Assembly: GCF_002215495.1 (NCBI RefSeq)
Contig: NZ_CP021378.1
Location: 2,976,764 to 3,040,763, forward strand
Length of the DNA stretch: 64,000 nucleotides
DNA from: Porphyrobacter sp. CACIAM 03H1
Lineage (GTDB): Bacteria > Pseudomonadota > Alphaproteobacteria > Sphingomonadales > Sphingomonadaceae
Reading direction: 5' to 3'
The notes below the pieces were generated by a model. That model did no database searches, was not told the origin of the DNA, and saw only the letters and a program-made list of their open reading frames with translations. The translations under genes and the position numbers were made by a program. Below are positions 1-64,000 of the stretch, in pieces (the stretch's first letter is position 1; the number at the start of each line of letters is the position of its first letter).

Positions 1-2
1 GG

Positions 3-2951
3 GCCTATCCGATACCATTGCGCCAGTGGCTGGCCATGCGTCTTGGCAACTTTTCCATTGTCCTTGTGGGCGCATGCCTGATCGCGCAGTTCGCCTTTGT
101 CGTGGTACTTGCAGGCGAGCATCCGGGGCATGTGTCGTCGATGATGGGCCATTCGGCCTTGTGGCTGTTGGCGCTGCACCTTCCCTCTTGCCTCGTCTGG
201 GCGAGCACGCTGGCGTGGGTGGCATGCCGCACGGGGGGAAGCGGGTTCCTGTACGCTGCGGCCGCCATCGGTTGGATCGCCTATCTGGCGGTCGCCAGTT
301 TGATCGGCCTGCCGCTCATCGCGGGAAGCGAAATGGTATTCCCCGGGCTGTGGCAAGCGATGCTGGTCCTCGATCCCTATGGCGCCACCACAATGACAAG
401 CGCCATGCCCCGAAGTGGGTTCCTGCAATCGCGCGAGGTGAATCTGGCGCTGGGCAGGGCCGTGTGGCTGACGATCTGCCTTCTTATGCTCAGAGGGATC
501 CGAGACAGGCCTAACCAGGCCGAGCAAGACACCAAAGCCAGCGGGCCCATAGTCCAGGCCATAAAGTGCATTGGCAAGTTCCGCAGCCGCTGGTTCAACC
601 ACCGTGAATACAGCAGCTTTGCACTTCATTTGCGATACGTCCTGCGCGATCGGATTTTCGTGCTTATGATCGCAGGCTGGTTTGCCATGATCTTTCCTGA
701 AGCATTTGCCGGGCCGGATTACGCCGAAGAATTGTCGCGCGTTCTGCCGGACAGCCGCGATGCGCTCAACCGAGTGATGTGGGATGTGGTGCCTTTCGCA
801 GGGGCACTGCTGCTTCTCTATGTGGCCGACAGGGCCTGCCGGATGTACCCGGCCACGCGGATGCACGAGCTTTACGCGGCCACACCGCATCGACCGGCGC
901 GTCTCATGCTCGTCCAGATCGCAAGCCTGTGGTGCATAGCCGCCATCTTCCTGGCCCTTGCCGGCACGAGCGTAGTCATTGCGCAATGGCTCAAGGGATC
1001 CGCCATTCAGCCCATCGAGTTCGCCCGCCAGCTAGGCTTTACGCTTCCTGTCTGGCTGCTGATGGCCGCAGCCTTCGCGGCCCTGCATGCTCTTGTGCGC
1101 CCGCGGTTTGTGGCAAACCTCGCGTGCCTGCTTCTGGCCGTGCTGGGCTTCACCAGTCTCGCCCCCCGGTTAGGGCTTGAGCACCCGCTCTGGCGCCCGC
1201 TGTTCACCCCGTTAGCCGAGCCGGACCATTACTGGGGGTTCGAAGGGAGCCTGTCCGGACACATCCAATACTTGTTGTTCTGGTTGCCAGCATGCCTTGC
1301 TGTAGTTTGCCTGGCGACGGCCTGGCATCACCGGACCCTTCCGATGCGCCAGCCATCGCGCCGCCGCGTCCTGCGCGAACCTGCGGGACTGCTCGCTGCT
1401 GCATTCTTGGGGTTCGCTGCCTGGCAAGGCACCCTCATCGATCAAAAATTGCGGAATGAAGGTCTGCTGGTCCCGTCGGACGTGCGGATAGCGCAACGTG
1501 CCGATTACGAGCGGCGCTATGCCGCGTGGCTGCAGCGCCCGCAGCCGGAAATCGAACACATCGGCGCCGAGATTGATGTCCGGCAACGCGAAGGTCGGGT
1601 CAGCATCCGCGCGCGGCTTCGCCTCATCAATCGTACCGCTGGCCCGGTTTCCGAGATCCTGGTCGGCCGGAACCCTTTCGATCAGGGCAGCACCGTCAGG
1701 CTTGCGAATGCATCGATCCTTCGCCGGGATGTTGTACTCGGCCAGACGATCTATCGAATGCACCTTCCGCTTGCACCAGGTGACACAGTCGATCTCGACT
1801 TCGAAACGGAGCTGACCCAGTCGGGGCTTGAAGGCGCCTCTTTCCCATTTGTCCTGCGCCCGTCGTTCAGCAGCGTGCCCATCCACGCCATTTTGCCAGT
1901 GGTCGGCTTCAAGCGCGAACTGACGCTCCGTGATCCCGTCACGCGGCAGCAACAGGGCCTCGCTCCGCTCAGGCTGCTCCCCCCGTCGGCATTGCCCTCT
2001 CCGCCTGCCGGTTCGCTTACGCGCGACCTCGTCAGGCTTGACACAATTGTCATGACCGACAGCCAATATCACGTTGTCGCGCAGGGTGATCGCGTCAGCA
2101 GCCGTCAAGGAAAAGGACGCAGCACCTTCCACTATCGGACCGCCGGGCCGATCCGGAACCTTCCGGTGTTCTACGCCGTGCCATGGAAGCCGCAGGTCTG
2201 GACAGCCGGCGCCTTGACGATCGAGACCTATTCGCCCGAGAGCCTCGAAGACGATGATCCCAATCTTCTGGCAATGCGTGACACGCTGGCCTGGCTGGGG
2301 CGTGACATCGCACCCTATCCGGGCAATGCCCTGCGACTTGTCGCCATTCCTGACATTGGGCCAAGCGGCTATGCCTATCCCCAGATCATGGAGATATCGC
2401 ACCGCCTCGGCTTTCGCGCCGAGCCACAACCTGGTGCCGGGTTTAGCCAGGTCTATCGCCGCGCCGCGCATGAGACCGCGCACCAATGGTTCGGACATCT
2501 GCTCGGACACGGAGTCGCCGAGGAACGCGGTTTTCTGGTCGAGTCGCTGGCAAAGTACGCTGAACTTGTGATGATCGAGCGCCGGTATGGCAAACGAGCA
2601 ATGGAGGCGCTGGTCCGGTTTGAACGGGATCGCTATCGGAAGGCGAGACTCGAAGCGGATCAGCCTGTTGCCCCGCTAATCGATGCGGAAGCCAGTGAAG
2701 ACATGTATTCGCGCGCCACGCTTGTGTTCGCCTGCGCCCGGTCAAGGTTTGGCGACAAGCCTCTCATTGACGCGCTCAAGAGTATGGCAGACCGAAGCAA
2801 AGCGACCCGTACGCCTGCCAGGTCCATTGAGTTCACTAGCGCCATCACTGCCAATGTCGTGCCCTCGATGCGCAAGCAGGTCGCCGCGCTCTTCCTATCG
2901 TCTAACCCGCTCGAGGATCAGCTCACCGGTCTTGGTTGTGTATTCGACTGA
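3..2951 (+). CDS. ABC-type permease / M1-family metallopeptidase fusion, 5' end outside window
   Basis: Seen: the reading frame is open to the left edge; the first start-like codon is TTG at 18, so the true start probably lies upstream. The N-terminal half has many hydrophobic segments resembling an ABC-2 permease. The C-terminal part (about residues 480-975, counted from the TTG) is soluble and carries HETAHQWFGH near residue 816, followed by VES, matching the zinc site of M1 peptidases; the glutamate sits 20 residues after the second histidine, the spacing I recall for permease-fused members. Known family: such fusions are about 1,190 aa, so some 200 residues seem to be missing at the window edge. 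Inferred role: a membrane-anchored zinc aminopeptidase of unknown substrate, normally next to an ABC ATPase gene, which would lie to the left. No downstream partner is in the window. Confidence 0.85.
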   Translation, partial: AYPIPLRQWLAMRLGNFSIVLVGACLIAQFAFVVVLAGEHPGHVSSMMGHSALWLLALHLPSCLVWASTLAWVACRTGGSGFLYAAAAIGWIAYLAVASLIGLPLIAGSEMVFPGLWQAMLVLDPYGATTMTSAMPRSGFLQSREVNLALGRAVWLTICLLMLRGIRDRPNQAEQDTKASGPIVQAIKCIGKFRSRWFNHREYSSFALHLRYVLRDRIFVLMIAGWFAMIFPEAFAGPDYAEELSRVLPDSRDALNRVMWDVVPFAGALLLLYVADRACRMYPATRMHELYAATPHRPARLMLVQIASLWCIAAIFLALAGTSVVIAQWLKGSAIQPIEFARQLGFTLPVWLLMAAAFAALHALVRPRFVANLACLLLAVLGFTSLAPRLGLEHPLWRPLFTPLAEPDHYWGFEGSLSGHIQYLLFWLPACLAVVCLATAWHHRTLPMRQPSRRRVLREPAGLLAAAFLGFAAWQGTLIDQKLRNEGLLVPSDVRIAQRADYERRYAAWLQRPQPEIEHIGAEIDVRQREGRVSIRARLRLINRTAGPVSEILVGRNPFDQGSTVRLANASILRRDVVLGQTIYRMHLPLAPGDTVDLDFETELTQSGLEGASFPFVLRPSFSSVPIHAILPVVGFKRELTLRDPVTRQQQGLAPLRLLPPSALPSPPAGSLTRDLVRLDTIVMTDSQYHVVAQGDRVSSRQGKGRSTFHYRTAGPIRNLPVFYAVPWKPQVWTAGALTIETYSPESLEDDDPNLLAMRDTLAWLGRDIAPYPGNALRLVAIPDIGPSGYAYPQIMEISHRLGFRAEPQPGAGFSQVYRRAAHETAHQWFGHLLGHGVAEERGFLVESLAKYAELVMIERRYGKRAMEALVRFERDRYRKARLEADQPVAPLIDAEASEDMYSRATLVFACARSRFGDKPLIDALKSMADRSKATRTPARSIEFTSAITANVVPSMRKQVAALFLSSNPLEDQLTGLGCVFD

Positions 2952-3379
2952 GGCAGATTGGCGTGAGTGCCCGCTCTTCGCCGGGCGTGCGGCGAGGGAC
3001 ACCTATCCTGTGGTTGCATGCCGCTCATAAGAGGTCGAGGCTTCCAATAGGTCAGCAGAAGCGGCGGGTGCCTGCGAGCCGGGCTAGGCGACGAATTTGC
3101 AACCAGCGGGACATACGCAGGCAATGCCGAGTTATCGCCGATGTTGACCACTGATCTGGTCGAGGTGGATGAATAAGCGCAGTGCCATTCGCAGGCTCGG
3201 ACCTCAGACCATCTGTGATGGCCGCAAGCGTGTCGCAAAATGAAGCGGTGACGGGCAATTTACGACGTTAAGTTAAAGCTGCATCGCTTGTGACGGATTG
3301 GGACCTGGGGGGCGAATCCGGCCTGCATGCAGATCAATGATCGTCTGGCTCCAACGGCCTTCGCAGCCCGCCTAAAGCA
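2952..3379. other. 428-bp stretch without a supported gene
   Basis: This lies between the end of the M1-peptidase gene (+) and the end of the LuxR-type gene (-), so both neighbours converge on it. The open frames here have no recognisable domain, no convincing ribosome binding site and unusual composition. No strong terminator hairpin was seen by eye. Confidence 0.5.
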
Positions 3380-4210
3380 TCACGGATGCTCGAAAATGCC
3401 GATCGCACGTGCCTTGGGCGCCACATCATCTCTGCGACTGACGCCGAAGATCCGCAGGAGAGAGGAGACGTGCAGGCGCACGGTGAGATGAGAGATGCCG
3501 AGCGCCCGGGCGATGACCTTGTTGGAGGCCCCTTCGGACAGCAGCGCAAGAACTTCGCTCTGACGAGCGGTAAGCACGATCGGGGCCTTCTCCGCGTGCG
3601 CCGCGAGCCCGCTCGCATTGCCCTTCTGCGCGATAACGAACTCGCCGGCCAGAATCCGGCCAATCGCTGAAATGCACTGTTCGCGTGCCGCACCCTTGTG
3701 AACGAACCCGTCACTGCCCGATTGCATCGCCTGCATGATCAAAGTGATATCGTCATCGGCAGCAAACGTGACGATCGCTGCCCTGCGATGCTGTTTGCGC
3801 AATTGAGATAGAGCAAGGCCGGCCATCATTCCGGGCAAGGCCAGATCGATGAGGAACAGATCAGGGTGAAAGCCCCGTTCGGCCAGACCGGCCAAGTCGG
3901 TCATCGAATCGGCGTGGAAGACCTTCGCACCAGGGCACACACGCTCCACCAACTGCGTAAGGGCATCACGGAACAGCGGCAGCGTCTCGGCTAACGCCAC
4001 AAGCTCCACGTGAAGGCTGTCCGCGCTGTGCGAAGAAGGCTGAGTGCCAGAATCGTGGGTTACGCCTGCAGGATGGAGCGGCAATCCGAAAGACTGCTCC
4101 GGCGTCGACGGGGGGCATGAGCAAAAACCGGCCTCCCGGGCCATGGACGAATACGGCCCCTGATTTCCGTGGCGCCGACCGAGCATCAGTGCCACGACGG
4201 TTTCCGCCAA
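3380..4210 (-). CDS. LuxR/NarL-type response regulator
   Basis: A DNA-binding response regulator. The receiver domain covers roughly residues 67-180, with the likely phospho-acceptor Asp in PDLFLIDLALPG; a C-terminal HTH (about residues 205-265, LTARQSEVLALLSEGASNKVIARALGIS) is a clear LuxR/GerE helix-turn-helix. The first 65 or so residues do not look like a receiver domain, so the real start could be internal, for example the GTG just before ELVALAETLPLF. The 5' end overlaps a 95-aa open frame (4186-4473) that has a strong ribosome binding site, so the two may be co-transcribed. No histidine kinase is adjacent on this strand; the LytS-like kinase at 4680 is divergent and belongs with its own LytTR partner. 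Target genes are unknown. Confidence 0.85.
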   Translation of the reverse strand: MAETVVALMLGRRHGNQGPYSSMAREAGFCSCPPSTPEQSFGLPLHPAGVTHDSGTQPSSHSADSLHVELVALAETLPLFRDALTQLVERVCPGAKVFHADSMTDLAGLAERGFHPDLFLIDLALPGMMAGLALSQLRKQHRRAAIVTFAADDDITLIMQAMQSGSDGFVHKGAAREQCISAIGRILAGEFVIAQKGNASGLAAHAEKAPIVLTARQSEVLALLSEGASNKVIARALGISHLTVRLHVSSLLRIFGVSRRDDVAPKARAIGIFEHP

Positions 4211-4473
4211 GGCCTGATCGGAAGCGCCGGCCCCTTTGCAAGACAGGGATCCGGTCTGGAGCTTACTGCAACGGGGTTGGTCAGAAGATCGATTGCGTCG
4301 AGCGGGCCTATGCCAAGGTCGGGTGCCTGGTCTGACGCCAGGGGGCGTACCAGCGTGAACTTGCTTGGCAATCTGGAACCGGCAAGGCCGAAGTTTCCAG
4401 CCAGCAAATCGGTCCCGTCCAGCGCTTCAACGCCGCCACAACAGGCCTCACCAAGTAGGAGCGACTCCTGCAT
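4186..4473 (-). CDS. Hypothetical 95-aa protein upstream of the LuxR regulator
   Basis: I do not recognise this protein. It is listed because a strong Shine-Dalgarno (GCGGAGGATAA) stands directly before the ATG at 4473 and codon use is plausible for a GC-rich genome. It overlaps the start of the LuxR-type gene by 25 bp in another frame, which would allow translational coupling. The sequence has no signal peptide or transmembrane segment; it contains a Cys-Cys pair near the N-terminus (GEACCGG) and a proline-rich, basic C-terminus. It could be an expressed small gene, a leader, or the frameshifted N-terminus of something longer. Confidence 0.4.
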   Translation of the reverse strand: MQESLLLGEACCGGVEALDGTDLLAGNFGLAGSRLPSKFTLVRPLASDQAPDLGIGPLDAIDLLTNPVAVSSRPDPCLAKGPALPIRPWRKPSWH

Positions 4474-4679
4474 TTATCCTCCGCTTTGCAGCAAGTTCGC
4501 TGCCTGCGGCTTGAGGTCCACGCAACGGCACAGTGATCGATGGCGGCATTGCCGTGACAAACATTCGCCAGCTACCGGCGATTGCAGTTTATCAGCAGAA
4601 CTCCCCCATTCGTCATCTTTGGCTTCCGTTCCGACAGCTCTATGACCAAGGCTCAACGAGGGAGCATCGGGGAAGGCAC

Positions 4680-6161
4680 GTGGAGCAGTTCAGAGATCTG
4701 ACGCGTAGCCGTTTCCTGCTTCTCTCGTTGCCTGTGATATCGGCGGGGCTGATAGTGAGCCTGGCTGATCAATTGGCCGCCGCTGACGTGTCATGGAGCG
4801 CATTCGCCAAACATACCGGCCAAACCGGAGCGCTCCTCTTACCGGCTTTGAGCGCTCATATTGCGGCCTGTCGCTGGCCTCTATGGCCTGCGATATTCAT
4901 CTGGCTGGCCGGCCTACTGGCTTACCCCTCAATTCTCGGCATAGTCGCGCCCAAATTTAACCTCGCGACATGGGAATGGGGCCTGGTGGCGGGATGCAGC
5001 CTCATTTTCCTGGCGCTGCACCCAGATGCGCGAACACGCGGCGACAGATCGACTGCAGCCGGGCCACCGATACTTCGGGTGCCGATCACGCTCGACGGCA
5101 CGATCGGCATCTTGCTGATCTTGTGGGTGCTGATCTGCACCTCACTTTTTGCATCTACCCCAGACGCTGTGCGCAACCAGCCGCTGGACACCTGGTTTGA
5201 CGGGCAGCGTATCCTGTCCGAACCTGGCGAGACCTTGTGGTATATGACGCAGCTCACTGTAATGGCTGGCGTCTTGTTCGGATGGTACTGGGTGTGCCGC
5301 TACATTATGGTGCAGCGTGTGCTGCGGCAGCTGGGTATTGTGCCCTTTGCGTTTGCACTGGTCGGATGTGTGGTCTTGGCTACGCCATTGGCAGCCACCA
5401 TTGGCATCGCTATGCCACTTAACATCCCAGAATGGACGTTAACCCCGTCCGAAAGCCACAATCCCTTCGATCCGATCAACTACCGGTTCACCATTTGGCT
5501 GACGGCCATCCTGATCCCGGTTCTGTTGATAGTCGAGCGGCTGCAGGCCGAACAGACTCAAGCCAGCGCCAGGCATGAGACGGTACGGGCCGAACTCTAC
5601 TTGCTGCAGCAGCAGATCAATCCGCACTTCCTGTTCAACACCCTCAACACTCTTTATGCGCTGTGCCTCAGAAACCGGACCGAGAGCGCAAGCGCCGTCG
5701 TCAAGCTGTCCGATCTGTTGCGCTATGTGGTTTATCGCGGCCAGGCCAAATGCGTCGGGCTCGACGAGGAGATCGCCTATATCACGAACTACCTCGATTT
5801 GCAGCAACTGCGGTTCGGGCACCGCTGCACCTTGCAAACCAGCTGGCCTCTTTCACGGGACAGGCTCGGCCTGCCGCCGCTGCTACTCATCATGCTCGTC
5901 GAAAACGCCTTCAAGCACGGGGTGGAGCCGCTCGATGGACCATGTACGGTGCAAATCAGAGCGGAAGTTCGGGGACGGACACTCTGTTTCGAGTGCATCA
6001 ATTCTCTTCGGAGTGAACCTCAGGACAGCGCGCCGGGCACAGGCCTTGCAAACTTGCGTCGACGGCTGGAACTGCTCTGTGGTCCTGACTTCGAACTTAG
6101 CAGCGGACCGGATCAGGGGGAATGGCGCGCGCGGCTTCAACTGGAGCTGGTTCTGTGTTGA
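4680..6161 (+). CDS. LytS/YehU-type sensor histidine kinase
   Basis: A membrane-bound sensor kinase. From the chosen GTG start (4680, preceded by a GGGGAAG-like ribosome binding site) the protein has about six hydrophobic segments, then a short linker helix and the His-kinase box QQQINPHFLFNTLNTLYAL, the signature of the His_kinase (LytS/YehU) family, with His in NPHF as the phosphorylation site. A C-terminal ATPase region includes LIMLVENAFKHGVEPL (N box) and GTGLANLRRRLELL (G box). An in-frame GTG at 4533 would add 49 residues with no membrane character, so I prefer 4680. The stop codon overlaps the start of the LytTR regulator, indicating a translationally coupled two-component operon. The input signal is not evident; there is no PAS or GAF domain. 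Confidence 0.87.
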   Translation: MEQFRDLTRSRFLLLSLPVISAGLIVSLADQLAAADVSWSAFAKHTGQTGALLLPALSAHIAACRWPLWPAIFIWLAGLLAYPSILGIVAPKFNLATWEWGLVAGCSLIFLALHPDARTRGDRSTAAGPPILRVPITLDGTIGILLILWVLICTSLFASTPDAVRNQPLDTWFDGQRILSEPGETLWYMTQLTVMAGVLFGWYWVCRYIMVQRVLRQLGIVPFAFALVGCVVLATPLAATIGIAMPLNIPEWTLTPSESHNPFDPINYRFTIWLTAILIPVLLIVERLQAEQTQASARHETVRAELYLLQQQINPHFLFNTLNTLYALCLRNRTESASAVVKLSDLLRYVVYRGQAKCVGLDEEIAYITNYLDLQQLRFGHRCTLQTSWPLSRDRLGLPPLLLIMLVENAFKHGVEPLDGPCTVQIRAEVRGRTLCFECINSLRSEPQDSAPGTGLANLRRRLELLCGPDFELSSGPDQGEWRARLQLELVLC

Positions 6162-6856
6162 AGGTGCTGATCGTCGACGATGAGCCGCTAGCGCACGATG
6201 TGCTGGCGCACCTATGCGAGCGCGAAGGCGATATCGAGATCGTTGCGCATTGCCTGAATGCCTCCGAAGCCCTCACCCAGTTGGAGAAGCAGACGGTCGA
6301 CCTGATGCTTCTGGATATCCGCATGCCGGTCTTTGGCGGACTCGACCTGTTGCGCGGCGTCCACAATCCACCTCTTACGATTATTGTCAGCGCGCATCAG
6401 GAGCACGCCTATGAAGGTTTCGAACTTGACGTGATTGACTACCTGTTGAAGCCAGTGAGTTCTGCTCGGTTCGCCGAGGCTATTGCCAAGGTCCGTCGCA
6501 GGCGTATCCTCACTAACCCGGACGCATGCGAAGAACCAAAAGAGATTGTGCTGAAGGTTGATCGCGCCATGCGGCGTTTCCGCTTCGACGATATCACCTG
6601 CGTCCACGCGCGAGGCAATTATGTGGCGGTTTGTGCCGGTGATCAAACTTTGTTGGCTACCATCACGATGAAAGAGTTGTTGTCGCAGCTTCCAGCGAGG
6701 CATTTCATTCGGGTTCACCGCAGCTGCATCGTCAACCGTCAGCGGATTGTAGAGCAGCGCGCCAGTCAAGTGCTGCTCGACGACGGCCAGGTTGTCCCGA
6801 TCGGGCGATCTTATCGAAAAGCAGGTAAAAACAGCTTTGCTCGGCCTGCAACATAG
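6155..6856 (+). CDS. LytTR-family response regulator (LytR/AlgR type)
   Basis: Receiver plus LytTR DNA-binding regulator, the partner of the LytS-like kinase upstream. The receiver is about residues 1-115 (VLIVDDEPLAHDVL, phospho-acceptor D54 in DLMLLDIRMP, conserved Lys in DYLLKPVSS). The LytTR domain covers about residues 140-230 (CVHARGNYVAV; FIRVHRSCIVN). The start is placed at GTG 6155 (or TTG 6158) because the receiver begins there and it overlaps the kinase stop; an ATG at 6122 would add 11 residues inside the kinase gene. LytTR regulators bind paired imperfect direct repeats; I could not assign a site. The product gene cluster it controls is unknown. Confidence 0.88.
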   Translation: MLKVLIVDDEPLAHDVLAHLCEREGDIEIVAHCLNASEALTQLEKQTVDLMLLDIRMPVFGGLDLLRGVHNPPLTIIVSAHQEHAYEGFELDVIDYLLKPVSSARFAEAIAKVRRRRILTNPDACEEPKEIVLKVDRAMRRFRFDDITCVHARGNYVAVCAGDQTLLATITMKELLSQLPARHFIRVHRSCIVNRQRIVEQRASQVLLDDGQVVPIGRSYRKAGKNSFARPAT

Positions 6857-7072
6857 GTTCGTTTACCTACAACGGCGATCTTTATTGCAACCTAGCCAAC
6901 ACCTTTGCAAACCTACGAGCGGCAGGGTTCAACGTGTAAGGCCAGCATACGCAACGATTTGGAAACCTCTTCGGATCGCGGTTTAATACCGACCTCCTTG
7001 TGCAGCACGCTCTTTTTGGGCTTGCGCGAACGAACCCGCGACTGACCGCGAGCGGCATCAGCTCACTATCGC

Positions 7073-8347
7073 TTACTGAGAGTTCAGTCCATGCGTTGTA
7101 TGGACGAAAAGTAGGCCATCATAGCCATCCTGCAGTCTAAACGCTATTTCGGGTAACTGCGAATAATCAATCGCACGATTGGCGACAGGCTGCAGATTCT
7201 TGAATTTCCGCAGATCCACAAACGCTCGCCTTCTGCCTAGCGCAGCCAAAGCCGTTTCAAGAGCATCGGGTCGCGTTGCCGGAAGTGCCGCAAGGTCGGC
7301 AAAGTTTGCAGCCTGCCCGACGAGAGCTGGAATTATGTCGCGGCTGTACGTGCCTGTGTAAGATATAGTCGCAATCGAATAAACCGCTTTCGGCCCGTAA
7401 TATCGACGCAGTGCCTCGCCGACATAGGTGCGCTCACCAATAGAACGCCTAGTTTCAGACTTTGCTAGCATTTTTATGGTGGGATCATCACTATCGTAGA
7501 ATGACCATTTGTCCGTCAACCCGTGATTGTTGTGAAGCCACACGATGATCTTGCGGTCGGGATAAAGTTTTTCTGCAAGCCAGATGAGGTTGTCCGCCAT
7601 TCCCGGATCGCGGTATTCGCCCGAGAGGTTGCGTTTAAGGCTTTCCGCGACCTGTCGCCAGAACAGTGTCGCTTCGTCTTCCCCTCTAAGGTTTGCAGCC
7701 AGCGTATCGACGTGCTTGACCAGATCAGAGAATGCATCCTCCGTGACCGGCGGTTTCTCATGTGGATGCAGCAACCGGCGCAGCGTGCTGCCAGCATTTG
7801 CGGCCTCCTGAGGATCGCTTTCAGGAAGCCTGCTCAGTTGCTCGACCAACTCTTGCGGAAGCAATTCGCGGCTCCATTTACCAACAAGTTTAGTGTCCAT
7901 TCCTGCAAGATCTATTCGGTGCCCATTCCTACGCCGCTCATCGACGAAGGACCAGAGATTTTCAGCGGCCTTTGATTGACTCCAGAAAGAATAAACATTC
8001 TCATCTGCGTAAGATTTTAAGCCGCCTCCATTGACTACCACCTGCCATCCGCGATGCATCGCAAAGAAATCAGCTTCGAACACGATCACATCAAAATCAT
8101 GCCTGGTCGACAGGTAACGAACGATGTCAGAGCGCAAGGCTATCGCTCCTCCATCGCCGTGCCAGGGTTCGCCAAGAAGAACAAAGCGGGCGTTTTGGAC
8201 GGCAGCATCCAACTCCGGGATTGCCTGATCATCGCGAATCTCAACCGAGGCTTCCGCAACAACAGTCGCTGGTGACAAGTACACCTCGGGCGTCGCAGCT
8301 CCCGAAGCAATAAGTGTTGTCAGGCCAATAAGAGGAAGCATTTTCAT
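7073..8347 (-). CDS. Erythromycin-esterase-like exported hydrolase
   Basis: The protein resembles the erythromycin esterase (EreA/EreB-like) family. The N-terminal part contains FVLLGEPWHGDGGAI followed by RSDIVRYLSTRHDFDVIVFEADF, the counterpart of the GE.HG...R..RYL...GF..V.FE motif of that family, including the His that acts as general base. Starting at MKML (8347) gives a signal peptide (MKMLPLIGLTTLIASGAATPE), so the product is probably periplasmic or secreted, unlike cytoplasmic EreA/B; an upstream ATG at 8386 would only add residues before that signal. Family members act on macrolides or on unknown esters; resistance cannot be claimed from sequence. A degraded fragment of a second copy lies beyond the IS5 element at 9356-9460. 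Confidence 0.8.
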   Translation of the reverse strand: MKMLPLIGLTTLIASGAATPEVYLSPATVVAEASVEIRDDQAIPELDAAVQNARFVLLGEPWHGDGGAIALRSDIVRYLSTRHDFDVIVFEADFFAMHRGWQVVVNGGGLKSYADENVYSFWSQSKAAENLWSFVDERRRNGHRIDLAGMDTKLVGKWSRELLPQELVEQLSRLPESDPQEAANAGSTLRRLLHPHEKPPVTEDAFSDLVKHVDTLAANLRGEDEATLFWRQVAESLKRNLSGEYRDPGMADNLIWLAEKLYPDRKIIVWLHNNHGLTDKWSFYDSDDPTIKMLAKSETRRSIGERTYVGEALRRYYGPKAVYSIATISYTGTYSRDIIPALVGQAANFADLAALPATRPDALETALAALGRRRAFVDLRKFKNLQPVANRAIDYSQLPEIAFRLQDGYDGLLFVHTTHGLNSQ

Positions 8348-8489
8348 ACACCCAGAAATAAAAGCGAATTCCGCCTTGTTCCACATCGCGATCGGCCTAG
8401 TGCATCAAATCCTATGACCCGGACGGAAAGCGTAAGGCTCGAGGGAAGCGCGAAGAAGGCGAAGACACCGCGTAACCAAAGTGTTGGTA

Positions 8490-9339
8490 GGCCGTGTTGA
8501 CAAAAGGGATTCCCATTTGGCCCGAGTTCTGATTCAAGACTGCTTTTTGAGGAGCAGTCATGGGTCGTGGAGACTTGTCGGATGCGGAGTGGGAACTGAT
8601 CGGGCCGCTGCTGCCGGCTGAGCGTGGTCGCTGGGCGCGTCCCGCTGGGGATAATCGGCGCTTTCTCAACGACATGCTCCACGTGCTGCGGGTCGGCTGC
8701 CCCTGGCGCGACATGCACGAGCGCTACGGCAAGTGGAACTCGGTCTATGTCCGGTTCCGGCGCTGGGCTGAGCAGGGCGTCTGGGATGCGCTGCTGCAAA
8801 CGCTGGTCGATCTCGGGCTGACCGACTACTGGCAGCACATGATCGACAGCACCAGCGTTCGCGGCCATGTCTCGGCAGCGGGCGGAAAAGGGGGGGCTTG
8901 TACGAACGCTCTTGGTCGATCACGCGGCGGTTTTACGAGCAAGATCCACGCCCGCTGCGACAATCAGGGACTGCCTCTCGGCTTCATCCTGACCGGCGGC
9001 GAGGCCTCCGATTACACCGCTGCTGAGCCGCTGATGGAGATCCCGGTCACTACGCACAAGGCGCTGCTGGCAGACAAAGGCTACGATGGTGATCGCTTCC
9101 GTGAGAGCCTGCTGATCCGGGGCATCCTGCCGATCATCCCGCCCCGTTCGAACCGCAAGGTGCCCGAGCATCCTGACTATCGCCGCTACCGGGATCGCAA
9201 CCGCGTCGAGCGCATGTTCGGCAAGCTCAAGCAGCAGCGTCGGATCGCCACCCGCTACGACAAGACCATCCTCTCCTTCGAGAGCTTCCTCAACCTCGCC
9301 GCCGCCCGCCTATGGCTGAAATCTTTTGTCAACGCGACC
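8490..9339 (+). mobile_element. Complete IS5-family (IS427-group-like) insertion sequence
   Basis: An 850-bp element with a single transposase gene. The terminal inverted repeats are visible: the left end starts GGCCGTGTTGACAAAAG and the right end, read inward on the other strand, starts GGTCGCGTTGACAAAAG. A TA dinucleotide flanks both sides (8488-8489 and 9340-9341), consistent with a short target duplication. Assignment to the IS427 group rests on transposase similarity, size and the TA flanks. The right end abuts a broken erythromycin-esterase-like remnant. Confidence 0.9.
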
Positions 9340-9342
9340 TAA
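8560..9342 (+). CDS. IS5-family transposase, full length
   Basis: A 260-aa DDE transposase. The N-terminal region (LSDAEWELIGPLLP) and the RVGCPWRDMHERYGKWNSVYVRFRRW stretch are typical IS5/IS427 family sequences. Catalytic residues are visible as Asp in HMIDSTSVRGH, Asp in LLADKGYDGD and Glu in RDRNRVERMFGKLKQ, so the enzyme looks intact. A start at ATG 8560 is supported by the GAGGAGCAGTC ribosome binding site; the stop codon uses the first bases beyond the right inverted repeat. No frameshift is needed, unlike IS427-group members that make the transposase by frameshifting. Confidence 0.92.
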   Translation: MGRGDLSDAEWELIGPLLPAERGRWARPAGDNRRFLNDMLHVLRVGCPWRDMHERYGKWNSVYVRFRRWAEQGVWDALLQTLVDLGLTDYWQHMIDSTSVRGHVSAAGGKGGACTNALGRSRGGFTSKIHARCDNQGLPLGFILTGGEASDYTAAEPLMEIPVTTHKALLADKGYDGDRFRESLLIRGILPIIPPRSNRKVPEHPDYRRYRDRNRVERMFGKLKQQRRIATRYDKTILSFESFLNLAAARLWLKSFVNAT

Positions 9343-9355
9343 ATCAATGCCCGGG

Positions 9356-9460
9356 CTAGGTCGTCAGGTAGCGCACGATGTCAGAGTGCAAGTCTATCTC
9401 TCGTCTATCTTCATGCCATGATTCGCCAACACTGGGGGAATGGCCGGTCATTAAGAAACA
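9356..9460 (-). pseudogene. Remnant of a second erythromycin-esterase-like gene
   Basis: On the minus strand this stretch reads VGESWHEDRREIDLHSDIVRYLTT, which aligns with GEPWHGDGGAIALRSDIVRYLST of the intact gene at 7073-8347. The DNA also aligns: 9364-9431 matches 8112-8178 closely. Only the region around the catalytic motif survives; it then runs into the right end of the IS5 element. No signal peptide or C-terminal part is present, so it is a dead fragment, most likely of a tandem copy truncated by the insertion. Confidence 0.7.
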
Positions 9461-9688
9461 ACGAAACTGGGCGCGTTCAAGTGGCCAAGAGACGCAGCGG
9501 TGACGCCCGCAAACACAATTGCCTCTCTGTCTTGGTTGCAGCCCTCCATCTGCTGGTGGCGAGGCATGGCAATGGCAGCTTGCCCAAGTTTCGTGCAACA
9601 CAGGCAACGCGTTGGGCGACCATCACGTGATTGAACTAATACACCAGATAGCTTTCCTGCTGCCCTGCTGTCGTCTAGCCGGGCGCTT

Positions 9689-10522
9689 ATGATCGTCCCC
9701 ACGCTCCTGAAAAAACGCGTACCCTATCCTGATCGCAATTCGCTCGGAATAGCCACGTTCATCATCTTCGCCTTCGCGATACCTTGGGGAGGGTGGGTTG
9801 TCATACGGCAGATTGCCGATGGCGGAGACCAGCTGACCGCGACCTTAGCATTTCTTGTGCTACCTGCCGGAGTTAGTCTGGGTGGGTTTGCGGCTAGCTA
9901 TGTCGAGGGTGGATCTGTTGGCCTCGGAGAATTTGCAAAACGAACCGTTCTGGCCCGTTTTGATCCCAAGGCACTGCTCCTCGTGCTGGGCACTCCAATT
10001 GCGGCCGGGCTGCTGACTTTTGCCTCTCACCCTGAGGATCTGATGGGACGCGGGCGCCCTGACCTCATGATCTGGCTTGGGAGCCTGACACTCCTCAACC
10101 TGTCGACTGGGCCGCTTGCGGAAGAGTTTGGCTGGCGCGGCTATCTTCTGGCGAAGTTCGAGCGGCTGTTTCCGACATGGCTCGCAGGGTTGGCGCTCGG
10201 ACCGATCTGGACGCTTTGGCACCTGCCCTTGTTCTGGGATACAGTGTTTGCCGGAGCAGCGCCCTTCTTGGGCTATATGCTGTGGGTTTGCGCATGGTCG
10301 GTGATTTTGGCGATGGTCACGAAAGCGGCAAATGGCAATGTTCTTCCCGCAGTTGCACTGCATTTGTTTTTGAATACGCAGGCAGACTTTTTCAGCGCAT
10401 TTCTTCCCGGCCTTGACGGCAGTGCGCTACCCAGCGGCCTACCGCTTGCTGTCTCCAGTTTCGTTGTCGCGGTCACAGTCATTGCCTGGACCTTACGTTT
10501 CGCAAGGCCAACCTCCGCCTAA
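9689..10522 (+). CDS. CPBP-family intramembrane metalloprotease
   Basis: A membrane protein of 277 aa with about eight hydrophobic segments. It carries the CPBP (Abi, CAAX-processing-like) signatures in order: AEEFGWRGYLL near residue 144 (motif EExxxR), then LGPIWTLWHLPLFW (FxxxH-like motif), and VALHLFLNTQ (HxxxN/D motif). These are the metal-binding residues of the family. Roles of bacterial members include bacteriocin self-immunity and prenyl-peptide processing; none is indicated here. It stands alone on its strand. The start at ATG 9689 begins a few residues before the first transmembrane segment. Confidence 0.85.
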   Translation: MIVPTLLKKRVPYPDRNSLGIATFIIFAFAIPWGGWVVIRQIADGGDQLTATLAFLVLPAGVSLGGFAASYVEGGSVGLGEFAKRTVLARFDPKALLLVLGTPIAAGLLTFASHPEDLMGRGRPDLMIWLGSLTLLNLSTGPLAEEFGWRGYLLAKFERLFPTWLAGLALGPIWTLWHLPLFWDTVFAGAAPFLGYMLWVCAWSVILAMVTKAANGNVLPAVALHLFLNTQADFFSAFLPGLDGSALPSGLPLAVSSFVVAVTVIAWTLRFARPTSA

Positions 10523-10869
10523 CCTCCACAAAGTGGCGCGATTGATCTCATCAGGATTGTCCTAATAGCCCTGTCGAGGGAGAGGAGATTCATTTGATAG
10601 GTGCTATAGAGGGATCACAAACGTCGCTTTTTTCTGGTACTTTGCCCCTTCTTCAGCGCCACAGCTTGATAGATGTCGACACTTTGTATCGCCGTGAATG
10701 CTATACGTTTCCTGCCGGCACCATAGTCTCAGCTTAATGAAAAGTTCATTAGCGGATAGCTTTTTCTTCTCGCAAGGCATCATTGAACTAGTACACTTGT
10801 TGGCATGCCTTGGGACCCAAAGGGTGCAATTGTATCGCCCCAACCCCCTTTTTTGGACGGGAGCGACAC
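10523..10869. other. 347-bp stretch without a supported gene
   Basis: Locally more AT-rich than its surroundings, between the CPBP gene and a small lipoprotein gene. A minus-strand open frame (10604-11038) overlaps the lipoprotein gene and has no recognisable feature. The stretch probably holds the promoter of the lipoprotein gene, but I could not place -35/-10 elements with confidence. Confidence 0.4.
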
Positions 10870-11160
10870 ATGAGAAAGATACTTTTTGCATTACTGACAT
10901 CATCGGCCGCGTTGAGCCTGAGCGCTTGCGCGTCACTTGACCCGGGTATGCTGGGTCTGTCGCCGGGCACTGGCGAAAAGGACGTGTCCGCGATGGATTG
11001 CACTCAGCTCGCCAAGTATTCGGCAGATCTCGGGGCAAATCAGCGACGGATGGAAGCTGCAGCTCGGCTGGCTGGCACCGACCTTTCCTCGATCACCTCA
11101 CAATTCGCAGAGATCCGGCAAAAGTTGTATGAGGCACAGTCTCTGGCCGGCTGCTCCTGA
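10870..11160 (+). CDS. Small predicted lipoprotein, unknown function
   Basis: A 96-aa product starting MRKILFALLT, followed by a hydrophobic segment and the lipobox LSLSACAS, so Cys near residue 20 should be lipidated. The remainder is helical and polar (LAKYSADLGANQRRMEAAARL). An open frame continues 60 bp upstream, but the signal sequence fixes the start at 10870. No domain is recognised. It is the first of a run of small exported proteins extending to 17,901; whether they function together is unknown. Confidence 0.7.
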   Translation: MRKILFALLTSSAALSLSACASLDPGMLGLSPGTGEKDVSAMDCTQLAKYSADLGANQRRMEAAARLAGTDLSSITSQFAEIRQKLYEAQSLAGCS

Positions 11161-11282
11161 TCTTCGGAAAACCAACGGAGAGAAGCGCCAGCAATAGCTT
11201 CAGAGGATGCGTTGCAGCGCAATAGCGCTGCAACGCCAACCGCTGCGTGTCGATACATGAAACTAACTTGGAACGAAGCAAC

Positions 11283-11945
11283 ATGAAGAGAAGTCTGACC
11301 ATGATCGCACTCGGATCAGCGGCAATGTTCTCGGCATCTCAAGCGGTGTCGCAGCCTGCTGACGATCACCCTTGCGTGCAGGAGGTGTGCATTGGCGACG
11401 GGTTGGACAAACTCCGCGCGATCGACTGGCAGACTGTAGCCTACACTTCCGAGAGGGTGAACCGGATCCGTAAGGAAGACAGAGCCCGTCGCGCAAAAGT
11501 GTTCCCTGGCTTCGGTACAGATGGTGTACCCAGCTACCTTATCGTCGGGGAGTTCGACCGCGAACTCATTGGTAGCATGGCGAGCGTTACCGCCGCCTGT
11601 GCGCCAAACGGACTCAGAGGCACATTCATTTCTGAGGGTGGCCACAAGACCATAGTCACCGTTTCACTTCTACCGACATCAATGCCCGAGAGGATGATAT
11701 GGCGGGTCACCAGCATAAGTCGGCTCTACTCGGGCATGGAGCGTCCGTCGGAACGGGGCGAACTCAACCAGGCACTTAATGCGAAATATGCTCGGTTCAT
11801 TAATCGACAGCCGGGCGAGAGTGGAGTGCTTATCGCGCCGCTAGGCAAGGAAACGGTGCTGACGCTGCATTGGGTCGACGTGGACCGGGATCGTAAATTC
11901 GGATCCCATCCTCGATGCGAAAAGCCGAAAAAAGTGGTCCTCTAG
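11283..11945 (+). CDS. Exported hypothetical protein
   Basis: A 220-aa product with a clear signal peptide (MKRSLTMIALGSAAMFSASQAVSQP), hence probably periplasmic. The start is set at ATG 11283 at the head of the signal sequence; an in-frame start 36 bp earlier is less likely. The mature part begins with a Cys pair (HPCVQEVCIGDGLDKL) and has another Cys pair near AACAPNG and HPRCEKP, which could form disulfides. The IGDGLDKL.. segment resembles the start of many small sphingomonad periplasmic proteins, but I cannot name a family. Confidence 0.7.
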   Translation: MKRSLTMIALGSAAMFSASQAVSQPADDHPCVQEVCIGDGLDKLRAIDWQTVAYTSERVNRIRKEDRARRAKVFPGFGTDGVPSYLIVGEFDRELIGSMASVTAACAPNGLRGTFISEGGHKTIVTVSLLPTSMPERMIWRVTSISRLYSGMERPSERGELNQALNAKYARFINRQPGESGVLIAPLGKETVLTLHWVDVDRDRKFGSHPRCEKPKKVVL

Positions 11946-12136
11946 AGCACACCAAGAATGTCCGATCGCGGGATTGGCCTTCATCAAGCGGCGTCATTTT
12001 TCTGCATAGCCAAACAGGGTGCAGCTAAGGCCTAGGGAGAAGAAAGGGATGCGATGCCTCGTCCCTACCCTATACTGATCGACGGTCCGGATCTATTCGT
12101 TTTTTTACACTCAACTACAAAAAAGAGCGGTTACCA

Positions 12137-13624
12137 ATGCAACGTCTGCAAGTCGTATTCCTATTGGGTGTCGGTGCGACCTTAGTCGCGACAGCCGGGG
12201 CTTCTGCCGCTCCAGATCACGCCAAACGCGGTGAAGCCTATCTTGAGTACCTCAGCGATTGCCACAAGGCGCACGTCTGCAACGGCGTGTATCTTGTGGC
12301 TCGCAATGGAGAAGCTGTTTTCGAAGGCGCAGTCGGAGACTCGGGCGACGAGCAGGCAACAGCACTGAAGGTGACCGACCGTTTCGATATTGGCTCAATA
12401 TCCAAGCAATTCACGGCCGTGGCGGTTTTAAAGCTGGTAGCTGAAGGTCGGCTTTCGTTGAGCGACAAGGTCACGACCCATTTCCCCACGTTCCCCTACG
12501 ATGGTGTGACCATTCAAGACATTTTGTCGCACACTTCGGGAATTCCCGAAGTCCTGCCGTATTACTCCAGTCAGCTGCGTCGCACTCCAGATGGTGCACC
12601 AATCACCGGAAGCGATGTCATTTCGGTGCTGGCACAAGGCAACCTGCCAGCAGAATCATCGCGGGGCACTCGCTATAGCTATAGCAATACCGGATATATT
12701 GTATTGGCTGCCTTGGTCGAGCATGTGGCTGACCAACCGTTTGACGTCTATCTCGAACAGTCTTTCTTCAAGCGGCTGGGCATGAAAAGCACATTCCTGC
12801 GCACGCCCGACAATGCAGACTTCAGCACTAGTCGAGCATGGGGATTTCAGCCCGCACCAGATGGCAGCCGCCGCGTTGTTGATCAGCTGCCCAGGCTCTT
12901 CCTTCGCGGAGCAGGAGGCATATATTCTACGGCGTCTGACCTGCTGAAGTGGCAGAATGCCTTGAATGATGGACGGGTCATCCCACGTCGGCTTTACAAG
13001 CTTGCAACAACACCTGCTCGACTTCTGAACGGCGAAGAAGTGCCGTATGGGCTTGGTTTCAGCCTGAAGCCCGACGCTGTTGGCATGCGAAGGATTTCCC
13101 ATGCGGGTCATTGGAGGGCATTCAAGTCAGACCTTTCCTATTTTCCCGATAGCCGCGTCACCGTGATCCAGCTCACCAATAACAGCGAAGACGATAGTGT
13201 TGATACCAACGTATCTGCATTGGCAAAGATCGCCCTCGGACGCGAGGTTTCGCCAATTATGGCTCCAATTGGATGGGATTTGGTTGAGAAACTTGATTCT
13301 GAAGACATCGCGCTCGTCAAAAGTTGGTTTGAACAGGAGATGTCGGCGATCCCGAGACGCTACAGTATCGAAGAATCTGATTTGAATAGCATTGGCTACG
13401 CCTACCTCAATCAGAGAAGCACTGACAAAGCTGAAACAGTATTTTCTCTGACTGCATTGGCCTTTCCTCGTTCTGCCAATGCTCTCGATAGCTTGGCCGA
13501 CGCGCAGGAAGCTCGTGGCGATATCCACGCTGCTCATGCGAGCATCGTTGCCGCACTTGCTATCGAACCGAATTCCGAAGGGCTGAAAAAACGGGCTGCT
13601 GTGTTGCGGTCCCGACTTCCGTGA
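12137..13624 (+). CDS. Serine beta-lactamase-like hydrolase (class C / esterase type)
   Basis: A penicillin-binding-protein-like serine hydrolase (beta-lactamase family, Pfam PF00144 type). It has a signal peptide (to about residue 25), the SxxK motif S87-I-S-K90 within DIGSISKQFTAVAV, the YxN motif Y182-S-N184 in YSYSNTGYIV, and an HxG motif H322-A-G in place of KTG. These are the active-site elements of class C beta-lactamases, DD-peptidases and EstB-like esterases. The last 110 residues form helices with TPR-like spacing (SIGYAYLNQRSTDKAETVF.. ALDSLADAQEARGD), an extension often seen in this family. The likely location is the periplasm. The substrate is unknown and antibiotic hydrolysis should not be assumed. 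Confidence 0.88.
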   Translation: MQRLQVVFLLGVGATLVATAGASAAPDHAKRGEAYLEYLSDCHKAHVCNGVYLVARNGEAVFEGAVGDSGDEQATALKVTDRFDIGSISKQFTAVAVLKLVAEGRLSLSDKVTTHFPTFPYDGVTIQDILSHTSGIPEVLPYYSSQLRRTPDGAPITGSDVISVLAQGNLPAESSRGTRYSYSNTGYIVLAALVEHVADQPFDVYLEQSFFKRLGMKSTFLRTPDNADFSTSRAWGFQPAPDGSRRVVDQLPRLFLRGAGGIYSTASDLLKWQNALNDGRVIPRRLYKLATTPARLLNGEEVPYGLGFSLKPDAVGMRRISHAGHWRAFKSDLSYFPDSRVTVIQLTNNSEDDSVDTNVSALAKIALGREVSPIMAPIGWDLVEKLDSEDIALVKSWFEQEMSAIPRRYSIEESDLNSIGYAYLNQRSTDKAETVFSLTALAFPRSANALDSLADAQEARGDIHAAHASIVAALAIEPNSEGLKKRAAVLRSRLP

Positions 13625-13791
13625 ATCGAACGAATGAAGCCTTTCTGGCAGACTGCGGTGCAGGTACCGCGCTGACTTGTTTGTTTCCAAGCAAGAACAA
13701 AGTTTCTTGCGCACGCGCGTCTCAACCGTCTGATTGACTTACTACAAATAGGTGCTCGCGCCGAGCCCGACGTGGTGTGAGGTGAAGTGAC

Positions 13792-14898
13792 TTGGTGTTG
13801 GCATCCGTCCTACTCGGAATGAGTGCTCCGGCACCCTTTGCCGTGGGCGACCTGAAGGAATTCGGCGACTGGGTGGTGGGCTGTGACAATCACAGAGCCT
13901 GCCATGCCACGTCATTGCCTGAGGAACGCCCTGATGGCAGCCTCGAGGGTCCTATCGGCGATGGCACCCTTTCCGTATCGATTAAGGCGTTGCCAGCCCC
14001 CCGAAGTGCACCCGTGGTCCAAATGGCGCTGGTCGGAGAAGCTGATCGTCGCGCGGCCGCCAGGATCGCCGGGATCGCCATCGATGGCAGGAACCTCGGC
14101 ATTCCGGTTTCAGGCTCGGATGGTCTGGTCAATCTTGATGCAGTCGCCTCGCAGAAGATCGTAGACGCTGCGCGCATCGCTTCCAGGATCGCGCTGATCG
14201 ACGATAAGGGTCAGGACATAGCTTCCGCCTCGCTTCGCGGATGGCGAGCCGCCGCGTCCTACATCGACGCCGAGCAGTATCGTACGGGTACGGTATCCTC
14301 GATGGCCGCACCCGGGGATAGACGATGGGACTACAGCATAGCACCACCGATACCGCCACGTCCGACCATCGTGGTTCAACCCCCATCGCCGCGTCCACCT
14401 GTGATCCTTTCTGATGACGACCTCAAGGCATTGCGCGCGCTCGATCCCTGCCAGAGGTACACACAGATGTCGGCCCAGGAACCGCCTAGGTTTTTTCGCC
14501 TCGATGCCGACCAGACCCTCCTGATCCTGCCAACCTCCTGTGGGGGCTACAACCCCTTGCGGATGCCCTTCGTAATCGATGAAAGCGGCGATGCACGCGA
14601 GGCGGAGTTCTGGCCTTATCCGGGTAACAATATGGCAAACCGCCCCGAACTGCCCGACCTCGATTGGAGCGAGGAGGAGCGTCGGCTGGTCAGTTTTGGC
14701 CGTGGGAGAGGATTGGCCGACTGCGGCGAAGTGTCAGAATTCGTATGGGTCGACGGCAAATTCAGGCTCGTTCACTTCGCGAGCATGTATCCTTGCCGAG
14801 GCAGCTACGACTACATCACCACCTATCGGCTCGACGTCAGGCAGTTGGGTGAAGCCGAAACGGACGACGCTCAATTGCCGGGAGACTCTGGCGATTGA
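13792..14898 (+). CDS. DUF1176-family exported protein
   Basis: A 368-aa protein matching the DUF1176 pattern: an N-terminal FGDWVVGCDNHRACHATSL segment, a paralogous structure with a proline-rich linker (PPIPPRPTIVVQPPSPRPP), and C-terminal cysteine-containing motifs (SCGGYNPL, WPYPG, FVWVDGKFRLV). The annotated start is TTG 13792 (GTG 13795 is equally possible), preceded by GGTGAAGTGA; a short hydrophobic N-terminus is consistent with export. DUF1176 proteins are periplasmic and of unknown function. There is no operon partner on this strand. Confidence 0.72.
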   Translation: MVLASVLLGMSAPAPFAVGDLKEFGDWVVGCDNHRACHATSLPEERPDGSLEGPIGDGTLSVSIKALPAPRSAPVVQMALVGEADRRAAARIAGIAIDGRNLGIPVSGSDGLVNLDAVASQKIVDAARIASRIALIDDKGQDIASASLRGWRAAASYIDAEQYRTGTVSSMAAPGDRRWDYSIAPPIPPRPTIVVQPPSPRPPVILSDDDLKALRALDPCQRYTQMSAQEPPRFFRLDADQTLLILPTSCGGYNPLRMPFVIDESGDAREAEFWPYPGNNMANRPELPDLDWSEEERRLVSFGRGRGLADCGEVSEFVWVDGKFRLVHFASMYPCRGSYDYITTYRLDVRQLGEAETDDAQLPGDSGD

Positions 14899-15332
14899 CC
14901 GGCTCAGACGAGGAGGGCGTAAGGGCAGATCGGAACCACGAAGGCTGCCGAAGCCACCAAGGACTTTGTCGGCTTCATACCGACAAGCCCTGCCGCCGAT
15001 CGGCGCCTTGGCGAAGATCTTGAGCGGCGCGCGGGGTGGTGGTACGCGCAGCCGGTCTCGCATCTTCCCAATTCCACCACTTGTCGACAGGCCCAGGGCA
15101 ACGAGCTTCGAGCAGCTATGCCTGACAGGATCTGATGTCCGAATTTGCGGATCTGGCGCGCGGTAACTTTACATTGACGACAACGGTGAAAGTCAGCGCC
15201 GGGAATGGCACGGTAAGCTCAGAAGTTGAGACGAAGCGACTGGTTGGGGTCTAGAAGGCGAGGCGCGCGAGACGCCGATGCCTGGCGTCGGATCGGGTTC
15301 ATGAAGTCTGTCGCGCCACTGACCGGAGATGT
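14899..15332. other. 434-bp stretch without a supported gene
   Basis: This lies between two convergent genes. It contains a short hairpin (TTGTCGG, 7-nt loop, CCGACAA at 14966-14986) but no U-tract, so it is a poor terminator candidate. The open frames on both strands lack ribosome binding sites and recognisable features. Confidence 0.4.
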
Positions 15333-15662
15333 TCAGAGGCCGGTGCATACAGGCTCGGGCACTATGACAACCAGGCCCTTTGCCAGATCGGTTGATCGAA
15401 GCAGCATGACGTGCTGAACGCAGGATGCGAGCAGGCGATGGGACTTGGTGCGGCTGCAGCGCGTTTCCGAGACCTCGTCGCCTGATCCTGACGCCTTCAA
15501 ACATTCAAAACCCGCCTGGCGCACCGCGTGAATGGCTTGCTCGCGATTCATGTCCGGCGTGAGATAGCCATCCACTTCATCTCTCACTTCAGAAGTTGAA
15601 TCTGCCGAACACGCGCTCAATCCGGTCGGCAAAAGCATTGCCACAAGAAAGATTCTTCTCAT
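15333..15662 (-). CDS. Small predicted lipoprotein, unknown function
   Basis: A product of about 109 aa starting MRRIFLVAMLLPTGLSACSAD; LSAC is a lipobox, so lipidation at that Cys is expected. The open frame extends further upstream but the signal sequence decides the start at 15662. The mature part has three further Cys (FECLKAS, ETRCSRT, ASCVQH). No family is recognised. It lies 129 bp downstream of another lipoprotein-like gene on the same strand. Confidence 0.6.
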   Translation of the reverse strand: MRRIFLVAMLLPTGLSACSADSTSEVRDEVDGYLTPDMNREQAIHAVRQAGFECLKASGSGDEVSETRCSRTKSHRLLASCVQHVMLLRSTDLAKGLVVIVPEPVCTGL

Positions 15663-15791
15663 GTGCGGCGTCATGTCAACAATCTTGGCCTCGAACCGGG
15701 TGAAACCTGACAGCCTTTGATCGTGGCGTGGGCCACATGGCTTGGAGAAGACCGCCACGCGCTTCGTTTGGCCCTGAGGCGCCTTCGCCAA

Positions 15792-16487
15792 TCAGAACTG
15801 GAGCGGCGGATTATTGATGTCTTCGATCATTTCCCAGCACTGTGACGCCGGGCGAAAGAGCAGATAGCCGCCCGATCCCGTCTCCTGGACTAGGTCGCCA
15901 GGGCCCTCCTGCAAGTCTTCAGGCGGCGGGGTCAGATGCGTCTCGAAGATGCCGGGGAGCCAATCCACGCGCACCCGGCTATCGTCAGATTGGTTGATCT
16001 CAACCTGCGTATAGCGAAGAGCTGAAGGATCCTGGCCCTCCATATTGAACAGCATGGCCGATTCAGAAGTAACCAGGTAATTGTCGATCGTTGCTAGCGG
16101 AAAATGCTTCTGCTCCTGATATTGCTTGCGCGTAATCACGCGGGATTTTCCGACCTCGCCGAACCTGATTGAGGTCGCCGTATAAATGGCGCGAACAGCC
16201 GATGAACCGGCGAAGGCCTGAAAGAACGCATGGAAATCCCTGTTCCGACACGCTCCGGCCGCCATCTCGAGCCTCAAGCGATCCGACTCCGTTACTGCAT
16301 CAATGTGCCGGTCATCGGCACCATCAGCTCCTGCTGTATTCGGTTGTCGAGCCGGGCTCGGTGCCGCTACTATCATATCGGTGGGCTCGGCAGCGAATTG
16401 CGGATTATCAGCATCACAGGATGCAAGCGCGAAGACCGTCGCGGCTGCCATCTTGGAGCGGGCATTCTGGTTCAAAAGGAAGGTCAT
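15792..16487 (-). CDS. Predicted lipoprotein, unknown function
   Basis: A 231-aa product with an N-terminal segment ending in ATVFALASCDAD, a lipobox-like sequence, followed by an Ala/Pro-rich linker and a folded region (about residues 65-231) with two Cys (GACRNRDFHAFF and SQCWEMIED). The pattern CRNRDFxxFFxAFAxS occurs in uncharacterised proteobacterial exported proteins, but I cannot name a domain. It is possibly in an operon with the downstream lipoprotein gene (15333-15662). Confidence 0.62.
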   Translation of the reverse strand: MTFLLNQNARSKMAAATVFALASCDADNPQFAAEPTDMIVAAPSPARQPNTAGADGADDRHIDAVTESDRLRLEMAAGACRNRDFHAFFQAFAGSSAVRAIYTATSIRFGEVGKSRVITRKQYQEQKHFPLATIDNYLVTSESAMLFNMEGQDPSALRYTQVEINQSDDSRVRVDWLPGIFETHLTPPPEDLQEGPGDLVQETGSGGYLLFRPASQCWEMIEDINNPPLQF

Positions 16488-16682
16488 GTCAGTCTCTATT
16501 CTCCAGCCGGTTCATTCTGACCTTCTGCAACTCCTCCGAAATCAAAAGCACCGGTCGTTCGGAGGACACCGAAGTTGCGCGTGAGCTACAACAACTCGAT
16601 CAGCGACAAATTCAAAACGCTATCTTCCGTGCTGGGCACAGCAGCATCGCAGCCACAGCGGCGGGCAATGGGGCCCGCATTA

Positions 16683-17333
16683 CTATCGGCCAACGCGCTT
16701 ATTTTGTGCCGGATCGTTCATCGCGTAACCGGCCATCATCCTAAGATAATCCAGATCCGGTATCCCGATGCATTCCATACCCAACGGCTCCATCTGCCAG
16801 TCAAGGCAGGTGCGCCCTGTTCCGACGGAACGCCAGCGCATCTGGTTGCAAGCGTTCTTGAACACGACACTGTGCCACCGCTCTCCGGTCGGCACCGAAC
16901 GGTTCTCCTCGATCCGTGTGAAGCTTTCCGCCCGATTGGCAGGTGGCTTCGAGGAGTCCGATTCCTTGCGGATCCGATCAGTACGAATTGTGAAAAGCGC
17001 GCCGCTGGCGCAATCAATCGTCATCCGCATGTCATGTATGTCGCGCAGCTCGACAGTACGCTGATTGCCTTCGAACACACGCATGACGTTGAAGACCCAG
17101 ATGTTGGTCTTCGAGAGTTCCCGGCTCAGCGCGGCGGTGTTACTGTCAGCCGGAGCATTAGCGAGCAGATCTGCCTGCTGGATCGTGTGCTGCAGCCTGA
17201 GACTACCGAGATCCATGTAAGTCACAACCCGTTCAGGCGCGGCCCCGGTCACATCGATTTCGACCCACCCAATATCAGCGCGTGCCATGGCCGGCATGGC
17301 TAACAATGCCAGCCCAAGGCCGAGACTTCGCAT
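16683..17333 (-). CDS. Exported hypothetical protein
   Basis: A product of about 216 aa with signal peptide MRSLGLGLALLAMPAMARADIGW; the start at 17333 is chosen because it heads the signal sequence (an ATG at 17357 would add eight residues). The mature part contains DMRMTIDCASGALFTIRTDRIR, resembling the surface-adhesin/CAP-like DUFs that track ionic strength in proteobacteria, but I cannot support a family call. It sits 28 bp downstream of the next gene on the same strand, so the two are likely co-transcribed. Confidence 0.65.
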   Translation of the reverse strand: MRSLGLGLALLAMPAMARADIGWVEIDVTGAAPERVVTYMDLGSLRLQHTIQQADLLANAPADSNTAALSRELSKTNIWVFNVMRVFEGNQRTVELRDIHDMRMTIDCASGALFTIRTDRIRKESDSSKPPANRAESFTRIEENRSVPTGERWHSVVFKNACNQMRWRSVGTGRTCLDWQMEPLGMECIGIPDLDYLRMMAGYAMNDPAQNKRVGR

Positions 17334-17361
17334 GAACTTCTCAGGAAAAACGCTCACCCCA

Positions 17362-17901
17362 TCAACTCGTTCGGATTATTTCTGAAACGGAGCAGCCGCT
17401 CGCTTCACGGGCGCAGCGGGCGATGGCGGCCTTATGAGCTTCCGATTTCTTGCGCGCGAAGGCGGCGAAGTAGCTGCCGTCTGCCGCTTTGCTGACACCA
17501 AGCCAGCCATTGGCAACGGTCAGCCCTTCGCGGCAGTTGAGCGCGCCATAGGCTTCGCAACCAGCGACCGCCTCTTTCATTGCACCCCATGAATTGAGCC
17601 GTGCCGTGACATAGAAATAGGCCGGAGTTCCATCGGGCAAATTGCCCCAGGCCAGCGCGGCATTTAGCGGCATATTGGGAATCTCGGGAGCGGCTGCCTG
17701 TCCGGCAGGCATGCTCGTCTCGTCTGGCGCGCAAACGGGGATACGGGTGGTTCCAGCCGCGCTGACCAGTGTCTGTTCGCCAACCATTCGTTGGCCAGCC
17801 CCGCAGGCGCTGTCAGCGTGGGCAGCGGGCCCCTCCGCGAGCGCAAGCATTCCCAACGCCAGCATGCCGAGGCGCAACAGCAGGTGTCGTGTCAGGTGCA
17901 T
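17362..17901 (-). CDS. DUF4189-like exported protein
   Basis: A 179-aa product with a signal peptide (cleavage probably after AAHADSA) and a C-terminal repeat structure, AWGNLPDGTPAYFYVTARL followed by AVAGCEAYGALNCREGLTV, then SKAADGSYFAAFARKKSEAHKAAIARC. Alternating short beta segments, helices ending in Cys, and the WGA-like sequence resemble DUF4189 proteins. It probably forms an operon with the downstream gene. Family assignment is tentative; the function is unknown. Confidence 0.6.
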   Translation of the reverse strand: MHLTRHLLLRLGMLALGMLALAEGPAAHADSACGAGQRMVGEQTLVSAAGTTRIPVCAPDETSMPAGQAAAPEIPNMPLNAALAWGNLPDGTPAYFYVTARLNSWGAMKEAVAGCEAYGALNCREGLTVANGWLGVSKAADGSYFAAFARKKSEAHKAAIARCAREASGCSVSEIIRTS

Positions 17902-18104
17902 CGATGCCTCAGATTGCTTTAGGATGGCGTATCAGGACAATGGCGGGCCAGCACAACTCGGGCCATACCAATATTGAACTAGTTAGATTTTCGTGCTCAC
18001 ACGGGCAGGCTGTGTACATGGGCTTCAGCCATAGGCGCGGGCCGGCGATGTCGACGACGCTCTGAAAGGAAGATGGGCAGGTCGGAGCGAGTAGCTATAT
18101 GGCC

Positions 18105-18443
18105 CTATTGCTTGAGCTTGCCGAAAATCCGCACGAAGCGATTGCGGCCCCGGTAGCGGCGACAATCGGCATGCCCGGGCGCGTTGCCGCTTGAGCGGAG
18201 TTCGACGATCGGCAGAATGCCCGGGATCAGAAGGCTCTTACGGAAGCGGTTACCGTGATCGCTTTTGTCAGCCGGCGTCGCCTTGCGTAATGCGACCGGG
18301 ATCTCATCGGCGGCTCGGCTGCGGCGTAATCTAAAGTCTTCCTGCCGGTCGGGACGGAGCCGAGAAGCAGTCACTGACTGTCGCGGCGGGTTTATGCTTT
18401 GCTTGTAAAGCCGCCGCGTGATCGACCAAGAAACTTGGTCGGC
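18105..18443 (-). pseudogene. Decayed IS5-family transposase fragment
   Basis: On the minus strand the DNA still encodes pieces of an IS5 transposase: LGRSRGGFTSK at about 18,410-18,440, then, after frame disruption, RFRKSLLIPGILPI and RRYRGRNRFVRIFGKLKQ. These align with the intact transposase at 8560-9342 (RFRESLLIRGILPI; RRYRDRNRVERMFGKLKQ) but with many substitutions, a changed Asp/Glu region, stops and no N-terminal third. The fragment is therefore old and inactive. It lies next to the left boundary of the conjugative region. Confidence 0.8.
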
Positions 18444-18490
18444 GGGATAGTGATTAACATGCGATCCTATAGCCCACTGACAGATTACTG

Positions 18491-18700
18491 CTAATCTTCA
18501 GTCCCGACAACAGACCCAATCCATTCGTTAATCTCGGACTCTACCCAGACAGAACATTTAGCCCCGAGAGACCGGCACCTGGGAAAGCGTCCTTCACTCA
18601 TGCGCTGATAAATTGCGGACCGGCGCAAGCCGACCCTGTCCATGACTTCAGGAAGCCGCAAGAGGCGCGGGGGCTGGCCTGCTGATTGTTCAGTATTCAC
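18491..18700 (-). CDS. AlpA-family DNA-binding regulator
   Basis: A 69-aa MerR-like winged-helix protein. The motif LLRLPEVMDRVGLRRSAIYQRMSEGRFPRCRSLGAKCSVWVESEINEWI is the complete AlpA pattern (HTH, then the wing with the SVW and final EINEWI helix). AlpA proteins regulate integrase/excision genes in integrative elements and sometimes plasmid functions. It lies 56 bp downstream of the XRE-like gene on the same strand, so the two may share a promoter in the 19210-19556 region. No integrase gene is in this window. Confidence 0.85.
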   Translation of the reverse strand: MNTEQSAGQPPRLLRLPEVMDRVGLRRSAIYQRMSEGRFPRCRSLGAKCSVWVESEINEWIGSVVGTED

Positions 18701-18756
18701 GGTCGTTGACCTGTCCTGTCAAATTGTCTGCCTGGCCCCCTCCGAGTTGAACCGCT

Positions 18757-19209
18757 TTAGCGCGTCAGTGACATGGCAATATCTCGATTGGCGAGGTCGT
18801 CGATATGCCGGGAAAGCAGCTTGGCCACCAGCTGCGAGGTGCCGCTAGCCCAACGCGGCCTCAGGTCATCCACCCGGCGTCCGAGAGTACGATCGAGCTG
18901 CCCGGGCAGGCTGGTGATGAACTCATCGAGGAAAGCTCCCATTTCACGGTGCATCCACTCACAGGCCAGCGCCTCCTCGCCTACCAAGGTTAGCAGGATG
19001 ACGGCATGGGGCGAAACCCCGCAGGCCTCGAATAGACGCACAGCGCGGTCAATGCTGATCGCGCGCTCACCGCGCATGACCTTCAACATGGTTTCGCGGT
19101 GGATCCCGGCCTCGCTCGCGATCTGGTGCTTCGGCTTGTCGGCAGTTTCGATGGCGTGCGTGATGACGCGCGCAAGGCTGGCATTCGTATCATGGGCAGA
19201 CTGATGCAT
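18757..19209 (-). CDS. XRE-like helix-turn-helix regulator
   Basis: A 150-aa protein. Residues 8-65 form an XRE-type helix-turn-helix (AIETADKPKHQIASEAGIHRETMLKVMRGERAISIDRAVRLFEACGV). The C-terminal part is helical and of unknown role (EEALACEWMHREMGAFLDEFITSLPGQL). It is divergent from the pilin/T4SS operon with a 347-bp shared intergenic region carrying repeated motifs, so it is a candidate repressor of transfer genes; that is an inference from position. The start at 19209 gives the complete HTH. Confidence 0.8.
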   Translation of the reverse strand: MHQSAHDTNASLARVITHAIETADKPKHQIASEAGIHRETMLKVMRGERAISIDRAVRLFEACGVSPHAVILLTLVGEEALACEWMHREMGAFLDEFITSLPGQLDRTLGRRVDDLRPRWASGTSQLVAKLLSRHIDDLANRDIAMSLTR

Positions 19210-19279
19210 GGCGACGACTCCTGTCTTTGAGCATGTGAGTCGAAGGCATATCGTGCACGCGGCGCATAAGAAAGAAATA

Positions 19280-19297
19280 AGAACATAGATAGAACAT
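19280..19297 (+). repeat. AGAACAT direct repeat pair, 11-bp spacing
   Basis: Two copies of AGAACAT begin at 19280 and 19291, 11 bp apart (one helical turn). The same heptamer pair with the same 11-bp spacing lies upstream of the TraD operon (57310-57327). This suggests a shared regulator of the two transfer operons. Confidence 0.55.
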
Positions 19298-19303
19298 CTC
19301 GTT

Positions 19304-19493
19304 TCTAGGATAGCTCATCATAGGACACGATTCGTCGATGGATGCCGACAGCTTGAACGATGTGTATCGACCATCGTCCACATCATAGCCACTGATCCTG
19401 TTGGAGAATCTGGCCAGGCCCAGTTCGAAGCGTCCATATATGTCCGGAGCAGATCAGTCTGAGCACGCCAGACTTCCTACACGCATTTCCTAG
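19304..19493 (+). promoter_or_regulatory. TCCTAG-type half-sites upstream of traA
   Basis: TCTAGGA at 19304-19310, and TCCTAC (about 19475) and TCCTAGATG at 19488 resemble the TCCTAG inverted repeats upstream of the S24 repressor gene (50295-50338), where TCCTAGATG also occurs. They lie 64-250 bp before the pilin start. They are candidate operator half-sites for the element's own LexA-like repressor. Confidence 0.4.
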
Positions 19494-19556
19494 ATGCATA
19501 GAGAACACACAGCGAACGCAAGAACGCTGATCCACCCTCCCAGACGGAGTTCTCTT

Positions 19557-19901
19557 ATGCAGTCCCTCACCCTCCCCCGGCGCGCTGCCGCACCCGCTCA
19601 GCGCGCATCGAAGTTCGACCGGGCCATGGCACTTGGCATCCCTGCGCTCATCGCCTGCCTCGCGGCAGGCGCAGCCTATGCCGGCGCCGACACCACCTTC
19701 GATCCTGCCCTCACCCAGTTCACCAACTTCCTCGAAGGCTCGGGCGGCAAGATCATCACCGTCCTCAGCCTGGCGGGCGGCCTCATCGGCCTTGCCTCGG
19801 GGCGCTTCTCGCTCGGGCAGGTCGCTGTCCCGGTGGGCGTCGGCATCGGTGTCGGCACTGGTGTTCCGATCGTCACCTCGGTCGTGACTGCGGTCATCTG
19901 A
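19557..19901 (+). CDS. traA: TraA-like F-type pilin precursor
   Basis: A 114-aa propilin. A long leader (about 42 aa) ends in ALIACLAAGAAYA, and cleavage there would release a mature pilin of about 72 aa, close to the 70 aa of F pilin. The mature part has two hydrophobic helices (IITVLSLAGGLIGLASG and VAVPVGVGIGVGTGVPIVTSVV) separated by a short basic loop, the TraA/VirB2 hairpin fold. The start at ATG 19557 is supported by CGGAGTT. It is the first gene of the T4SS operon. An S26 peptidase gene lies at 27938; there is no TraQ or TraX homologue, so processing may differ from F. Confidence 0.85.
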   Translation: MQSLTLPRRAAAPAQRASKFDRAMALGIPALIACLAAGAAYAGADTTFDPALTQFTNFLEGSGGKIITVLSLAGGLIGLASGRFSLGQVAVPVGVGIGVGTGVPIVTSVVTAVI

Positions 19902-19930
19902 CGCATCGGGCACGGGAAGGCAGCATCGCC

Positions 19931-20218
19931 ATGAAGGACCCCTATATCATCCCGCGCAGGCTCGACGATCCGGAGCTGATCGGCTTCTGGACCATCGACG
20001 AGTTTGCCGGGATGATCATCCCCTTCACCTGGGGCATTCTCAGCCAGCATATCTTTATCGGCATTATCGTTGCTTTCGGCGCCTGGTTCGCGCTGCGAAA
20101 GGCAAAAGCAGGACGCGCCAGCTCCTGGGTAGCCCATGCCGCATATTGGTATCTGCCGGCCGGAATTCTCGGGCTCAAGGCGACGCCGCCTTCCCACTGC
20201 CGCCTGCTTGCAGGTTGA
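19931..20218 (+). CDS. traL: TraL, T4SS assembly protein
   Basis: A 95-aa protein starting MKDPYIIPRRLDDPELIGFWTIDEF, the typical TraL opening, with two hydrophobic segments. TraL is an inner-membrane protein of F-type secretion systems required for pilus assembly. It follows traA by 29 bp and precedes traE by 12 bp. The C-terminus (SSWVAHAAYWYLP) is also family-like. Confidence 0.9.
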   Translation: MKDPYIIPRRLDDPELIGFWTIDEFAGMIIPFTWGILSQHIFIGIIVAFGAWFALRKAKAGRASSWVAHAAYWYLPAGILGLKATPPSHCRLLAG

Positions 20219-20230
20219 GGGGAGAGCCCC

Positions 20231-20803
20231 ATGTTTGCCGACATTTCTCATGAGCGACAGCAGACGCTGCTGCGCCAGCGCAACCTCTTTGCGCTGACCA
20301 GCGCGGGCCTCGGTATTGCGCTGGTGATCACCGCTGGCCTCGCCGCCACAAGGGATCGCGAGGTCGTTCTGCTCCCGACCCTACCAAGCGCGCTGACCGT
20401 CAGCAGTGCAGGGGTCGAGGCGGACTATCTCGAGCTCGTCACCCGCGATACGGCGCTCGTGCTGCTCAATCGCAGCCCGGAAGGGCTCGACTACTGGATG
20501 GCCGAGATCCTGAAGCTTGCCGATCCTGCAAGCCACGGCCAGCTCAAGGCCGATCTCGTCCGGATCGTTGCCGAACAGCGCGGCTCGGACGTCACCCAGG
20601 CTTTCGTGATCCGCTCGATGACGGTCGATCCCAAGGCGCTCACCTCGGAAGTGACCGGCACGCTCAAGACCTTTGTGGGCGCGCAGGTCATCGCCAGCGA
20701 TGATCGCCGGTTCCGCTTCCACTGGACCTATCGCGGCCTGCGCTTGGCGCTCGCCGGGTTTGCCCAGGTTCCCACCGACAAACAGATGAAGGAGGCCAAT
20801 TGA
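20231..20803 (+). CDS. traE: TraE, T4SS assembly protein
   Basis: A 190-aa TraE (VirB5/VirB8-like in F systems). There is an N-terminal membrane anchor (about residues 18-38, FALTSAGLGIALVITAGLAA) followed by a periplasmic domain with PSALTVSSAGVEADYLELVTRD and IRSMTVDPKALTSEVTGTLKTFVG. A ribosome binding site GGGGAGAG precedes ATG 20231. It overlaps traK by one base. The predicted role is as a periplasmic scaffold in the mating channel. Confidence 0.92.
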   Translation: MFADISHERQQTLLRQRNLFALTSAGLGIALVITAGLAATRDREVVLLPTLPSALTVSSAGVEADYLELVTRDTALVLLNRSPEGLDYWMAEILKLADPASHGQLKADLVRIVAEQRGSDVTQAFVIRSMTVDPKALTSEVTGTLKTFVGAQVIASDDRRFRFHWTYRGLRLALAGFAQVPTDKQMKEAN

Positions 20804-21558
20804 TGGCTTGCCAATCCCCACGTCGAAGTCACCACGCAGCGCTCTGCTCGGCCGCGCTATTCGCTCTCTGCGCCACCAGCGCCAAGGCAGCAGACCAGTT
20901 CCGGCAGGCCGCCGACGGCTCGAGCATCGAATGCGCGGTTTCGGCGCGCGAGCTCACCCGCTTTGCGCTGATCGACGACCAGTTCGCCAGCGTCTCCAAG
21001 ATCTCGAGCGGAACGCCGTACAATGATTTCGCGGTGACCAACGAGCCGCTGCGCGGCGACGTCTACGTCTCGGTCCCCGAGACCTTTGCGGCGCGGGCGA
21101 TCAGCTTCTTTGCCACCACCCGCAAGGGCTATGTCTACAAGCTTGCCTGCAAGATCGAGCCGATCCCGGCGGTCCAGGTCTTCATCGCCAACCCGGCCAT
21201 TGCTCAGAGCAAGGCGGCGGATTGGGAGCGCGAGACCCCGCTTTCAACCAGCGCAGTGCGCCTCATCCAGGCGATGGCCAACGACCGCGCTGTCGAAGGC
21301 TTCGAGGTCCGGCAGTCTGCCAATCCGCCTGCACGCGTGGGCGATCTCGAGGTCCAGCTGATCGCCGATTACCGGGGCGCGAGCCTTGCCGGAAAGGTCA
21401 TCCGCATCGCCAATCGCGGCGCCACGCAGGTGACGCTGGCCGAACGCGACATTGCCCCTGCCGACACGCTGGCAGTGACCATCGTCAATCCTGTGCTTGG
21501 TCCTGGCAGCAGCACGACGGCCTTCATCGTCGGCACGAACGGAGGGTCCGAACAATGA
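20803..21558 (+). CDS. traK: TraK, secretin-like outer-membrane component
   Basis: A 251-aa exported protein; signal peptide through about residue 28. TraK is the VirB9-like component of F-type systems and forms the outer-membrane core with TraV and TraB. The start is the ATG at 20803, sharing one base with the traE stop; a preceding TTG is unlikely. The C-terminal half contains beta-rich segments (GDLEVQLIADYRGASLAGKVIRIANRG) typical of the family. It overlaps traB by 4 bp. Confidence 0.9.
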   Translation: MACQSPRRSHHAALCSAALFALCATSAKAADQFRQAADGSSIECAVSARELTRFALIDDQFASVSKISSGTPYNDFAVTNEPLRGDVYVSVPETFAARAISFFATTRKGYVYKLACKIEPIPAVQVFIANPAIAQSKAADWERETPLSTSAVRLIQAMANDRAVEGFEVRQSANPPARVGDLEVQLIADYRGASLAGKVIRIANRGATQVTLAERDIAPADTLAVTIVNPVLGPGSSTTAFIVGTNGGSEQ

Positions 21559-22892
21559 GCGATACGGCACCCGCACCTGCCTCGCATGACGTGCACTCGG
21601 AACACCCTGTCCCCTCGCCGGTCACCGAGCTCAACGCCCGCACCGCGCGTCGCCAGAAGCTCCTGATGGGCGCCATCGGCGCTCTCGTCCTCGTGGGTGG
21701 TAGCTGGTTCATTCTTGGCGGCGACGACAAGACCGCCGGCAGTGATCCGGATGCCGCGCAGACGATCGATACGGCCGGCATCGTCAACCGCGATCTCGCC
21801 AACCGCGAGTTCGTTGCGACCTACAGCAACCGGATCGATGCGGTGACCCGCGAGCAGAAGGCGCTGCGCGATGCAAGCGTGCCGCGCAGCGAGATCGAAG
21901 AGCAGCTCGCAGCGCTCAAGGCCGAAAACCAGGCGATGCGCACCGACGGTCAGGCAGCGATCGATGCGATCTCGGCGGAGAATGCCGAGCTCCGAACCCG
22001 GCTTGCCAGTCAGCCGCCCGCCCCTATCCCTGCTGCACCGCCTCCGGCCTATGGCCCGCAGGCGGGTGGTTACGACGCCCGCGGCGGTGCGGCAGCGAAC
22101 ACCCGGTCAGTCAGTGCAACGACCGAGAACGCCGGGCCCGCCTTTGCGCCTGGCGAGGTCAAGCTGATGAGCTTTGCCTCGGAGAAGGCAGGCCCTGCTG
22201 GACCGCGCACGGCGCGCCCGGAGACCCCGCCCGTGGTGGTCGAGGACTCGCCCGATTATCTGCCGCCCAATTCCTATGCGCCGGCGCGTGTGATCGTGGG
22301 CGTCGATGCCTCGGCAGGGGTGTCGAGCCAGACCGATCCGCTCCCGGTGGTGCTGCGGATCACGGGCCCAGCGCGCTCGGTGATGCAGAATGGCAAGGTC
22401 CTGACCACCCGGATCGAAGGTTGCATCGTCAATGGCGCCGCGCGCGGCGATCTCTCGTCCGAGAAAGTTTATGTGAAGCTTGCCCGCATGACCTGCGACC
22501 AGCCCGGGGGCCGGGTTGCGGTGAGCGAGGTCAAGGGCTTCATCAGCTTTGCCGGCAAGTCCGGTGTGCGCGGACGCGTCGTCAGCCGCGAAGGCAATCT
22601 GGTCAGCCAGGCGCTGCTCGCCGGCATTGTCGGCGGGTTCGGACGCGGGTTCTCGGCCAACGCCAACGGGATCTTTGCCGGCCAGGTCGGCACGGGCCAG
22701 CAGCGCCAGCAGCTCTCGGCCACCGACATTCTGGCGGGCGGCCTCGGTCAGGGTGCGGGCGAGGCTGCCGATACGGTCAGCCGCTACCTCATCGAGCGGG
22801 CCGAACAATACCAACCCGTCGTCGAGATGCCGACCGGCATCGCGGTCGAGATCGTGTTTCTCGACGGCGTCTTCGTGAGGAATTCCCAATGA
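21555..22892 (+). CDS. traB: TraB, inner-membrane/periplasm-spanning core protein
   Basis: A 445-aa VirB10-like protein. There is an N-terminal cytoplasmic part, a transmembrane helix at about residues 37-55 (LLMGAIGALVLVGGSWFIL), a coiled coil (about 95-150, EQKALRDASVPRSEIEEQLAALKAE), a Pro/Gly-rich linker and a C-terminal beta domain (LPPNSYAPARVIVGVDASAGV .. RITGPARSVMQNGKVLTTRIEGCIVNGAARGDLSSEKVYVKLARMTC). This matches TraB domain order. It bridges inner and outer membranes and the TraK/TraV core. It overlaps traK and dsbC by 4 bp each. Confidence 0.92.
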   Translation: MSDTAPAPASHDVHSEHPVPSPVTELNARTARRQKLLMGAIGALVLVGGSWFILGGDDKTAGSDPDAAQTIDTAGIVNRDLANREFVATYSNRIDAVTREQKALRDASVPRSEIEEQLAALKAENQAMRTDGQAAIDAISAENAELRTRLASQPPAPIPAAPPPAYGPQAGGYDARGGAAANTRSVSATTENAGPAFAPGEVKLMSFASEKAGPAGPRTARPETPPVVVEDSPDYLPPNSYAPARVIVGVDASAGVSSQTDPLPVVLRITGPARSVMQNGKVLTTRIEGCIVNGAARGDLSSEKVYVKLARMTCDQPGGRVAVSEVKGFISFAGKSGVRGRVVSREGNLVSQALLAGIVGGFGRGFSANANGIFAGQVGTGQQRQQLSATDILAGGLGQGAGEAADTVSRYLIERAEQYQPVVEMPTGIAVEIVFLDGVFVRNSQ

Positions 22893-23776
22893 GCATTGAA
22901 ACCACCCCCCTCCCCCACAAGCGGCGCATGCGCTGGATCAAGCCTGCAGCCGCAATCGCCGGGGTGATCGCCCTTTCGGCGGCGACAGGCTGGGCTGTCG
23001 CCAGCCTCGCCTCGCCCATGAAGGCACCGGATACAGATACCGTACGGGCCGCCCTCAAGCTGCGCCTGCCCAAGACCCCGATCGACCAGATCGCCTGCGA
23101 GGGTCTCGGCGGCCTGTGCGAAGTCGCCTCCAAATCGACGCTGTTCTACGTCGACCGGGCGGCGCGCTATCTCGTGATCGGGCGGGTCTATGACATGGAG
23201 GCGCGTCAGGATCTGACGGCGGCCCGGCTGCTTGAACTGAACCCTGACCTCCTGACGGCGGGTGCGCCCCGGTCTGCCACGACCGAAAAAGCCTCCCAGG
23301 CTGCGGCGCGCACTGCGCCCAGGAAAGTATCGCTCGGGGGTCTTCCGGCCAATGGCGCGGTCACCTGGGGCCCTGTGAACGGGCCCAAGGTCGTGGTCTT
23401 TTCCGATTTCCAGTGCGGCTACTGCAAGAAGCTCGAAGAGGAGCTCAAAGCGATCGGCGCGCGCGTCGAGGAACGGCCGATCTCGATCTTCGGGGCCGAA
23501 AGCCGCCGCGACGCCGAACGCGTGCTGTGCGCCCCCCGCCCCGAACTTTCGCTCCGGCTCGCCTATTCGGGCGGCGCGCTCGTCAATCCCAAGCCCTGCG
23601 ACACCAGCGGTCTCGATGCCAACGAGGCCTTCGCCAAGGCCAATGGCTTTACCGGCACGCCGGTCCTCGTTCGCCCTTCCGACGGCGCAGTGCTCGAGGG
23701 CTACCGCCCGGCAGCCGTGCTCCTCGAATTCCTGCGTCCCTCCACTCCGGCGCTCACCCCCAAGACAAAAGGATAG
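22889..23776 (+). CDS. dsbC: DsbC-like thiol-disulfide isomerase
   Basis: A 295-aa protein with an N-terminal membrane anchor (residues 18-42), a dimerisation-type domain (about 45-125), and a thioredoxin-fold domain with the active site C176-G-Y-C179 in FSDFQCGYCKKL and the cis-Pro loop GFTGTPVLV. Together this is the DsbC/DsbG arrangement. Within F-type operons it probably corrects disulfides in the Cys-rich TraN, TraU and TraH in the periplasm. The start overlaps the traB stop. It may stay membrane-anchored, since no cleavage site is obvious. Confidence 0.9.
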   Translation: MSIETTPLPHKRRMRWIKPAAAIAGVIALSAATGWAVASLASPMKAPDTDTVRAALKLRLPKTPIDQIACEGLGGLCEVASKSTLFYVDRAARYLVIGRVYDMEARQDLTAARLLELNPDLLTAGAPRSATTEKASQAAARTAPRKVSLGGLPANGAVTWGPVNGPKVVVFSDFQCGYCKKLEEELKAIGARVEERPISIFGAESRRDAERVLCAPRPELSLRLAYSGGALVNPKPCDTSGLDANEAFAKANGFTGTPVLVRPSDGAVLEGYRPAAVLLEFLRPSTPALTPKTKG

Positions 23777-23780
23777 ACCC

Positions 23781-24563
23781 ATGCGCCTCCCCTTCCGTTT
23801 CCTCGCATGCGCCGGTCTTGCCCTGATGGCGAGCGCCTGCGCGACCTTTGGCACCAATGTCGAAGGATCGTTCCAGTGCCGGGCACCCAAGGGCAACTGC
23901 GCGCCCTCGCATGTCCTTGATGCCCGCGCGACGAACGACATGACCACTGAGAAGAACCCGCTCCACGCCACGCGCCCGGCAATGGCCGTCGCTGCGGGCG
24001 ATCGGTCACGCACATCCGAGCGCACGCTCAGGATCGTGTTCCCGGCGCGGGTCGATGAGGCGGGAACGCTGCACGACGAGGCCGTCGCCTGGGCCGTCAT
24101 CGAGAACCCGCGCTGGGCGGCGGAGCTGCGCCGCAAGCCCGGCGATCAGGCCACACCACCGCTGATGCGACAACTGAAGCGGCAGCTGAAAGCGGTGCAG
24201 GCCACGGCGCAAACCGCTGCGCAGAAAGACAATCTGTTCACGGCTGACGGCATGGGCGAGGCCAGCGCGCTGCTGTCGGATCGCAGCGCCCCTGATGTCG
24301 AACTCCTCATTCAGCCCGACAACCACTCCGATCTCTTCCCGTTGGTCTCGCCGCCGGTATCCCCCTCCCCGGCGGACGAGACTGCGACCGGTGCCGATGC
24401 ACCGGTGGCCGGGGGGCTCCATGCGACCGCGTCACCGCATGACCCAGCCCCCCGGCTTTCCAACACCCGCGCGCCGCTCAACTACCCGAGCATCGAGGCA
24501 ATCGAAGCGGCCAAGCGCGGCGCAGCCACCAGCAACGAACCGCCCGAGAAGGAGCAAAACTGA
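23781..24563 (+). CDS. traV: TraV, outer-membrane lipoprotein of the T4SS core
   Basis: A 260-aa lipoprotein: the lipobox is LMASAC, with Cys20 as lipidation site, followed by the TraV-type motif FGTNVEGSFQCRAPKGNC, which contains the conserved GxFxCxAPxGxxC cysteines. The central part is variable and polar; the C-terminal region includes RTLRIVFPARVDEAGTLHDEAVAWAVIE. TraV anchors TraK in the outer membrane. It is preceded by AAAGGAT and overlaps traC by one base. Confidence 0.88.
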   Translation: MRLPFRFLACAGLALMASACATFGTNVEGSFQCRAPKGNCAPSHVLDARATNDMTTEKNPLHATRPAMAVAAGDRSRTSERTLRIVFPARVDEAGTLHDEAVAWAVIENPRWAAELRRKPGDQATPPLMRQLKRQLKAVQATAQTAAQKDNLFTADGMGEASALLSDRSAPDVELLIQPDNHSDLFPLVSPPVSPSPADETATGADAPVAGGLHATASPHDPAPRLSNTRAPLNYPSIEAIEAAKRGAATSNEPPEKEQN

Positions 24564-27106
24564 TGGCCCAGCGCCTCAACATGATCGTGGACCGGGTCCT
24601 TGCAGGGCTTCTGGGCGATGCCGAGCATTCCGAACCGGCGCGCCCTGCCCTGATGATTGATCAGCTCTCGGACTGGCTGCCGTACCGGGTCTATGATCCG
24701 TCAAACCGGCTCTACCTCAACGCACGCTCCAAGGGGTTTGTGCTGTCGGTGACGCCGCTGATCGGGGCCGAAGAGCGCACGGGCGAGATCCTCGGGCAGT
24801 TCTTCTCCGAAGGCCTTCCACCAGGGGCGTGCCTGCAGGTGCTGCACCTTGCTTCCCCGCGCATCAGCCGGATCATCGCGCCGTGGTTTGCGCCGCGCTA
24901 TCTGCAGGGCGGGGTCTATGAGGCGATTGCGCGCCACCGCGCAAGGCGCCTCTATGGCCTGGTGTGGCAATCGGGCTCGGCCAATGCGCCCTTCCATGCC
25001 CGCCACCACCAGGTGATCGTATCGGTTGGCGTTCCCGCTTCGAAGGCGGTCAGCAATGAGGAATTGCGGCAGACCCGCGACGGTCTTGTCGCCATGCTCA
25101 AATCCCTCAATCTTGGCGTCGTCGAGGTCGGGCCCGAAGCCCTCATCGCGATCATCGATGACCTTACCTCCCCGACCACCGCGCCGCAGGAGGATGCCCT
25201 TGCCTATAATCCGCACGACGCAATCGCGGCGCAAGCAATCCGCCACGACATCGAACTGATCGTGCAGGAAGACCGGATGCGGCTTGCCACCGAGCGATTC
25301 CGGCCGACCGGCAAGCTTCACGACGGCGTGCCCGAGATCGGCACGATCTACCCCGACGCCTTCGATGTCCGCCACTTCGGCGTGCGCAACACGCCGTCGC
25401 GCTGGGCTCCGTGGGAATGCGCGCGGCTGATCGGCGACCTCTTCACCGACAAGCTGCGGTTTCCTTGTCCCGCAGCGACCATGCTGTGTCTCGTCTATCC
25501 CGATCAGGAAGCGGCCGTCGCAAAGGCAGGCTTCAAGTTCATGCGCACCACCAGCCTTGCCGAGACGCGCAGCGCGCGCTTCCTGCCGCGGATCGGCGAG
25601 CAGGCGGCGGAATGGCAGCATGTGCAGGCCGAACTGCAGGAAGGCCGCCGGCTCGTTCGGGTGTTCTATGGCCTCACGACCTTTTCGCCGGTCGGGCGCG
25701 GCGATGCCGACGAGCGCGCTATCAAGTCGATCTACAAGGCGGCAGGCTGGGATCTTGCCGACGAGCGCTTCCTGCAGATCCAGGGCTTACTGGCTGCCAT
25801 GCCGATGACGCTGGCCGACGGGTTGGCGACGGATATGGAGCGCCTCAAGCGCTTCAAGACCGTCCTCTCTACCACCGCCGCCAACATGGCGCCAATGCAG
25901 GGCGAATATCTCGGCGGCGCGCATCCGCATCTGCTGTTCATCGGCAGACGCGGGCAACCCTTCTTCTGGTCCCCCTTCGAGAACGAGGCAGGTAACCACA
26001 ATGTCGCGATCTGCGGCAAGTCGGGATCGGGCAAATCGGTGCTGCTTCAGGAAATGTGCGCCGCGCTACGCGGTGCGGGGGCGCAGGTGGTGGTGATCGA
26101 TGATGGCCGCAGCTTCGAGCACTCGGTCAAGCTCCAGGGCGGCCGCTTTGTCGAATTCACGATGAAGGCGGGCTTTTGCCTCAACCCCTTCTCGATGATT
26201 GATGCCGACCGCGCGGCCGAGGACGAAGATTACCGGCTCGACTGCTTCGGGATGGTGAAGGCGATCATCGGCCAGATGGCGCGCCACTCGGCGAAGCTCA
26301 CCGACATCGAGCGGGGGCTCATCGACCGCGCGGTCAACACGGTGTGGAACGAGGCTGGCAGCGCCGCCACCGTTACCAGCGTCGGCGAAGCGCTTGCCAG
26401 CGTCGGTCATGAAATCGCGAGCGATCTTGCGACCTCGCTTGCCCCCTACATGGCGGGCGGGACTTACGGCGCTTTCTTCGAGGGCGAGGCGAGCCTTGCG
26501 CTCGACAGCGACTTCACGGTCTTCGAGATGTCCGACCTCTCGGCGCGCGAGGAACTGCGTGCCGTGGTGCTCTCGGCGATCATGTTCATGACCAGCCAGG
26601 CGATGACCCGCACCCCGCGCCAGGTGCGCAAGTTGCTGCTGATCGATGAGGCATGGTCGATGCTGAAGGGTGGGTCGATGGGCGAGTTCGTCGAGACCTA
26701 TGCCCGCACCTGCCGCAAATATGGCGGCGCGCTGGCGACCGCGACCCAGTCCCTCAATGACTATTACAAGTCCGACGGGGCGACGGCCGCGCTCGAGAAC
26801 AGCGACTGGATGCTGATCCTCCAGCAGAAGCCCGAGACCATCGCCGACTTCAAGGCCAGCAAACGCCTCGACATGGATGACCGGACAGAGACGCTGATCC
26901 GCAGCCTCAAGCGCTCGGGGAGCGACTATTCCGAGGTGTTTATCAAGGGCCCCGAGGTGGAAGCGATCGGCCGACTGGTGCTCGATGAGTACTCGGCCAC
27001 CCTGTTCTCAAGCTCGCCCGAGACCTTTGCGGCCATCGATGCCGAAGTCGCGCGCGGGCATCAGCTGGCCGACGCGATCGAGCAAATCGCCTTTGGCCGG
27101 TCCTGA
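24563..27106 (+). CDS. traC: TraC, VirB4-type ATPase
   Basis: An 847-aa cytoplasmic ATPase. The N-terminal domain (1-440) is TraC-specific (SDWLPYRVYDPSNRLYLNARSKGFVLSVTPLIGAEE). Walker A GKSGSGKSVLLQ is at about residue 483 and Walker B LLLIDEAWSML at about 691, with GALATATQSLNDYY following. VirB4-type enzymes energise pilus assembly and substrate transfer. The start shares a base with the traV stop. It is followed by a 39-bp gap before the next gene, the longest gap in the first half of the operon. Confidence 0.95.
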   Translation: MAQRLNMIVDRVLAGLLGDAEHSEPARPALMIDQLSDWLPYRVYDPSNRLYLNARSKGFVLSVTPLIGAEERTGEILGQFFSEGLPPGACLQVLHLASPRISRIIAPWFAPRYLQGGVYEAIARHRARRLYGLVWQSGSANAPFHARHHQVIVSVGVPASKAVSNEELRQTRDGLVAMLKSLNLGVVEVGPEALIAIIDDLTSPTTAPQEDALAYNPHDAIAAQAIRHDIELIVQEDRMRLATERFRPTGKLHDGVPEIGTIYPDAFDVRHFGVRNTPSRWAPWECARLIGDLFTDKLRFPCPAATMLCLVYPDQEAAVAKAGFKFMRTTSLAETRSARFLPRIGEQAAEWQHVQAELQEGRRLVRVFYGLTTFSPVGRGDADERAIKSIYKAAGWDLADERFLQIQGLLAAMPMTLADGLATDMERLKRFKTVLSTTAANMAPMQGEYLGGAHPHLLFIGRRGQPFFWSPFENEAGNHNVAICGKSGSGKSVLLQEMCAALRGAGAQVVVIDDGRSFEHSVKLQGGRFVEFTMKAGFCLNPFSMIDADRAAEDEDYRLDCFGMVKAIIGQMARHSAKLTDIERGLIDRAVNTVWNEAGSAATVTSVGEALASVGHEIASDLATSLAPYMAGGTYGAFFEGEASLALDSDFTVFEMSDLSAREELRAVVLSAIMFMTSQAMTRTPRQVRKLLLIDEAWSMLKGGSMGEFVETYARTCRKYGGALATATQSLNDYYKSDGATAALENSDWMLILQQKPETIADFKASKRLDMDDRTETLIRSLKRSGSDYSEVFIKGPEVEAIGRLVLDEYSATLFSSSPETFAAIDAEVARGHQLADAIEQIAFGRS

Positions 27107-27145
27107 ACAATAGCCCTCACAACATCACAAGGGACCCAAGAAAGC

Positions 27146-27547
27146 ATGGAACTCCATCTCGTCGACCCGGCGCATCAAGCACCGGAGCTCCCCCAGCCAG
27201 ACACAGCACCGGGGACATCCTCGCCCAAACGCACGTGGCGGCAGCGCGCCAGCGACCTATGCTTCATCGCGCTGAAGGCCAGCGGCTTTATCGCCTCGAG
27301 TTATCTCATGGCCCTGGGCGTGCCGCTGCTGTTCTTCCTTGCCCTGTCCGGCGGGGACGCTGGGCTGCTGTTTGCGCAGCTCGCCAACATCGCCGAGCGC
27401 TTCCTTGCAGCCGATCATGCCCGGCAGGTCGCATTCCTTGGCGAGGTCAAGGTCGTGCTGATCGGGCTGGCCACGGTCCTGATCGCCTGGCGCCTGCCGC
27501 GCTTTTTGCGTGATCTGAACAACGAGCTTTCGGGAGAAAAGTCGTGA
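27146..27547 (+). CDS. Small membrane protein between traC and trbI
   Basis: A 133-aa protein with a Pro-rich N-terminus and hydrophobic stretches at about residues 45-70 and 95-115 (FLGEVKVVLIGLATVLIAWRLP). I do not recognise a family. Its position between TraC and TrbI, coupled to TrbI by a 4-bp overlap, suggests a T4SS accessory role. No homologue sits at this place in the F plasmid, where traC is followed by trbI. Confidence 0.75.
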   Translation: MELHLVDPAHQAPELPQPDTAPGTSSPKRTWRQRASDLCFIALKASGFIASSYLMALGVPLLFFLALSGGDAGLLFAQLANIAERFLAADHARQVAFLGEVKVVLIGLATVLIAWRLPRFLRDLNNELSGEKS

Positions 27548-27951
27548 AGAACATATTGGCAACAAAGAGCCTGCGCGGCAGGCTGCCCGCAATCAACCCG
27601 ATTGCCCTCGTGCTCGGAGCAAGCATGATCGGCTCGACCCTCTGGGGTGTCTGGGCCACCGAGGCGCTGCTTACGCTGCAGAAGCGCGAAGTGGTGACGG
27701 TTCAGCTGAGCCGCATCATGGGCGACTTCATCGAAGCCGAGGCGCGCGCCGGGCGACCGCCCGAAGAGACGAAGCAAAACGTCGAGCTCTACCTGAAGGC
27801 GGTCGAAGCCTCGGTCGAGGCGCTGGGCCGCGACGGTCGGACCGTGCTGGTCGCGGAAGCAGTTGTGTCGGGCAGTGCGCCCGACCTTACCGAAAGTGTC
27901 CGCGCCGATGTGGCGCGGCGGGTGGCAGGCGTTCGCGATGCGCAGCCCTGA
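27544..27951 (+). CDS. trbI: TrbI-like F-type T4SS protein
   Basis: A 135-aa protein with one N-terminal transmembrane helix (about residues 18-40) and a periplasmic coiled-coil-like tail (LTLQKREVVTVQLSRIMGDFIEAEARAG .. ALGRDGRTVLVAEAVVSG). This is the type-F TrbI layout; F TrbI affects pilus retraction. It uses a GTG start at 27544 overlapping the upstream stop, and overlaps the S26 peptidase gene by 14 bp. Confidence 0.8.
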   Translation: MKNILATKSLRGRLPAINPIALVLGASMIGSTLWGVWATEALLTLQKREVVTVQLSRIMGDFIEAEARAGRPPEETKQNVELYLKAVEASVEALGRDGRTVLVAEAVVSGSAPDLTESVRADVARRVAGVRDAQP

Positions 27952-28462
27952 GATCCTCACCCGTTCGGCCACCGCGCGCCGCCTTGTGCTGCTTGCAGGC
28001 CTTGGCGCAGGTGCGCTCGCGGTCACGGCGCTCGGTGCCTTTGGCAAGGGCCATGCGCTGATGATCAATGCGAGCCCGAGCCTGCCCTATTGGGCACTCT
28101 GGACCACAAAAGGCGCGGTCCCGCAGCGCGGCGACATCATCCTGTTCGTCCCGCCGCCTTCGCCGCTGCTCCAAGCGCATTTTGGCAAGGAGCCGAAGCC
28201 CTTCGGCAAGATGGTGAGCGGCATGCCCGGCGATGACGTAACCCGCAAGGACCGCGCATTCTTCGTCAACGGACACCTCGTGGCGACGGCCAAACCGGTG
28301 AGCCGCCGCGGCGAGGCGCTCGCGCTGGGCCCAACCGGAACAGTGCCGAAGGGCTGCTATTTCGTCACCACGCCGCACAAGGACAGCTTCGACAGCCGCT
28401 ATGCGGCGATCGGATGGGTCTGCAAATCACGCATCCTCGGGGTCGGGAGGCCGATCCTGTGA
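27938..28462 (+). CDS. traF: TraF-type S26 signal peptidase
   Basis: A 174-aa membrane-anchored serine peptidase. The catalytic Ser is S46 in MINASPSLPYW and the general-base Lys is K91 in PFGKMVSGMPGDDV, the S26 dyad; later motifs GCYFVTTPHKDSFDSRY and GWV match too. Equivalents (RP4 TraF type) mature conjugative pilins. F plasmid has no such gene in its operon, using host LepB instead. It shares its symbol with the unrelated F-type TraF at 32582. It overlaps traW by 4 bp. Confidence 0.88.
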   Translation: MRSPEILTRSATARRLVLLAGLGAGALAVTALGAFGKGHALMINASPSLPYWALWTTKGAVPQRGDIILFVPPPSPLLQAHFGKEPKPFGKMVSGMPGDDVTRKDRAFFVNGHLVATAKPVSRRGEALALGPTGTVPKGCYFVTTPHKDSFDSRYAAIGWVCKSRILGVGRPIL

Positions 28463-29097
28463 AGGCGCTTCTCTCTTCCGCCGCGCTATGCCTTGCCTGC
28501 AGCGTGCCTGCTGCCGCGCGCGACTATGGCCAGCACGGCACGCTCTGGCCCGTCATCGAGCCCGATCTCCTTACCCAGATCGAAGCGCGGCTGACCCACC
28601 TTGAAAAGAGCGGCGATACCGCGCGGCTCAATGAGCAATTGAAGCAACGCACGATCGCGCGGGTCAATCGTCCCGAGCCGGTCGCGGGCATCACCAACGC
28701 CGTGACGGCCAGGAGCTGGGACTTCGATCCGACGATCAGCGCCGACCGGGACATCGCTGACGAGAAGGGCCGCATCATCATTGCGGCCGGCACGCGGGTC
28801 AATCCGCTCGACACTGTGCGCCTGCGCAGCTCGCTGGTGTTTCTCGACGGCGACGACCCGGCGCAGATCGTCTGGGCGAGCCAGCGCTATGGGACCACAT
28901 CGGCCAAGTTCATTCTGGTGCGCGGCGCGCCTCTCGCACTGATGAAAGCCCGCCAGCGCCGCTTCTATTTCGACCAGGGCGGGACGCTCGTGAAGCACTT
29001 CGGTATCCACACGGTACCCGCCGTGGTCGAGCAGCAGGGCCGCGTGCTGCGCGTCAGCGAGGTTCCTCTAAAACCTCGGGAGCGCAAGCCATCATGA
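28459..29097 (+). CDS. traW: TraW, pilus assembly protein
   Basis: A 212-aa exported protein with a signal peptide ending near VPAAA-RDYG. The TraW sequence DYGQHGTLWPVIEPDLLTQIEARL near the mature N-terminus and the C-terminal RFYFDQGGTLVKHFGIHTVPAVVEQQG are diagnostic. The start is GTG 28459, overlapping the previous stop (TGA inside GTGA). TraW works with TrbC in F pilus assembly in the periplasm. The C-terminal fold is thioredoxin-like. Confidence 0.92.
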   Translation: MKALLSSAALCLACSVPAAARDYGQHGTLWPVIEPDLLTQIEARLTHLEKSGDTARLNEQLKQRTIARVNRPEPVAGITNAVTARSWDFDPTISADRDIADEKGRIIIAAGTRVNPLDTVRLRSSLVFLDGDDPAQIVWASQRYGTTSAKFILVRGAPLALMKARQRRFYFDQGGTLVKHFGIHTVPAVVEQQGRVLRVSEVPLKPRERKPS

Positions 29098-30110
29098 CCC
29101 GGAGAAATCGTTTCCTGACGTGGATTTGCAGCGCGCTCCTGATGCTGGGCCTCGGCGCGCCGGCGCGCGCCGATGCAGGTCCGGGCAAGTGCACGGGCAA
29201 GTTCGTGAACCCTATCACCGACATCTGCTGGTCGTGCCTGTTCCCAATCTCGGTTGGCAGCCTCAAGATCTGGCCATCGAACCGTCCGGACCCCGACAAC
29301 CCGGATCTTCCGGTCTGCCTGTGCGGTATCCGGCCCGGGATCGCGATGGGCTTCTGGGAGCCGGTGCGACTTGCCGATGTCAGCATGAAGCCGTGGTGCT
29401 TCGTCAATTTGGGCGGGATGAAGATCGATCCCGGCTTCGATATCGGCTTCAAGACCATAGCCGGGCCTTCGGCGGTGGGCGGCGCTACCCAGTACCATTC
29501 GCAGTGGCATGTCCACTGGTACGCCTACCCGCTGATCTACTGGATGGAGCTCGTCGCCGATTTCCTGTGCCTTGAGGCAGGCTCGGTCGACATTCTCTAT
29601 GTGAGCGAGATCGATCCGCTGTGGCAGGACAGCGAGCTCACCGCGATCATCAATCCCGAAAGCGTGCTCTTCGCCAACCCGCTGGCACTGGCCGCCTGCG
29701 CCGCCGACTGCGTCGCTGCGACGTCAAAGCTACCAAGCGATGATCTGTTCTGGTGCGCCGGGTGCCAGGGCACGATGTATCCCTTGAATGGCAATGTCTC
29801 GGCGACGATCGGCCATGTCCAGGCCTCGCGCCTTGCCCTGTCGCGCTTCTCCTACAAGCTGCACCGCCAGCTCGTCGCCTGGGGCACGATGGGCAGCAAG
29901 GGACTGTGCGGCAAGTACCTCATGCCGGTGATGAGGAAGCAGCAATACCGCTTCCAGGCCACCAACCCCAATCCGCAGACCAAGGGCCGCTATGCCTGCG
30001 CGCCGATCGGGGCCTCCACCACCTTCATGTCAGCAGGACAGGTCTATCCCGCCATTGGCGAGGACATGGGCTACCTGGTCTGGCGCAAACGGAATTGCTG
30101 CGCGCTATGA
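29094..30110 (+). CDS. traU: TraU, mating-pair/DNA-transfer protein
   Basis: A 338-aa exported protein with signal peptide (residues 1-28) and many Cys residues (KCTGKFVNPITDICWSCLFP; PVCLCG; AACAADC; CAGCQGTMYP; RNCCAL). The family motif DICWSCLFPISVG is present. TraU is needed for DNA transfer rather than pilus formation in F. Disulfides are presumably handled by the DsbC-like protein of the same operon. It overlaps traW and trbC by 4 bp each. Confidence 0.93.
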   Translation: MTRRNRFLTWICSALLMLGLGAPARADAGPGKCTGKFVNPITDICWSCLFPISVGSLKIWPSNRPDPDNPDLPVCLCGIRPGIAMGFWEPVRLADVSMKPWCFVNLGGMKIDPGFDIGFKTIAGPSAVGGATQYHSQWHVHWYAYPLIYWMELVADFLCLEAGSVDILYVSEIDPLWQDSELTAIINPESVLFANPLALAACAADCVAATSKLPSDDLFWCAGCQGTMYPLNGNVSATIGHVQASRLALSRFSYKLHRQLVAWGTMGSKGLCGKYLMPVMRKQQYRFQATNPNPQTKGRYACAPIGASTTFMSAGQVYPAIGEDMGYLVWRKRNCCAL

Positions 30111-30871
30111 AGAAGCCCTTTCATCTTGCTGTATTCGCGAGCCTCGTAAGCCTCGCAGCTATTGCCGGTGCCGCCGCACAGTCGATCGAGCCCGAGCTCG
30201 ATCTCGCTGCCATTCGCGCGAGGGCTCAGACCAATGCGGGCGAGACAGAGGCGCTGGCTGCCACTGCGCGGGAGCGGGCCAAGGCCCTTATGGAAGAGGC
30301 CGATGCCAATGCGCGGGCGGCTAAGGCGCATGGCCAGAACTACACGAAGGCGGCAAGAGCGGCGGCAAAGCCACCCTCGCAGGACATCTTCGATTTCGAT
30401 CGGATGGTGGTCGATGCCGGGACAATGGCGACCAGCGAACTCGGCAAAGCGCCGCGCTTTATTGCCTTCGCGTCGCTGTCGATGCCGCCGACTGCTCTCA
30501 AACAGATGATCCGCGACGTGAATGCTGCTGGCGGGGTCGTCGCGCTGCGCGGGTTTCCGCAGGGCAGCGCCAAGGCCTTCACCGAGGCGCTCGGCAAGCT
30601 CGCGCTCGATCAGGACGCGCTGGGACAGGTGGGGATCGACCCCCGCCTGTTCCGCGCCTTCAATGTGACCGCTGTCCCGACCTATGTGGTCGCGAGCAGC
30701 GACTTTGACCTGTGCGACGGGTTCGACTGCCAGACGACGGTCCCGCCGCATGATCGCATCAGCGGCAATGTGAAACCGGCCTTCGCGCTCGAAACCATCG
30801 CGCGGGGACAAGGCCCGGCTGCGCGCATCGCTTCCCAATATCTTGGCCGCCTTGAAAGGACCGGACCATGA
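30107..30871 (+). CDS. trbC: TrbC, pilus assembly protein
   Basis: A 254-aa exported protein. Signal peptide ending AAAQS, then a charged helical region (residues 27-85) and a thioredoxin-fold domain (RFIAFASLSMPPTALKQMIRDVNAAGGVVALRGFP .. FNVTAVPTYVVA) typical of type-F TrbC. In F, TrbC acts with TraW. Both cysteines near the end (CDGFDCQTT) may form a disulfide. It overlaps TraU and TraN by 4 bp. Confidence 0.9.
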   Translation: MKKPFHLAVFASLVSLAAIAGAAAQSIEPELDLAAIRARAQTNAGETEALAATARERAKALMEEADANARAAKAHGQNYTKAARAAAKPPSQDIFDFDRMVVDAGTMATSELGKAPRFIAFASLSMPPTALKQMIRDVNAAGGVVALRGFPQGSAKAFTEALGKLALDQDALGQVGIDPRLFRAFNVTAVPTYVVASSDFDLCDGFDCQTTVPPHDRISGNVKPAFALETIARGQGPAARIASQYLGRLERTGP

Positions 30872-32601
30872 TGCGCAGGCTCCTCATCATTCCCGCTGTC
30901 CTCATCGCGTGCCTTGCACCCACCGCACAGGCCCAGACTACGCCTCAGGGCACCAGCACCACCGAGGCGGCCAAGGCCGAGGGCAAGGCATTCGGGCGCG
31001 AGCAGGCTGGTGCTGCACAAAGCGCGGCGACCACGCGCCCCGATGCTGACCGGATCCCGAACTTCAGCAGCGCGCCGTCCGAAGCCCTCTATTTCGATGA
31101 TCCGGCGCGCATGGAGCGCGACGCGGCAAGCCAGGCGAATGCCAACACCGGCTATCGCACCATGCGCGATTCCATGGAGCGACGCGCGCGCTTCACGCCC
31201 GAGGACCTCGAAGCTGTTGTTGCCCACAGCGGGCAGATCAGTGCCGACCCGCTCGCCTTTACCAGCGGCATGAGCGTCAGCGGCTCGCAGGGCCGCTGCG
31301 TCCCGCTGCCCCCTGGCGGCGGAACGGGCGCGCGCTACATGGCAACCTGCAATGTCGGCTACACGGCAAGCGAAGAGGCGCGCAGTTGTGCGATCCCGCT
31401 CAACGTCGCGGTCGAGACAGAGACCCGCTACATCTATTGGTGCAGCGAATTCGGTTCGGGCTTTGAGGAAGATTGCACACGGTTTCATGCGGCGAGCTGC
31501 GAGCGGACGGGCTGGATTGACGGGCCGTGCTTGCAGTGGGCCAATTTCGGCGGCCGCGAGTTCTGTGCTGAACCGGGCTCACCGATCAGCGTGATGTCCT
31601 GCCCTGCCCCGGTTCAGGGCGCCCCGCTCCAGGATACCGTCATCGTGCGGAACGTGAGCACCAACCGTGACGAGGCGCAGTGCTCAGGTCTCGCAACGGA
31701 CGGAAACTGCCGCCAGACCAGCGAAACCTGCACTGACAGCGATCCGGTCACCCGGATCATCGATGGCGTTGCCGTGACACAGCCCTGCTGGGCGTGGGAG
31801 CGGCAGTTCACCTGCGCTCAATTCGTCGAAGCGCAGGATTGCAGTGCACTCGAAGCAACGCCCGGCTGCAGACTTGTCGGCGAGGAATGCCTGTCGGGCG
31901 AGCCCTGTCGCACCTGGGAGCGGGTCTATGATTGCCCGGTTCCCGATCAGCCCGGCAGCCCCAACCAGTTCATCTGTGACGGCGATGTCTATTGCATCGA
32001 CGGCTCATGCGAGACGATCGAGCGCGAGGCGAACGACGAGTTCAAGGATGCCGTTGTTGCCCTCAATGCCATGGACCAGGCCCGCCGCGAGTTCGATCCC
32101 GACACGCTCACCCTGTTCAAGGGAACCCGCAACACCTGCTCCTCCAAGGTCTTCGGCGTGCTCAATTGCTGCAAGGGCAAGGGTTTTCCGCTGATCCCCG
32201 GTATCCAGCTGCTTGTGAGCCTTGGCTGCAGCCGCGAGGAAATGCTGCTGCACGAGCGCGATGCCAAGGGCCTGTGCGCGTACGTCGGCACCTATTGCTC
32301 GGACAGCTTTCTCGGCGTCTGCCTGACCAAGAAGAAGGCCTATTGCTGTTTTGAATCCAAGCTCTCGCGGATCCTGCAGGAGCAAGGGCGCAGGCAGCTG
32401 AACAAGCCGTGGGGCAAACCCAAGACCGAGCAATGCCGCGGCTTCACGCTCGACGAGTTTTCCCGGCTCGACCTCAGCCAGATGGACTTCGGCGAGGTCT
32501 ATGCCGAGTTCACCGAGGCTGCTCGCCTTCCCGACGATCTTACGGCAGCCAGCGATCTCCAGCAGAAAATCGAGGACTACTATGCCCGTGCCAGCAACTA
32601 G
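30868..32601 (+). CDS. traN: TraN, mating-pair stabilisation protein
   Basis: A 577-aa outer-membrane protein rich in cysteine; I count about 32 Cys after the signal peptide. TraN stabilises contact between mating cells. Characteristic segments are the CxxW/ExCxxG repeats in the centre (TQPCWAWERQFTC, GEPCRTWERVYDC) and the C-terminal ..VFGVLNCCKGKGFP .. LCAYVGTYCSDSFLGVCLTKKKAYCCF. Disulfide formation should depend on DsbC. It overlaps trbC by 4 bp and the F-type traF by 20 bp. Confidence 0.92.
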   Translation: MMRRLLIIPAVLIACLAPTAQAQTTPQGTSTTEAAKAEGKAFGREQAGAAQSAATTRPDADRIPNFSSAPSEALYFDDPARMERDAASQANANTGYRTMRDSMERRARFTPEDLEAVVAHSGQISADPLAFTSGMSVSGSQGRCVPLPPGGGTGARYMATCNVGYTASEEARSCAIPLNVAVETETRYIYWCSEFGSGFEEDCTRFHAASCERTGWIDGPCLQWANFGGREFCAEPGSPISVMSCPAPVQGAPLQDTVIVRNVSTNRDEAQCSGLATDGNCRQTSETCTDSDPVTRIIDGVAVTQPCWAWERQFTCAQFVEAQDCSALEATPGCRLVGEECLSGEPCRTWERVYDCPVPDQPGSPNQFICDGDVYCIDGSCETIEREANDEFKDAVVALNAMDQARREFDPDTLTLFKGTRNTCSSKVFGVLNCCKGKGFPLIPGIQLLVSLGCSREEMLLHERDAKGLCAYVGTYCSDSFLGVCLTKKKAYCCFESKLSRILQEQGRRQLNKPWGKPKTEQCRGFTLDEFSRLDLSQMDFGEVYAEFTEAARLPDDLTAASDLQQKIEDYYARASN

Positions 32602-33412
32602 GGCCGCCTTGCGGCCGCTCGCCACTTGCATTGCCCTTCTTGCCGCCGCCGCGGCGACGCCGCTGCGGGCCGCAGAACCGCCAGTCGTGGAGACCGGAGA
32701 GCAGCAGGACAGCTTCTACTGCCAGGAGCGCAAGCTCGGCTACTGGTTCTACTGCGCCCGGCCCAAGCCCGAAAAGCCCCAGGCGGAAAACCCGCAGCAA
32801 CCGGAAAGTGCGACCGAACAGCTCGATGCTGTGACCGCAACCTTGCGGGAGCTCAAGGCCAGGGCGATCCTCGAGCCCACCCCGGCCAATGTGACCGCGT
32901 ATATCCGTTTCCAGCGCGAGCAGCTCGACCGGGCATCGCTGTTCAGCGATGTCTGGCAGCGCGCGATCTGGCAGGATCCCGACCTCGACTACACGCTGCA
33001 GCGCCCGGTCTCGACGCTCGGCAAGCGCCAGTGGCAGGATGATCGCAGCGCGGAGCGCGATGCGGCGATGGCCCGGCTCTCGCAGCGCTACGGGCTGTTC
33101 TACTTCTTCGCGCAGAGCTGCGGCGCCTGTGAGGTCATGTCACCGATCGTTCAGGGCGTGTCATCGCGCTGGCGCATCACGGTGCGGGCGATCTCGACCG
33201 ATGGCGGTCCGTCGCGCCATTTCCCCGGATACACCGTCGAGACCAATCAGCGCACGCGGCTCGGGCTCGAGCCGAAGATCACCCCGGCGGTTGTGCTGTG
33301 GGATGCGCTCAAGAACCGTCCCATCCCGATCGGCTACGGCGTGATGAGCGCCGATGAGCTTCAGGACCGCATCTATCTCCTCACATCGAAGGAAGCTGGC
33401 CGTGACTACTGA
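32582..33412 (+). CDS. traF: TraF (F-type), pilus assembly protein with CXXC
   Basis: A 276-aa exported protein with signal peptide (to about residue 31). The thioredoxin-like C-terminal domain carries C180-G-A-C183 in FFAQSCGACEVM. TraF of the F plasmid lacks a CXXC and pairs with TrbB, which has one; here the CXXC is in TraF and no TrbB is present. The N-terminal SFYCQERKLGYWFYC motif is also family-typical. The start at 32582 lies inside the end of traN; it is the ATG nearest the signal peptide. Confidence 0.88.
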   Translation: MPVPATRAALRPLATCIALLAAAAATPLRAAEPPVVETGEQQDSFYCQERKLGYWFYCARPKPEKPQAENPQQPESATEQLDAVTATLRELKARAILEPTPANVTAYIRFQREQLDRASLFSDVWQRAIWQDPDLDYTLQRPVSTLGKRQWQDDRSAERDAAMARLSQRYGLFYFFAQSCGACEVMSPIVQGVSSRWRITVRAISTDGGPSRHFPGYTVETNQRTRLGLEPKITPAVVLWDALKNRPIPIGYGVMSADELQDRIYLLTSKEAGRDY

Positions 33413-34913
33413 AACCTCGCGCCAACCAAACGGCCCCGAGCCGTCACATCAGCGCGTCACCCCAAGGCATGGGGTGAAGGCCAAGGCTCTTGCCGCACTG
33501 CTCGCCGTCACCCTCCCCCTCACCAGCACATCTGCCGATGTCGGAAGCTCGATGGACGCATTCCTCGATGATGTCGGCGGGGCGTCCAACGTCACGGGCC
33601 CCACTGCATTCGAGGGTCAGTCAGCAGGCTACTACAGCCTCGGCAATGTCTGGACGCGCTTCCCCCAGAAGACGACAAACATTGCCAACCTGCAATTGCC
33701 GCGCGCGCGTGCCGGCTGCGGCGGCATCGACATATTTGCCGGCTCCTTCAGCTTTATCAATGCCAGCGAGATCGTGGCGATGATGAAGGCAGTTGCCAAC
33801 AACGCGGTCGGGTTCGCCTTCAGCCTCGCGATCGACACTGTCTGCCCCGAGTGCTCGAAAATCATGCAGGAGTTTGCCCAAAAGGCGCAGCTCATGAACA
33901 ACCTCAACATCAACTCCTGCGAAATGGCGCAGGGCCTGGTGGGCGGGATATGGCCGAAGGGCGACCTCGCTGACAAGGCGATCTGCGAGGCGATCGGGAA
34001 CTCGGAAGGCATCTTCACCGACTATGCCGCAGCCAAGCATGGCTGCGGCACCAGGGGCCAGCGGGCGAGCACCACGGCGCAGGGTTCGGGCAAGTACGAC
34101 GACGTCAATCCGGGCGTCGCCAGAAACTACACCTGGACGATCCTCAAGAAGTCGGCCTTCTTCTCGCCCGGAGGCAACTTCGACCGAGAACTCGCTGAAT
34201 ATGCGATGACGCTGCTCGGCACGATCATCTACATCCCGCCCACCGACGATCAGCCAGGCAAGTTCGTGCCGATCGCTGGCGATGCCTCCTCGACCCTCGT
34301 CACCTCGCTACTCGACGGCGCGCCGGGTGCCGGTGGCGGCAGCAATGTGCTCATCTACGACTGCGACGAGCCCGACAAATGCCTCGACCCCGGCTTCAAG
34401 CCATTGAGCCTGCCGGCTTCCAAGGCCCTGCGCCCACGCGTCGCGGCACTCATCGCCGGGATGGTGGACGCGATCCGCGAAGACACCCCGATCACCGAGG
34501 CGCAGAAGGAGCTGCTGCAGGTCGCATCAATCCCGCTCTACAAGATCCTGACCGTGCAGGCGGCCTATGGTCGCGGCATGCCGACTGACGACCGCGAGAC
34601 GCTCGCCGAGATCGCCAGTGTCGATCTGCTGTTCGCGGTGCTCGACCGGATCGTGAGTGAATCCGGCCGCTCAATGTCGAGCTTTATCGGTGCCGACGAA
34701 GCCAAGATCGCGATGTGGCAAGGCCAGGTCAATGTCGTGCGGCAGGCGCTGGCAGACCGGCAGGCCAACACGCACCTCAAGGTCGGGGCGATCATGCAGA
34801 TCATCGAGAAGACCGCCTTCATCGAGAATGTGCTCGCCGCCTCGATGTCGCCCGGCATGTCGGCTTCGCTCGACTGGTCGCGCGGTGTGCAGTCGCGCGC
34901 GCTCTCCCAGTAA
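33402..34913 (+). CDS. traH: TraH, pilus assembly protein
   Basis: A 503-aa exported protein. After a GTG start (33402, overlapping the traF stop), a signal segment ends near STSADVG. Family motifs are MDAFLDDVGGASNVTGP, GGIDIFAGSFSFINASEIVAMMKAVANNA, PECSKIMQEFAQKAQLMNNLNINSCEMAQ. A C-terminal helical/coiled region follows. TraH is a periplasmic/outer-membrane protein required for F pilus assembly and retraction. A 45-bp gap precedes traG. Confidence 0.93.
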   Translation: MTTETSRQPNGPEPSHQRVTPRHGVKAKALAALLAVTLPLTSTSADVGSSMDAFLDDVGGASNVTGPTAFEGQSAGYYSLGNVWTRFPQKTTNIANLQLPRARAGCGGIDIFAGSFSFINASEIVAMMKAVANNAVGFAFSLAIDTVCPECSKIMQEFAQKAQLMNNLNINSCEMAQGLVGGIWPKGDLADKAICEAIGNSEGIFTDYAAAKHGCGTRGQRASTTAQGSGKYDDVNPGVARNYTWTILKKSAFFSPGGNFDRELAEYAMTLLGTIIYIPPTDDQPGKFVPIAGDASSTLVTSLLDGAPGAGGGSNVLIYDCDEPDKCLDPGFKPLSLPASKALRPRVAALIAGMVDAIREDTPITEAQKELLQVASIPLYKILTVQAAYGRGMPTDDRETLAEIASVDLLFAVLDRIVSESGRSMSSFIGADEAKIAMWQGQVNVVRQALADRQANTHLKVGAIMQIIEKTAFIENVLAASMSPGMSASLDWSRGVQSRALSQ

Positions 34914-34958
34914 TCCCCACACCCAGCCGCAAGGCCGCCTCGCGAGGAGCGCAGCACC

Positions 34959-37661
34959 ATGGTCGAGATTTTCACGGTTGGCGGCGGCGATTACCTCGTC
35001 AACGTCTTTCAGGCGGTGGCGGCATGGACCGGCAATGGCGGCTACAAGAGCCTGCTTCAGGTCGTGATGGTCATGGGCCTTGCCCTGTCAGCGATCACAC
35101 TGGCGTTCAATCAGGACTGGCGCGCCTGGATCAACTGGTTCCTTGGCGCAACGCTGATCTATTCGTGCCTGATGGTGCCGCGGCTTGATGTGCGCGTCAC
35201 CGACCGGATCAACCCAGGTCTTGCACCAGCCACTGTCAGCAATGTGCCGCTCGGCCTTGCGCTGATGGCGAGCTTCACCAGCCAGGTCGGCGACTACCTC
35301 ACAGGGTCGGCCGAGGTCGTGTTCGCCTTGCCCGGTGATCTCAACTACTCGAAGAACGGGATGATCTACGGCGCGCGGCTCTATGATGCGACGCGCTCGC
35401 TGCGCATCTCCGACCCGGAATTCGCGGCCAACCTCGATGAGCATTTCCGGCAATGCGTCTTTTACGACGTGCTGCTCGGCCGCTATTCGATGAAGGAACT
35501 GGCCGAGAGCGGCGACATCTGGTCGACGATCGCGCCGGGCAGTCAGGCGCGCGCGCAGCGCTTTCTCACCCGTGATGCGGGTACAGGCGCGGTGACCGCC
35601 AACATCGTCACCTGCCGCGAGGCTTATGGCGCGCTCAATGCCCAGTGGGCGAACCTCGTCGACAGCATGGGCATGGTGTTCGGACGTCAGCTCTACCCCA
35701 ACCAGACGACGACCCTTGCCAAGGCCAAGCTGTTTGCCGATTTGCCGGTTGCGTACCAGTACCTGACCGGGGTCTCGGCGAGCGCCACGGATATCTTCAA
35801 GCAGACGCTCACCATCAACGCGATGAGCCAGGCTATGCATTCGATGTCGGCGAGCAGCGGTGCCGGTAACGTCGATGTCTATGCCCAGACCCGCGCCGAC
35901 ATCCAGACCGAGCGGACCTATGGGTCGATTGCCAGCAATGCCATGAAGTGGGTGCCGCTGCTCAACATCGTGCTCACGGTGCTGTTCTACGCCCTGTTCC
36001 CCGTACTCTTCCCCCTCTTCCTGATGCCGAAGACCGGACCGATAGCCTTGAAGGGCTACATAACCGGCTTCTTCTACCTTGCCGCCTGGGGTCCGCTGTT
36101 CGTGATCCTCCATATGATGCTGATGGTCAAAGGCGCGGCCGACATGACGGCGGCGACGGGCGCGAACGGCATCAGCCTCGCAAGCTTCACCGGCATGGCC
36201 GACGTCAACAGCGATATCGGACTTCTGGCTGGATATCTCATCGCCTCGGTCCCGTTCCTCGCCGGCGGCGTGGCCAAGGGAGCGTTGGCAATCTCGCACC
36301 ATGCGACGAGCTACCTCAATCCGAGCCAGAACGCGGCGGAAGAGGCGGCACGAGAGGCGAGCACCGGCAACGTCTCGCTCGGCAACACCAGCTTCGAAAA
36401 CTCGAGCGTGCTAACCCGCCAGTTCGCGCAAGGGACGGTGGCGCCGAGCTTCACCTACGGTGCGCCGCAGACTCGCACGGTCAGCGATAGCGGCTCGGTG
36501 ACCACGAGCTTCGGGCAGGCAAGCTACGATCAGCTCCCGAATTCGAGCTTTCCCTTCACCCCGACGCTCGGACAGGAATTCACGTCGCGGCTGTCGACCA
36601 TGGCGTCGCAGGCTCGTGCCAACAGCGAGACCTACGCCAACGTTGCCGCGGAATCGACAAGCAGCGCGGTAAGCAGGTTTCGCGAGCTCCGAGACCAGTT
36701 CAGCAAGGGCAATTCCTTCGAGAGCGCCAGCGGCACCTCGAACTCCGACAGCATCCAGACTGCTTTCAGCGAAGTCGATCAAGCTTCAACCAACCTGCAG
36801 CGGCAGTTCGGGCTATCGCGCAGGGCAGCTGATGATATCTCGACTGCATGGTTCCTTGGCGGCGAGGCCGGTGCGAATGCTGGCCTGACGAATGGAGTGG
36901 CGTCGGCTAAGGTGGGATTGAAAGGTGGAGGTACAAAGACTTGGACCGACAGTGACATCGGCATTGCTTCGGAAGACCGTTCTCGGATCTTCGGGAGCCT
37001 GTCTCAAATGTCGGATACCAGAAACTGGTCGAACACGCGCGACGGCTTCGTCCGCTCGGTCAGCACCTCGTCAAGCTCATCAGTCTCGAGCACCGCAAGC
37101 GGCTTGAATGCCTCTCTGACAGAGGCGCAAAGCTACACTGTTGAAGCACGACAGGCTGAGGAGCTTGCCAATCGCCTCGAAAACCAGGCGTCATTCTTCG
37201 AAGGCGATAGCGCAGCCGGCAACCTCAACCTATCGCAAGCCTATAGAGACTGGGGTTTAGCCGAGATCGAGGGCAATCGCGACTTCTACGGCTCCGCGCG
37301 GTTCGACGACATCGCTTTCCAGCTCAGCCTGGAAGGCCAAGCACTGCAGGGCAAATTCATCGAAAGCTACGCCGAGCAACTTCGGGACGGGATCGAAGAT
37401 CGCCTTATGCTACCCGCAAGTCAGCCCGTTTCTCGGCCTTCGGTCACTGCTCCAAGCTCAGTGCGCGGGCGCGCACAGATTGGCGGAGGAGCTCCAGTTG
37501 AGGTCCCTAAGGTCGATACCGGTACCATTAAGGATGAGGTACAGCGCGCTCAGGCTGGCGGTCGCCAGACGACAGGCGGCTCAAGATCGCGCCTGGACGC
37601 TGTCACCAAGGGCGCCAAGGGCGCGAGTGCGGAAGCAGCAGACGATGTGAAGGAGTGGTAA
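34959..37661 (+). CDS. traG: TraG, mating-pair stabilisation / entry-exclusion partner
   Basis: A 900-aa inner-membrane protein. The N-terminal domain (MVEIFTVGGGDYLVNVFQAVAAWTGNGGYKS) and several transmembrane helices (about residues 30-65, 330-440) match TraG_N. The C-terminal half is long, polar and Ser/Gln/Ala-rich (e.g. SVSTSSSSSVSSTASG), resembling the periplasmic TraG* region. In F and SXT systems TraG is needed for mating-pair stabilisation, and its C-terminus is recognised by entry-exclusion proteins. The last 900 bp have visibly lower GC than the N-terminal half. It ends the T4SS operon. Confidence 0.9.
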   Translation: MVEIFTVGGGDYLVNVFQAVAAWTGNGGYKSLLQVVMVMGLALSAITLAFNQDWRAWINWFLGATLIYSCLMVPRLDVRVTDRINPGLAPATVSNVPLGLALMASFTSQVGDYLTGSAEVVFALPGDLNYSKNGMIYGARLYDATRSLRISDPEFAANLDEHFRQCVFYDVLLGRYSMKELAESGDIWSTIAPGSQARAQRFLTRDAGTGAVTANIVTCREAYGALNAQWANLVDSMGMVFGRQLYPNQTTTLAKAKLFADLPVAYQYLTGVSASATDIFKQTLTINAMSQAMHSMSASSGAGNVDVYAQTRADIQTERTYGSIASNAMKWVPLLNIVLTVLFYALFPVLFPLFLMPKTGPIALKGYITGFFYLAAWGPLFVILHMMLMVKGAADMTAATGANGISLASFTGMADVNSDIGLLAGYLIASVPFLAGGVAKGALAISHHATSYLNPSQNAAEEAAREASTGNVSLGNTSFENSSVLTRQFAQGTVAPSFTYGAPQTRTVSDSGSVTTSFGQASYDQLPNSSFPFTPTLGQEFTSRLSTMASQARANSETYANVAAESTSSAVSRFRELRDQFSKGNSFESASGTSNSDSIQTAFSEVDQASTNLQRQFGLSRRAADDISTAWFLGGEAGANAGLTNGVASAKVGLKGGGTKTWTDSDIGIASEDRSRIFGSLSQMSDTRNWSNTRDGFVRSVSTSSSSSVSSTASGLNASLTEAQSYTVEARQAEELANRLENQASFFEGDSAAGNLNLSQAYRDWGLAEIEGNRDFYGSARFDDIAFQLSLEGQALQGKFIESYAEQLRDGIEDRLMLPASQPVSRPSVTAPSSVRGRAQIGGGAPVEVPKVDTGTIKDEVQRAQAGGRQTTGGSRSRLDAVTKGAKGASAEAADDVKEW

Positions 37662-37671
37662 CTTTCTGAGA

Positions 37672-37902
37672 TCACCAGAGCCGAAGCGAGGTGCCCACCA
37701 GATAGGCAAAGCCGACGGTAATCACAAGAATTGCACCAACCGTTAGCTTTCGGCTCCAAGGATCGGCCCAAGACTTCTTGATCCGGTACTCCATGAGGCG
37801 ATTGTCGCGGATTGCCTGATCGACCTCGGACAACCCCTCCCACTTGCGGGTTTCGCGAGCCTTCTCAGCATCGATGTCGAAATTGGTCATGATGGCATTC
37901 AT
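37672..37902 (-). CDS. Small tail-anchored membrane protein converging on traG
   Basis: A 76-aa protein with a charged N-terminus (EKARETRKWEGLSEVDQAIRD) and a single C-terminal hydrophobic segment (LTVGAILVITVGFAYLVGTSL). The start at 37902 is preceded by AAGGAGAAGCGGG. It ends 10 bp from the traG stop, in the opposite orientation. I do not recognise a family. Position next to traG invites an entry-exclusion role, but the topology does not clearly match TraS or Eex. It could also belong to the downstream cargo island. Confidence 0.65.
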   Translation of the reverse strand: MNAIMTNFDIDAEKARETRKWEGLSEVDQAIRDNRLMEYRIKKSWADPWSRKLTVGAILVITVGFAYLVGTSLRLW

Positions 37903-38115
37903 CCCGCTTCTCCTTGGAACATAGAGGAAACACTTGGGTTGGGCTAGGCAAAAACGACCAGCACCCATACGTGCCCGTCAACTCCGAGCTCTCTCTTCTC
38001 CTTACGACGACTACGGATTGGGGAGGCAAAGTGAACCGAATTGTTCCTACACAGCCAAGTGAGGACCTTCGTTTACCGATTGCCGCCCTCTAGCTCTCGT
38101 GACTACAAGCACTTG

Positions 38116-41100
38116 ATGGCAATGGGGCAGGACAGAATCGAAGTGTTCATCGCCGAATGGCGCGAAACGGGTGGGTCCGAACTCGCCAACACGCAATCTT
38201 TCATCCACGGCTTGGCCAATCTCCTAGGTGTCGACCCGCCTCGGGGTGCCAAGGCCGATGACGCGACCAACGACTACGTCTTTGAACGCCGCGTCTTTCA
38301 GGACAATGGCGACGGCACAACCAGCTTCGGCCGGATCGACTGCTACAAGCGCGGCTGTTTCATCCTCGAAGCCAAGCAGGGCAGCGAAGCTGACCGGGCT
38401 GCTGCCGACAAGGGCGAGGACGATCTCGACATCTTCGGCCAGACCGCCAAAACCCGCGTCGCCCGCGGCACCGCCCGGCGCGGCACGCCGGGATGGGCCA
38501 AAGCGATGGTTCAGGCCAAGGGCCAGGCCGAACGCTACGCCAAGGCGCTCCCCATCGATCATGGCTGGCCGCCGTTTCTGCTCGTTGCTGACATCGGTTA
38601 TTGCATCGAGGTCTATGCCGACTTCACCGGCACCGGCAAAGCCTACGCACAGTTCCCCGACCGGGCGCGCTACCGGATCATGCTGGAGGACCTGCGCGAC
38701 GAGGATGTGCGCGATCGCCTGCGCGCCGTCTGGACCGATCCCAAGGGCCTCGATCCCACCGCCCGCGCCGCCCGCGTCACCCGCGATATTGCCGATCTGC
38801 TCGCCACCGTCGCCCGCCGGCTAGAAAAGCGTGGCTACGATGCCGAGACCACCAGCGGTTTCCTCATGCGGGTGCTGTTCACGATGTTCGCCGAGGACAG
38901 CAAGCTGATCCCCGAGGGCAGCTTCACCCAGCTCCTCAAGAACCAGCGCGCCCACCCGGAACATCTCGAACACCAGCTTTCCGCGCTGTGGGCGGCGATG
39001 GACAAGGGCGAGTTCTCGCCCGCGCTCGGCGTGCCGCTCAGGAAGTTCAACGGCTACCTCTTCAAGGAGCGCACCGCCCTGCCCCTCGATGCCGAGGAGC
39101 TGGAGGTGCTGATCCAGGCCGCCGAACACGTCTGGACCGAGGTTGAACCCGCAATCTTCGGCACCCTGCTCGAACGCGCGCTCAATCCCAAGGAGCGGGC
39201 CAAGCTCGGCGCCCATTACACCCCGCGCGCCTATGTCGAGCGGCTGATCGGCCCCACCATCATGGAACCGCTGCGCGCCGATTGGGACGGGGTGCGCGGG
39301 GCAGCCGCCACCCTGATCGAAGAGGGCAAGGCGGACGAGGCCAAGGCCTTCGTCGAGGCGTTTCATTCCCGGCTTGCCCAGACGAAGGTCCTTGATCCCG
39401 CCTGCGGCACCGGCAACTTCCTTTATGTCGCCATGGCGCGCATGAAGGAACTGGAGGGCGAGGTGCTCGATCTGCTGGTCGAGCTGGGCGACGACCAGTA
39501 TGTCGCCGAGCTCACCGGCCACACCATCACGCCCGAAAACTTCCTCGGCATCGAGATCAACCCGCGCGCCGCCGCAATTGCGCAGCTGGTCCTGTGGATC
39601 GGCTACCTGCAATGGCATTTCCGGGTGAACGGTGCGGATCGCACCCCGCCCGAGCCGATCCTGCGCGACGTAAAGACAATCGAGAACCGCGACGCCCTCA
39701 TCGAGTGGGACGAGAAGGTCGCGGAGCTGGACGAGGATGGAAATCCCGTCACCCGGTGGGACGGCGAGACGATGAAAGAGCACCCCGTCACTGGCAAGAA
39801 GGTGCCCGACGAGACGGCGCGGGTGGTGGTCTACCGCTATGTGAAGCCACGCGCGGCGAAGTGGCCCAAGGCGGATTTCATTGTCGGCAACCCGCCATTT
39901 CACGGAGCAAGGACAGTCAGGGCTACGAATCCGGTCGGCTATATCGAAGCAGTTCGGCAGGTGTACGACATCGTCCCCGAAAACGCCGACTTCGTGATGT
40001 TCTGGTGGCACAAGGCGGCAATCGCTACGGCGAACGCCTCAACAGTTCGCTTGGGCTTCATCACCACCAAAAGCATCACTCAATCGTTTTCTCGGACGGT
40101 CATGGCGAGTCACATGGCTGATAAACGTCGAGTTTCAATCGTTTTTGCCATCCCCAATCACCCGTGGATCGATGAAGCGGACGGTGCTGACGTAAGGGTT
40201 GCGTTCACGGTTGCTGCATCGGGCAAGCAAACTGGACGGAAACTCGAAGTTTTGATCGAACGGCCCATAGCTGAAGGGGCATTCGAAGTTGAGTTCGCCG
40301 AAACTCATGGGCTCATCAGTCCCAGCCTCAGAACGGAAGTTGACCTTCAAGAAGCAAAGACACTTCGAGCTAACTCTGACGTCTCGTCTGTCGGATTTCA
40401 ACTGACTGGGAAAGGCTTCGTAGTTGGAGAAGAGCTAATCTCGGAACTCAGTGACGCAGAGCGGCAATCTTTTGTTTTCTCTTTGCTCGGCGCTCGGGAA
40501 ATCGTGCAAACGCGCCTTCAGCGGCGTGTCATCGACGTCTGTGAAGTCGTGAGCGAGGCTGACTTAAGGAGAGCCTCTCCCACGATTTATCAGCACCTTG
40601 TGAACTCCGTGAAACCAGAGCGCGACGTAAATGCGCGAAAATCCGTTCGCGAGAAGTGGTGGGTTTATGGCGAAGCAAGGAACACATTTCGGCCTGCCCT
40701 CAAAGGACTGGCGAGCCAGATCGTAACTCCCCTCACTGCCAAGCATCGAGTATTTGTCGTCGAACCTGTGTCGACGCGTGCTGATAGCACGTGTGTGTGC
40801 ATCGCATTAGACGACCACTATTTTCTCGGCATTCTCAGCAGCCGTATCCATCTCGTTTGGGCACTCGCGAATGGTGGGCGACTGGGTGTGGGCGACGACC
40901 CACGCTATTTGAAAGGCGAATGCTTCGATCCCTTCCCCTTCCCCGCAGACGTTCCAGAACCGCTCAAGGACAAGATCCGCGCCGAGGCAGAGGCACTCGA
41001 TGCGCTGCGCAAGCGGGTGCTCGAAAGCCATGAGGATCTGACCCTCACCAAGCTCTACAACGTGCTCGAAGCCCTGCGCGAGGGTCGCGCGCTGACCGAT

Positions 41101-41577
41101 GCCGAGCGCGACATGCATGATCGCGGCCTCGTCACCCTGATCCGCCAGCACCACGACGCCATCGATGCGCTGGTAGCCGAAGCCTATGGCTGGCCCGCCG
41201 ACCTCTCCGACGAGGAAATCCTCACGCGCCTCGTCGCCCTCAACAAGGAGCGCGCCGCCGAGGAAGCCCGCGGCCTGATCCGCTGGCTGCGCCCCGAATA
41301 TCAGGCGCCGGACTACAAGGCCCCCGTCACCCAGACGCTCGACCTCGGCGAAAGCGCCGCCGTGCTGCCCGACAACGTCATCCCCTGGCCCGGCTCGCTC
41401 CCCGAACAGGTCAGCGCCGTCCAATCCATCCTCACCGCCGCTGCCACGCCCCTCGCCCCGCAAGACGTCGCTCGAGCCTTCAAGGGCAAACGCGCCGCCA
41501 CCGTCCGCCCGGTGCTGGACGCGCTCGCGGGCATCGGCATGGCAAGGCGGCTGAAGGACGGGCGATACGCGGCGTGA
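38116..41577 (+). CDS. MmeI-like (type IIL) fused restriction-modification enzyme
   Basis: A protein of about 1,153 aa that should cut and methylate DNA as a single polypeptide. The N-terminal nuclease-like site is D75 in FGRIDCYKRG with E85-A-K87 in ILEAKQGS (PD-(D/E)xK type). A helical domain follows (about 200-330), then the gamma-class N6-adenine methyltransferase: motif I LDPACGTGNFLY at about residue 426, motif IV N592-PPF. A target-recognition region occupies about residues 595-930, and the C-terminus ends in a winged-helix-like segment (FKGKRAATVRPVLDALAGIGMARRLKDGRYAA). The start is uncertain: ATG 38116 or 38122; a TTG at 38041 is unlikely. The recognition region has clearly lower GC than both flanks. 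Confidence 0.82.
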   Translation: MAMGQDRIEVFIAEWRETGGSELANTQSFIHGLANLLGVDPPRGAKADDATNDYVFERRVFQDNGDGTTSFGRIDCYKRGCFILEAKQGSEADRAAADKGEDDLDIFGQTAKTRVARGTARRGTPGWAKAMVQAKGQAERYAKALPIDHGWPPFLLVADIGYCIEVYADFTGTGKAYAQFPDRARYRIMLEDLRDEDVRDRLRAVWTDPKGLDPTARAARVTRDIADLLATVARRLEKRGYDAETTSGFLMRVLFTMFAEDSKLIPEGSFTQLLKNQRAHPEHLEHQLSALWAAMDKGEFSPALGVPLRKFNGYLFKERTALPLDAEELEVLIQAAEHVWTEVEPAIFGTLLERALNPKERAKLGAHYTPRAYVERLIGPTIMEPLRADWDGVRGAAATLIEEGKADEAKAFVEAFHSRLAQTKVLDPACGTGNFLYVAMARMKELEGEVLDLLVELGDDQYVAELTGHTITPENFLGIEINPRAAAIAQLVLWIGYLQWHFRVNGADRTPPEPILRDVKTIENRDALIEWDEKVAELDEDGNPVTRWDGETMKEHPVTGKKVPDETARVVVYRYVKPRAAKWPKADFIVGNPPFHGARTVRATNPVGYIEAVRQVYDIVPENADFVMFWWHKAAIATANASTVRLGFITTKSITQSFSRTVMASHMADKRRVSIVFAIPNHPWIDEADGADVRVAFTVAASGKQTGRKLEVLIERPIAEGAFEVEFAETHGLISPSLRTEVDLQEAKTLRANSDVSSVGFQLTGKGFVVGEELISELSDAERQSFVFSLLGAREIVQTRLQRRVIDVCEVVSEADLRRASPTIYQHLVNSVKPERDVNARKSVREKWWVYGEARNTFRPALKGLASQIVTPLTAKHRVFVVEPVSTRADSTCVCIALDDHYFLGILSSRIHLVWALANGGRLGVGDDPRYLKGECFDPFPFPADVPEPLKDKIRAEAEALDALRKRVLESHEDLTLTKLYNVLEALREGRALTDAERDMHDRGLVTLIRQHHDAIDALVAEAYGWPADLSDEEILTRLVALNKERAAEEARGLIRWLRPEYQAPDYKAPVTQTLDLGESAAVLPDNVIPWPGSLPEQVSAVQSILTAAATPLAPQDVARAFKGKRAATVRPVLDALAGIGMARRLKDGRYAA

Positions 41578-41580
41578 GCT

Positions 41581-42981
41581 ATGGCGAATAGGAAGAATGA
41601 ACTCCACGCAGACGTTTCGTTTATCTTTGAGGAATGCGCGCGCCTGAACCAATTGGTGAAGGAAGGGAAATTCAGTTCGCTCCCCCGTGAAGACGCGTTT
41701 TGCGACCTCCCTCACCCTACCTACAATTGGCCGAACGGGAAAATGCTCTGCAGCCGCGCAGGATATGACCGGTTAGGGTCTCTTACGCGCACAGCATTAG
41801 CGCGCGCCAACTTGGAGCGGCGCGTGTCCCTTTCATCGGCGCGGAAGGTCCTCGCCGAGATTCTCGTTCGGAAGTTCCTGCGTGAAAAGCGTCCTGTCGA
41901 CATCATGAATGTCGATCGGGCTTTGTCGGAAACAGCGAGGCGATGCGGCAGAAGCTGCGAGGATCTCACACACTTTATTCCTTGCCATCTCATGGCACCA
42001 CAGAGCCCTTCCTCATTTGAGATTGGACCGATCAGATTCCTGAACCAGTCAACGTTCCGGAGCGCACTCGCAGCATCGATCCGATCAAACCGTGGGCTTG
42101 GTCACCAGATGACGCGGCGCACGATTTCGCAGGCAATAGAATACTTCCGCAATTTCGGATGGATCGCCAAAGTGACGGTGATCGGCTGTGACGAGCAGAT
42201 ATCAGAGGCGACAGCAGCCAGAGCTGCATTGGCTGCGCTTAACTGCCTTCATGTCCTGATTGGAGCGGGGCACTCGACAAAAATGCAGGTAGGTGGCCCC
42301 GGACTGGCGAATGATCGCAGAGCCGGCTTCACCGTCAAAGCTGACGGGGCCCTATCTTATATGGTTTCCTACGGCGGGCAGGGCAACGTCGGCTTCGACG
42401 ACAATTGGATGGACCTCTTCTCCGGAGCGGACGCCCAGGAAATCATCGCAAACCTTGGCATCGCCCTCGAACAAGCTGTCAATCCGGCATTGCATCGTCC
42501 GCTCAGCGAAAGGCTACTCGATGCAATGCAGTGGTATGGTGAAGCCGTGAGGGAACCGTCTCAGGGCGCCAAGGCCGTAAAATATGTAACCGCCCTCGAA
42601 CGGATGGTGATGACCGACGAGAAGGATGACATCGCAAGCCTCGTGTCATCGCGAGTTGCTGCGCTCTGCCTAGAAGAACCGACTGTCCACTGTCGGGATC
42701 GTTGGCAGGTCGATGTTCGAAGAGCCTATGATATCCGTTCGAGGCTGGTGCACGGTTCGGTTTCTCCCACATCGGAGATTGTCTTTGAGGGCGTTCGGCT
42801 CGGGTCGCAGCTTGCTCGCAGCACCTTACTGAATGCAGTCAGGCTAATCGGTGCAAAAGGACTGCGTGATGAGGCAGCGACCAATCGGGATCTCGCGCGC
42901 TGGTTCGATGGAATGGTTCGTCACGTAGACGAGGTAATTCTTCAAAGCATTCCTAGGGCTTCGACAATGCCCTTCGCGTGA
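41581..42981 (+). CDS. HEPN-domain protein (Apea-like), likely RNase effector
   Basis: A 466-aa protein, three bases downstream of the restriction-modification gene and therefore probably in its operon. The C-terminal region carries R386-S-R-L-V-H391 in YDIRSRLVHGS, the RxxxxH catalytic motif of HEPN ribonucleases, in the Apea-like context (ALERMVMTDEKDDIASLVSSRVAALCL .. ). The N-terminal two thirds (1-300) are helical and unassigned. HEPN RNases kill or arrest cells upon phage infection or when paired controllers fail. An inactive-toxin or structural HEPN is also possible. Confidence 0.7.
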   Translation: MANRKNELHADVSFIFEECARLNQLVKEGKFSSLPREDAFCDLPHPTYNWPNGKMLCSRAGYDRLGSLTRTALARANLERRVSLSSARKVLAEILVRKFLREKRPVDIMNVDRALSETARRCGRSCEDLTHFIPCHLMAPQSPSSFEIGPIRFLNQSTFRSALAASIRSNRGLGHQMTRRTISQAIEYFRNFGWIAKVTVIGCDEQISEATAARAALAALNCLHVLIGAGHSTKMQVGGPGLANDRRAGFTVKADGALSYMVSYGGQGNVGFDDNWMDLFSGADAQEIIANLGIALEQAVNPALHRPLSERLLDAMQWYGEAVREPSQGAKAVKYVTALERMVMTDEKDDIASLVSSRVAALCLEEPTVHCRDRWQVDVRRAYDIRSRLVHGSVSPTSEIVFEGVRLGSQLARSTLLNAVRLIGAKGLRDEAATNRDLARWFDGMVRHVDEVILQSIPRASTMPFA

Positions 42982-43174
42982 TCTGCTCAACTCGCTGCGC
43001 GGACCGGCCCTGTAGTCTCGGCCGATCCGGGTGACGATCAGGAGCATATTGACCGGATGATGGTTTTCCCAACCTTCAGGCAATGCGACCGAGGTTAAGA
43101 AAGCTAGCGGCAGCGAGAAATCTTGGAAAACATGGCTGGGCGGCCGTGGCACAAGAGATATACCCACTAGACGA

Positions 43175-43233
43175 CACACCTCCAAAGTGTGAGATGCTTG
43201 CGTTCCAAATTCGCACACGCTAAAGGTGTGCGA
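43175..43233 (+). promoter_or_regulatory. Tandem CACAC-N7-GTGTG inverted repeats at the STAND gene start
   Basis: Site 1 is CACACCTCCAAAGTGTG (43175-43191). Site 2 is CACACGCTAAAGGTGTG (43214-43230), extended to a perfect 8-bp repeat TCGCACAC / GTGTGCGA (43211-43233) that runs into the ATG. The centres are 39 bp apart. Both have identical arms and 7-bp spacers, the look of a dimeric HTH repressor operator. The protein itself starts with an XRE-type HTH, so autoregulation is likely. Confidence 0.65.
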
Positions 43234-46200
43234 TGTTGAACGCTGCGAATAGCCCTCCATACGCTCGTCTGGCCGCGGCTATTGTCGATGCGCGCAAGGC
43301 AATCATGCTCACTCAGGGCGCCCTTGCCAGCGCTTTGGGCGTGCGTCAGCAGTCGGTAAGTCGCTGGGAAGCGGGCACGCACCGTCCATCGATTGATCAG
43401 TTGGCGAACCTTGCGAGCGCCCTCGAGCTCGACTTGGCCGACCTGCGCGAACTCGCTGGCTACGCTGTGACTGCAGCTCCCCGCGCGCCACACCTTCCAT
43501 TTGACAGTCTCGCACCCGAAACATTTGAACAAATCGTAGCTGATCTGCTTCAAGCACAACACCCGAATGCTCAAGTGAGGATCGAGGGCAGCCGTGGCCA
43601 CGACCAGTCAGGCATCGACATCCGGGTGACGTTTGATGACGATCGAGAGTGGGTTGTGCAGTGCAAGCAGGTCGAGCGGTTTGGCCCCGAGAAGGTCCAG
43701 AAGGCTGTGGACGCGGTCGAAGTCCAAGCCGAACGCAAGATCCTTGCTCTAAGTCGCGTTGCAACGCCCAAGGCGGCGGCTGTTCTCCGCGCCCATCCGG
43801 GATGGCAACTCTGGGACAGGGACGATCTGTCCAGGATGATCCGCGCGCTTCCTGGGGTCGATCAAGACCGCATTGTCGACACTTATTTTCCTGGCCAGCG
43901 CATGGCTTTGCTGGGTCGTCGCGAAAGCGGTCCATGGCTGACCGCCGCGCAGTTTTTCGCGCCTTTCGCAAAGCCCGGTGCCTACTTCAATCATGAGTGG
44001 ACGCTCCAGGGAAGAGAAGAACCATTAGCGGCCCTGCTTTCGGCAATCGAAGATCGGGCGCCAGTAACATTGCTGGTCGCCGCAGGCGGCATGGGCAAAT
44101 CGAGGCTGCTGTTGGCCGGGCTAAGCAGTTTCACCAAGTCGTCGCCATCTATCGCGACACACTTCCTGTCGGCAGCACGCGATCCGTCTCGCGAAAGCCT
44201 TGAGGCGCTCGGTCGCGGCGAAAAACTGTTGGTGGTCGACGATGCACACGACCGCGACGGGCTCGCTGTCATTATTGAGTATGCCGCCGATCCGGCAAAT
44301 CGCGCACGGCTCCTGTTTGCGACGCGTCCCTACGGACTCCAGCGGCTGCGCAATGACCTCCAGCGTTTTGGATTTACCCACCCGGTGGAAATTGAACTTG
44401 GGCGCCTACCTCTCAGGTCAGTCGAAGCAATTGTTGCCGAGGTGCTCAAGAAAAATGATGCCAATCCGGCCTATGCTGAACCTGTCGCGAGCATTGCCCC
44501 CGACAACCCGCTCATTGCGACTATGGCTGCACGGGTGGTCGCCACGGGGAACCTGAGCGTGGCCCAAACGCGCAACCACACCGAGTTGCGCGAAATGGTG
44601 GTGAGCAAATTCGCCGATGCCATCGCTGGCAGCGTAGGAGAACCGGCGGACGCTGCACTGCTGCGCGCGATGCTCGAACTCATCGCGGTCATGCAACCGG
44701 TCCATCTCAATGATCGCCGCCTTGGCGAGCTGTTCGAGGCGACGACCGAGTTTTCCGCCTCACAGGCGACGCGCGCCCTGAAAATTCTGATCAGAGGCGG
44801 TGTCGTCTACAAACGCGGCGCTGCCTATAGGCTCATGCCCGATGTACTTGGGGACTATCTGATCGATGAGAGCTGCGTCGAGGATGATGGGACGCTTACA
44901 CCTTTTGCAGAAAAGGTGATCGCATCAGTCGGTCGCGAGCAGCTCGAACAGGTTATGGTCAATCTTGGTCGCATGGACTGGCGCCGCAACGATGGAGATC
45001 CCGCTAACAGTAATCTGCTTGATCGCGCCTGGGCGCGACTTGACGACGTGGATGGCCCTTATGACCCTCGTTTCGGTGCCGTACGTGCGGTCGCGATGTA
45101 CCAACCTCGGCAGGCGCTTGCCTATGTCCAACGCCATCTGCACAAGGGCGATGTTGCTCGCGAGCTAACTCCGATCCTGCGCAACATCGCCTACGCTCCG
45201 GACTATTTGCCAACTGTCTGCCGCCTTCTTTGGGAGATGGGACGCGACGACAAGCGCCCACTGGGTCAGCACCCAAATCATCCGATCCGAGTGCTTGCAG
45301 AGCTATGCCAATTCGACGAGTACAAGTCGTTCGAATTCTCAGAGAAGGTCGCCAACTTCGCCTTCGAACTTATCGCCAGCGGCAAAGCCTGGAGGCATCA
45401 TTACTCGCCGCTTGATATTCTCGCGCCGCTGCTTTCGGGAGTTGTCGAGGCCAATCGCGATCATGGTCGTTCGATCTCGCTCAGCCGATACTTTCTTTCC
45501 TACGACTTCGCCTGGCCGCTCCGCTCTCGTGTGATCGGCTCGGTCATCGAGCTTCTGTCCCACCCCGATAGCGCCGTCGCGGTTCGCGCGGGCAATCTCG
45601 TCAGCGACATGGTCAGGCTGCCGATGGGTTTCGGAAGCTGGGCACCAGAAGCTGACTTGCGCCGGAAATATGACGCGGAATTCACGACAACAATGGCACG
45701 TTTGCAGGAACGCGTGGCTTCAGGCGCACTCGCAAATGCGACGATGATCACGATCGCTCAGGCGGTGGAGTGGCATGCCCGATACATGAAGGGCAATCTG
45801 CGGAAGGCGTCACGTGCCATATTGGCAGCGCTGCCGGACACACTGGAATTCCGGCTGCGGGCCGCTCTCGTGGAAGGCGCGCAACGCGCCTTTCGCGGAC
45901 AAGTGGATTTTGACGAATGGTCACCGGAGAACCCGTGGCTCGACGCGCTCGTTCTCGAACTCAAGAGGACTTACGGAAGCGCCGATGCCGTGCTCGTTGC
46001 GGTCGCAAACGCAATGGGCGAGCTGAGCGACGCTGGCCTCAAGCCGAGCGCTGCCCACGTGCTTGTCGCCAAACTGGTCGACGACGATCTTGAATTGGCC
46101 GAATGCCTCGTCGAACATAGTCATGTGTCGGACTCGATCTGGCGACCCTATGCCTTCTCTGGCATCCGCGAATTGCTCGATCGAGATCCCGAGCGCGGTC

Positions 46201-47255
46201 GCGTGATCGTTGGGTCTGCGCTAGCCGAGGCTGATGCCGATCCGCACTTGGCGAAGAGCGCCGCATCGACGCTCGGTGGTCTGCGTCGTGCGCTCGATCC
46301 AGCTGACATTACGCTCCTGCGGAACAGCATTTCCAGCCCACATGAAGCGGTGGTTGTTGCCGGACTGAATGCGGTCCAATGGAACAGCTCCGTGGATCAC
46401 AAAGCTGCGTTCGAGCTGCTGATGCTGGCGCCCTTCGGGCTCAGTGAGCATGTGCTTACTACTGCAGCGCACCTTTTGCATAATCGCAACCGCAAGCTTT
46501 TCATGCTGCTCGGCCAGGAGGAAGTGGATACGATCCTCAATCGGATACGAGACATCCCCACTCTTCCAGACGATCACTGGGCGGGCGAAATGTTTCGCCA
46601 TCTAGCGGAGCAGTTCCCCTTGTCCTTTGCGCGGTTTCTCCTTGATCGGGCAGATCGTGCGCTTACGAACGATCAGAACGACATCGATTTGGTCGGCTAC
46701 CGTTTTCACGATGGCAAGCTCGGTTTTCATAAGTCGCCGCAGGTCACTGAGGTGCTCGCCTATGCGTGGAGCTGGCTACTCAGCCATGGGCCGGATGATG
46801 GCTATACAATCTATCGCGCGGTCGAAATGTTTGCCTGCATGTTCGACATCGATGCCCGTCCGGTTATCGACTTCTTCGACCTCAGGCTCGACACAGCCTC
46901 TGCGACCGAACTCGGGTTGATCGGCCGTCTGGTGCGCCACTCACACCATTTCTTTGCTTTCGCCGAACAGCCATTCGTTGAGCGGCTGCTCGATCGAGTT
47001 GCTCATGCTGACCCGGCAGAACTTGAGCATGTGCGTGACAGCCTTTGTGCAGCAGCGCTTTCCGGCGTGAAGTCCGGTGTGCGCGGCGAACCCATGCCGC
47101 GCGACCTAGAAGCGAAAGCGAAGGCCGAAGCGGTGTTGTCGCAGCTGTCGCGGTTCTCCCCCGCGTGGCCCGTCTATGAAACCATCCTCACTGCTGCCGA
47201 GCGCGACATTGCGCGTGCCCGGCGTGAAGGGGAGATACTGGACGAATTCGAATGA
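43233..47255 (+). CDS. XRE-HTH / Mrr-like nuclease / STAND ATPase with helical repeats
   Basis: A 1340-aa putative defence protein. Domain order: XRE-type HTH (about residues 10-68, LTQGALASALGVRQQSVSRWEAGTHRP); Mrr/REase-like nuclease (about 90-205, with GHDQSGIDIRV .. WVVQCKQVERF, i.e. D...QxK); P-loop ATPase with Walker A VAAGGMGKSRLLL near 282 and Walker B LLVVDDAHDRDG near 333, then STAND/NACHT-type helices; and a long C-terminal array of helical repeats (about 500-1340) suited to ligand sensing. STAND proteins with N-terminal nucleases (Avs type) sense phage proteins and trigger abortive infection. An N-terminal HTH on such a protein is unusual. It overlaps the next gene by 4 bp. Confidence 0.8.
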   Translation: MLNAANSPPYARLAAAIVDARKAIMLTQGALASALGVRQQSVSRWEAGTHRPSIDQLANLASALELDLADLRELAGYAVTAAPRAPHLPFDSLAPETFEQIVADLLQAQHPNAQVRIEGSRGHDQSGIDIRVTFDDDREWVVQCKQVERFGPEKVQKAVDAVEVQAERKILALSRVATPKAAAVLRAHPGWQLWDRDDLSRMIRALPGVDQDRIVDTYFPGQRMALLGRRESGPWLTAAQFFAPFAKPGAYFNHEWTLQGREEPLAALLSAIEDRAPVTLLVAAGGMGKSRLLLAGLSSFTKSSPSIATHFLSAARDPSRESLEALGRGEKLLVVDDAHDRDGLAVIIEYAADPANRARLLFATRPYGLQRLRNDLQRFGFTHPVEIELGRLPLRSVEAIVAEVLKKNDANPAYAEPVASIAPDNPLIATMAARVVATGNLSVAQTRNHTELREMVVSKFADAIAGSVGEPADAALLRAMLELIAVMQPVHLNDRRLGELFEATTEFSASQATRALKILIRGGVVYKRGAAYRLMPDVLGDYLIDESCVEDDGTLTPFAEKVIASVGREQLEQVMVNLGRMDWRRNDGDPANSNLLDRAWARLDDVDGPYDPRFGAVRAVAMYQPRQALAYVQRHLHKGDVARELTPILRNIAYAPDYLPTVCRLLWEMGRDDKRPLGQHPNHPIRVLAELCQFDEYKSFEFSEKVANFAFELIASGKAWRHHYSPLDILAPLLSGVVEANRDHGRSISLSRYFLSYDFAWPLRSRVIGSVIELLSHPDSAVAVRAGNLVSDMVRLPMGFGSWAPEADLRRKYDAEFTTTMARLQERVASGALANATMITIAQAVEWHARYMKGNLRKASRAILAALPDTLEFRLRAALVEGAQRAFRGQVDFDEWSPENPWLDALVLELKRTYGSADAVLVAVANAMGELSDAGLKPSAAHVLVAKLVDDDLELAECLVEHSHVSDSIWRPYAFSGIRELLDRDPERGRVIVGSALAEADADPHLAKSAASTLGGLRRALDPADITLLRNSISSPHEAVVVAGLNAVQWNSSVDHKAAFELLMLAPFGLSEHVLTTAAHLLHNRNRKLFMLLGQEEVDTILNRIRDIPTLPDDHWAGEMFRHLAEQFPLSFARFLLDRADRALTNDQNDIDLVGYRFHDGKLGFHKSPQVTEVLAYAWSWLLSHGPDDGYTIYRAVEMFACMFDIDARPVIDFFDLRLDTASATELGLIGRLVRHSHHFFAFAEQPFVERLLDRVAHADPAELEHVRDSLCAAALSGVKSGVRGEPMPRDLEAKAKAEAVLSQLSRFSPAWPVYETILTAAERDIARARREGEILDEFE

Positions 47256-47569
47256 CTGATGAGCGCGAGGCGGAACGCTTGCGGCAGGAGCGGGAGACCT
47301 TCGAGGTCCAGAAGTCCCAGAGTCGTTGGTGGTTTGGCTTACGGTTCGCTACGGCGACTACATTGCTGGCACTGGCAATTGGCGTCTTTGTGATTTCCGC
47401 GCTCATCATCCTCTCGCCAGACCGATACTCGCCTGACGCTGTGCTCGGAAGCGGCTTTGTGATGCTGCTCGACTTGGCGGCGCTGGTTGGCGCCGCGCTC
47501 AGCGCCCTGCTCAAGCCGAGCTCGCAGCCCTCACTCAGTCCCGTGACGCACATGTCCGATCGCGACTAG
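47252..47569 (+). CDS. Two-transmembrane small protein coupled to the STAND gene
   Basis: A 105-aa protein with an N-terminal charged helix (DEREAERLRQERETFEVQKSQS, coiled coil) and two hydrophobic segments (about residues 33-53, FATATTLLALAIGVFVISALI, and 65-88). The start overlaps the STAND stop (ATGA), so translation is coupled. It may be the membrane effector, an anchor, or an immunity/accessory protein for the STAND protein. No family is recognised. Confidence 0.7.
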   Translation: MTDEREAERLRQERETFEVQKSQSRWWFGLRFATATTLLALAIGVFVISALIILSPDRYSPDAVLGSGFVMLLDLAALVGAALSALLKPSSQPSLSPVTHMSDRD

Positions 47570-47592
47570 GCCATGAACACAGATGCGTCAGA

Positions 47593-49461
47593 TTATGCTT
47601 GAGACGGCAGCACGAACCATGGCGATCGATCGGGAAACAGTAGCGAAGCGACAATCGCAGCCATAGCTTGGCCGGGTCCAGCAGGTTGCTGAAAAACCGG
47701 CCAAGATGTTTCGAGATCGTCCACCGTCCAGATATCGTGGCCGATATGACGTACGACGTTGATACCACGCGAGATTACCTCGTCGGCAAACCCACGATAT
47801 TCGTCTGGGAGATATGCACTGATGGCGAGATGATCGAGCGCGCTCAGCGACAAATCGAACTCTTCGTGAAGGTCGAACAGTCGCGATGCCCGCAGCAAGA
47901 CTGACACCAGCTCAGTCGGTTGTGCAACGAGCTCAAGGTTCGGCTCGCCCGCCAAGTCCATTCGGGAAATAAGGTAGGACAAAATCTTGCTGGGATCGAT
48001 GTCAACTCTCGCGACGCGACCTCGGCATTCGATTGCGGAGGCAAACATATATCCCAGAAGTTGCTCAGCGCTATCGTTCAATGTCGCGTGTTTCGAAGCT
48101 GTGAGCGCAGTCAGAATGTATGGTGCCTGGCAATCGTTCATAGCGACAAGCGACAGGGAATATGTACCCAAGATTCTCCGATAGAGCTCTTCGAGGCGCT
48201 CGGCCGCCGAGGCCATGTCCTGACCGGTGATCAGGCAAGCATGCACGACAAATCCAGCCCAGCCCAGCAACTTCGATAGCCGGATGGGCAGCTGATACAG
48301 TTCCTCCAAGCCCCCGTTAAGAAGAGCGTACTGATAGCCGTCGAGCGCAGAAACGACGTCTGCGATGGCAGTCTCCACCATGCCCGCCAATCTGCCACAA
48401 GCTGCCAGAAGATGGGCCTCAACCATCGGATCGTCCGAGCGTGGCAGCAGCGAGGCCGCGAATGCTGCTCGTACTTCGATTTCCCGGAACCGGTCATTCG
48501 ACTCTCGGGCACGGCTGGCGAATGCCTCTTCAATCCGGCTTACCAAGCCAACAGCCACAAACGCGTCACCGCCAAGGCCCGCCAGCAATGGAGCAAGCCC
48601 ATCGAGCAAGGCGCGAGGCTCCCAGTCATGCGGAAGGTCAACGAACGGCTTCCATAACTTCGGGAGACCCGCTCGGATGACTGCAACACTTCCTGCGTCC
48701 GGCCACCCGACCAGCACGCTTCGTAACGGCGCGTCGTTCGAGCCGGCATGAGGATTGCGGCAAAAGCTCGAAGGTCCGTAGAGGTTCAATCCCCATACGA
48801 CGGGCGTCTGACCGCCAGTGTTGGACACGCGGTCAGAAATGGCTCGGCCGATCTCGGTGAGATCAAGCGCGGGAGTTATGTCCTGAAGGAAAACGTCACC
48901 CCGCACGCAATCAAGAAGGGCGCTCGTTCCGATCCCTCGCCCCGCTTGCTCGATTGCCGACTGCTTCGCTGCAGCAGTTGCAACGAGCGTAACGCCCGGG
49001 GTTCCTATCTCTCCCATCACCTCGGGCTTCAGAATGACGTTGAGATCGGCGATCAGCCCTCCTGCCTCGCATGCGTCAATGAAGATATAGGTCTGCTTTG
49101 GTGCTGCCTCCGCCACCATGCGCAACACGTCGGCCAATGGGAGCGCCGTTGCTGAGAGTCCCAGCGGTCTGGTGTCGCGCAGGGCCATGTAGAAGCTTCC
49201 GGCGGCCACGGTCCCATGTCCAGCGAAGGTGAGCGTCAGCGTATCGAGGGCCCCCAGGTCGAATAGCACCTCCCGCAGCACTGCTCTCACCTCGTCGAGC
49301 CGGGGCGAGAGAAGGACGCGTGACCGGGCAAGGTCGTAATCGCCAATATTTGGAAGCATAAGAGTGCCGAAAACGTCTTTCGCATCCGCTTCACCGCCTG
49401 ACAGCGGAGGCAGGTGGTCATAAGCGTTGCAGCCTATGGCGATGAGCGCACGGCCATTCAT
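47593..49461 (-). CDS. Caspase-like (C14) peptidase with helical C-terminus
   Basis: A 622-aa protein. The N-terminal 230 residues are a caspase/metacaspase-like domain: opening MNGRALIAIGCNAYDHLPPLSGGEADA, catalytic H82 in TLTFAGHGTVAAGSFYMAL, and catalytic C131 in YIFIDACEAGGLIAD. The C-terminal 350 residues are helical and unrecognised. Bacterial caspases occur in several anti-phage systems and cleave effectors or host proteins. It is coupled by a 4-bp overlap to the upstream gene (49458-50099), which I regard as its partner. It converges with the STAND operon (24-bp gap). Confidence 0.82.
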   Translation of the reverse strand: MNGRALIAIGCNAYDHLPPLSGGEADAKDVFGTLMLPNIGDYDLARSRVLLSPRLDEVRAVLREVLFDLGALDTLTLTFAGHGTVAAGSFYMALRDTRPLGLSATALPLADVLRMVAEAAPKQTYIFIDACEAGGLIADLNVILKPEVMGEIGTPGVTLVATAAAKQSAIEQAGRGIGTSALLDCVRGDVFLQDITPALDLTEIGRAISDRVSNTGGQTPVVWGLNLYGPSSFCRNPHAGSNDAPLRSVLVGWPDAGSVAVIRAGLPKLWKPFVDLPHDWEPRALLDGLAPLLAGLGGDAFVAVGLVSRIEEAFASRARESNDRFREIEVRAAFAASLLPRSDDPMVEAHLLAACGRLAGMVETAIADVVSALDGYQYALLNGGLEELYQLPIRLSKLLGWAGFVVHACLITGQDMASAAERLEELYRRILGTYSLSLVAMNDCQAPYILTALTASKHATLNDSAEQLLGYMFASAIECRGRVARVDIDPSKILSYLISRMDLAGEPNLELVAQPTELVSVLLRASRLFDLHEEFDLSLSALDHLAISAYLPDEYRGFADEVISRGINVVRHIGHDIWTVDDLETSWPVFQQPAGPGQAMAAIVASLLFPDRSPWFVLPSQA

Positions 49462-50099
49462 TGATCCGCGACCTTGAACTTCGCGCGGCGATCAGCTTCA
49501 CGGTCAAGCGCTTGCTGTGACTTCTCGTGCTTCAGTCTTTCGAATTCTGCGGCGAGTTCGGGGTCCATGGTTTCCATGGCGTCTACGAGTTTCTCGAACG
49601 CCTCAGAGCCAGCGTGAATCTGCGGCATGACGACATTTCCGTCCCGATCCACGCCAAGCTCGATCTTCGCCATCATTTCTATCATCGACGCCGCGACCGA
49701 CCCGGCAGCTTGTGCATCCACGACGTTTCCGACTTGCTCGGCGGCAGCGCCGACTACTCCATAAATGTTCTGCGCAAACTGCCTCGCCATGTCCTCGTTC
49801 ACTGGAACAAGTGAGCGTCCGATCAGAGTGAGATCGTTCTCGACGAGATCCTTGAACGGAATAAGCCATTCTGAGGAAATTCGGTGGATCGATACATCAC
49901 CGGAATTCTCACGCAGAATTGGAGCCATCGATTGCCCATGCGTCATCCTCATTATGTTATGGGGGCTGACATACGCTGCTCTCGCGCGCTCCTGCAGCAT
50001 TGCCATTAGCTTCGTAACGGCAAGATCGAAGCCTTCGCTCTCCCTCGGACGCACAAAGCAGAAGACCCTTGGGTCTGGCGGTTCTTGGTGTTGGTCCAC
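49458..50099 (-). CDS. Unknown 213-aa protein coupled to the caspase-like gene
   Basis: No family is recognised. It starts MDQHQEPPDPRVFCFVRPRESEGFDLAVTKLMAMLQERA. A central small-residue-rich helical segment (FAQNIYGVVGAAAEQVGNVVDAQAAGSVAASMIEMMAKIELGV) is followed by a charged C-terminus (ERLKHEKSQQALDREADRRAKFKVADQ). No signal peptide is seen. It is the first gene of the caspase operon (4-bp overlap), so it may be the sensor, substrate or regulator of the protease. Shared promoter region with the divergent S24 repressor (262-bp gap). Confidence 0.7.
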   Translation of the reverse strand: MDQHQEPPDPRVFCFVRPRESEGFDLAVTKLMAMLQERARAAYVSPHNIMRMTHGQSMAPILRENSGDVSIHRISSEWLIPFKDLVENDLTLIGRSLVPVNEDMARQFAQNIYGVVGAAAEQVGNVVDAQAAGSVAASMIEMMAKIELGVDRDGNVVMPQIHAGSEAFEKLVDAMETMDPELAAEFERLKHEKSQQALDREADRRAKFKVADQ

Positions 50100-50164
50100 G
50101 CCCTATCTTACCGCTCGGAGAAGCAGTGTCCATCGCCTGAGACACGAAATTCCCGTTACTATAG

Positions 50165-50177
50165 AGCCTTAAAGGCT
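50165..50177 (+). promoter_or_regulatory. 13-bp palindrome upstream of the caspase operon
   Basis: AGCCTTAAAGGCT is a perfect inverted repeat with one central base, 66 bp upstream of the start of the 213-aa gene. It could be a transcription-factor site in the caspase operon promoter. No matching copy was noticed elsewhere in the window. Confidence 0.35.
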
Positions 50178-50294
50178 AGACGGACTGCAAATCGATTACC
50201 GCGATTTTGCGCCCAGCGTATGTGAGGGCTGAAATACGATCTCCCAACTGGCCCTATCGCCCTGACGCCCTTTCCTCTTGCGTTCCATTTATGT

Positions 50295-50338
50295 TCCTAA
50301 TAGGAGGCTTTCCTAGCACCTAGGATCGTTTTTCCTAG
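50295..50338 (+). promoter_or_regulatory. TCCTA(G) operator cluster before the S24 repressor gene
   Basis: Three related sites stand within 70 bp of the repressor start: TCCTA-A-TAGGA (50295-50305), TCCTAG-CAC-CTAGGA (50311-50325) and a half-site TCCTAG (50333-50338). Such clustering is typical of autoregulatory operators of CI/LexA-like repressors. Spacing between arms differs (1 and 3 bp). The region also lies between this gene and the divergent caspase operon. Confidence 0.65.
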
Positions 50339-50361
50339 ATGAACGCGCCAGGAGCAACAGA

Positions 50362-51006
50362 ATGGACGATGCACGACGAGCGCTGGACGAGTTGATCCAG
50401 AAGCGCGGCTGCAACTACTCTGAGATCTCACGGCTGCTGGGGCGTAATGCTGCCTACATCCAGCAATACATCCGGCGTGGCAGCCCGAAACAGCTCGATG
50501 ACCAGGATCGTTCGGTCCTCGCCCGCTTCTTCGGGGTGGACGAAAAGGTGCTCGGCGGCCCGGCACGCCGCGCAGGTCCTGACGCCGACCTCGTGCACAT
50601 TCCCATTCTCGATGTGGAAGCATCAGCGGGATATGGTGCCCTCGCCGGAACCGAAGGCAACTCAGCGCAATTCGGGTTCGACGAGAAATGGCTGCGCCGC
50701 CTTACAGCAAGCAAAGCTTCAAACCTCTCGATCATCGGGGTCCTCGGGGACTCGATGGAACCAACCTTGCACGATGGCGATGAGGTCATGGTCGATCTGG
50801 GTGACGGTCAGGCACGGCTGCGCGACGGCATTTATGTGCTGCGCATGGACGACATGCTGAGCGTCAAACGGATCGCAATCGAGCCGCAGGGCAAGCGGGT
50901 ATCGGTCCTCAGCGACAACCCGACCTACCCCAGCTGGCGCGGCCTCGAGAAGCGCATGCTCAATATCGTCGGCCGTGTTCTCTGGTTCGGCCGGACGCTG
51001 CGCTGA
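50362..51006 (+). CDS. LexA/CI-like S24 peptidase repressor
   Basis: A 214-aa repressor. An N-terminal HTH (about residues 15-55, NYSEISRLLGRNAAYIQQYIRRGSPK) is joined to a C-terminal S24 self-cleaving domain with Ser130 in GDSMEPTL and Lys in LSVKRIA (about residue 169). A possible Ala-Gly cleavage bond lies in EASAGYGAL. RecA-stimulated self-cleavage would inactivate it during the SOS response. It is preceded by AGGAGCAACAG before ATG 50362. It is divergent from the caspase operon and is followed by the thermonuclease-like gene. TCCTAG operators lie upstream of it and, in weaker form, upstream of traA. Confidence 0.85.
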   Translation: MDDARRALDELIQKRGCNYSEISRLLGRNAAYIQQYIRRGSPKQLDDQDRSVLARFFGVDEKVLGGPARRAGPDADLVHIPILDVEASAGYGALAGTEGNSAQFGFDEKWLRRLTASKASNLSIIGVLGDSMEPTLHDGDEVMVDLGDGQARLRDGIYVLRMDDMLSVKRIAIEPQGKRVSVLSDNPTYPSWRGLEKRMLNIVGRVLWFGRTLR

Positions 51007-51018
51007 GGATGCACCGAC

Positions 51019-51423
51019 GTGCTTAGCCTGATGGCCGCAACCGTGATTGCCGCGGTGCAAACCTTCATATGCACGCCCACCCGTGTGTGGGACGGTGATG
51101 GGCCAGTCTGGTGTGCGGAAGGTCCTCGCCTGCGGATTGCCGGCATTGCTGCGCGCGAAATGGACGGCACCTGCCGCGCCCATCATCCGTGTCCGCGCAG
51201 TTCCGGGATCCAGGCACGCGATGCGCTCGTGCAGGTGTTGGGCGGTGCGCGGGGGACCTCTTCGACCGGACATGTTCTGGTCCGGGGGCCTATGTTGACC
51301 TGTCGCTCTGAAGGTCGGGCCGAAGGCAATCGCACGGCGGCCTGGTGCCGCCTGCCAAGCGGCGCAGACCTGTCCTGCGCGATGATCCGCACCCGCACGG
51401 TGCTGCGCTGGGACCGCTACTAG
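51019..51423 (+). CDS. Thermonuclease-like (SNase-fold) exported protein
   Basis: A 134-aa protein; a hydrophobic N-terminus (LSLMAATVIAAVQT) suggests export. The sequence RVWDGDGPVWCAEGPRLRIAGIAARE matches the beginning of the SNase family: the D of DGDG and the R of RLRI..I..RE are the metal/active-site positions. The C-terminus contains additional Cys residues. The start is GTG 51019 or ATG 51031. Short thermonuclease-like genes of this kind are common next to transfer genes on sphingomonad plasmids; the substrate is unknown. It converges with the relaxase gene (48-bp gap). Confidence 0.65.
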   Translation: MLSLMAATVIAAVQTFICTPTRVWDGDGPVWCAEGPRLRIAGIAAREMDGTCRAHHPCPRSSGIQARDALVQVLGGARGTSSTGHVLVRGPMLTCRSEGRAEGNRTAAWCRLPSGADLSCAMIRTRTVLRWDRY

Positions 51424-51471
51424 AAGGGTCCTGCCTGCCGCTGAGGGCAAGCGTGACAGGGCAAGAACACG

Positions 51472-54396
51472 CTACAGACCCATGTCGAACTTTTTGGAGA
51501 TCGAGCGGTCGAGTTCGGGCGCCTTTCGTTCAGCCTCGGACGCCCTCCCGTTCTCCGCGCCAGTGGCAGCTGCATTCCGCAGAAGGTCGACCGTCTCGAG
51601 CGCCGAGCGCTTCATGCCGGGATTGTTCTCCACCGCTGCCTCTAGCTTGCCAGCATTGTCGACAAACAGGGTCAGACGGTCCCGCAACCGGGTGATGGTC
51701 ACAAGAAAGGTCTGCTGGTTGGCAAGGTTCTTCTCGCGGCTGTCCATAACCGCGATACCGCGATCCGAGGTCAGCCCCTGCGCCATGTGCGCGTTGAGCG
51801 CATAGGCGAGATCGAGCTGCTTTAGCATCGGATCGGTCGGAGCAAGGCGGTGCAACACGCCAACCGAGGTCGCCAGCGACACGCCTTTGGCGTCGACCGA
51901 AATGATCCTCGCCTGGTCAGCATTGAGCAGGCCGCGCCTGTGATCGGTCGCCGTCCAGCGGATGCGGTCGCCATCATGGATCTCGATCTCGCGGCGTTCG
52001 TAGAGCTTCACTGGGTCCTGCTCGCCCTGCGGGCGAAGCTGTCCGGGACGAAATTCGAACTGCCGCCCGCGCTCGTTTTGCAGGGTCACACGCTCTCTCG
52101 AAGGATCGGTCCCCACGACTTCATACTGCCCCTTCTGAAGCCCCTGCCCCCTTTGCCGACGATCGACCTCTAGCACCATGCCGGGGGCATAGCTCCTCGC
52201 ATAGCGCAGTTCCTCACGCGTGAGATTGATCCGCGAGAGCACCTCAAGTTTCATCGCACCGGGACCCAGTTCGCCGTTGGCCTTGAGGCCTGTCTGGACC
52301 GCTTCGTTGACCTCGCCGCGCAAGGCTCGTCCGGATGCATGGATTGCCGTCACCTCTCGTTCTTTGGGTGCGAGCGAGAGCCATGCGGCTGCGGCATTGA
52401 CAGCCGCATTCTCGCCAGCGGCGACAACATTGTCTCCCAGATGGGCGAGCGCCTCGCTGATCCGGCCGCTTTGGGCCGCGCGCTGGGCGCTGCGCAGCGC
52501 CTCGTCGCGCGCGCGCAGATTGGTGTCCATCTGCGCGGCTTCGATGCCAGCCTGCTGCATGACATCGAAGGGCTTGCCCGCATCGACCGCGCCCAGCTGC
52601 TTTGTGTCGCCAATACTGGCGAACCGATCCAGCCTGAGCAAATTGGCCAGACGCACCAGCTTTTCCATATCGGCATTGCCGACCATTGATGCCTCATCGA
52701 GCACCACAACGGTCCCGCTCATCGCCGTGCGCGCTGCTTCGAGGCGCGCACCGCCCTCGCCCTTGAGGAGGTCCTGATGCTGTCCGAGAAAGCGCGCGAC
52801 GGTCATCGAAGGAATGCCGGTTTCGCGCTCCAGCATCTGTACCAGCGTGTTCTGCACGGCGAGACCCAGCACAGTCTTGCCTTCCGTGCGCAGGATATCG
52901 GCGACCGGCTTCAGAACCGTGCTTTTGCCTGCGCCGGCTACGCCCTGGATCGCGACGATGCGGTTGTTCGAGCTCAGCAGCAGGCGGCCCGCCCCTTCCT
53001 GCCCCTTGTTTAAGCGGAGGCCATATCTCTTGTGCGAGACGGCTTGCAGCCGTGTTCCGGCATCGAAGGCAGGAACGATGGCGGGCGCAACGCCGCGCCC
53101 GGCCTCGACGCCCGCCAGGATGCGCTGTTCGAGGCTGATCGCATCGGGGGTGCTGAGCATGTCGCGATCCGGGCCACTGCCGGACTGAAGGTGTCCCTGC
53201 CGGATGAGTTGGAGGGTCCGACGCTCGATATCGGCAAAGGCTGTGGGCAGGGCGAAGCCGAGCGCGGTGCGATAGATCTCGACCTTGCTGAAGGCTGCCT
53301 CGCGCTCGCCAAGATGGCGGATAGCCGAGGCGACGCCATGGATGGCTGCGACCTCCTCGGGACTACGGTTGCCGAGCCGCGAGGGTATCAGCGGGTCGCC
53401 TTTCGCGATTCCGAGGCGCTCTGCGAAGTCGTGGGCGATCTGCTTGCCCTGCTCGACCACCTTGCGGACTGATGATCCCAATCCGGGAACTTTGCCGAGG
53501 TCCTTGGCGCTGCGTGCGTTCGCTCGCGCGATGACCATTGCCGGGTCGAACCCGAGCTTTTCAGCGGTGTCCTTCCATTGCTGTGTCAGGGCGGCGCGGT
53601 CCTCGATGGGCTCCTTTTGCGCCCGCGTCATCAGCGTTGCGGCATCGAGCGCCCTCGGACCCTCCGAGTTCATCTGCGCGGCGGCTTCGAGAACCTCGGC
53701 GCGGCGCGAGCTGAAGGCATCGCGCACTTCCTTGGGTACGCCGACGGCCTCGAAATTGCCGTGCTTGCCGAACTCGCCCACCTCGTAGCCGAGCTTTTCC
53801 ACGCTGAGCCGGAAGCGCGCCATGGTCATGGCATTGAGGAGAGTATTGTGGTCCCAGAGCTTGTCATTGCGCAGCGCCCGCCACTTGCCGTCCGGCCCCT
53901 GGGTGACATTGGCGATGACCGCATGGAAATGCGCATTGGGCTCCTGGTTGCGGTTGGTGTCATGCTGGAAGACCGCAGCCACAAGGTTGCCGGTCCTGAC
54001 GACCCGCTCGCTGCCGCGCACTTCCATGCGGGTTTCGGCAAGGTTCTTCTCCGCCCAGGCCAGCGTCTCACGGACCGCCGCGGCATAGGCATCGATGATC
54101 CGCTTGTCGCCGCCGACGAGGGCAAGCACCGACCAGCTCTTGGGCATGGAGAAGGTAAGATCGGTGCCTGCCCGGTGTGCCCGGTGGTCGCTGCCAACGC
54201 GGCTCCCATCGGGCAGGAATCCCTTGAGGACGGCTTCGAAGGTCTTGGCATCGACCGCCCCCGAGAGACCCAGTTCTTCGGCGCCTTTGCCGAACCACGC
54301 CCCGGACCGATCGGCATCGGCCCTGGTGTAGTAATTGTCGGCGGCAAAGTAGCTGGCAGCACCGCCCGCGGTTCGGACATTGGCTACCGACAGCAC
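51472..54396 (-). CDS. traI: MobF-type conjugative relaxase/helicase (TraI)
   Basis: A 974-aa relaxase. The catalytic tyrosines lie at the N-terminus (DNYYTRAD, residues about 21-23); the metal-binding HUH cluster is QHDTNRNQEPNAHFHAVIANV near residues 145-160. The ATPase/helicase half has Walker A GVAGAGKSTVLKP near 487 and DEASMV near 565, matching TrwC/TraI. It nicks oriT, binds the 5' end covalently and unwinds the strand. It lies 38 bp downstream of the TraD gene on the same strand, forming one operon. F TraI is longer (1756 aa); this length is closer to TrwC. Confidence 0.95.
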   Translation of the reverse strand: MLSVANVRTAGGAASYFAADNYYTRADADRSGAWFGKGAEELGLSGAVDAKTFEAVLKGFLPDGSRVGSDHRAHRAGTDLTFSMPKSWSVLALVGGDKRIIDAYAAAVRETLAWAEKNLAETRMEVRGSERVVRTGNLVAAVFQHDTNRNQEPNAHFHAVIANVTQGPDGKWRALRNDKLWDHNTLLNAMTMARFRLSVEKLGYEVGEFGKHGNFEAVGVPKEVRDAFSSRRAEVLEAAAQMNSEGPRALDAATLMTRAQKEPIEDRAALTQQWKDTAEKLGFDPAMVIARANARSAKDLGKVPGLGSSVRKVVEQGKQIAHDFAERLGIAKGDPLIPSRLGNRSPEEVAAIHGVASAIRHLGEREAAFSKVEIYRTALGFALPTAFADIERRTLQLIRQGHLQSGSGPDRDMLSTPDAISLEQRILAGVEAGRGVAPAIVPAFDAGTRLQAVSHKRYGLRLNKGQEGAGRLLLSSNNRIVAIQGVAGAGKSTVLKPVADILRTEGKTVLGLAVQNTLVQMLERETGIPSMTVARFLGQHQDLLKGEGGARLEAARTAMSGTVVVLDEASMVGNADMEKLVRLANLLRLDRFASIGDTKQLGAVDAGKPFDVMQQAGIEAAQMDTNLRARDEALRSAQRAAQSGRISEALAHLGDNVVAAGENAAVNAAAAWLSLAPKEREVTAIHASGRALRGEVNEAVQTGLKANGELGPGAMKLEVLSRINLTREELRYARSYAPGMVLEVDRRQRGQGLQKGQYEVVGTDPSRERVTLQNERGRQFEFRPGQLRPQGEQDPVKLYERREIEIHDGDRIRWTATDHRRGLLNADQARIISVDAKGVSLATSVGVLHRLAPTDPMLKQLDLAYALNAHMAQGLTSDRGIAVMDSREKNLANQQTFLVTITRLRDRLTLFVDNAGKLEAAVENNPGMKRSALETVDLLRNAAATGAENGRASEAERKAPELDRSISKKFDMGL

Positions 54397-54433
54397 GGAT
54401 CAGTCCCTTGCAAGGCAGCATGTACTGCCATTG

Positions 54434-56917
54434 TCAGATCTCCAGATCGCCCAGGTCGCGCGTGTCCTTGGGTGGCTCGCTTCGCTCTGGGATTCCGTCC
54501 TCGTTCAGCAGCTTCCGGGCATCCGAGGATCTCGGCGGGCTCGCCGGTGCGCCTCCTTTCCGGGAGGGGGGATCGGTGACCTTTGCGCCGCCAGATTTGG
54601 CTGGGGGATTAGCACTTCGCTCGGCTCCGTCCTTCGCCTTTTGTCGACCAGGTGACGGGTTTTGCCTGATCGCACGATCGTTCGACTTGGCACCCGACTT
54701 GGGGCCGGGTTTGAGGGTCGGACGATCATTGCCGTGCGGGTTGTCGAGGCCTCCGGATGGGTCAGCGGGATGGCCGTGCCTGCCCTTCCCGAGAGTTGCC
54801 TGATCGCCCTTTGCGCTTTCCAGATCAGTGGGGCTGGCGCTACCGGCAGGAAGCTTGCCCGCCGCATCCGTACCCATCTGACGCGCCGCCTCCGAAGCCA
54901 CTGCGCGATCGGGCTGCGCTGCTTCACCAGTCGCCTTATCGAAGGCCAGCTCGCCCTGTTTGGGGGCGGAATCGAACCGCAAGGTCGACTTACCGCCCCC
55001 GTCATCGCCGGACGAAGAATGTGCAGCCGCGACCTCCCCGGGTAGCCCTCCCGGTTTCGGTCGCGGGGGCATGGGAGCGTCGAGCTGCGCGGGCGGTAGA
55101 GGCCGATTGGGGCCCCGCACGATGAAGGCGTCGGCCACCTTCGGGCGGTTCATCGGACGAAGCCTGACGGGCGCTGCTGGGAAGCCTTCCGGGAACTTGA
55201 GATACCCCTCAAGGCTCTTCATGTTCATCAGCTCTTCGGGCATTCGCAGCGGCCTGATCGTCGTGCGCCGGGTGAGGCTGACCGCGTCGCGGGCATTGTT
55301 CACCCCGTAGGAGTACCCCACATCGGTATCGATGACTTCCTCATGGCCAATGAAGTCGCTGCACCAGGTTGCGGTCTCCTTGTCGGCAACTGAAAGGATC
55401 AGTTTCGTGCGGGCAAGTGATGCGAGGGTCGGGGCCATGTTCTCACCATAGACCTCCTTGAGCTTGGCATAGGCGTGGAGGCCCAGGACGATCGCCCCGC
55501 CGAAATTGCGGGCGGTCTGAAGCCCCTTTTCGAGCGCGGGAAGACGATGCAGCGCGCCAAGCTCGTCGATGAAGAACCAGCACGTGACCTCGTTAGTGCG
55601 CGCAGAAGTCATGAGCGTGTTCATGGCCGTATCGAGCCACAAGGTGAGGAGCTGCGAGGTCACGCTCATGTCGACATAGCGGGAAGAAACGAACAGGATC
55701 GAGCCTCGTCCCGCAGGCTTCTCGGCCGACTGTTCGATCCATTCGCGCACCGAGAAACGCGGACCTTCGGTCGGCAGCAGTTCGAGCGCCTTGGCGTTGA
55801 CATTGAACACTGCGCGCACCGATTCCGCCATCCGCGCGGCTTCAGGTGCGGTGATCGGACCCGCCATCGTATTCTTCACCTGTTCGTGGACATCGGAGAG
55901 GTCTGCGGCCATCAATTCCTGCGCGAGCGCCGCATTCGATCCCCTGCCCTGCGCGACAAGTTCGACACAGAACTTCACGAACAGCGCGCGGGCACCGAGG
56001 ACCCAGAACTGCGCGTCGCCGCCTCCGTCATGCGGAACCAGCGCATCGGCCGCGGTCCAGAAATCGGCTTCGGTGCGGCACTCGTCGAAGAGGCTCCATT
56101 GCGGGCAGCGCGCATCGAGCGGGTTCAGAATGACGTCCCGCTTGGCATCATAGAATTGCTCGATGAAGGCGCCGGTCAGGTCGAAGACCACACAGTTCTG
56201 GCCCTTGGCGCGGGCCTCTTCGATCATCGCCGAAATGGCGACCGTCTTGCCGGTTCCGGTGGTGCCGATCAGCATGGTGTGGCTTGGTTCAAGCCGCCAT
56301 GGATAGACGACATCGGCGATGTGGGCCGGCCGATAGGGAAAGGCTTTCGCGAGTTCCCATGGCAGGCATAGCCACCACTTCCAGCCTATCGCGGCAGTGC
56401 GTTCGAGATTGCGCTTTTCGCGGTTATGCCTGCGCAGGCGGCGGACCAATTCACGAAGGTCAACAAGCTGCGCGCCGCGTACGAATTTGCGATCTTTGGC
56501 CTTGCTGCCGAAGCGGGCGGCGAACCCGTAGAACAGCGCAAAGGCGGGGATGAGAAACACGGCCGAACGCCAGGCAGCGCTAGCGACAAGGTCGGTCATG
56601 TGGTCCCACGCCCGGACCACCGGAGGGAAGGAACCGAGCATTCCGATCGGCAACTGCATCGTACCGCCGAAGGATGTCTTGACGGTCACCAGCTTGTCGG
56701 GACTGAACTCCATGAATCCGTAGGCTGCGGCATAGACGCGCATCCAGATGAGATAGAGCTCATAGTCGGTGAGCGCCGATGACAGTGTCCACCATGAGGT
56801 CCATGAAATCACCACGGCGGCAATGATCAGCGGGCCTTTGAGGCCTGCAGCGAACATGAAACCGAAGTGCCCGAGGAGCTGGCTGCCGCGTGTGAAATTG
56901 TCGAGGTTACGCTTCAT
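54434..56917 (-). CDS. traD: TraD-type coupling protein
   Basis: An 827-aa T4CP. N-terminal transmembrane segments (about residues 20-55 and 105-135) precede the ATPase: Walker A GTTGTGKTVAI near residue 215 and Walker B WFFIDELGAL near 447. The last 200 residues are charged and Pro/Gly-rich, probably disordered. It links the relaxosome to the T4SS. The start is set at 56917, MKRNLDNFTRGSQLLGHFGF, because the longer frame upstream lacks family character; it overlaps the preceding gene by 11 bp. Direction and spacing place it in an operon with that gene and the relaxase. Confidence 0.93.
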   Translation of the reverse strand: MKRNLDNFTRGSQLLGHFGFMFAAGLKGPLIIAAVVISWTSWWTLSSALTDYELYLIWMRVYAAAYGFMEFSPDKLVTVKTSFGGTMQLPIGMLGSFPPVVRAWDHMTDLVASAAWRSAVFLIPAFALFYGFAARFGSKAKDRKFVRGAQLVDLRELVRRLRRHNREKRNLERTAAIGWKWWLCLPWELAKAFPYRPAHIADVVYPWRLEPSHTMLIGTTGTGKTVAISAMIEEARAKGQNCVVFDLTGAFIEQFYDAKRDVILNPLDARCPQWSLFDECRTEADFWTAADALVPHDGGGDAQFWVLGARALFVKFCVELVAQGRGSNAALAQELMAADLSDVHEQVKNTMAGPITAPEAARMAESVRAVFNVNAKALELLPTEGPRFSVREWIEQSAEKPAGRGSILFVSSRYVDMSVTSQLLTLWLDTAMNTLMTSARTNEVTCWFFIDELGALHRLPALEKGLQTARNFGGAIVLGLHAYAKLKEVYGENMAPTLASLARTKLILSVADKETATWCSDFIGHEEVIDTDVGYSYGVNNARDAVSLTRRTTIRPLRMPEELMNMKSLEGYLKFPEGFPAAPVRLRPMNRPKVADAFIVRGPNRPLPPAQLDAPMPPRPKPGGLPGEVAAAHSSSGDDGGGKSTLRFDSAPKQGELAFDKATGEAAQPDRAVASEAARQMGTDAAGKLPAGSASPTDLESAKGDQATLGKGRHGHPADPSGGLDNPHGNDRPTLKPGPKSGAKSNDRAIRQNPSPGRQKAKDGAERSANPPAKSGGAKVTDPPSRKGGAPASPPRSSDARKLLNEDGIPERSEPPKDTRDLGDLEI

Positions 56918-57239
56918 CGAACCCTCCCTCGATGGGCGTCTGCACAAGGCCGAATTCTGCGCACCTGCGGGCGTAAGCCCCGCGTGCACGATCGCGCAGG
57001 TCAGGGTCTGAATGGCCCGAAAGCAGCGCATCGATGCCAACCACCGTGAAGAGGGCCTGACGGTGCATCCGCTGCATCCAGGCACTCAGGCCGACTTTGA
57101 GATCGTCCTCGTCGCAGGCTTGCTGCAGCAGCGAGCGGATCCATTCGCTCATGCTGATATCGCGGCGCTCGGCCGCAATGCGAACCCGCTCGGCAAGCTC
57201 GAACGAGACATGGACTTGCAGAGATTTTGGCCGTGTCAT
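56907..57239 (-). CDS. Small DNA-binding-like accessory protein (ribbon-helix-helix type)
   Basis: A 110-aa protein. The N-terminal RPKSLQVHVSFELAERVRIAAERRDISMSEWIRSLLQQACDE has the RHH (MetJ/Arc-like) spacing: a beta strand then two helices with the MSEWIRSLL signature. RHH accessory proteins such as TraM/TraY bind near oriT. The C-terminus (LRDRARGAYARRCAEFGLVQTPIEGG) is unassigned. The start at 57239 (MTRPKS) is chosen since the longer frame lacks this character. It overlaps the traD start by 11 bp and is likely the first gene of the relaxosome operon. Confidence 0.8.
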   Translation of the reverse strand: MTRPKSLQVHVSFELAERVRIAAERRDISMSEWIRSLLQQACDEDDLKVGLSAWMQRMHRQALFTVVGIDALLSGHSDPDLRDRARGAYARRCAEFGLVQTPIEGGFDEA

Positions 57240-57309
57240 GCACGGACTCCTTGTGATGAGGAGCCCGGAACGCACTGCGAAAGGCGAGAGAAGAACTAAT
57301 TCAGAAATG

Positions 57310-57327
57310 AGAACATGTCAAGAACAT
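57310..57327 (-). repeat. AGAACAT direct repeat pair, 11-bp spacing (second location)
   Basis: AGAACAT at 57310-57316 and 57321-57327, an exact 11-bp period, is 71 bp upstream of the RHH-traD-traI operon. The same arrangement lies upstream of traA/XRE (19280-19297). Confidence 0.55.
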
Positions 57328-57330
57328 AGA

Positions 57331-57352
57331 GAATGGCGGAATTCCGCCATTC
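57331..57352. repeat. 22-bp perfect palindrome
   Basis: A perfect palindrome centred on GGAATTCC (arm GAATGGCGGAA), directly after the AGAACAT pair and before the inverted repeats at 57364-57405. It may be an operator or part of the origin of transfer. Confidence 0.7.
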
Positions 57353-57363
57353 CGACCGGGCTT

Positions 57364-57405
57364 CAATCAGATTTGATTGCCAGTTTCACACCTGTCCAAA
57401 TCTGA
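57364..57405. other. Inverted repeats in candidate oriT region
   Basis: CAATCA-GATT-TGATTG (57364-57379) is a perfect hairpin. TCAGATTTG (57367-57375) also pairs exactly with CAAATCTGA (57397-57405), 21 bp away. Overlapping alternative stems upstream of the relaxase operon are typical of oriT. I could not identify a nic site. Confidence 0.4.
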
Positions 57406-57680
57406 ATGGAAAGCTGCCACTTTCAGAGCGCGCTCACCATGTCTCTGTTTTATAATGCCGATTTGCGCCAATAGATGCTGCGACCCGTCGCGTAGGGTGT
57501 GCTTCCTGTTCCCCTACTGCCCGATGAGAAACCAGGCCTTGAACCTGTAACGGATGATGCGGTTTGCCATGTCCTTCCTGCCGGATTCGCCGCGCATTGC
57601 CGGCCCTGCAATTCACGTATCCAGGATGGCGCCCGAAGCGTATGTTGACGCAGTCGAACGAGCGGAAAGGGAGGCAGGCA

Positions 57681-57875
57681 ATGGCGCAGATCAGCTTGAG
57701 CGCAACACCGAAAGGCAACGGCTTTCAGGGGACGATTACCTATTCCTACGGCGTCTCGATAAGCTCGGCTGAGACATATCCGACGATTGCGGAGGCGATC
57801 TCGGCAGCAGCGATCAAGATGCTTGAGATGCCCGAACGCCTCAAGGAAATCGACAGGTCGGAACTCGCCGGCTGA
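57681..57875 (+). CDS. Hypothetical 64-aa protein
   Basis: MAQISLSATPKGNGFQGTITYSYGVSISSAETYPTIAEAISAAAIKMLEMPERLKEIDRSELAG is a short alpha/beta protein without signal peptide; I do not recognise it. GGGAGG lies 7 bp before the ATG, and codon use is normal for the window. Overlapping open frames on both strands look spurious. It is the first plus-strand gene right of the putative oriT and may be an early (leading region) gene, which is inference. Confidence 0.6.
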   Translation: MAQISLSATPKGNGFQGTITYSYGVSISSAETYPTIAEAISAAAIKMLEMPERLKEIDRSELAG

Positions 57876-57925
57876 GCCTCGATCGGCGGCCGTATCTACC
57901 CGAACGCGAAGCTGCGGGACCCGAG

Positions 57926-57966
57926 CAAAAAACAAAGGGAGGAAGCCCTTGCGGACTTCCCCCCTT
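57926..57966 (-). terminator. Rho-independent terminator (minus strand)
   Basis: On the minus strand, downstream of the 78-aa gene, there is a long stem (AAGGGGGAAGTCC / GGGCTTCCTCCCTT with one bulge) closed by a GCAA tetraloop and followed by TGTTTTTTG. This is a strong intrinsic terminator. Confidence 0.75.
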
Positions 57967-57977
57967 GATCCTCCGGG

Positions 57978-58214
57978 TCAGAATTCATCGCTGAGGCGGC
58001 CGGGCACCGTATCGATCACACGGTCCAGCAAGGCCTTGGGCAAGGCATCGTAATCGCCTTCATCGACCGCGATGTACCCGGCCTCGCCATCGGTCAGGAC
58101 GTACTGCGTGAAGTAGCTGTGATAGGACCGGGCATGGGCCTGATCGAGAGCGGCAACGAAGGCTGCCTGGTCTGCGTGGTACCCGTCATCGGCCGTGCTG
58201 TGTGAAACGTACAT
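57978..58214 (-). CDS. Hypothetical 78-aa protein
   Basis: A 78-aa acidic protein (MYVSHSTADDGYHADQAAF .. VLTDGEAGYIAVDEGDYDALP) with no recognised family. A strong Shine-Dalgarno, AGGAGGAAAGATC, precedes the ATG and lies in the arm of a 9-bp inverted repeat (58223-58252), so translation may be controlled by RNA structure. An intrinsic terminator follows the gene. A single-gene transcription unit is likely. Confidence 0.7.
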   Translation of the reverse strand: MYVSHSTADDGYHADQAAFVAALDQAHARSYHSYFTQYVLTDGEAGYIAVDEGDYDALPKALLDRVIDTVPGRLSDEF

Positions 58215-58538
58215 GATCTTTCCTCCTGATGTTCGATGCGTCGCATCAGGAGCTGTGAGGATGTGGGTGACGGGCTGGGTCAGGGACCGCGTGAGCGGCC
58301 GCGAAGCGGCGATGGGGGCAACGATTTTTGTCGTGCTCGCACGGCAAAAATGGTGGGGCCCCGTCGTCCTTGACGCAGCCCCAAAGCCCGCATCACACTT
58401 GGCCTATCTGCGAGAGAGCCCCCCACCAACAGTCGTGTGGGAAAGCGTCGGTCGCCCCACAAACCACTTCCCTACTTGCCCGAGCAGTGCAATTCTCAGC
58501 GGCGGAGGGGACCAACGGCCAGCAAAAAGGAACCCCAT
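58215..58538. other. 324-bp intergenic region with a long inverted repeat
   Basis: Besides the SD hairpin it holds ATTTTTGTCGTGC (58324-58336) facing GCACGGCAAAAAT (58339-58351), a 13-bp stem with one G-T mismatch. The tails are A-rich on the 3' side, so it is not an intrinsic terminator. No gene is supported. Confidence 0.5.
58223..58252 (-). promoter_or_regulatory. Hairpin able to sequester a ribosome binding site
   Basis: On the minus strand CTCCTGATG pairs perfectly with CATCAGGAG, separated by 12 nt; the latter contains the Shine-Dalgarno of the 78-aa gene. The same ATCAGGAG leader module recurs before ssb and ardC, but without the complementary arm there. Confidence 0.5.
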
Positions 58539-58769
58539 ATGGCCAGGTCCAAAACCAGCGCACGCGATGCGCTGAAGAAACTGCGTGAACAGCGTGCCCA
58601 GCTCGACGGCGAGGAAGTTCGTCTTCGCCAAGAGGTGGCGATCGAGCTCGGCAAAGTGCTGATCGATTGCGGCGCAGAAACCATCGATCCGGCGCAGCTT
58701 CGCCAGATCGTGAGTGCATCGATGACGCTCGGCATCGAGGAAACGCTGAAGCGGATTGCGCCCGCGTAA
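58539..58769 (+). CDS. Small coiled-coil protein (DUF6437/TraD-small-like)
   Basis: A 76-aa protein: MARSKTSARDALKKLREQRAQLDGEEVRLRQEVAIELGKVLIDCGAETIDPAQLRQIV. It resembles short conjugation-associated proteins of alphaproteobacteria (a charged coiled coil followed by a LGKVLIDCGAETID-type helix), which I recall as DUF6437 and as the small Ti-type TraD family. The start at ATG 58539 follows AAAGGAACCCC. The role is unknown; similar proteins occur in mobilisation regions. Confidence 0.6.
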   Translation: MARSKTSARDALKKLREQRAQLDGEEVRLRQEVAIELGKVLIDCGAETIDPAQLRQIVSASMTLGIEETLKRIAPA

Positions 58770-58828
58770 GCGTCACCAGGGCAGCGGCACGGGGTTCGAT
58801 GCCACGTGCCGCCGCATCGCACGGCAAC

Positions 58829-58865
58829 AAAAGAAAAGGCCCCGATGGCAAGTGCCACCGGGGCC
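58829..58865 (-). terminator. Rho-independent terminator after ssb (minus strand)
   Basis: On the minus strand GGCCCCGGTGGC pairs with GCCATCGGGGCC over an ACTT loop (12-bp stem with one G-U), followed by TTTTCTTTTG. It lies 21 bp beyond the ssb stop codon. Confidence 0.85.
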
Positions 58866-58885
58866 GTTTCGGGAGGTGAGGACAC

Positions 58886-59275
58886 TCAGTCCTCGTCGAT
58901 ATCGGGGGCGTCCTCGTTGGTGCCCGAGCGGCCCTTGGTGAGGAAGTCGACCTTGTCGGCGATGATCTCGCAGCCGTAGCGCTTGGTGCCGCTTTCGTCT
59001 TCCCACTGGGTGTAGTGGATGCGCCCTTCGACCGAGACCATCTGGCCCTTGGTGCAGTACTTGGCGACGTTTTCGCCGAGGCCGTTGAAGCAGGTCACGC
59101 GGTGGAATTCGCTGTCCTTGGCGGTGTAGCCGTTTTCGTCCTTGTAGGTCTTGCCTTCCTTGCGGGCGGGACGATCGGTCACAACCGAGATCGAGGTGAT
59201 GCTGGTTCCACCTTGGGTGGTGCGGGTTTCGGGGTCGCGAGCGATGCGGCCAACGAGGATAACGAGATTGGTCAT
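58886..59275 (-). CDS. ssb: Single-stranded DNA-binding protein
   Basis: A 129-aa OB-fold SSB: MTNLVILVGRIARDPETRTTQGGTSITSISVVTDRPARK, with KDSEFHRVTCFNGLGENVAKYCTKGQMVSVEGRI and WEDESGTKRYGCEIIADKVDFL. The acidic C-terminal tail (EDAPDIDED) is present but short and lacks the final DDDIPF consensus, as in many plasmid SSBs. It coats ssDNA during replication and conjugation. The start (59275) is set by TCAGGAGAATACCC. A strong terminator follows. Upstream is a 500-bp leader without genes. Confidence 0.93.
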   Translation of the reverse strand: MTNLVILVGRIARDPETRTTQGGTSITSISVVTDRPARKEGKTYKDENGYTAKDSEFHRVTCFNGLGENVAKYCTKGQMVSVEGRIHYTQWEDESGTKRYGCEIIADKVDFLTKGRSGTNEDAPDIDED

Positions 59276-59775
59276 GGGTATTCTCCTGATCGAGCATTCC
59301 GGGTCCATCCCGGCTGCAAAACCCGAGCAGAAGCGCCCCGCGGCGAAGCGCACCGGAGGGGAACCCCGATCTGGTTCGGGTGGTGCGGGCAGCCGGGCAC
59401 GCAGAATGACGTGACCGGCAACTCGGCCGGACCTGATCGGGGTTGCGCGTCTCGACGGGGGGTGATTCAGGGACAGGTTTGCATCGAAGCCGGGTGGAGC
59501 TGGATGCCTTGAACAGGCCTCCCATAGCTGCCGTTTCCTCTGGCCAACTCGAGCGCCCCCCCTGCCCTCGCCCTGTGCAGCCTTCATTCGGCAGCTGGCA
59601 GAACGCGTCTACCTGAAGATGGCAGACACCGGGACACTGCTGCCCCGCCAGAAGCAATCACGCCGCAGACAGCTTAAATGCCACGCGTTGACGCCTGGGA
59701 CACGGATCCGGTGACAGTGACGACGATAAAGCTGCAACGCCCAGTGATGGGCTGTGGCACCATACACGGTGTCGA
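59276..59775. other. 500-bp region upstream of ssb without a supported gene
   Basis: Contains a perfect 10-bp inverted repeat, AACCCCGATC at 59362-59371 and GATCGGGGTT at 59435-59444 (63-bp spacer), and the ATCAGGAG leader of ssb. No toxin (e.g. PIN) gene is seen where it would be expected after the HTH gene at 59776. No convincing ORF. Confidence 0.45.
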
Positions 59776-60234
59776 TCAGTGCAGATCTTTGCTGTCAGAG
59801 ATGAGGTCATTCAGGGCTTCGGTACGAGCCTTGTCCCGTGCCGATTTGAAGGCAAAGAGGTCCTCGGCCATCAAACGCCGGTGCCGCCCCACCATGGAAT
59901 GGGCAATGTCACCCTTCTCGATCAGCTTGATGAGGTATGGGCGTGATACATTCAGCAGATCTGCTGCCTGCTGTGTGGTCAGCATCTCGTGGATCGGGAG
60001 CAGGGTAACGGCGTCGCCGCTGCCGATGTAACGCAGCAGCTCGAGGAACAGGTCGGACAGCGCCGGTGTCAGGGTGAATTCGACCGGCCTCTTGGTCGCC
60101 GGATCGAACACCTGCAGATGCGCTTCCCCCGCCTTGTGCGCCGCCAAGATCTGACGAAGCTGATTGGCGATCTGGCGGTCTTCAGCCGATGGTAGTCTGT
60201 TGCCCAACGGCGAGGCGCTTCGTGGCAATGTCAC
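59776..60234 (-). CDS. Excisionase-like HTH protein (antitoxin-type), apparently orphan
   Basis: A 152-aa protein. Residues 88-135 (MLTTQQAADLLNVSRPYLIKLIEKGDIAHSMVGRHRRLMAEDLFAFK) are a MerR/excisionase-type helix-turn-helix (HTH_17). The N-terminal half (IANQLRQILAAHKAGEAHLQVFDPATKRPVEFTLTPALSDLFLELLRYIGSGDAVTLLP) resembles antitoxins paired with PIN-domain toxins. No PIN toxin follows here: the next 500 bp hold no gene. It may regulate its own operon or be a relic of a lost toxin-antitoxin pair. Confidence 0.75.
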   Translation of the reverse strand: MTLPRSASPLGNRLPSAEDRQIANQLRQILAAHKAGEAHLQVFDPATKRPVEFTLTPALSDLFLELLRYIGSGDAVTLLPIHEMLTTQQAADLLNVSRPYLIKLIEKGDIAHSMVGRHRRLMAEDLFAFKSARDKARTEALNDLISDSKDLH

Positions 60235-60337
60235 TGGTCTCTCCGGCGTGCCGACATGCTACCTGGGAAATATTCGAAATAAACGCAACACATCGCAATC
60301 GGCGCGGCCTTCCCAATTGGCTAATCAGGGCAGCCGC

Positions 60338-61282
60338 TCACCCGGGCGGCGCTTTCGGCGACGTGCCGAGCGGCCCGCGGCGATCGACAATGGTGATCCT
60401 CCGCGCCTTGGCTTCGATCACCAGACGTTCAAGGACGCCGTTACCCGGGAAGGCGACGACGTAGCGCGGATCAAGCGAGAGCATCCGCTCGTTGCGCTTG
60501 AAGCCGGCACGGGCGCCGAGACGCATGTCGAGCGAGAACGTGACCTGCGGGATACCGCGACGTTCGGCCCAGCTCGATGCCAAGCGGTCGACGCCCTTGG
60601 TGTCGCCGCCATGGATGAGCACCATGTCGGGAACACGGTCGCGGACCTTGTCGAGGGTGGCCCAGACGTTGTTGCCGAAGATCAGTGCATCGTCTTCGGT
60701 GGCATGACGGGTGCGCCCGCCAGCGAAGACGATCGGGGTTCCTTCGGGCACCGCTGCACGGCGCTTGGCCTCGGCACGAGCACGCAGGAAATCGCGACCT
60801 TCGACGAGCGCAGAAGTCATCATGGCGCTGTGATTGAAGCGCGAACTGGAGACCGGCTTCCAGGAGGAACCAAACTCATTGAGGTACAGGGCTGCTGCGA
60901 CTTCGCGCATCTCTTCGAGCGCCAGCATCGCACTTTCGGCGCACTGAGCTCGCTCGACCTGGGTCTCAAGGTCATGGGTGTGGACCTCGGATCCGTCGGC
61001 CGTCGCAATCAGCGCGCGGACCTCGTCGGTTGCCCGGTCGAGGGCCGTCGATTTGCGGGTCGCAGAACGGTGGAAGATGTTGACGAAGGCCCAGCCAAGA
61101 TCCTCGGCATCGGCTTCGAGAGCGGTCCCGGACACCATGGCGAAAAGATCGGACCACACCGCTTCGAGGGTTTGGACGACAGCTTCGCGGACCGGGAAAT
61201 CGCTGGTCGATACGGGGGCAGGACCGATGGAGAAGCCGGCCAGATCGAGCGCGGCGAGTTGATCGGCAAATGACGTGTGCAT
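60338..61282 (-). CDS. DUF2493 (SLOG-fold) domain protein
   Basis: A 314-aa protein. The C-terminal part (about residues 175-300) carries IVFAGGRTRHATEDDALIFGNNV .. MVLIHGGDTKGVDRLASSWAERRGIPQVTFSLD, the DUF2493 pattern that belongs to the SLOG (YspA-like) nucleotide-ligand-binding superfamily. The N-terminal half is helical. Such genes are common on plasmids of sphingomonads. SLOG proteins sense or metabolise nucleotide signals; a role in defence or establishment is possible but not shown. The start at 61282 is supported by GGAGGATATTCCC. Confidence 0.82.
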   Translation of the reverse strand: MHTSFADQLAALDLAGFSIGPAPVSTSDFPVREAVVQTLEAVWSDLFAMVSGTALEADAEDLGWAFVNIFHRSATRKSTALDRATDEVRALIATADGSEVHTHDLETQVERAQCAESAMLALEEMREVAAALYLNEFGSSWKPVSSSRFNHSAMMTSALVEGRDFLRARAEAKRRAAVPEGTPIVFAGGRTRHATEDDALIFGNNVWATLDKVRDRVPDMVLIHGGDTKGVDRLASSWAERRGIPQVTFSLDMRLGARAGFKRNERMLSLDPRYVVAFPGNGVLERLVIEAKARRITIVDRRGPLGTSPKAPPG

Positions 61283-61584
61283 GGGAATATCCTCCTGACT
61301 GGCGTGAGGCCGGCGCATCCGTTCATGGCTGCGCCAGCGAGAGCCCGTCAGGGCCAGCTTCAGGCAGGATTGCGCACCCGTCAGGGGAAACCCGGCTTGG
61401 CGGGCTGGCGCGGGCAGGCCTTGAGCCTGAAGGGCGAAGGCCAACACGGGCCCGGCCTAGCCGGGTTGCGCAAGGCTGGCGGCTGGCCCAGGGCCTCTCT
61501 CGCATGGCGCCAGACCATGAGCGGGTGGCAAAGCTCAGTCAGGGATGGCAACCCAACGCTCTGGGCATGACCAACTCGCGGATC
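61283..61584. other. 302-bp intergenic stretch, GC-rich, no supported gene
   Basis: Between the DUF2493 gene and the 140-aa gene, both minus strand. A CCCGGC-CTA-GCCGGG hairpin (61451-61465) is visible, with no U-tract. It looks like a leader for the downstream gene. Confidence 0.4.
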
Positions 61585-62007
61585 TCAAGCTGCACGCTTG
61601 GTGTAGACCCCCTCGCCGTTCGACATGTGCCCGAGGCAATCGTAGTCGCCAAACATGGCATCGAAGCGGGATGCGATCTGGGACAGCCAGCGCTTTGCCC
61701 GCGGTGACCGGGCCGTGCGCCAATCGGCGTCCCAATAGGCCCCGTCTTCGCGTTCGGCGATCCAGACGGCAACCAGCCCGCCATAGAACGACACGCCGAA
61801 ATCCGCATAGGCATTGCGCATTAGGATCCGGTCCTCCCGTCCGCGCCAGCCGTCGTACGGGATCAGCGACGGGAAGGCTTTGGCGGCCCGCTCGCACAGA
61901 TCGTCACGCAGCCATTCATACTCGAATTCCCAGTCATCGTCGCTTTCGACCTCGAGCACCGTGAAGGCGACGATTGCGCCGCTGGGATAGCTGACCGATC
62001 GGCCCAT
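61585..62007 (-). CDS. Hypothetical 140-aa protein
   Basis: MGRSVSYPSGAIVAFTVLEVESDDDWEFEYEWLRDDLCERAAKAFPSLIPYDGWRGREDRILMRNAYADFGVSFYGGLVAVWIAERED is an acidic, soluble protein without a signal peptide. I do not recognise a family, though similar genes seem to accompany ardC on plasmids of this group. GGGAGGATGTC precedes the ATG. It sits 11 bp downstream of ardC and is probably co-transcribed with it. Confidence 0.7.
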   Translation of the reverse strand: MGRSVSYPSGAIVAFTVLEVESDDDWEFEYEWLRDDLCERAAKAFPSLIPYDGWRGREDRILMRNAYADFGVSFYGGLVAVWIAEREDGAYWDADWRTARSPRAKRWLSQIASRFDAMFGDYDCLGHMSNGEGVYTKRAA

Positions 62008-62018
62008 GACATCCTCCC

Positions 62019-62960
62019 TCAGGCCGCAAGCGCAGCGTCGTCTGACGCGTCGCCAAATTGCTCGGGAATGATCTTCCCGCCGAGCTTCAGCAGCAGGCTC
62101 GAAGCTTCCTCGGCCTTGGCGGCAGCGGTCAGGATCGCGCGGTCATCGTCTTTCAGTAGCCTGAGCCAATGTTCGATATAGCTCGCGTGGCTGTCGAGAT
62201 GTGTGACCGGCAGACCCAGCTCGGCGCCCAGCATGGCGCTGGAGAGTTCGGCGACCAGTTCCTCGGCGGCATAGGCAGCCGTACCGAAACGGTTCTTGAG
62301 ATCACGTCCCAGACGGCTGGCATGGCCTGTCCAGTGCGACAGCTCGTGGGCGAGCGTGGCGTAGTAATGATCGAACCCGTTGAACAGGCTGACCGGCGGC
62401 ATCGTGACGCGATCCGCACTTGGTTCGTAATAGGCCTCGCAGCCCTGATGGCGCAGATTGACCGGGATGGCGGCGAAGAAGGCGTCGAGCTCGGCTTCCC
62501 GCCCTTCAGGCTCGACCAGTTCGAGCGTCGCGGCTGGATGGAAGCGCTCGGGCAGACCTTCCACCTGATCAGCATTGAAGACCGGATAGGCTTTCAGCAC
62601 CCGGCGGGCTTCGTCGGTCTTTTCGCCGGTATCGGGGGCTTCCACCTCCTTGGTGTAGCTCTTGTAGAAGATTGCGATGGTCGACTTCTCGCCCTTGCGG
62701 ACCTGGGCTCCGAGCGATTTTGCCTGGTTGTAGGTCATCCAGAATGGCGAGGCGTAGCCGCACATGTCGGCGACCATCCAGAGCCAGAACACGTTCATCC
62801 CGCGGTACGGGATCCCGCAGGCCCGCAAGGGCCGGGAGACCGGGACACCGCGCCACGGCTTGATCCACGGCTTCGTGCCTGCTTCCAGACGGGCGATGAT
62901 TTCCTGGGTGATACGGGCGGCGGGCGACAGGCCGCCGCCCTGCTCCTTGCGATAGGCCAT
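62019..62960 (-). CDS. ardC: ArdC-like antirestriction protein
   Basis: A 313-aa protein. The N-terminal ArdC-type ssDNA-binding region runs through about residue 150 (ITQEIIARLEAGTKPWIKPWRGVPVSRPLRACGIPYRGMNVFWL), and the C-terminal metallopeptidase-like domain includes HELSHWTGHASRL and EELVAELSSAML, i.e. a zincin HExxH site with a distal Glu. ArdC proteins protect incoming plasmid DNA from restriction in the recipient. The start at 62960 is preceded by TCAGGAGAACCATC. It lies downstream of the ParB gene and its terminator. Confidence 0.87.
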   Translation of the reverse strand: MAYRKEQGGGLSPAARITQEIIARLEAGTKPWIKPWRGVPVSRPLRACGIPYRGMNVFWLWMVADMCGYASPFWMTYNQAKSLGAQVRKGEKSTIAIFYKSYTKEVEAPDTGEKTDEARRVLKAYPVFNADQVEGLPERFHPAATLELVEPEGREAELDAFFAAIPVNLRHQGCEAYYEPSADRVTMPPVSLFNGFDHYYATLAHELSHWTGHASRLGRDLKNRFGTAAYAAEELVAELSSAMLGAELGLPVTHLDSHASYIEHWLRLLKDDDRAILTAAAKAEEASSLLLKLGGKIIPEQFGDASDDAALAA

Positions 62961-63057
62961 GATGGTTCTCCTGATTGAGGCATCTGGACAGTCGGCGACA
63001 GGTTCGCCGGTCAGTGCCACAGGCTCACGGGCCCCCTCTGCTCTGCTTCCAAGAAGG

Positions 63058-63091
63058 AAGCGGCCCTCCGGCGTAAGCCGAAGGACCGCTT
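63058..63091 (-). terminator. Stem-loop between the ParB-like gene and ardC (minus strand)
   Basis: AAGCGGTCCTTCGGC on the minus strand pairs fully (two G-U) with GCCGGAGGGCCGCTT across a TTAC loop; the tail CCTTCTTGG is only weakly U-rich. A terminator or attenuator for the ParB transcript, located 36 bp past its stop. Confidence 0.6.
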
Positions 63092-63127
63092 CTCGAGGTA
63101 CGAGTGGCCTTGCCTGTCAGGAGGAAG

Positions 63128-64000
63128 TCAGGCGGCCAGCTCGCGGGGGGTATGAGTTTCCTCGTCGACACCGAGCTCAGCGTCGCTTGCGTCGATGTAG
63201 GCTTCGCCCGCCTCCGGCGCAGCGGAGCCGAAGCGCATGACCTCAGGCACCCAGGCCAGGGCCTTTTCACGAACTTCGACCTCAGTGATGTAGGTGCCGG
63301 CGAAGACGCGCTCGGCGCTCATCGCGAGGTCACCCTTCTTGACCGAGGCGAAGCGCGAAGAGAGTTCGAGACCGCCAACATCGGTCAGCGCGTCGAGGAT
63401 CACCTGCTTCGATACCCGGTCGAAGTAGTTGGCTGCTGTCGGGCGCCACCACTGCGCCATGTCGATGCCGATCAGGCTGCCGAGATGGTCCTGGAACGGA
63501 AGCTGGCGCTCACCGGACATGTTGAGGCTTGCCTCGAGCGACCGGGCAACGACAAAGCCAAGCCATGCGGCTCGGCTTTCATCGGGCAGCGCCCGAAACA
63601 GATCGAAGCGGGAGATCGCATCGTCACCAGCGCGCCAGCTTTCGTCAAGACTGGAGCGGAACTCGGCCAGCCCGCTGCTCGCCGGAGCATCCTTGGCTTC
63701 GAAGCCGATGATCGGGCCTGTCGGAACAGGCGCGCGTAGCGTGGTCGAAGGGCGTGCCCGCCAGTCGTGGGTATCGGAATCGGCCAGAGTGAAGACCATG
63801 ATGTCGAGCGCCAGCCCGGGATCGGATGCAATGTGAAGTGCCAGAACATCGCGGCGCTGCATCGCGAGTTCGTCGACCAGACGTTTCGACAAGGTGGTCC
63901 GGCGCCTTTCCGAACCATCTTCGCCTGCAACTACTTCGATCCCGTTGTCGCCTTCGGAAGGTTCAGCCTGACGCTCGCCGTAAAACACCGGCTGGAGAAC
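63128..64000 (-). CDS. ParB/RepB-like partition protein, C-terminal part, 5' end outside window
   Basis: The frame is open to the right edge, so only the C-terminal part (about 290 residues) is present; a GTG at 63988 is not necessarily the real start. The sequence (RRTTLSKRLVDELAMQRRDVLALHIASDPGLALDIMVFTLADSD .. FDLFRALPDESRAAWLGFVVARSLEASLNM .. WRPTAANYFDRVSKQVILDALTDVGG) matches the C-terminus of the large ParB-like nuclease-domain proteins common on sphingomonad plasmids. They combine a ParB N-terminal domain with this C-terminal region; the former should lie to the right. Confidence 0.6.
   Translation of the reverse strand, partial: VLQPVFYGERQAEPSEGDNGIEVVAGEDGSERRRTTLSKRLVDELAMQRRDVLALHIASDPGLALDIMVFTLADSDTHDWRARPSTTLRAPVPTGPIIGFEAKDAPASSGLAEFRSSLDESWRAGDDAISRFDLFRALPDESRAAWLGFVVARSLEASLNMSGERQLPFQDHLGSLIGIDMAQWWRPTAANYFDRVSKQVILDALTDVGGLELSSRFASVKKGDLAMSAERVFAGTYITEVEVREKALAWVPEVMRFGSAAPEAGEAYIDASDAELGVDEETHTPRELAA

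Follow-up and report, generated by a model that had tools for sequence, protein, structure and literature searches.

The window, a stretch of 64 kb from the genome of Porphyrobacter sp. CACIAM 03H1 that was analyzed as a whole, harbors a gene coding for a single chain that joins an XRE-type HTH, a Mrr-type nuclease, a STAND NTPase and a long alpha-solenoid (Table 1). We read this product as a one-protein, NLR-like anti-phage nuclease that would keep itself scarce and that, in one clade, would form a complex with a small two-transmembrane (two-TM) protein. To this explanation as a whole we give a probability of roughly two in three. It is an open question by what means cells silence lethal immune nucleases and bring them up when needed. 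A receptor that carries its own repressor, and whose gene has a predicted operator before it in several phyla, would allow this to be tested on a single gene and its promoter; repressor, sensor and effector would be one chain.

Table 1. Features of the window and of the loci with TIR proteins (positions in the window unless a locus is named)
Feature	Position	Strand	Evidence
MmeI-like type IIG restriction-methylase, then a 466-aa protein 3 bases on	38041-42981	+	PADLOC 1467 bits (R-M enzyme)
Predicted distal operator palindrome CACACCTCCAAAGTGTG	43175-43191	.	Leave-one-out PWM 9.9 bits
Predicted proximal operator palindrome CACACGCTAAAGGTGTG	43214-43230	.	PWM 13.2 bits
HTH-Mrr-STAND-solenoid gene	43233-47255	+	ORF, one chain of 1340 aa
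XRE/HTH_3 domain, residues 19-71, recognition helix QQSVSRWE	43287-43445	+	Pfam HTH_3 E 1.5e-11, above cut-off
Mrr_cat nuclease domain, residues 91-203, E99, D129, Q143-C144-K145	43503-43841	+	Pfam E 1.2e-12, above cut-off
STAND NTPase and winged helix, residues ~232-600	43926-45032	+	Walker motifs, AlphaFold2 model, fold matches
Alpha-solenoid, HEAT/ARM-like, residues 601-1340, presumed sensor	45033-47252	+	AlphaFold2 model, PDB matches
Two-TM partner, 105 aa, LRQERExF...WF, Asp in TM2	47252-47569	+	ORF, family alignment
Caspase-like gene and 213-aa gene, 4-base overlap	47593-49461, 49458-50099	-	Peptidase_C14 E 4.9e-9, above cut-off
TIR genes with overlapping two-TM genes	L039:1411-2570, L042:5327-6318, L045:1471-2563		TIR_2 matches

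The HTH-Mrr-STAND protein and its homologues

An earlier note, made from the letters of this DNA and their translations, had placed an XRE HTH, a Mrr-like nuclease, a STAND module and a helical-repeat tail on one polypeptide, and this description holds. The AlphaFold2 models (pLDDT 88.7 for residues 1-600 and 90.1 for residues 501-1340) and the structure searches recover the HTH, the nuclease, the NTPase, a winged helix and a HEAT/ARM-like solenoid. The NTPase harbors the Walker A motif AGGMGKS and the Walker B motif LVVDDAHD, and its PDB structure matches include Apaf-1, NLRC4 and Avs5; the Pfam nSTAND models match the protein weakly, below cut-off. The PDB matches of the solenoid tail are HEAT/ARM proteins. 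Importins, CAND1 and PP2A are among them and reflect a common arrangement, which is no evidence of function. PADLOC matches to RmrA, capH and similar models are restricted to the HTH, and weak ones concern OloA (E 7e-5, residues 972-1157) and PDC-S73 (E 5.5e-5, residues 90-165).

Of 7994 candidates scored in the protein search, 165 are homologues at E <=1e-3, and 120 of these homologues are listed. The length lies between 1300 and 1380 aa in 113 of the 120, and precomputed Pfam annotation gives an HTH in 113 of the 120; those without are P0016, P0046, P0061, P0068, P0069, P0080 and P0097. P0068 is the protein of locus L004 with a late start, its HTH being encoded upstream of the annotated start, and the start of P0080 falls inside the HTH. 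With this count, the N-terminal HTH on a nuclease-STAND protein, an arrangement that the earlier note did not recognize, is a feature of the family. A chance origin of the architecture is excluded because homologues with the same architecture occur in several phyla. The family is real but rare and patchy: when 84,980 species genomes were scanned with two patterns, at least 34 STAND loci came up, spread over proteobacteria, actinobacteria, one acidobacterium and other groups, and the only genome with the gene among 196 in the order scan and 385 in the class scan is that of Porphyrobacter sp. CACIAM 03H1 itself. Four plasmid records match the protein, two of them over at least 80% of the query; one of these two (L038) has no HTH and a divergent 3' end and is excluded from all counts. 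No STAND relative was found in viral contigs (searched with the STAND alignment) or phage records (searched with the protein), which counts against the preferred explanation.

In an alignment of 94 rows (the window fragment and 93 of the 120 listed homologues, the 27 omitted including the seven without annotated HTH), residues E99, D129, Q143, C144, K145, G288, K289, D336 and D337 are identical throughout. The degenerate nuclease motif that could have spoken against the earlier note is found in none of these rows, and the nuclease is a credible effector, as that note proposed, because its catalytic motif is intact. The same catalytic and Walker residues hold in 32 of 32 locus rows, save E99. 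This residue is a glutamine in the sister homologues L015 and L034, which keep the D and QCK residues; the replacement weighs against our explanation. In a 28-row alignment, conservation is high in the HTH, the nuclease, the NTPase core and the winged helix, and lowest at residues 901-1200, as expected of a sensor.

The closest known systems are the Avs-type STAND nucleases. The layout of Avs4 includes a Mrr nuclease, and its C-terminal sensor binds the phage portal. Like the Avs4/AVAST STAND nucleases (PDB 8dgf, 8dgc), the protein has an N-terminal nuclease, here of Mrr type as in AVAST type 4, a central STAND NTPase and long C-terminal repeats, but it differs by the N-terminal XRE HTH with a conserved predicted operator, by the HEAT/ARM-like tail and by the two-TM partner in one clade. 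Foldseek with the model retrieves Avs4 (E 4.2e-7, TM 0.33 by query length) and Avs3 (E 9.7e-8), whereas phmmer finds no PDB chain at E 0.1, the best 60 of 103 profile matches include no Avs chain and the 17 PADLOC matches at E 0.1 include no AVAST model. Mrr_N, the DNA reader domain of the Mrr type IV restriction enzymes, is not among the ten Pfam families matched to E 0.1, the N-terminus being HTH_3. Avs nucleases are in print (PMC12931631, consulted in part), and so are Mrr_cat-STAND proteins of P4-satellite hotspots with a Mrr_cat effector before the STAND NTPase and C-terminal repeats (PMC9122126); the consulted part of the latter paper, compared by description only, names no HTH, operator or membrane partner. 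Mrr_cat-STAND proteins and Avs nucleases are already known, and as far as the open-licence PMC literature was searched, we recognized no description of the HTH-Mrr-STAND fusion, of its operator or of the shared two-TM partner.

Predicted operators and the recognition helix

Short palindromes recur in the sequences upstream of the STAND loci, and a simple palindrome pattern occurs in 23 of 31 upstream regions, compared with 651 of 6200 random regions. A symmetric PWM, trained each time without the tested locus and its near-copies and from a seed taken by inspecting the same sequences, was run on 32 loci (L012, L027, L029, L035 and L038 being omitted). In 27 of these the best site of the whole locus, over 7-64 kb, is a palindrome ACWCATNNNATGWGT within 150 bases around the STAND gene start, and two sites above 6 bits lie near the gene start in 23 of the 32. 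The best site of the window is the proximal palindrome, which ends 2 bases before the STAND ATG; the best score elsewhere is 9.1 bits. The distal palindrome begins at base 43175, exactly where the segment described in the earlier note begins. The lead over the next site is narrow in L002 (11.2 vs 10.6) and L010 (14.5 vs 13.2), and the score of L025 is only 7.1; these three loci count against our reading.

The dependence on the PWM seed was removed by unsupervised motif learning. The motif learned from 11 alphaproteobacterial loci, nACACATnnnATGTGTn, ranks first in 15 of the 21 other loci, second in L010 and third in L025, and it ranks far off in the four loci with an altered recognition helix. 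The motif learned from the 21 other loci ranks first in 10 of the 11 alphaproteobacterial ones, L011 being the exception. As controls, the same procedure gave 0/21 on regions 1500 bases downstream, 0/20 on regions 1500 bases upstream and 0/21 on regions 3000 bases downstream, that is 0/62 in total.

All 27 PWM-positive loci have the recognition helix QQ..(S/T)(R/K)WE. Of the five loci where the PWM fails, four have a changed helix, namely L024 (QQAVSGWE), L026 (RQAIGRWE), L031 (ARTVLSWE) and L032 (RQTVDRWE); the Fisher p of this association is 1.4e-4, a value that ignores relatedness, L024 and L026 being sisters. In L011, the remaining failure, the helix is unchanged and the palindrome is present in two versions of 14 bases, one base shorter in the middle. 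In the 3.5-Mb genome of Porphyrobacter sp. CACIAM 03H1, CACACN7GTGTG occurs in two places, both before the STAND gene, and its reversed control pattern is absent from this genome. The looser AC[AT]CN7G[AT]GT occurs in the window at the two predicted operators only. Three observations argue for self-repression, namely the presence of the palindromes, the way they vary together with the recognition helix and the fact that they are unique in their own genome: that the HTH represses its own gene, as the earlier note had supposed, is strongly supported by computation. Of the marks of an XRE autorepressor, both the HTH_3 domain and, on computational grounds, a conserved palindromic operator at its own gene start are present.

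A fixed spacing of the operator pair was rejected, the sites starting 19 to 39 bases apart across loci. In 10 of the 28 loci scanned (L003, L004, L008, L009, L010, L016, L018, L022, L030 and L034, four of which are near-copies), the best sigma-70-like match has a -10 hexamer that begins 5 bases into an operator, which speaks for our explanation. This hexamer lies elsewhere in the other 18, the window included, and the window has no good sigma-70 promoter, the best candidate reaching 7/12 matches inside the gene; both observations count against the preferred explanation.

By sequence, the HTH has the fold of the XRE repressors 434 and P22 c2 (PDB 1per, 2r1j). The likeness to the 434 type, whose operator sequence and contacts are known, extends to the QQ of the recognition helix and to the ACA...TGT half-sites; unlike in these repressors, the HTH is here the head of a 1340-aa protein. 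A toxic NLR-like system silenced by an XRE-family repressor is described in the consulted part of a study on Caulobacter (PMC13236601), where overproduction of the CARD-NLR system LypABC is toxic and is held down by CdxB. CdxB is a separate protein, whereas here the repressor would be part of the receptor.

The two-TM protein and its relatives

The STAND stop codon and the two-TM start share ATGA, a 4-base overlap, and the small protein is most hydrophobic in two stretches, around residues 36-55 and 69-87. The genes downstream were counted in 32 loci, which are the window, 30 of L002-L034, and L037; L005, L027 and L029 end too near, and L035 is outside the count. A member of the two-TM family follows the STAND gene in six (the window, L002, L003, L004, L008 and L013), and all six pairs overlap exactly by ATGA or GTGA. 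No coupled membrane gene is counted in 22 of the 32, which speaks against our explanation; L034 is among them despite two short frames, one of 42 codons with a TTG start and an overlapping one of 70 codons, each having a single hydrophobic stretch. In the alphaproteobacterial loci L006, L007, L011 and L014 a different small ORF with one TM lies directly at the STAND stop, and it is alike in two Bradyrhizobium loci. In a tree of 33 rows, the six two-TM loci fall in one fully supported clade together with L037, which has a 406-aa gene in place of the two-TM gene. The conserved pairing for which the earlier note proposed a survey does not extend to the family, the partner being found in 6 of the 32 loci, all in one alphaproteobacterial clade; by the refuting condition of that note, the two-TM protein is an accessory, which may serve as an anchor, an effector or an inhibitor.

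A profile search with the two-TM family retrieved 32 proteins, including P0129, the cluster of the window protein itself; for six of the 32, the longest contig is of the same size as that of a listed STAND homologue (46501, 9236, 32272, 29369, 149316 and 5449). Six positions are invariant in 34 of 34 rows, including the Asp of the second TM helix. Among the families listed, no Pfam or PADLOC match is convincing: the window protein has two sub-cut-off Pfam matches, neither SLATT nor S_4TM, and S_4TM matches five of the 34 members with a best E of 0.19 (25 of 48 families listed). Small membrane proteins coupled to immune proteins are known from the SLATT 2TM effectors and EACC1 systems (PMC7159879, consulted in part), from which the present family differs by this lack of a convincing match.

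Searches with the two-TM family retrieved the window's gene and one other (G196) in 385 class genomes, the window's gene only in 396 order genomes, the window's gene and one other (G1053) in 398 phylum genomes, and one match (L042) in viral contigs; neither the two-TM nor the TIR queries match plasmids or phages. In three of the three loci found without a STAND gene, the gene preceding the two-TM relative codes for a TIR protein (TIR_2 E values 7.4e-29, 2.3e-9 and 1.6e-25), the overlaps being 4, 4 and 8 bases. As read from the translations of the three loci, the C-terminus of the TIR protein consists of two hydrophobic helices. With the STAND profile, G196 and G1053 give nothing beyond HTH-sized matches, and the viral record L042 gives no match. 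Since the relatives follow TIR proteins, the two-TM protein does not belong to the STAND nuclease alone and looks like an exchangeable membrane module; the pairing with TIR proteins rests on three loci, and other partners may exist. That such relatives stand behind both a STAND nuclease and TIR proteins suggests that bacterial immunity has a membrane component that can be exchanged. As far as the open-licence PMC literature was searched, no description of a TIR and two-TM pair was found. The TIR frame of L042 starts late, its TIR_2 match beginning at profile position 26, and by reading the pair sits between putative tail genes. The TIR protein of L045 also matches DUF2335, and a third gene in L039 matches a TIR effector model weakly (E 4.9e-7).

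Mechanism, alternatives and genomic context

A role of the STAND protein in phage defense is inferred, as are DNA binding, repression, the phage trigger, oligomerization, DNA cleavage and the complex with the membrane protein. From comparative genomics we predict that, at rest, HTH dimers of the STAND protein hold the two palindromic operators before its own start codon and so keep the toxic nuclease at a low level. By reference to the STAND/Avs family, the solenoid would recognize a trigger that is probably a phage protein. Nucleotide exchange and oligomerization of the STAND module would follow, and DNA cleavage by the clustered Mrr domains would put an end to the infection or to the cell. 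In the alphaproteobacterial clade where the two-TM protein is translationally coupled to the receptor, both would form a membrane-bound complex, as the gene overlap and the module exchange suggest; elsewhere, related two-TM proteins may form such a complex with TIR proteins. Less likely than not, in our view, is an extended version in which activation would lift the resting HTH dimers off the two operators and flood the cell with nuclease, sensing itself derepressing the gene as a self-amplifying switch. The two operators would hold four HTHs, matching the four-fold assembly of Avs proteins, and the two-TM protein would serve immunity in general as a membrane module; exchanged between NLR-type nucleases and TIR effectors, it would bring whichever it accompanies to the membrane, the site of phage DNA entry.

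The small protein could instead be the main killer, damaging the membrane, with the nuclease as a second arm; the related partners of TIR proteins and the invariant Asp in TM2 would fit, but no coupled membrane gene is counted in 22 of the 32 loci, while the nuclease is kept, and we consider this unlikely. In Mrr-type enzymes, the DNA-reading and catalytic domains stand side by side, as do the HTH and Mrr domains here, so that the HTH might mainly steer or activate the nuclease on DNA in a restriction-like manner, the promoter sites being a by-product. This is quite unlikely given that the best palindrome lies at the own gene start in so many loci, that the strict pattern precedes only the STAND gene in its genome, and that no neighboring gene, a methylase included, is common to more than 3 of 33 loci. 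The same lack of a third genomic place for the strict pattern, and of further sites for the looser one in the window, argues against a STAND regulator of other mobile-element genes; its nuclease would be vestigial, whereas the catalytic residues are invariant in the 94 rows, and we find this hardly credible. A selfish stabilizer of a conjugative element, with no part in phage defense, would agree with the conjugation genes of the window and with the copy on an R. etli plasmid typed as conjugative. This too is very unlikely, the gene also standing beside varied defense genes and on a complete Kutzneria chromosome, with no antitoxin-like neighbor common to more than three loci.

The genomic context bears on the self-repressing nuclease that we prefer in both directions. 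Among 18 large neighbors chosen in other loci, six match PADLOC at 1e-10, namely a type I REase (L009), MzaA (L034), PD-Lambda-4_A (L003), PDC-S73 (L007), and GajA and GajB (L037); the remaining 12 have no PADLOC match at this threshold, which counts against it. Besides the STAND and two-TM genes, six neighbor clusters are shared between loci. In the window, the 466-aa protein upstream of the STAND gene has no Pfam, NCBIfam or PADLOC match to E 0.1. The caspase-like protein scores 69.3 bits against NCBIfam NF047832 (EACC1-associated caspase), below the cut-off of 140, and the 213-aa gene beside it matches no family above cut-off; this pair is convergent to the STAND pair and may represent a second immune module. 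On the R. etli plasmid pRetIE4771e (L037:3057-13256), a Gabija pair and a HEPN-associated gene precede the STAND gene, which has a strong operator pair and is followed by the 406-aa gene, without a match to any Pfam family.

Because the window encodes a TraG_N protein, a coupling protein of the TrwB type, a relaxase of the MobF type and an ArdC-like protein, we read it as the cargo of a conjugative element. The ArdC-like anti-restriction protein (62022-63020, minus strand) is accompanied by a YAcAr/SLOG-domain protein (60341-61447, minus strand). About 18 kb past the end of the window, a weak integrase match (23.1 bits, below cut-off; G000:C1:3058750-3059145, L051:1988-2077) lies near a tRNA-Ser and could mark an end of the conjugative element.
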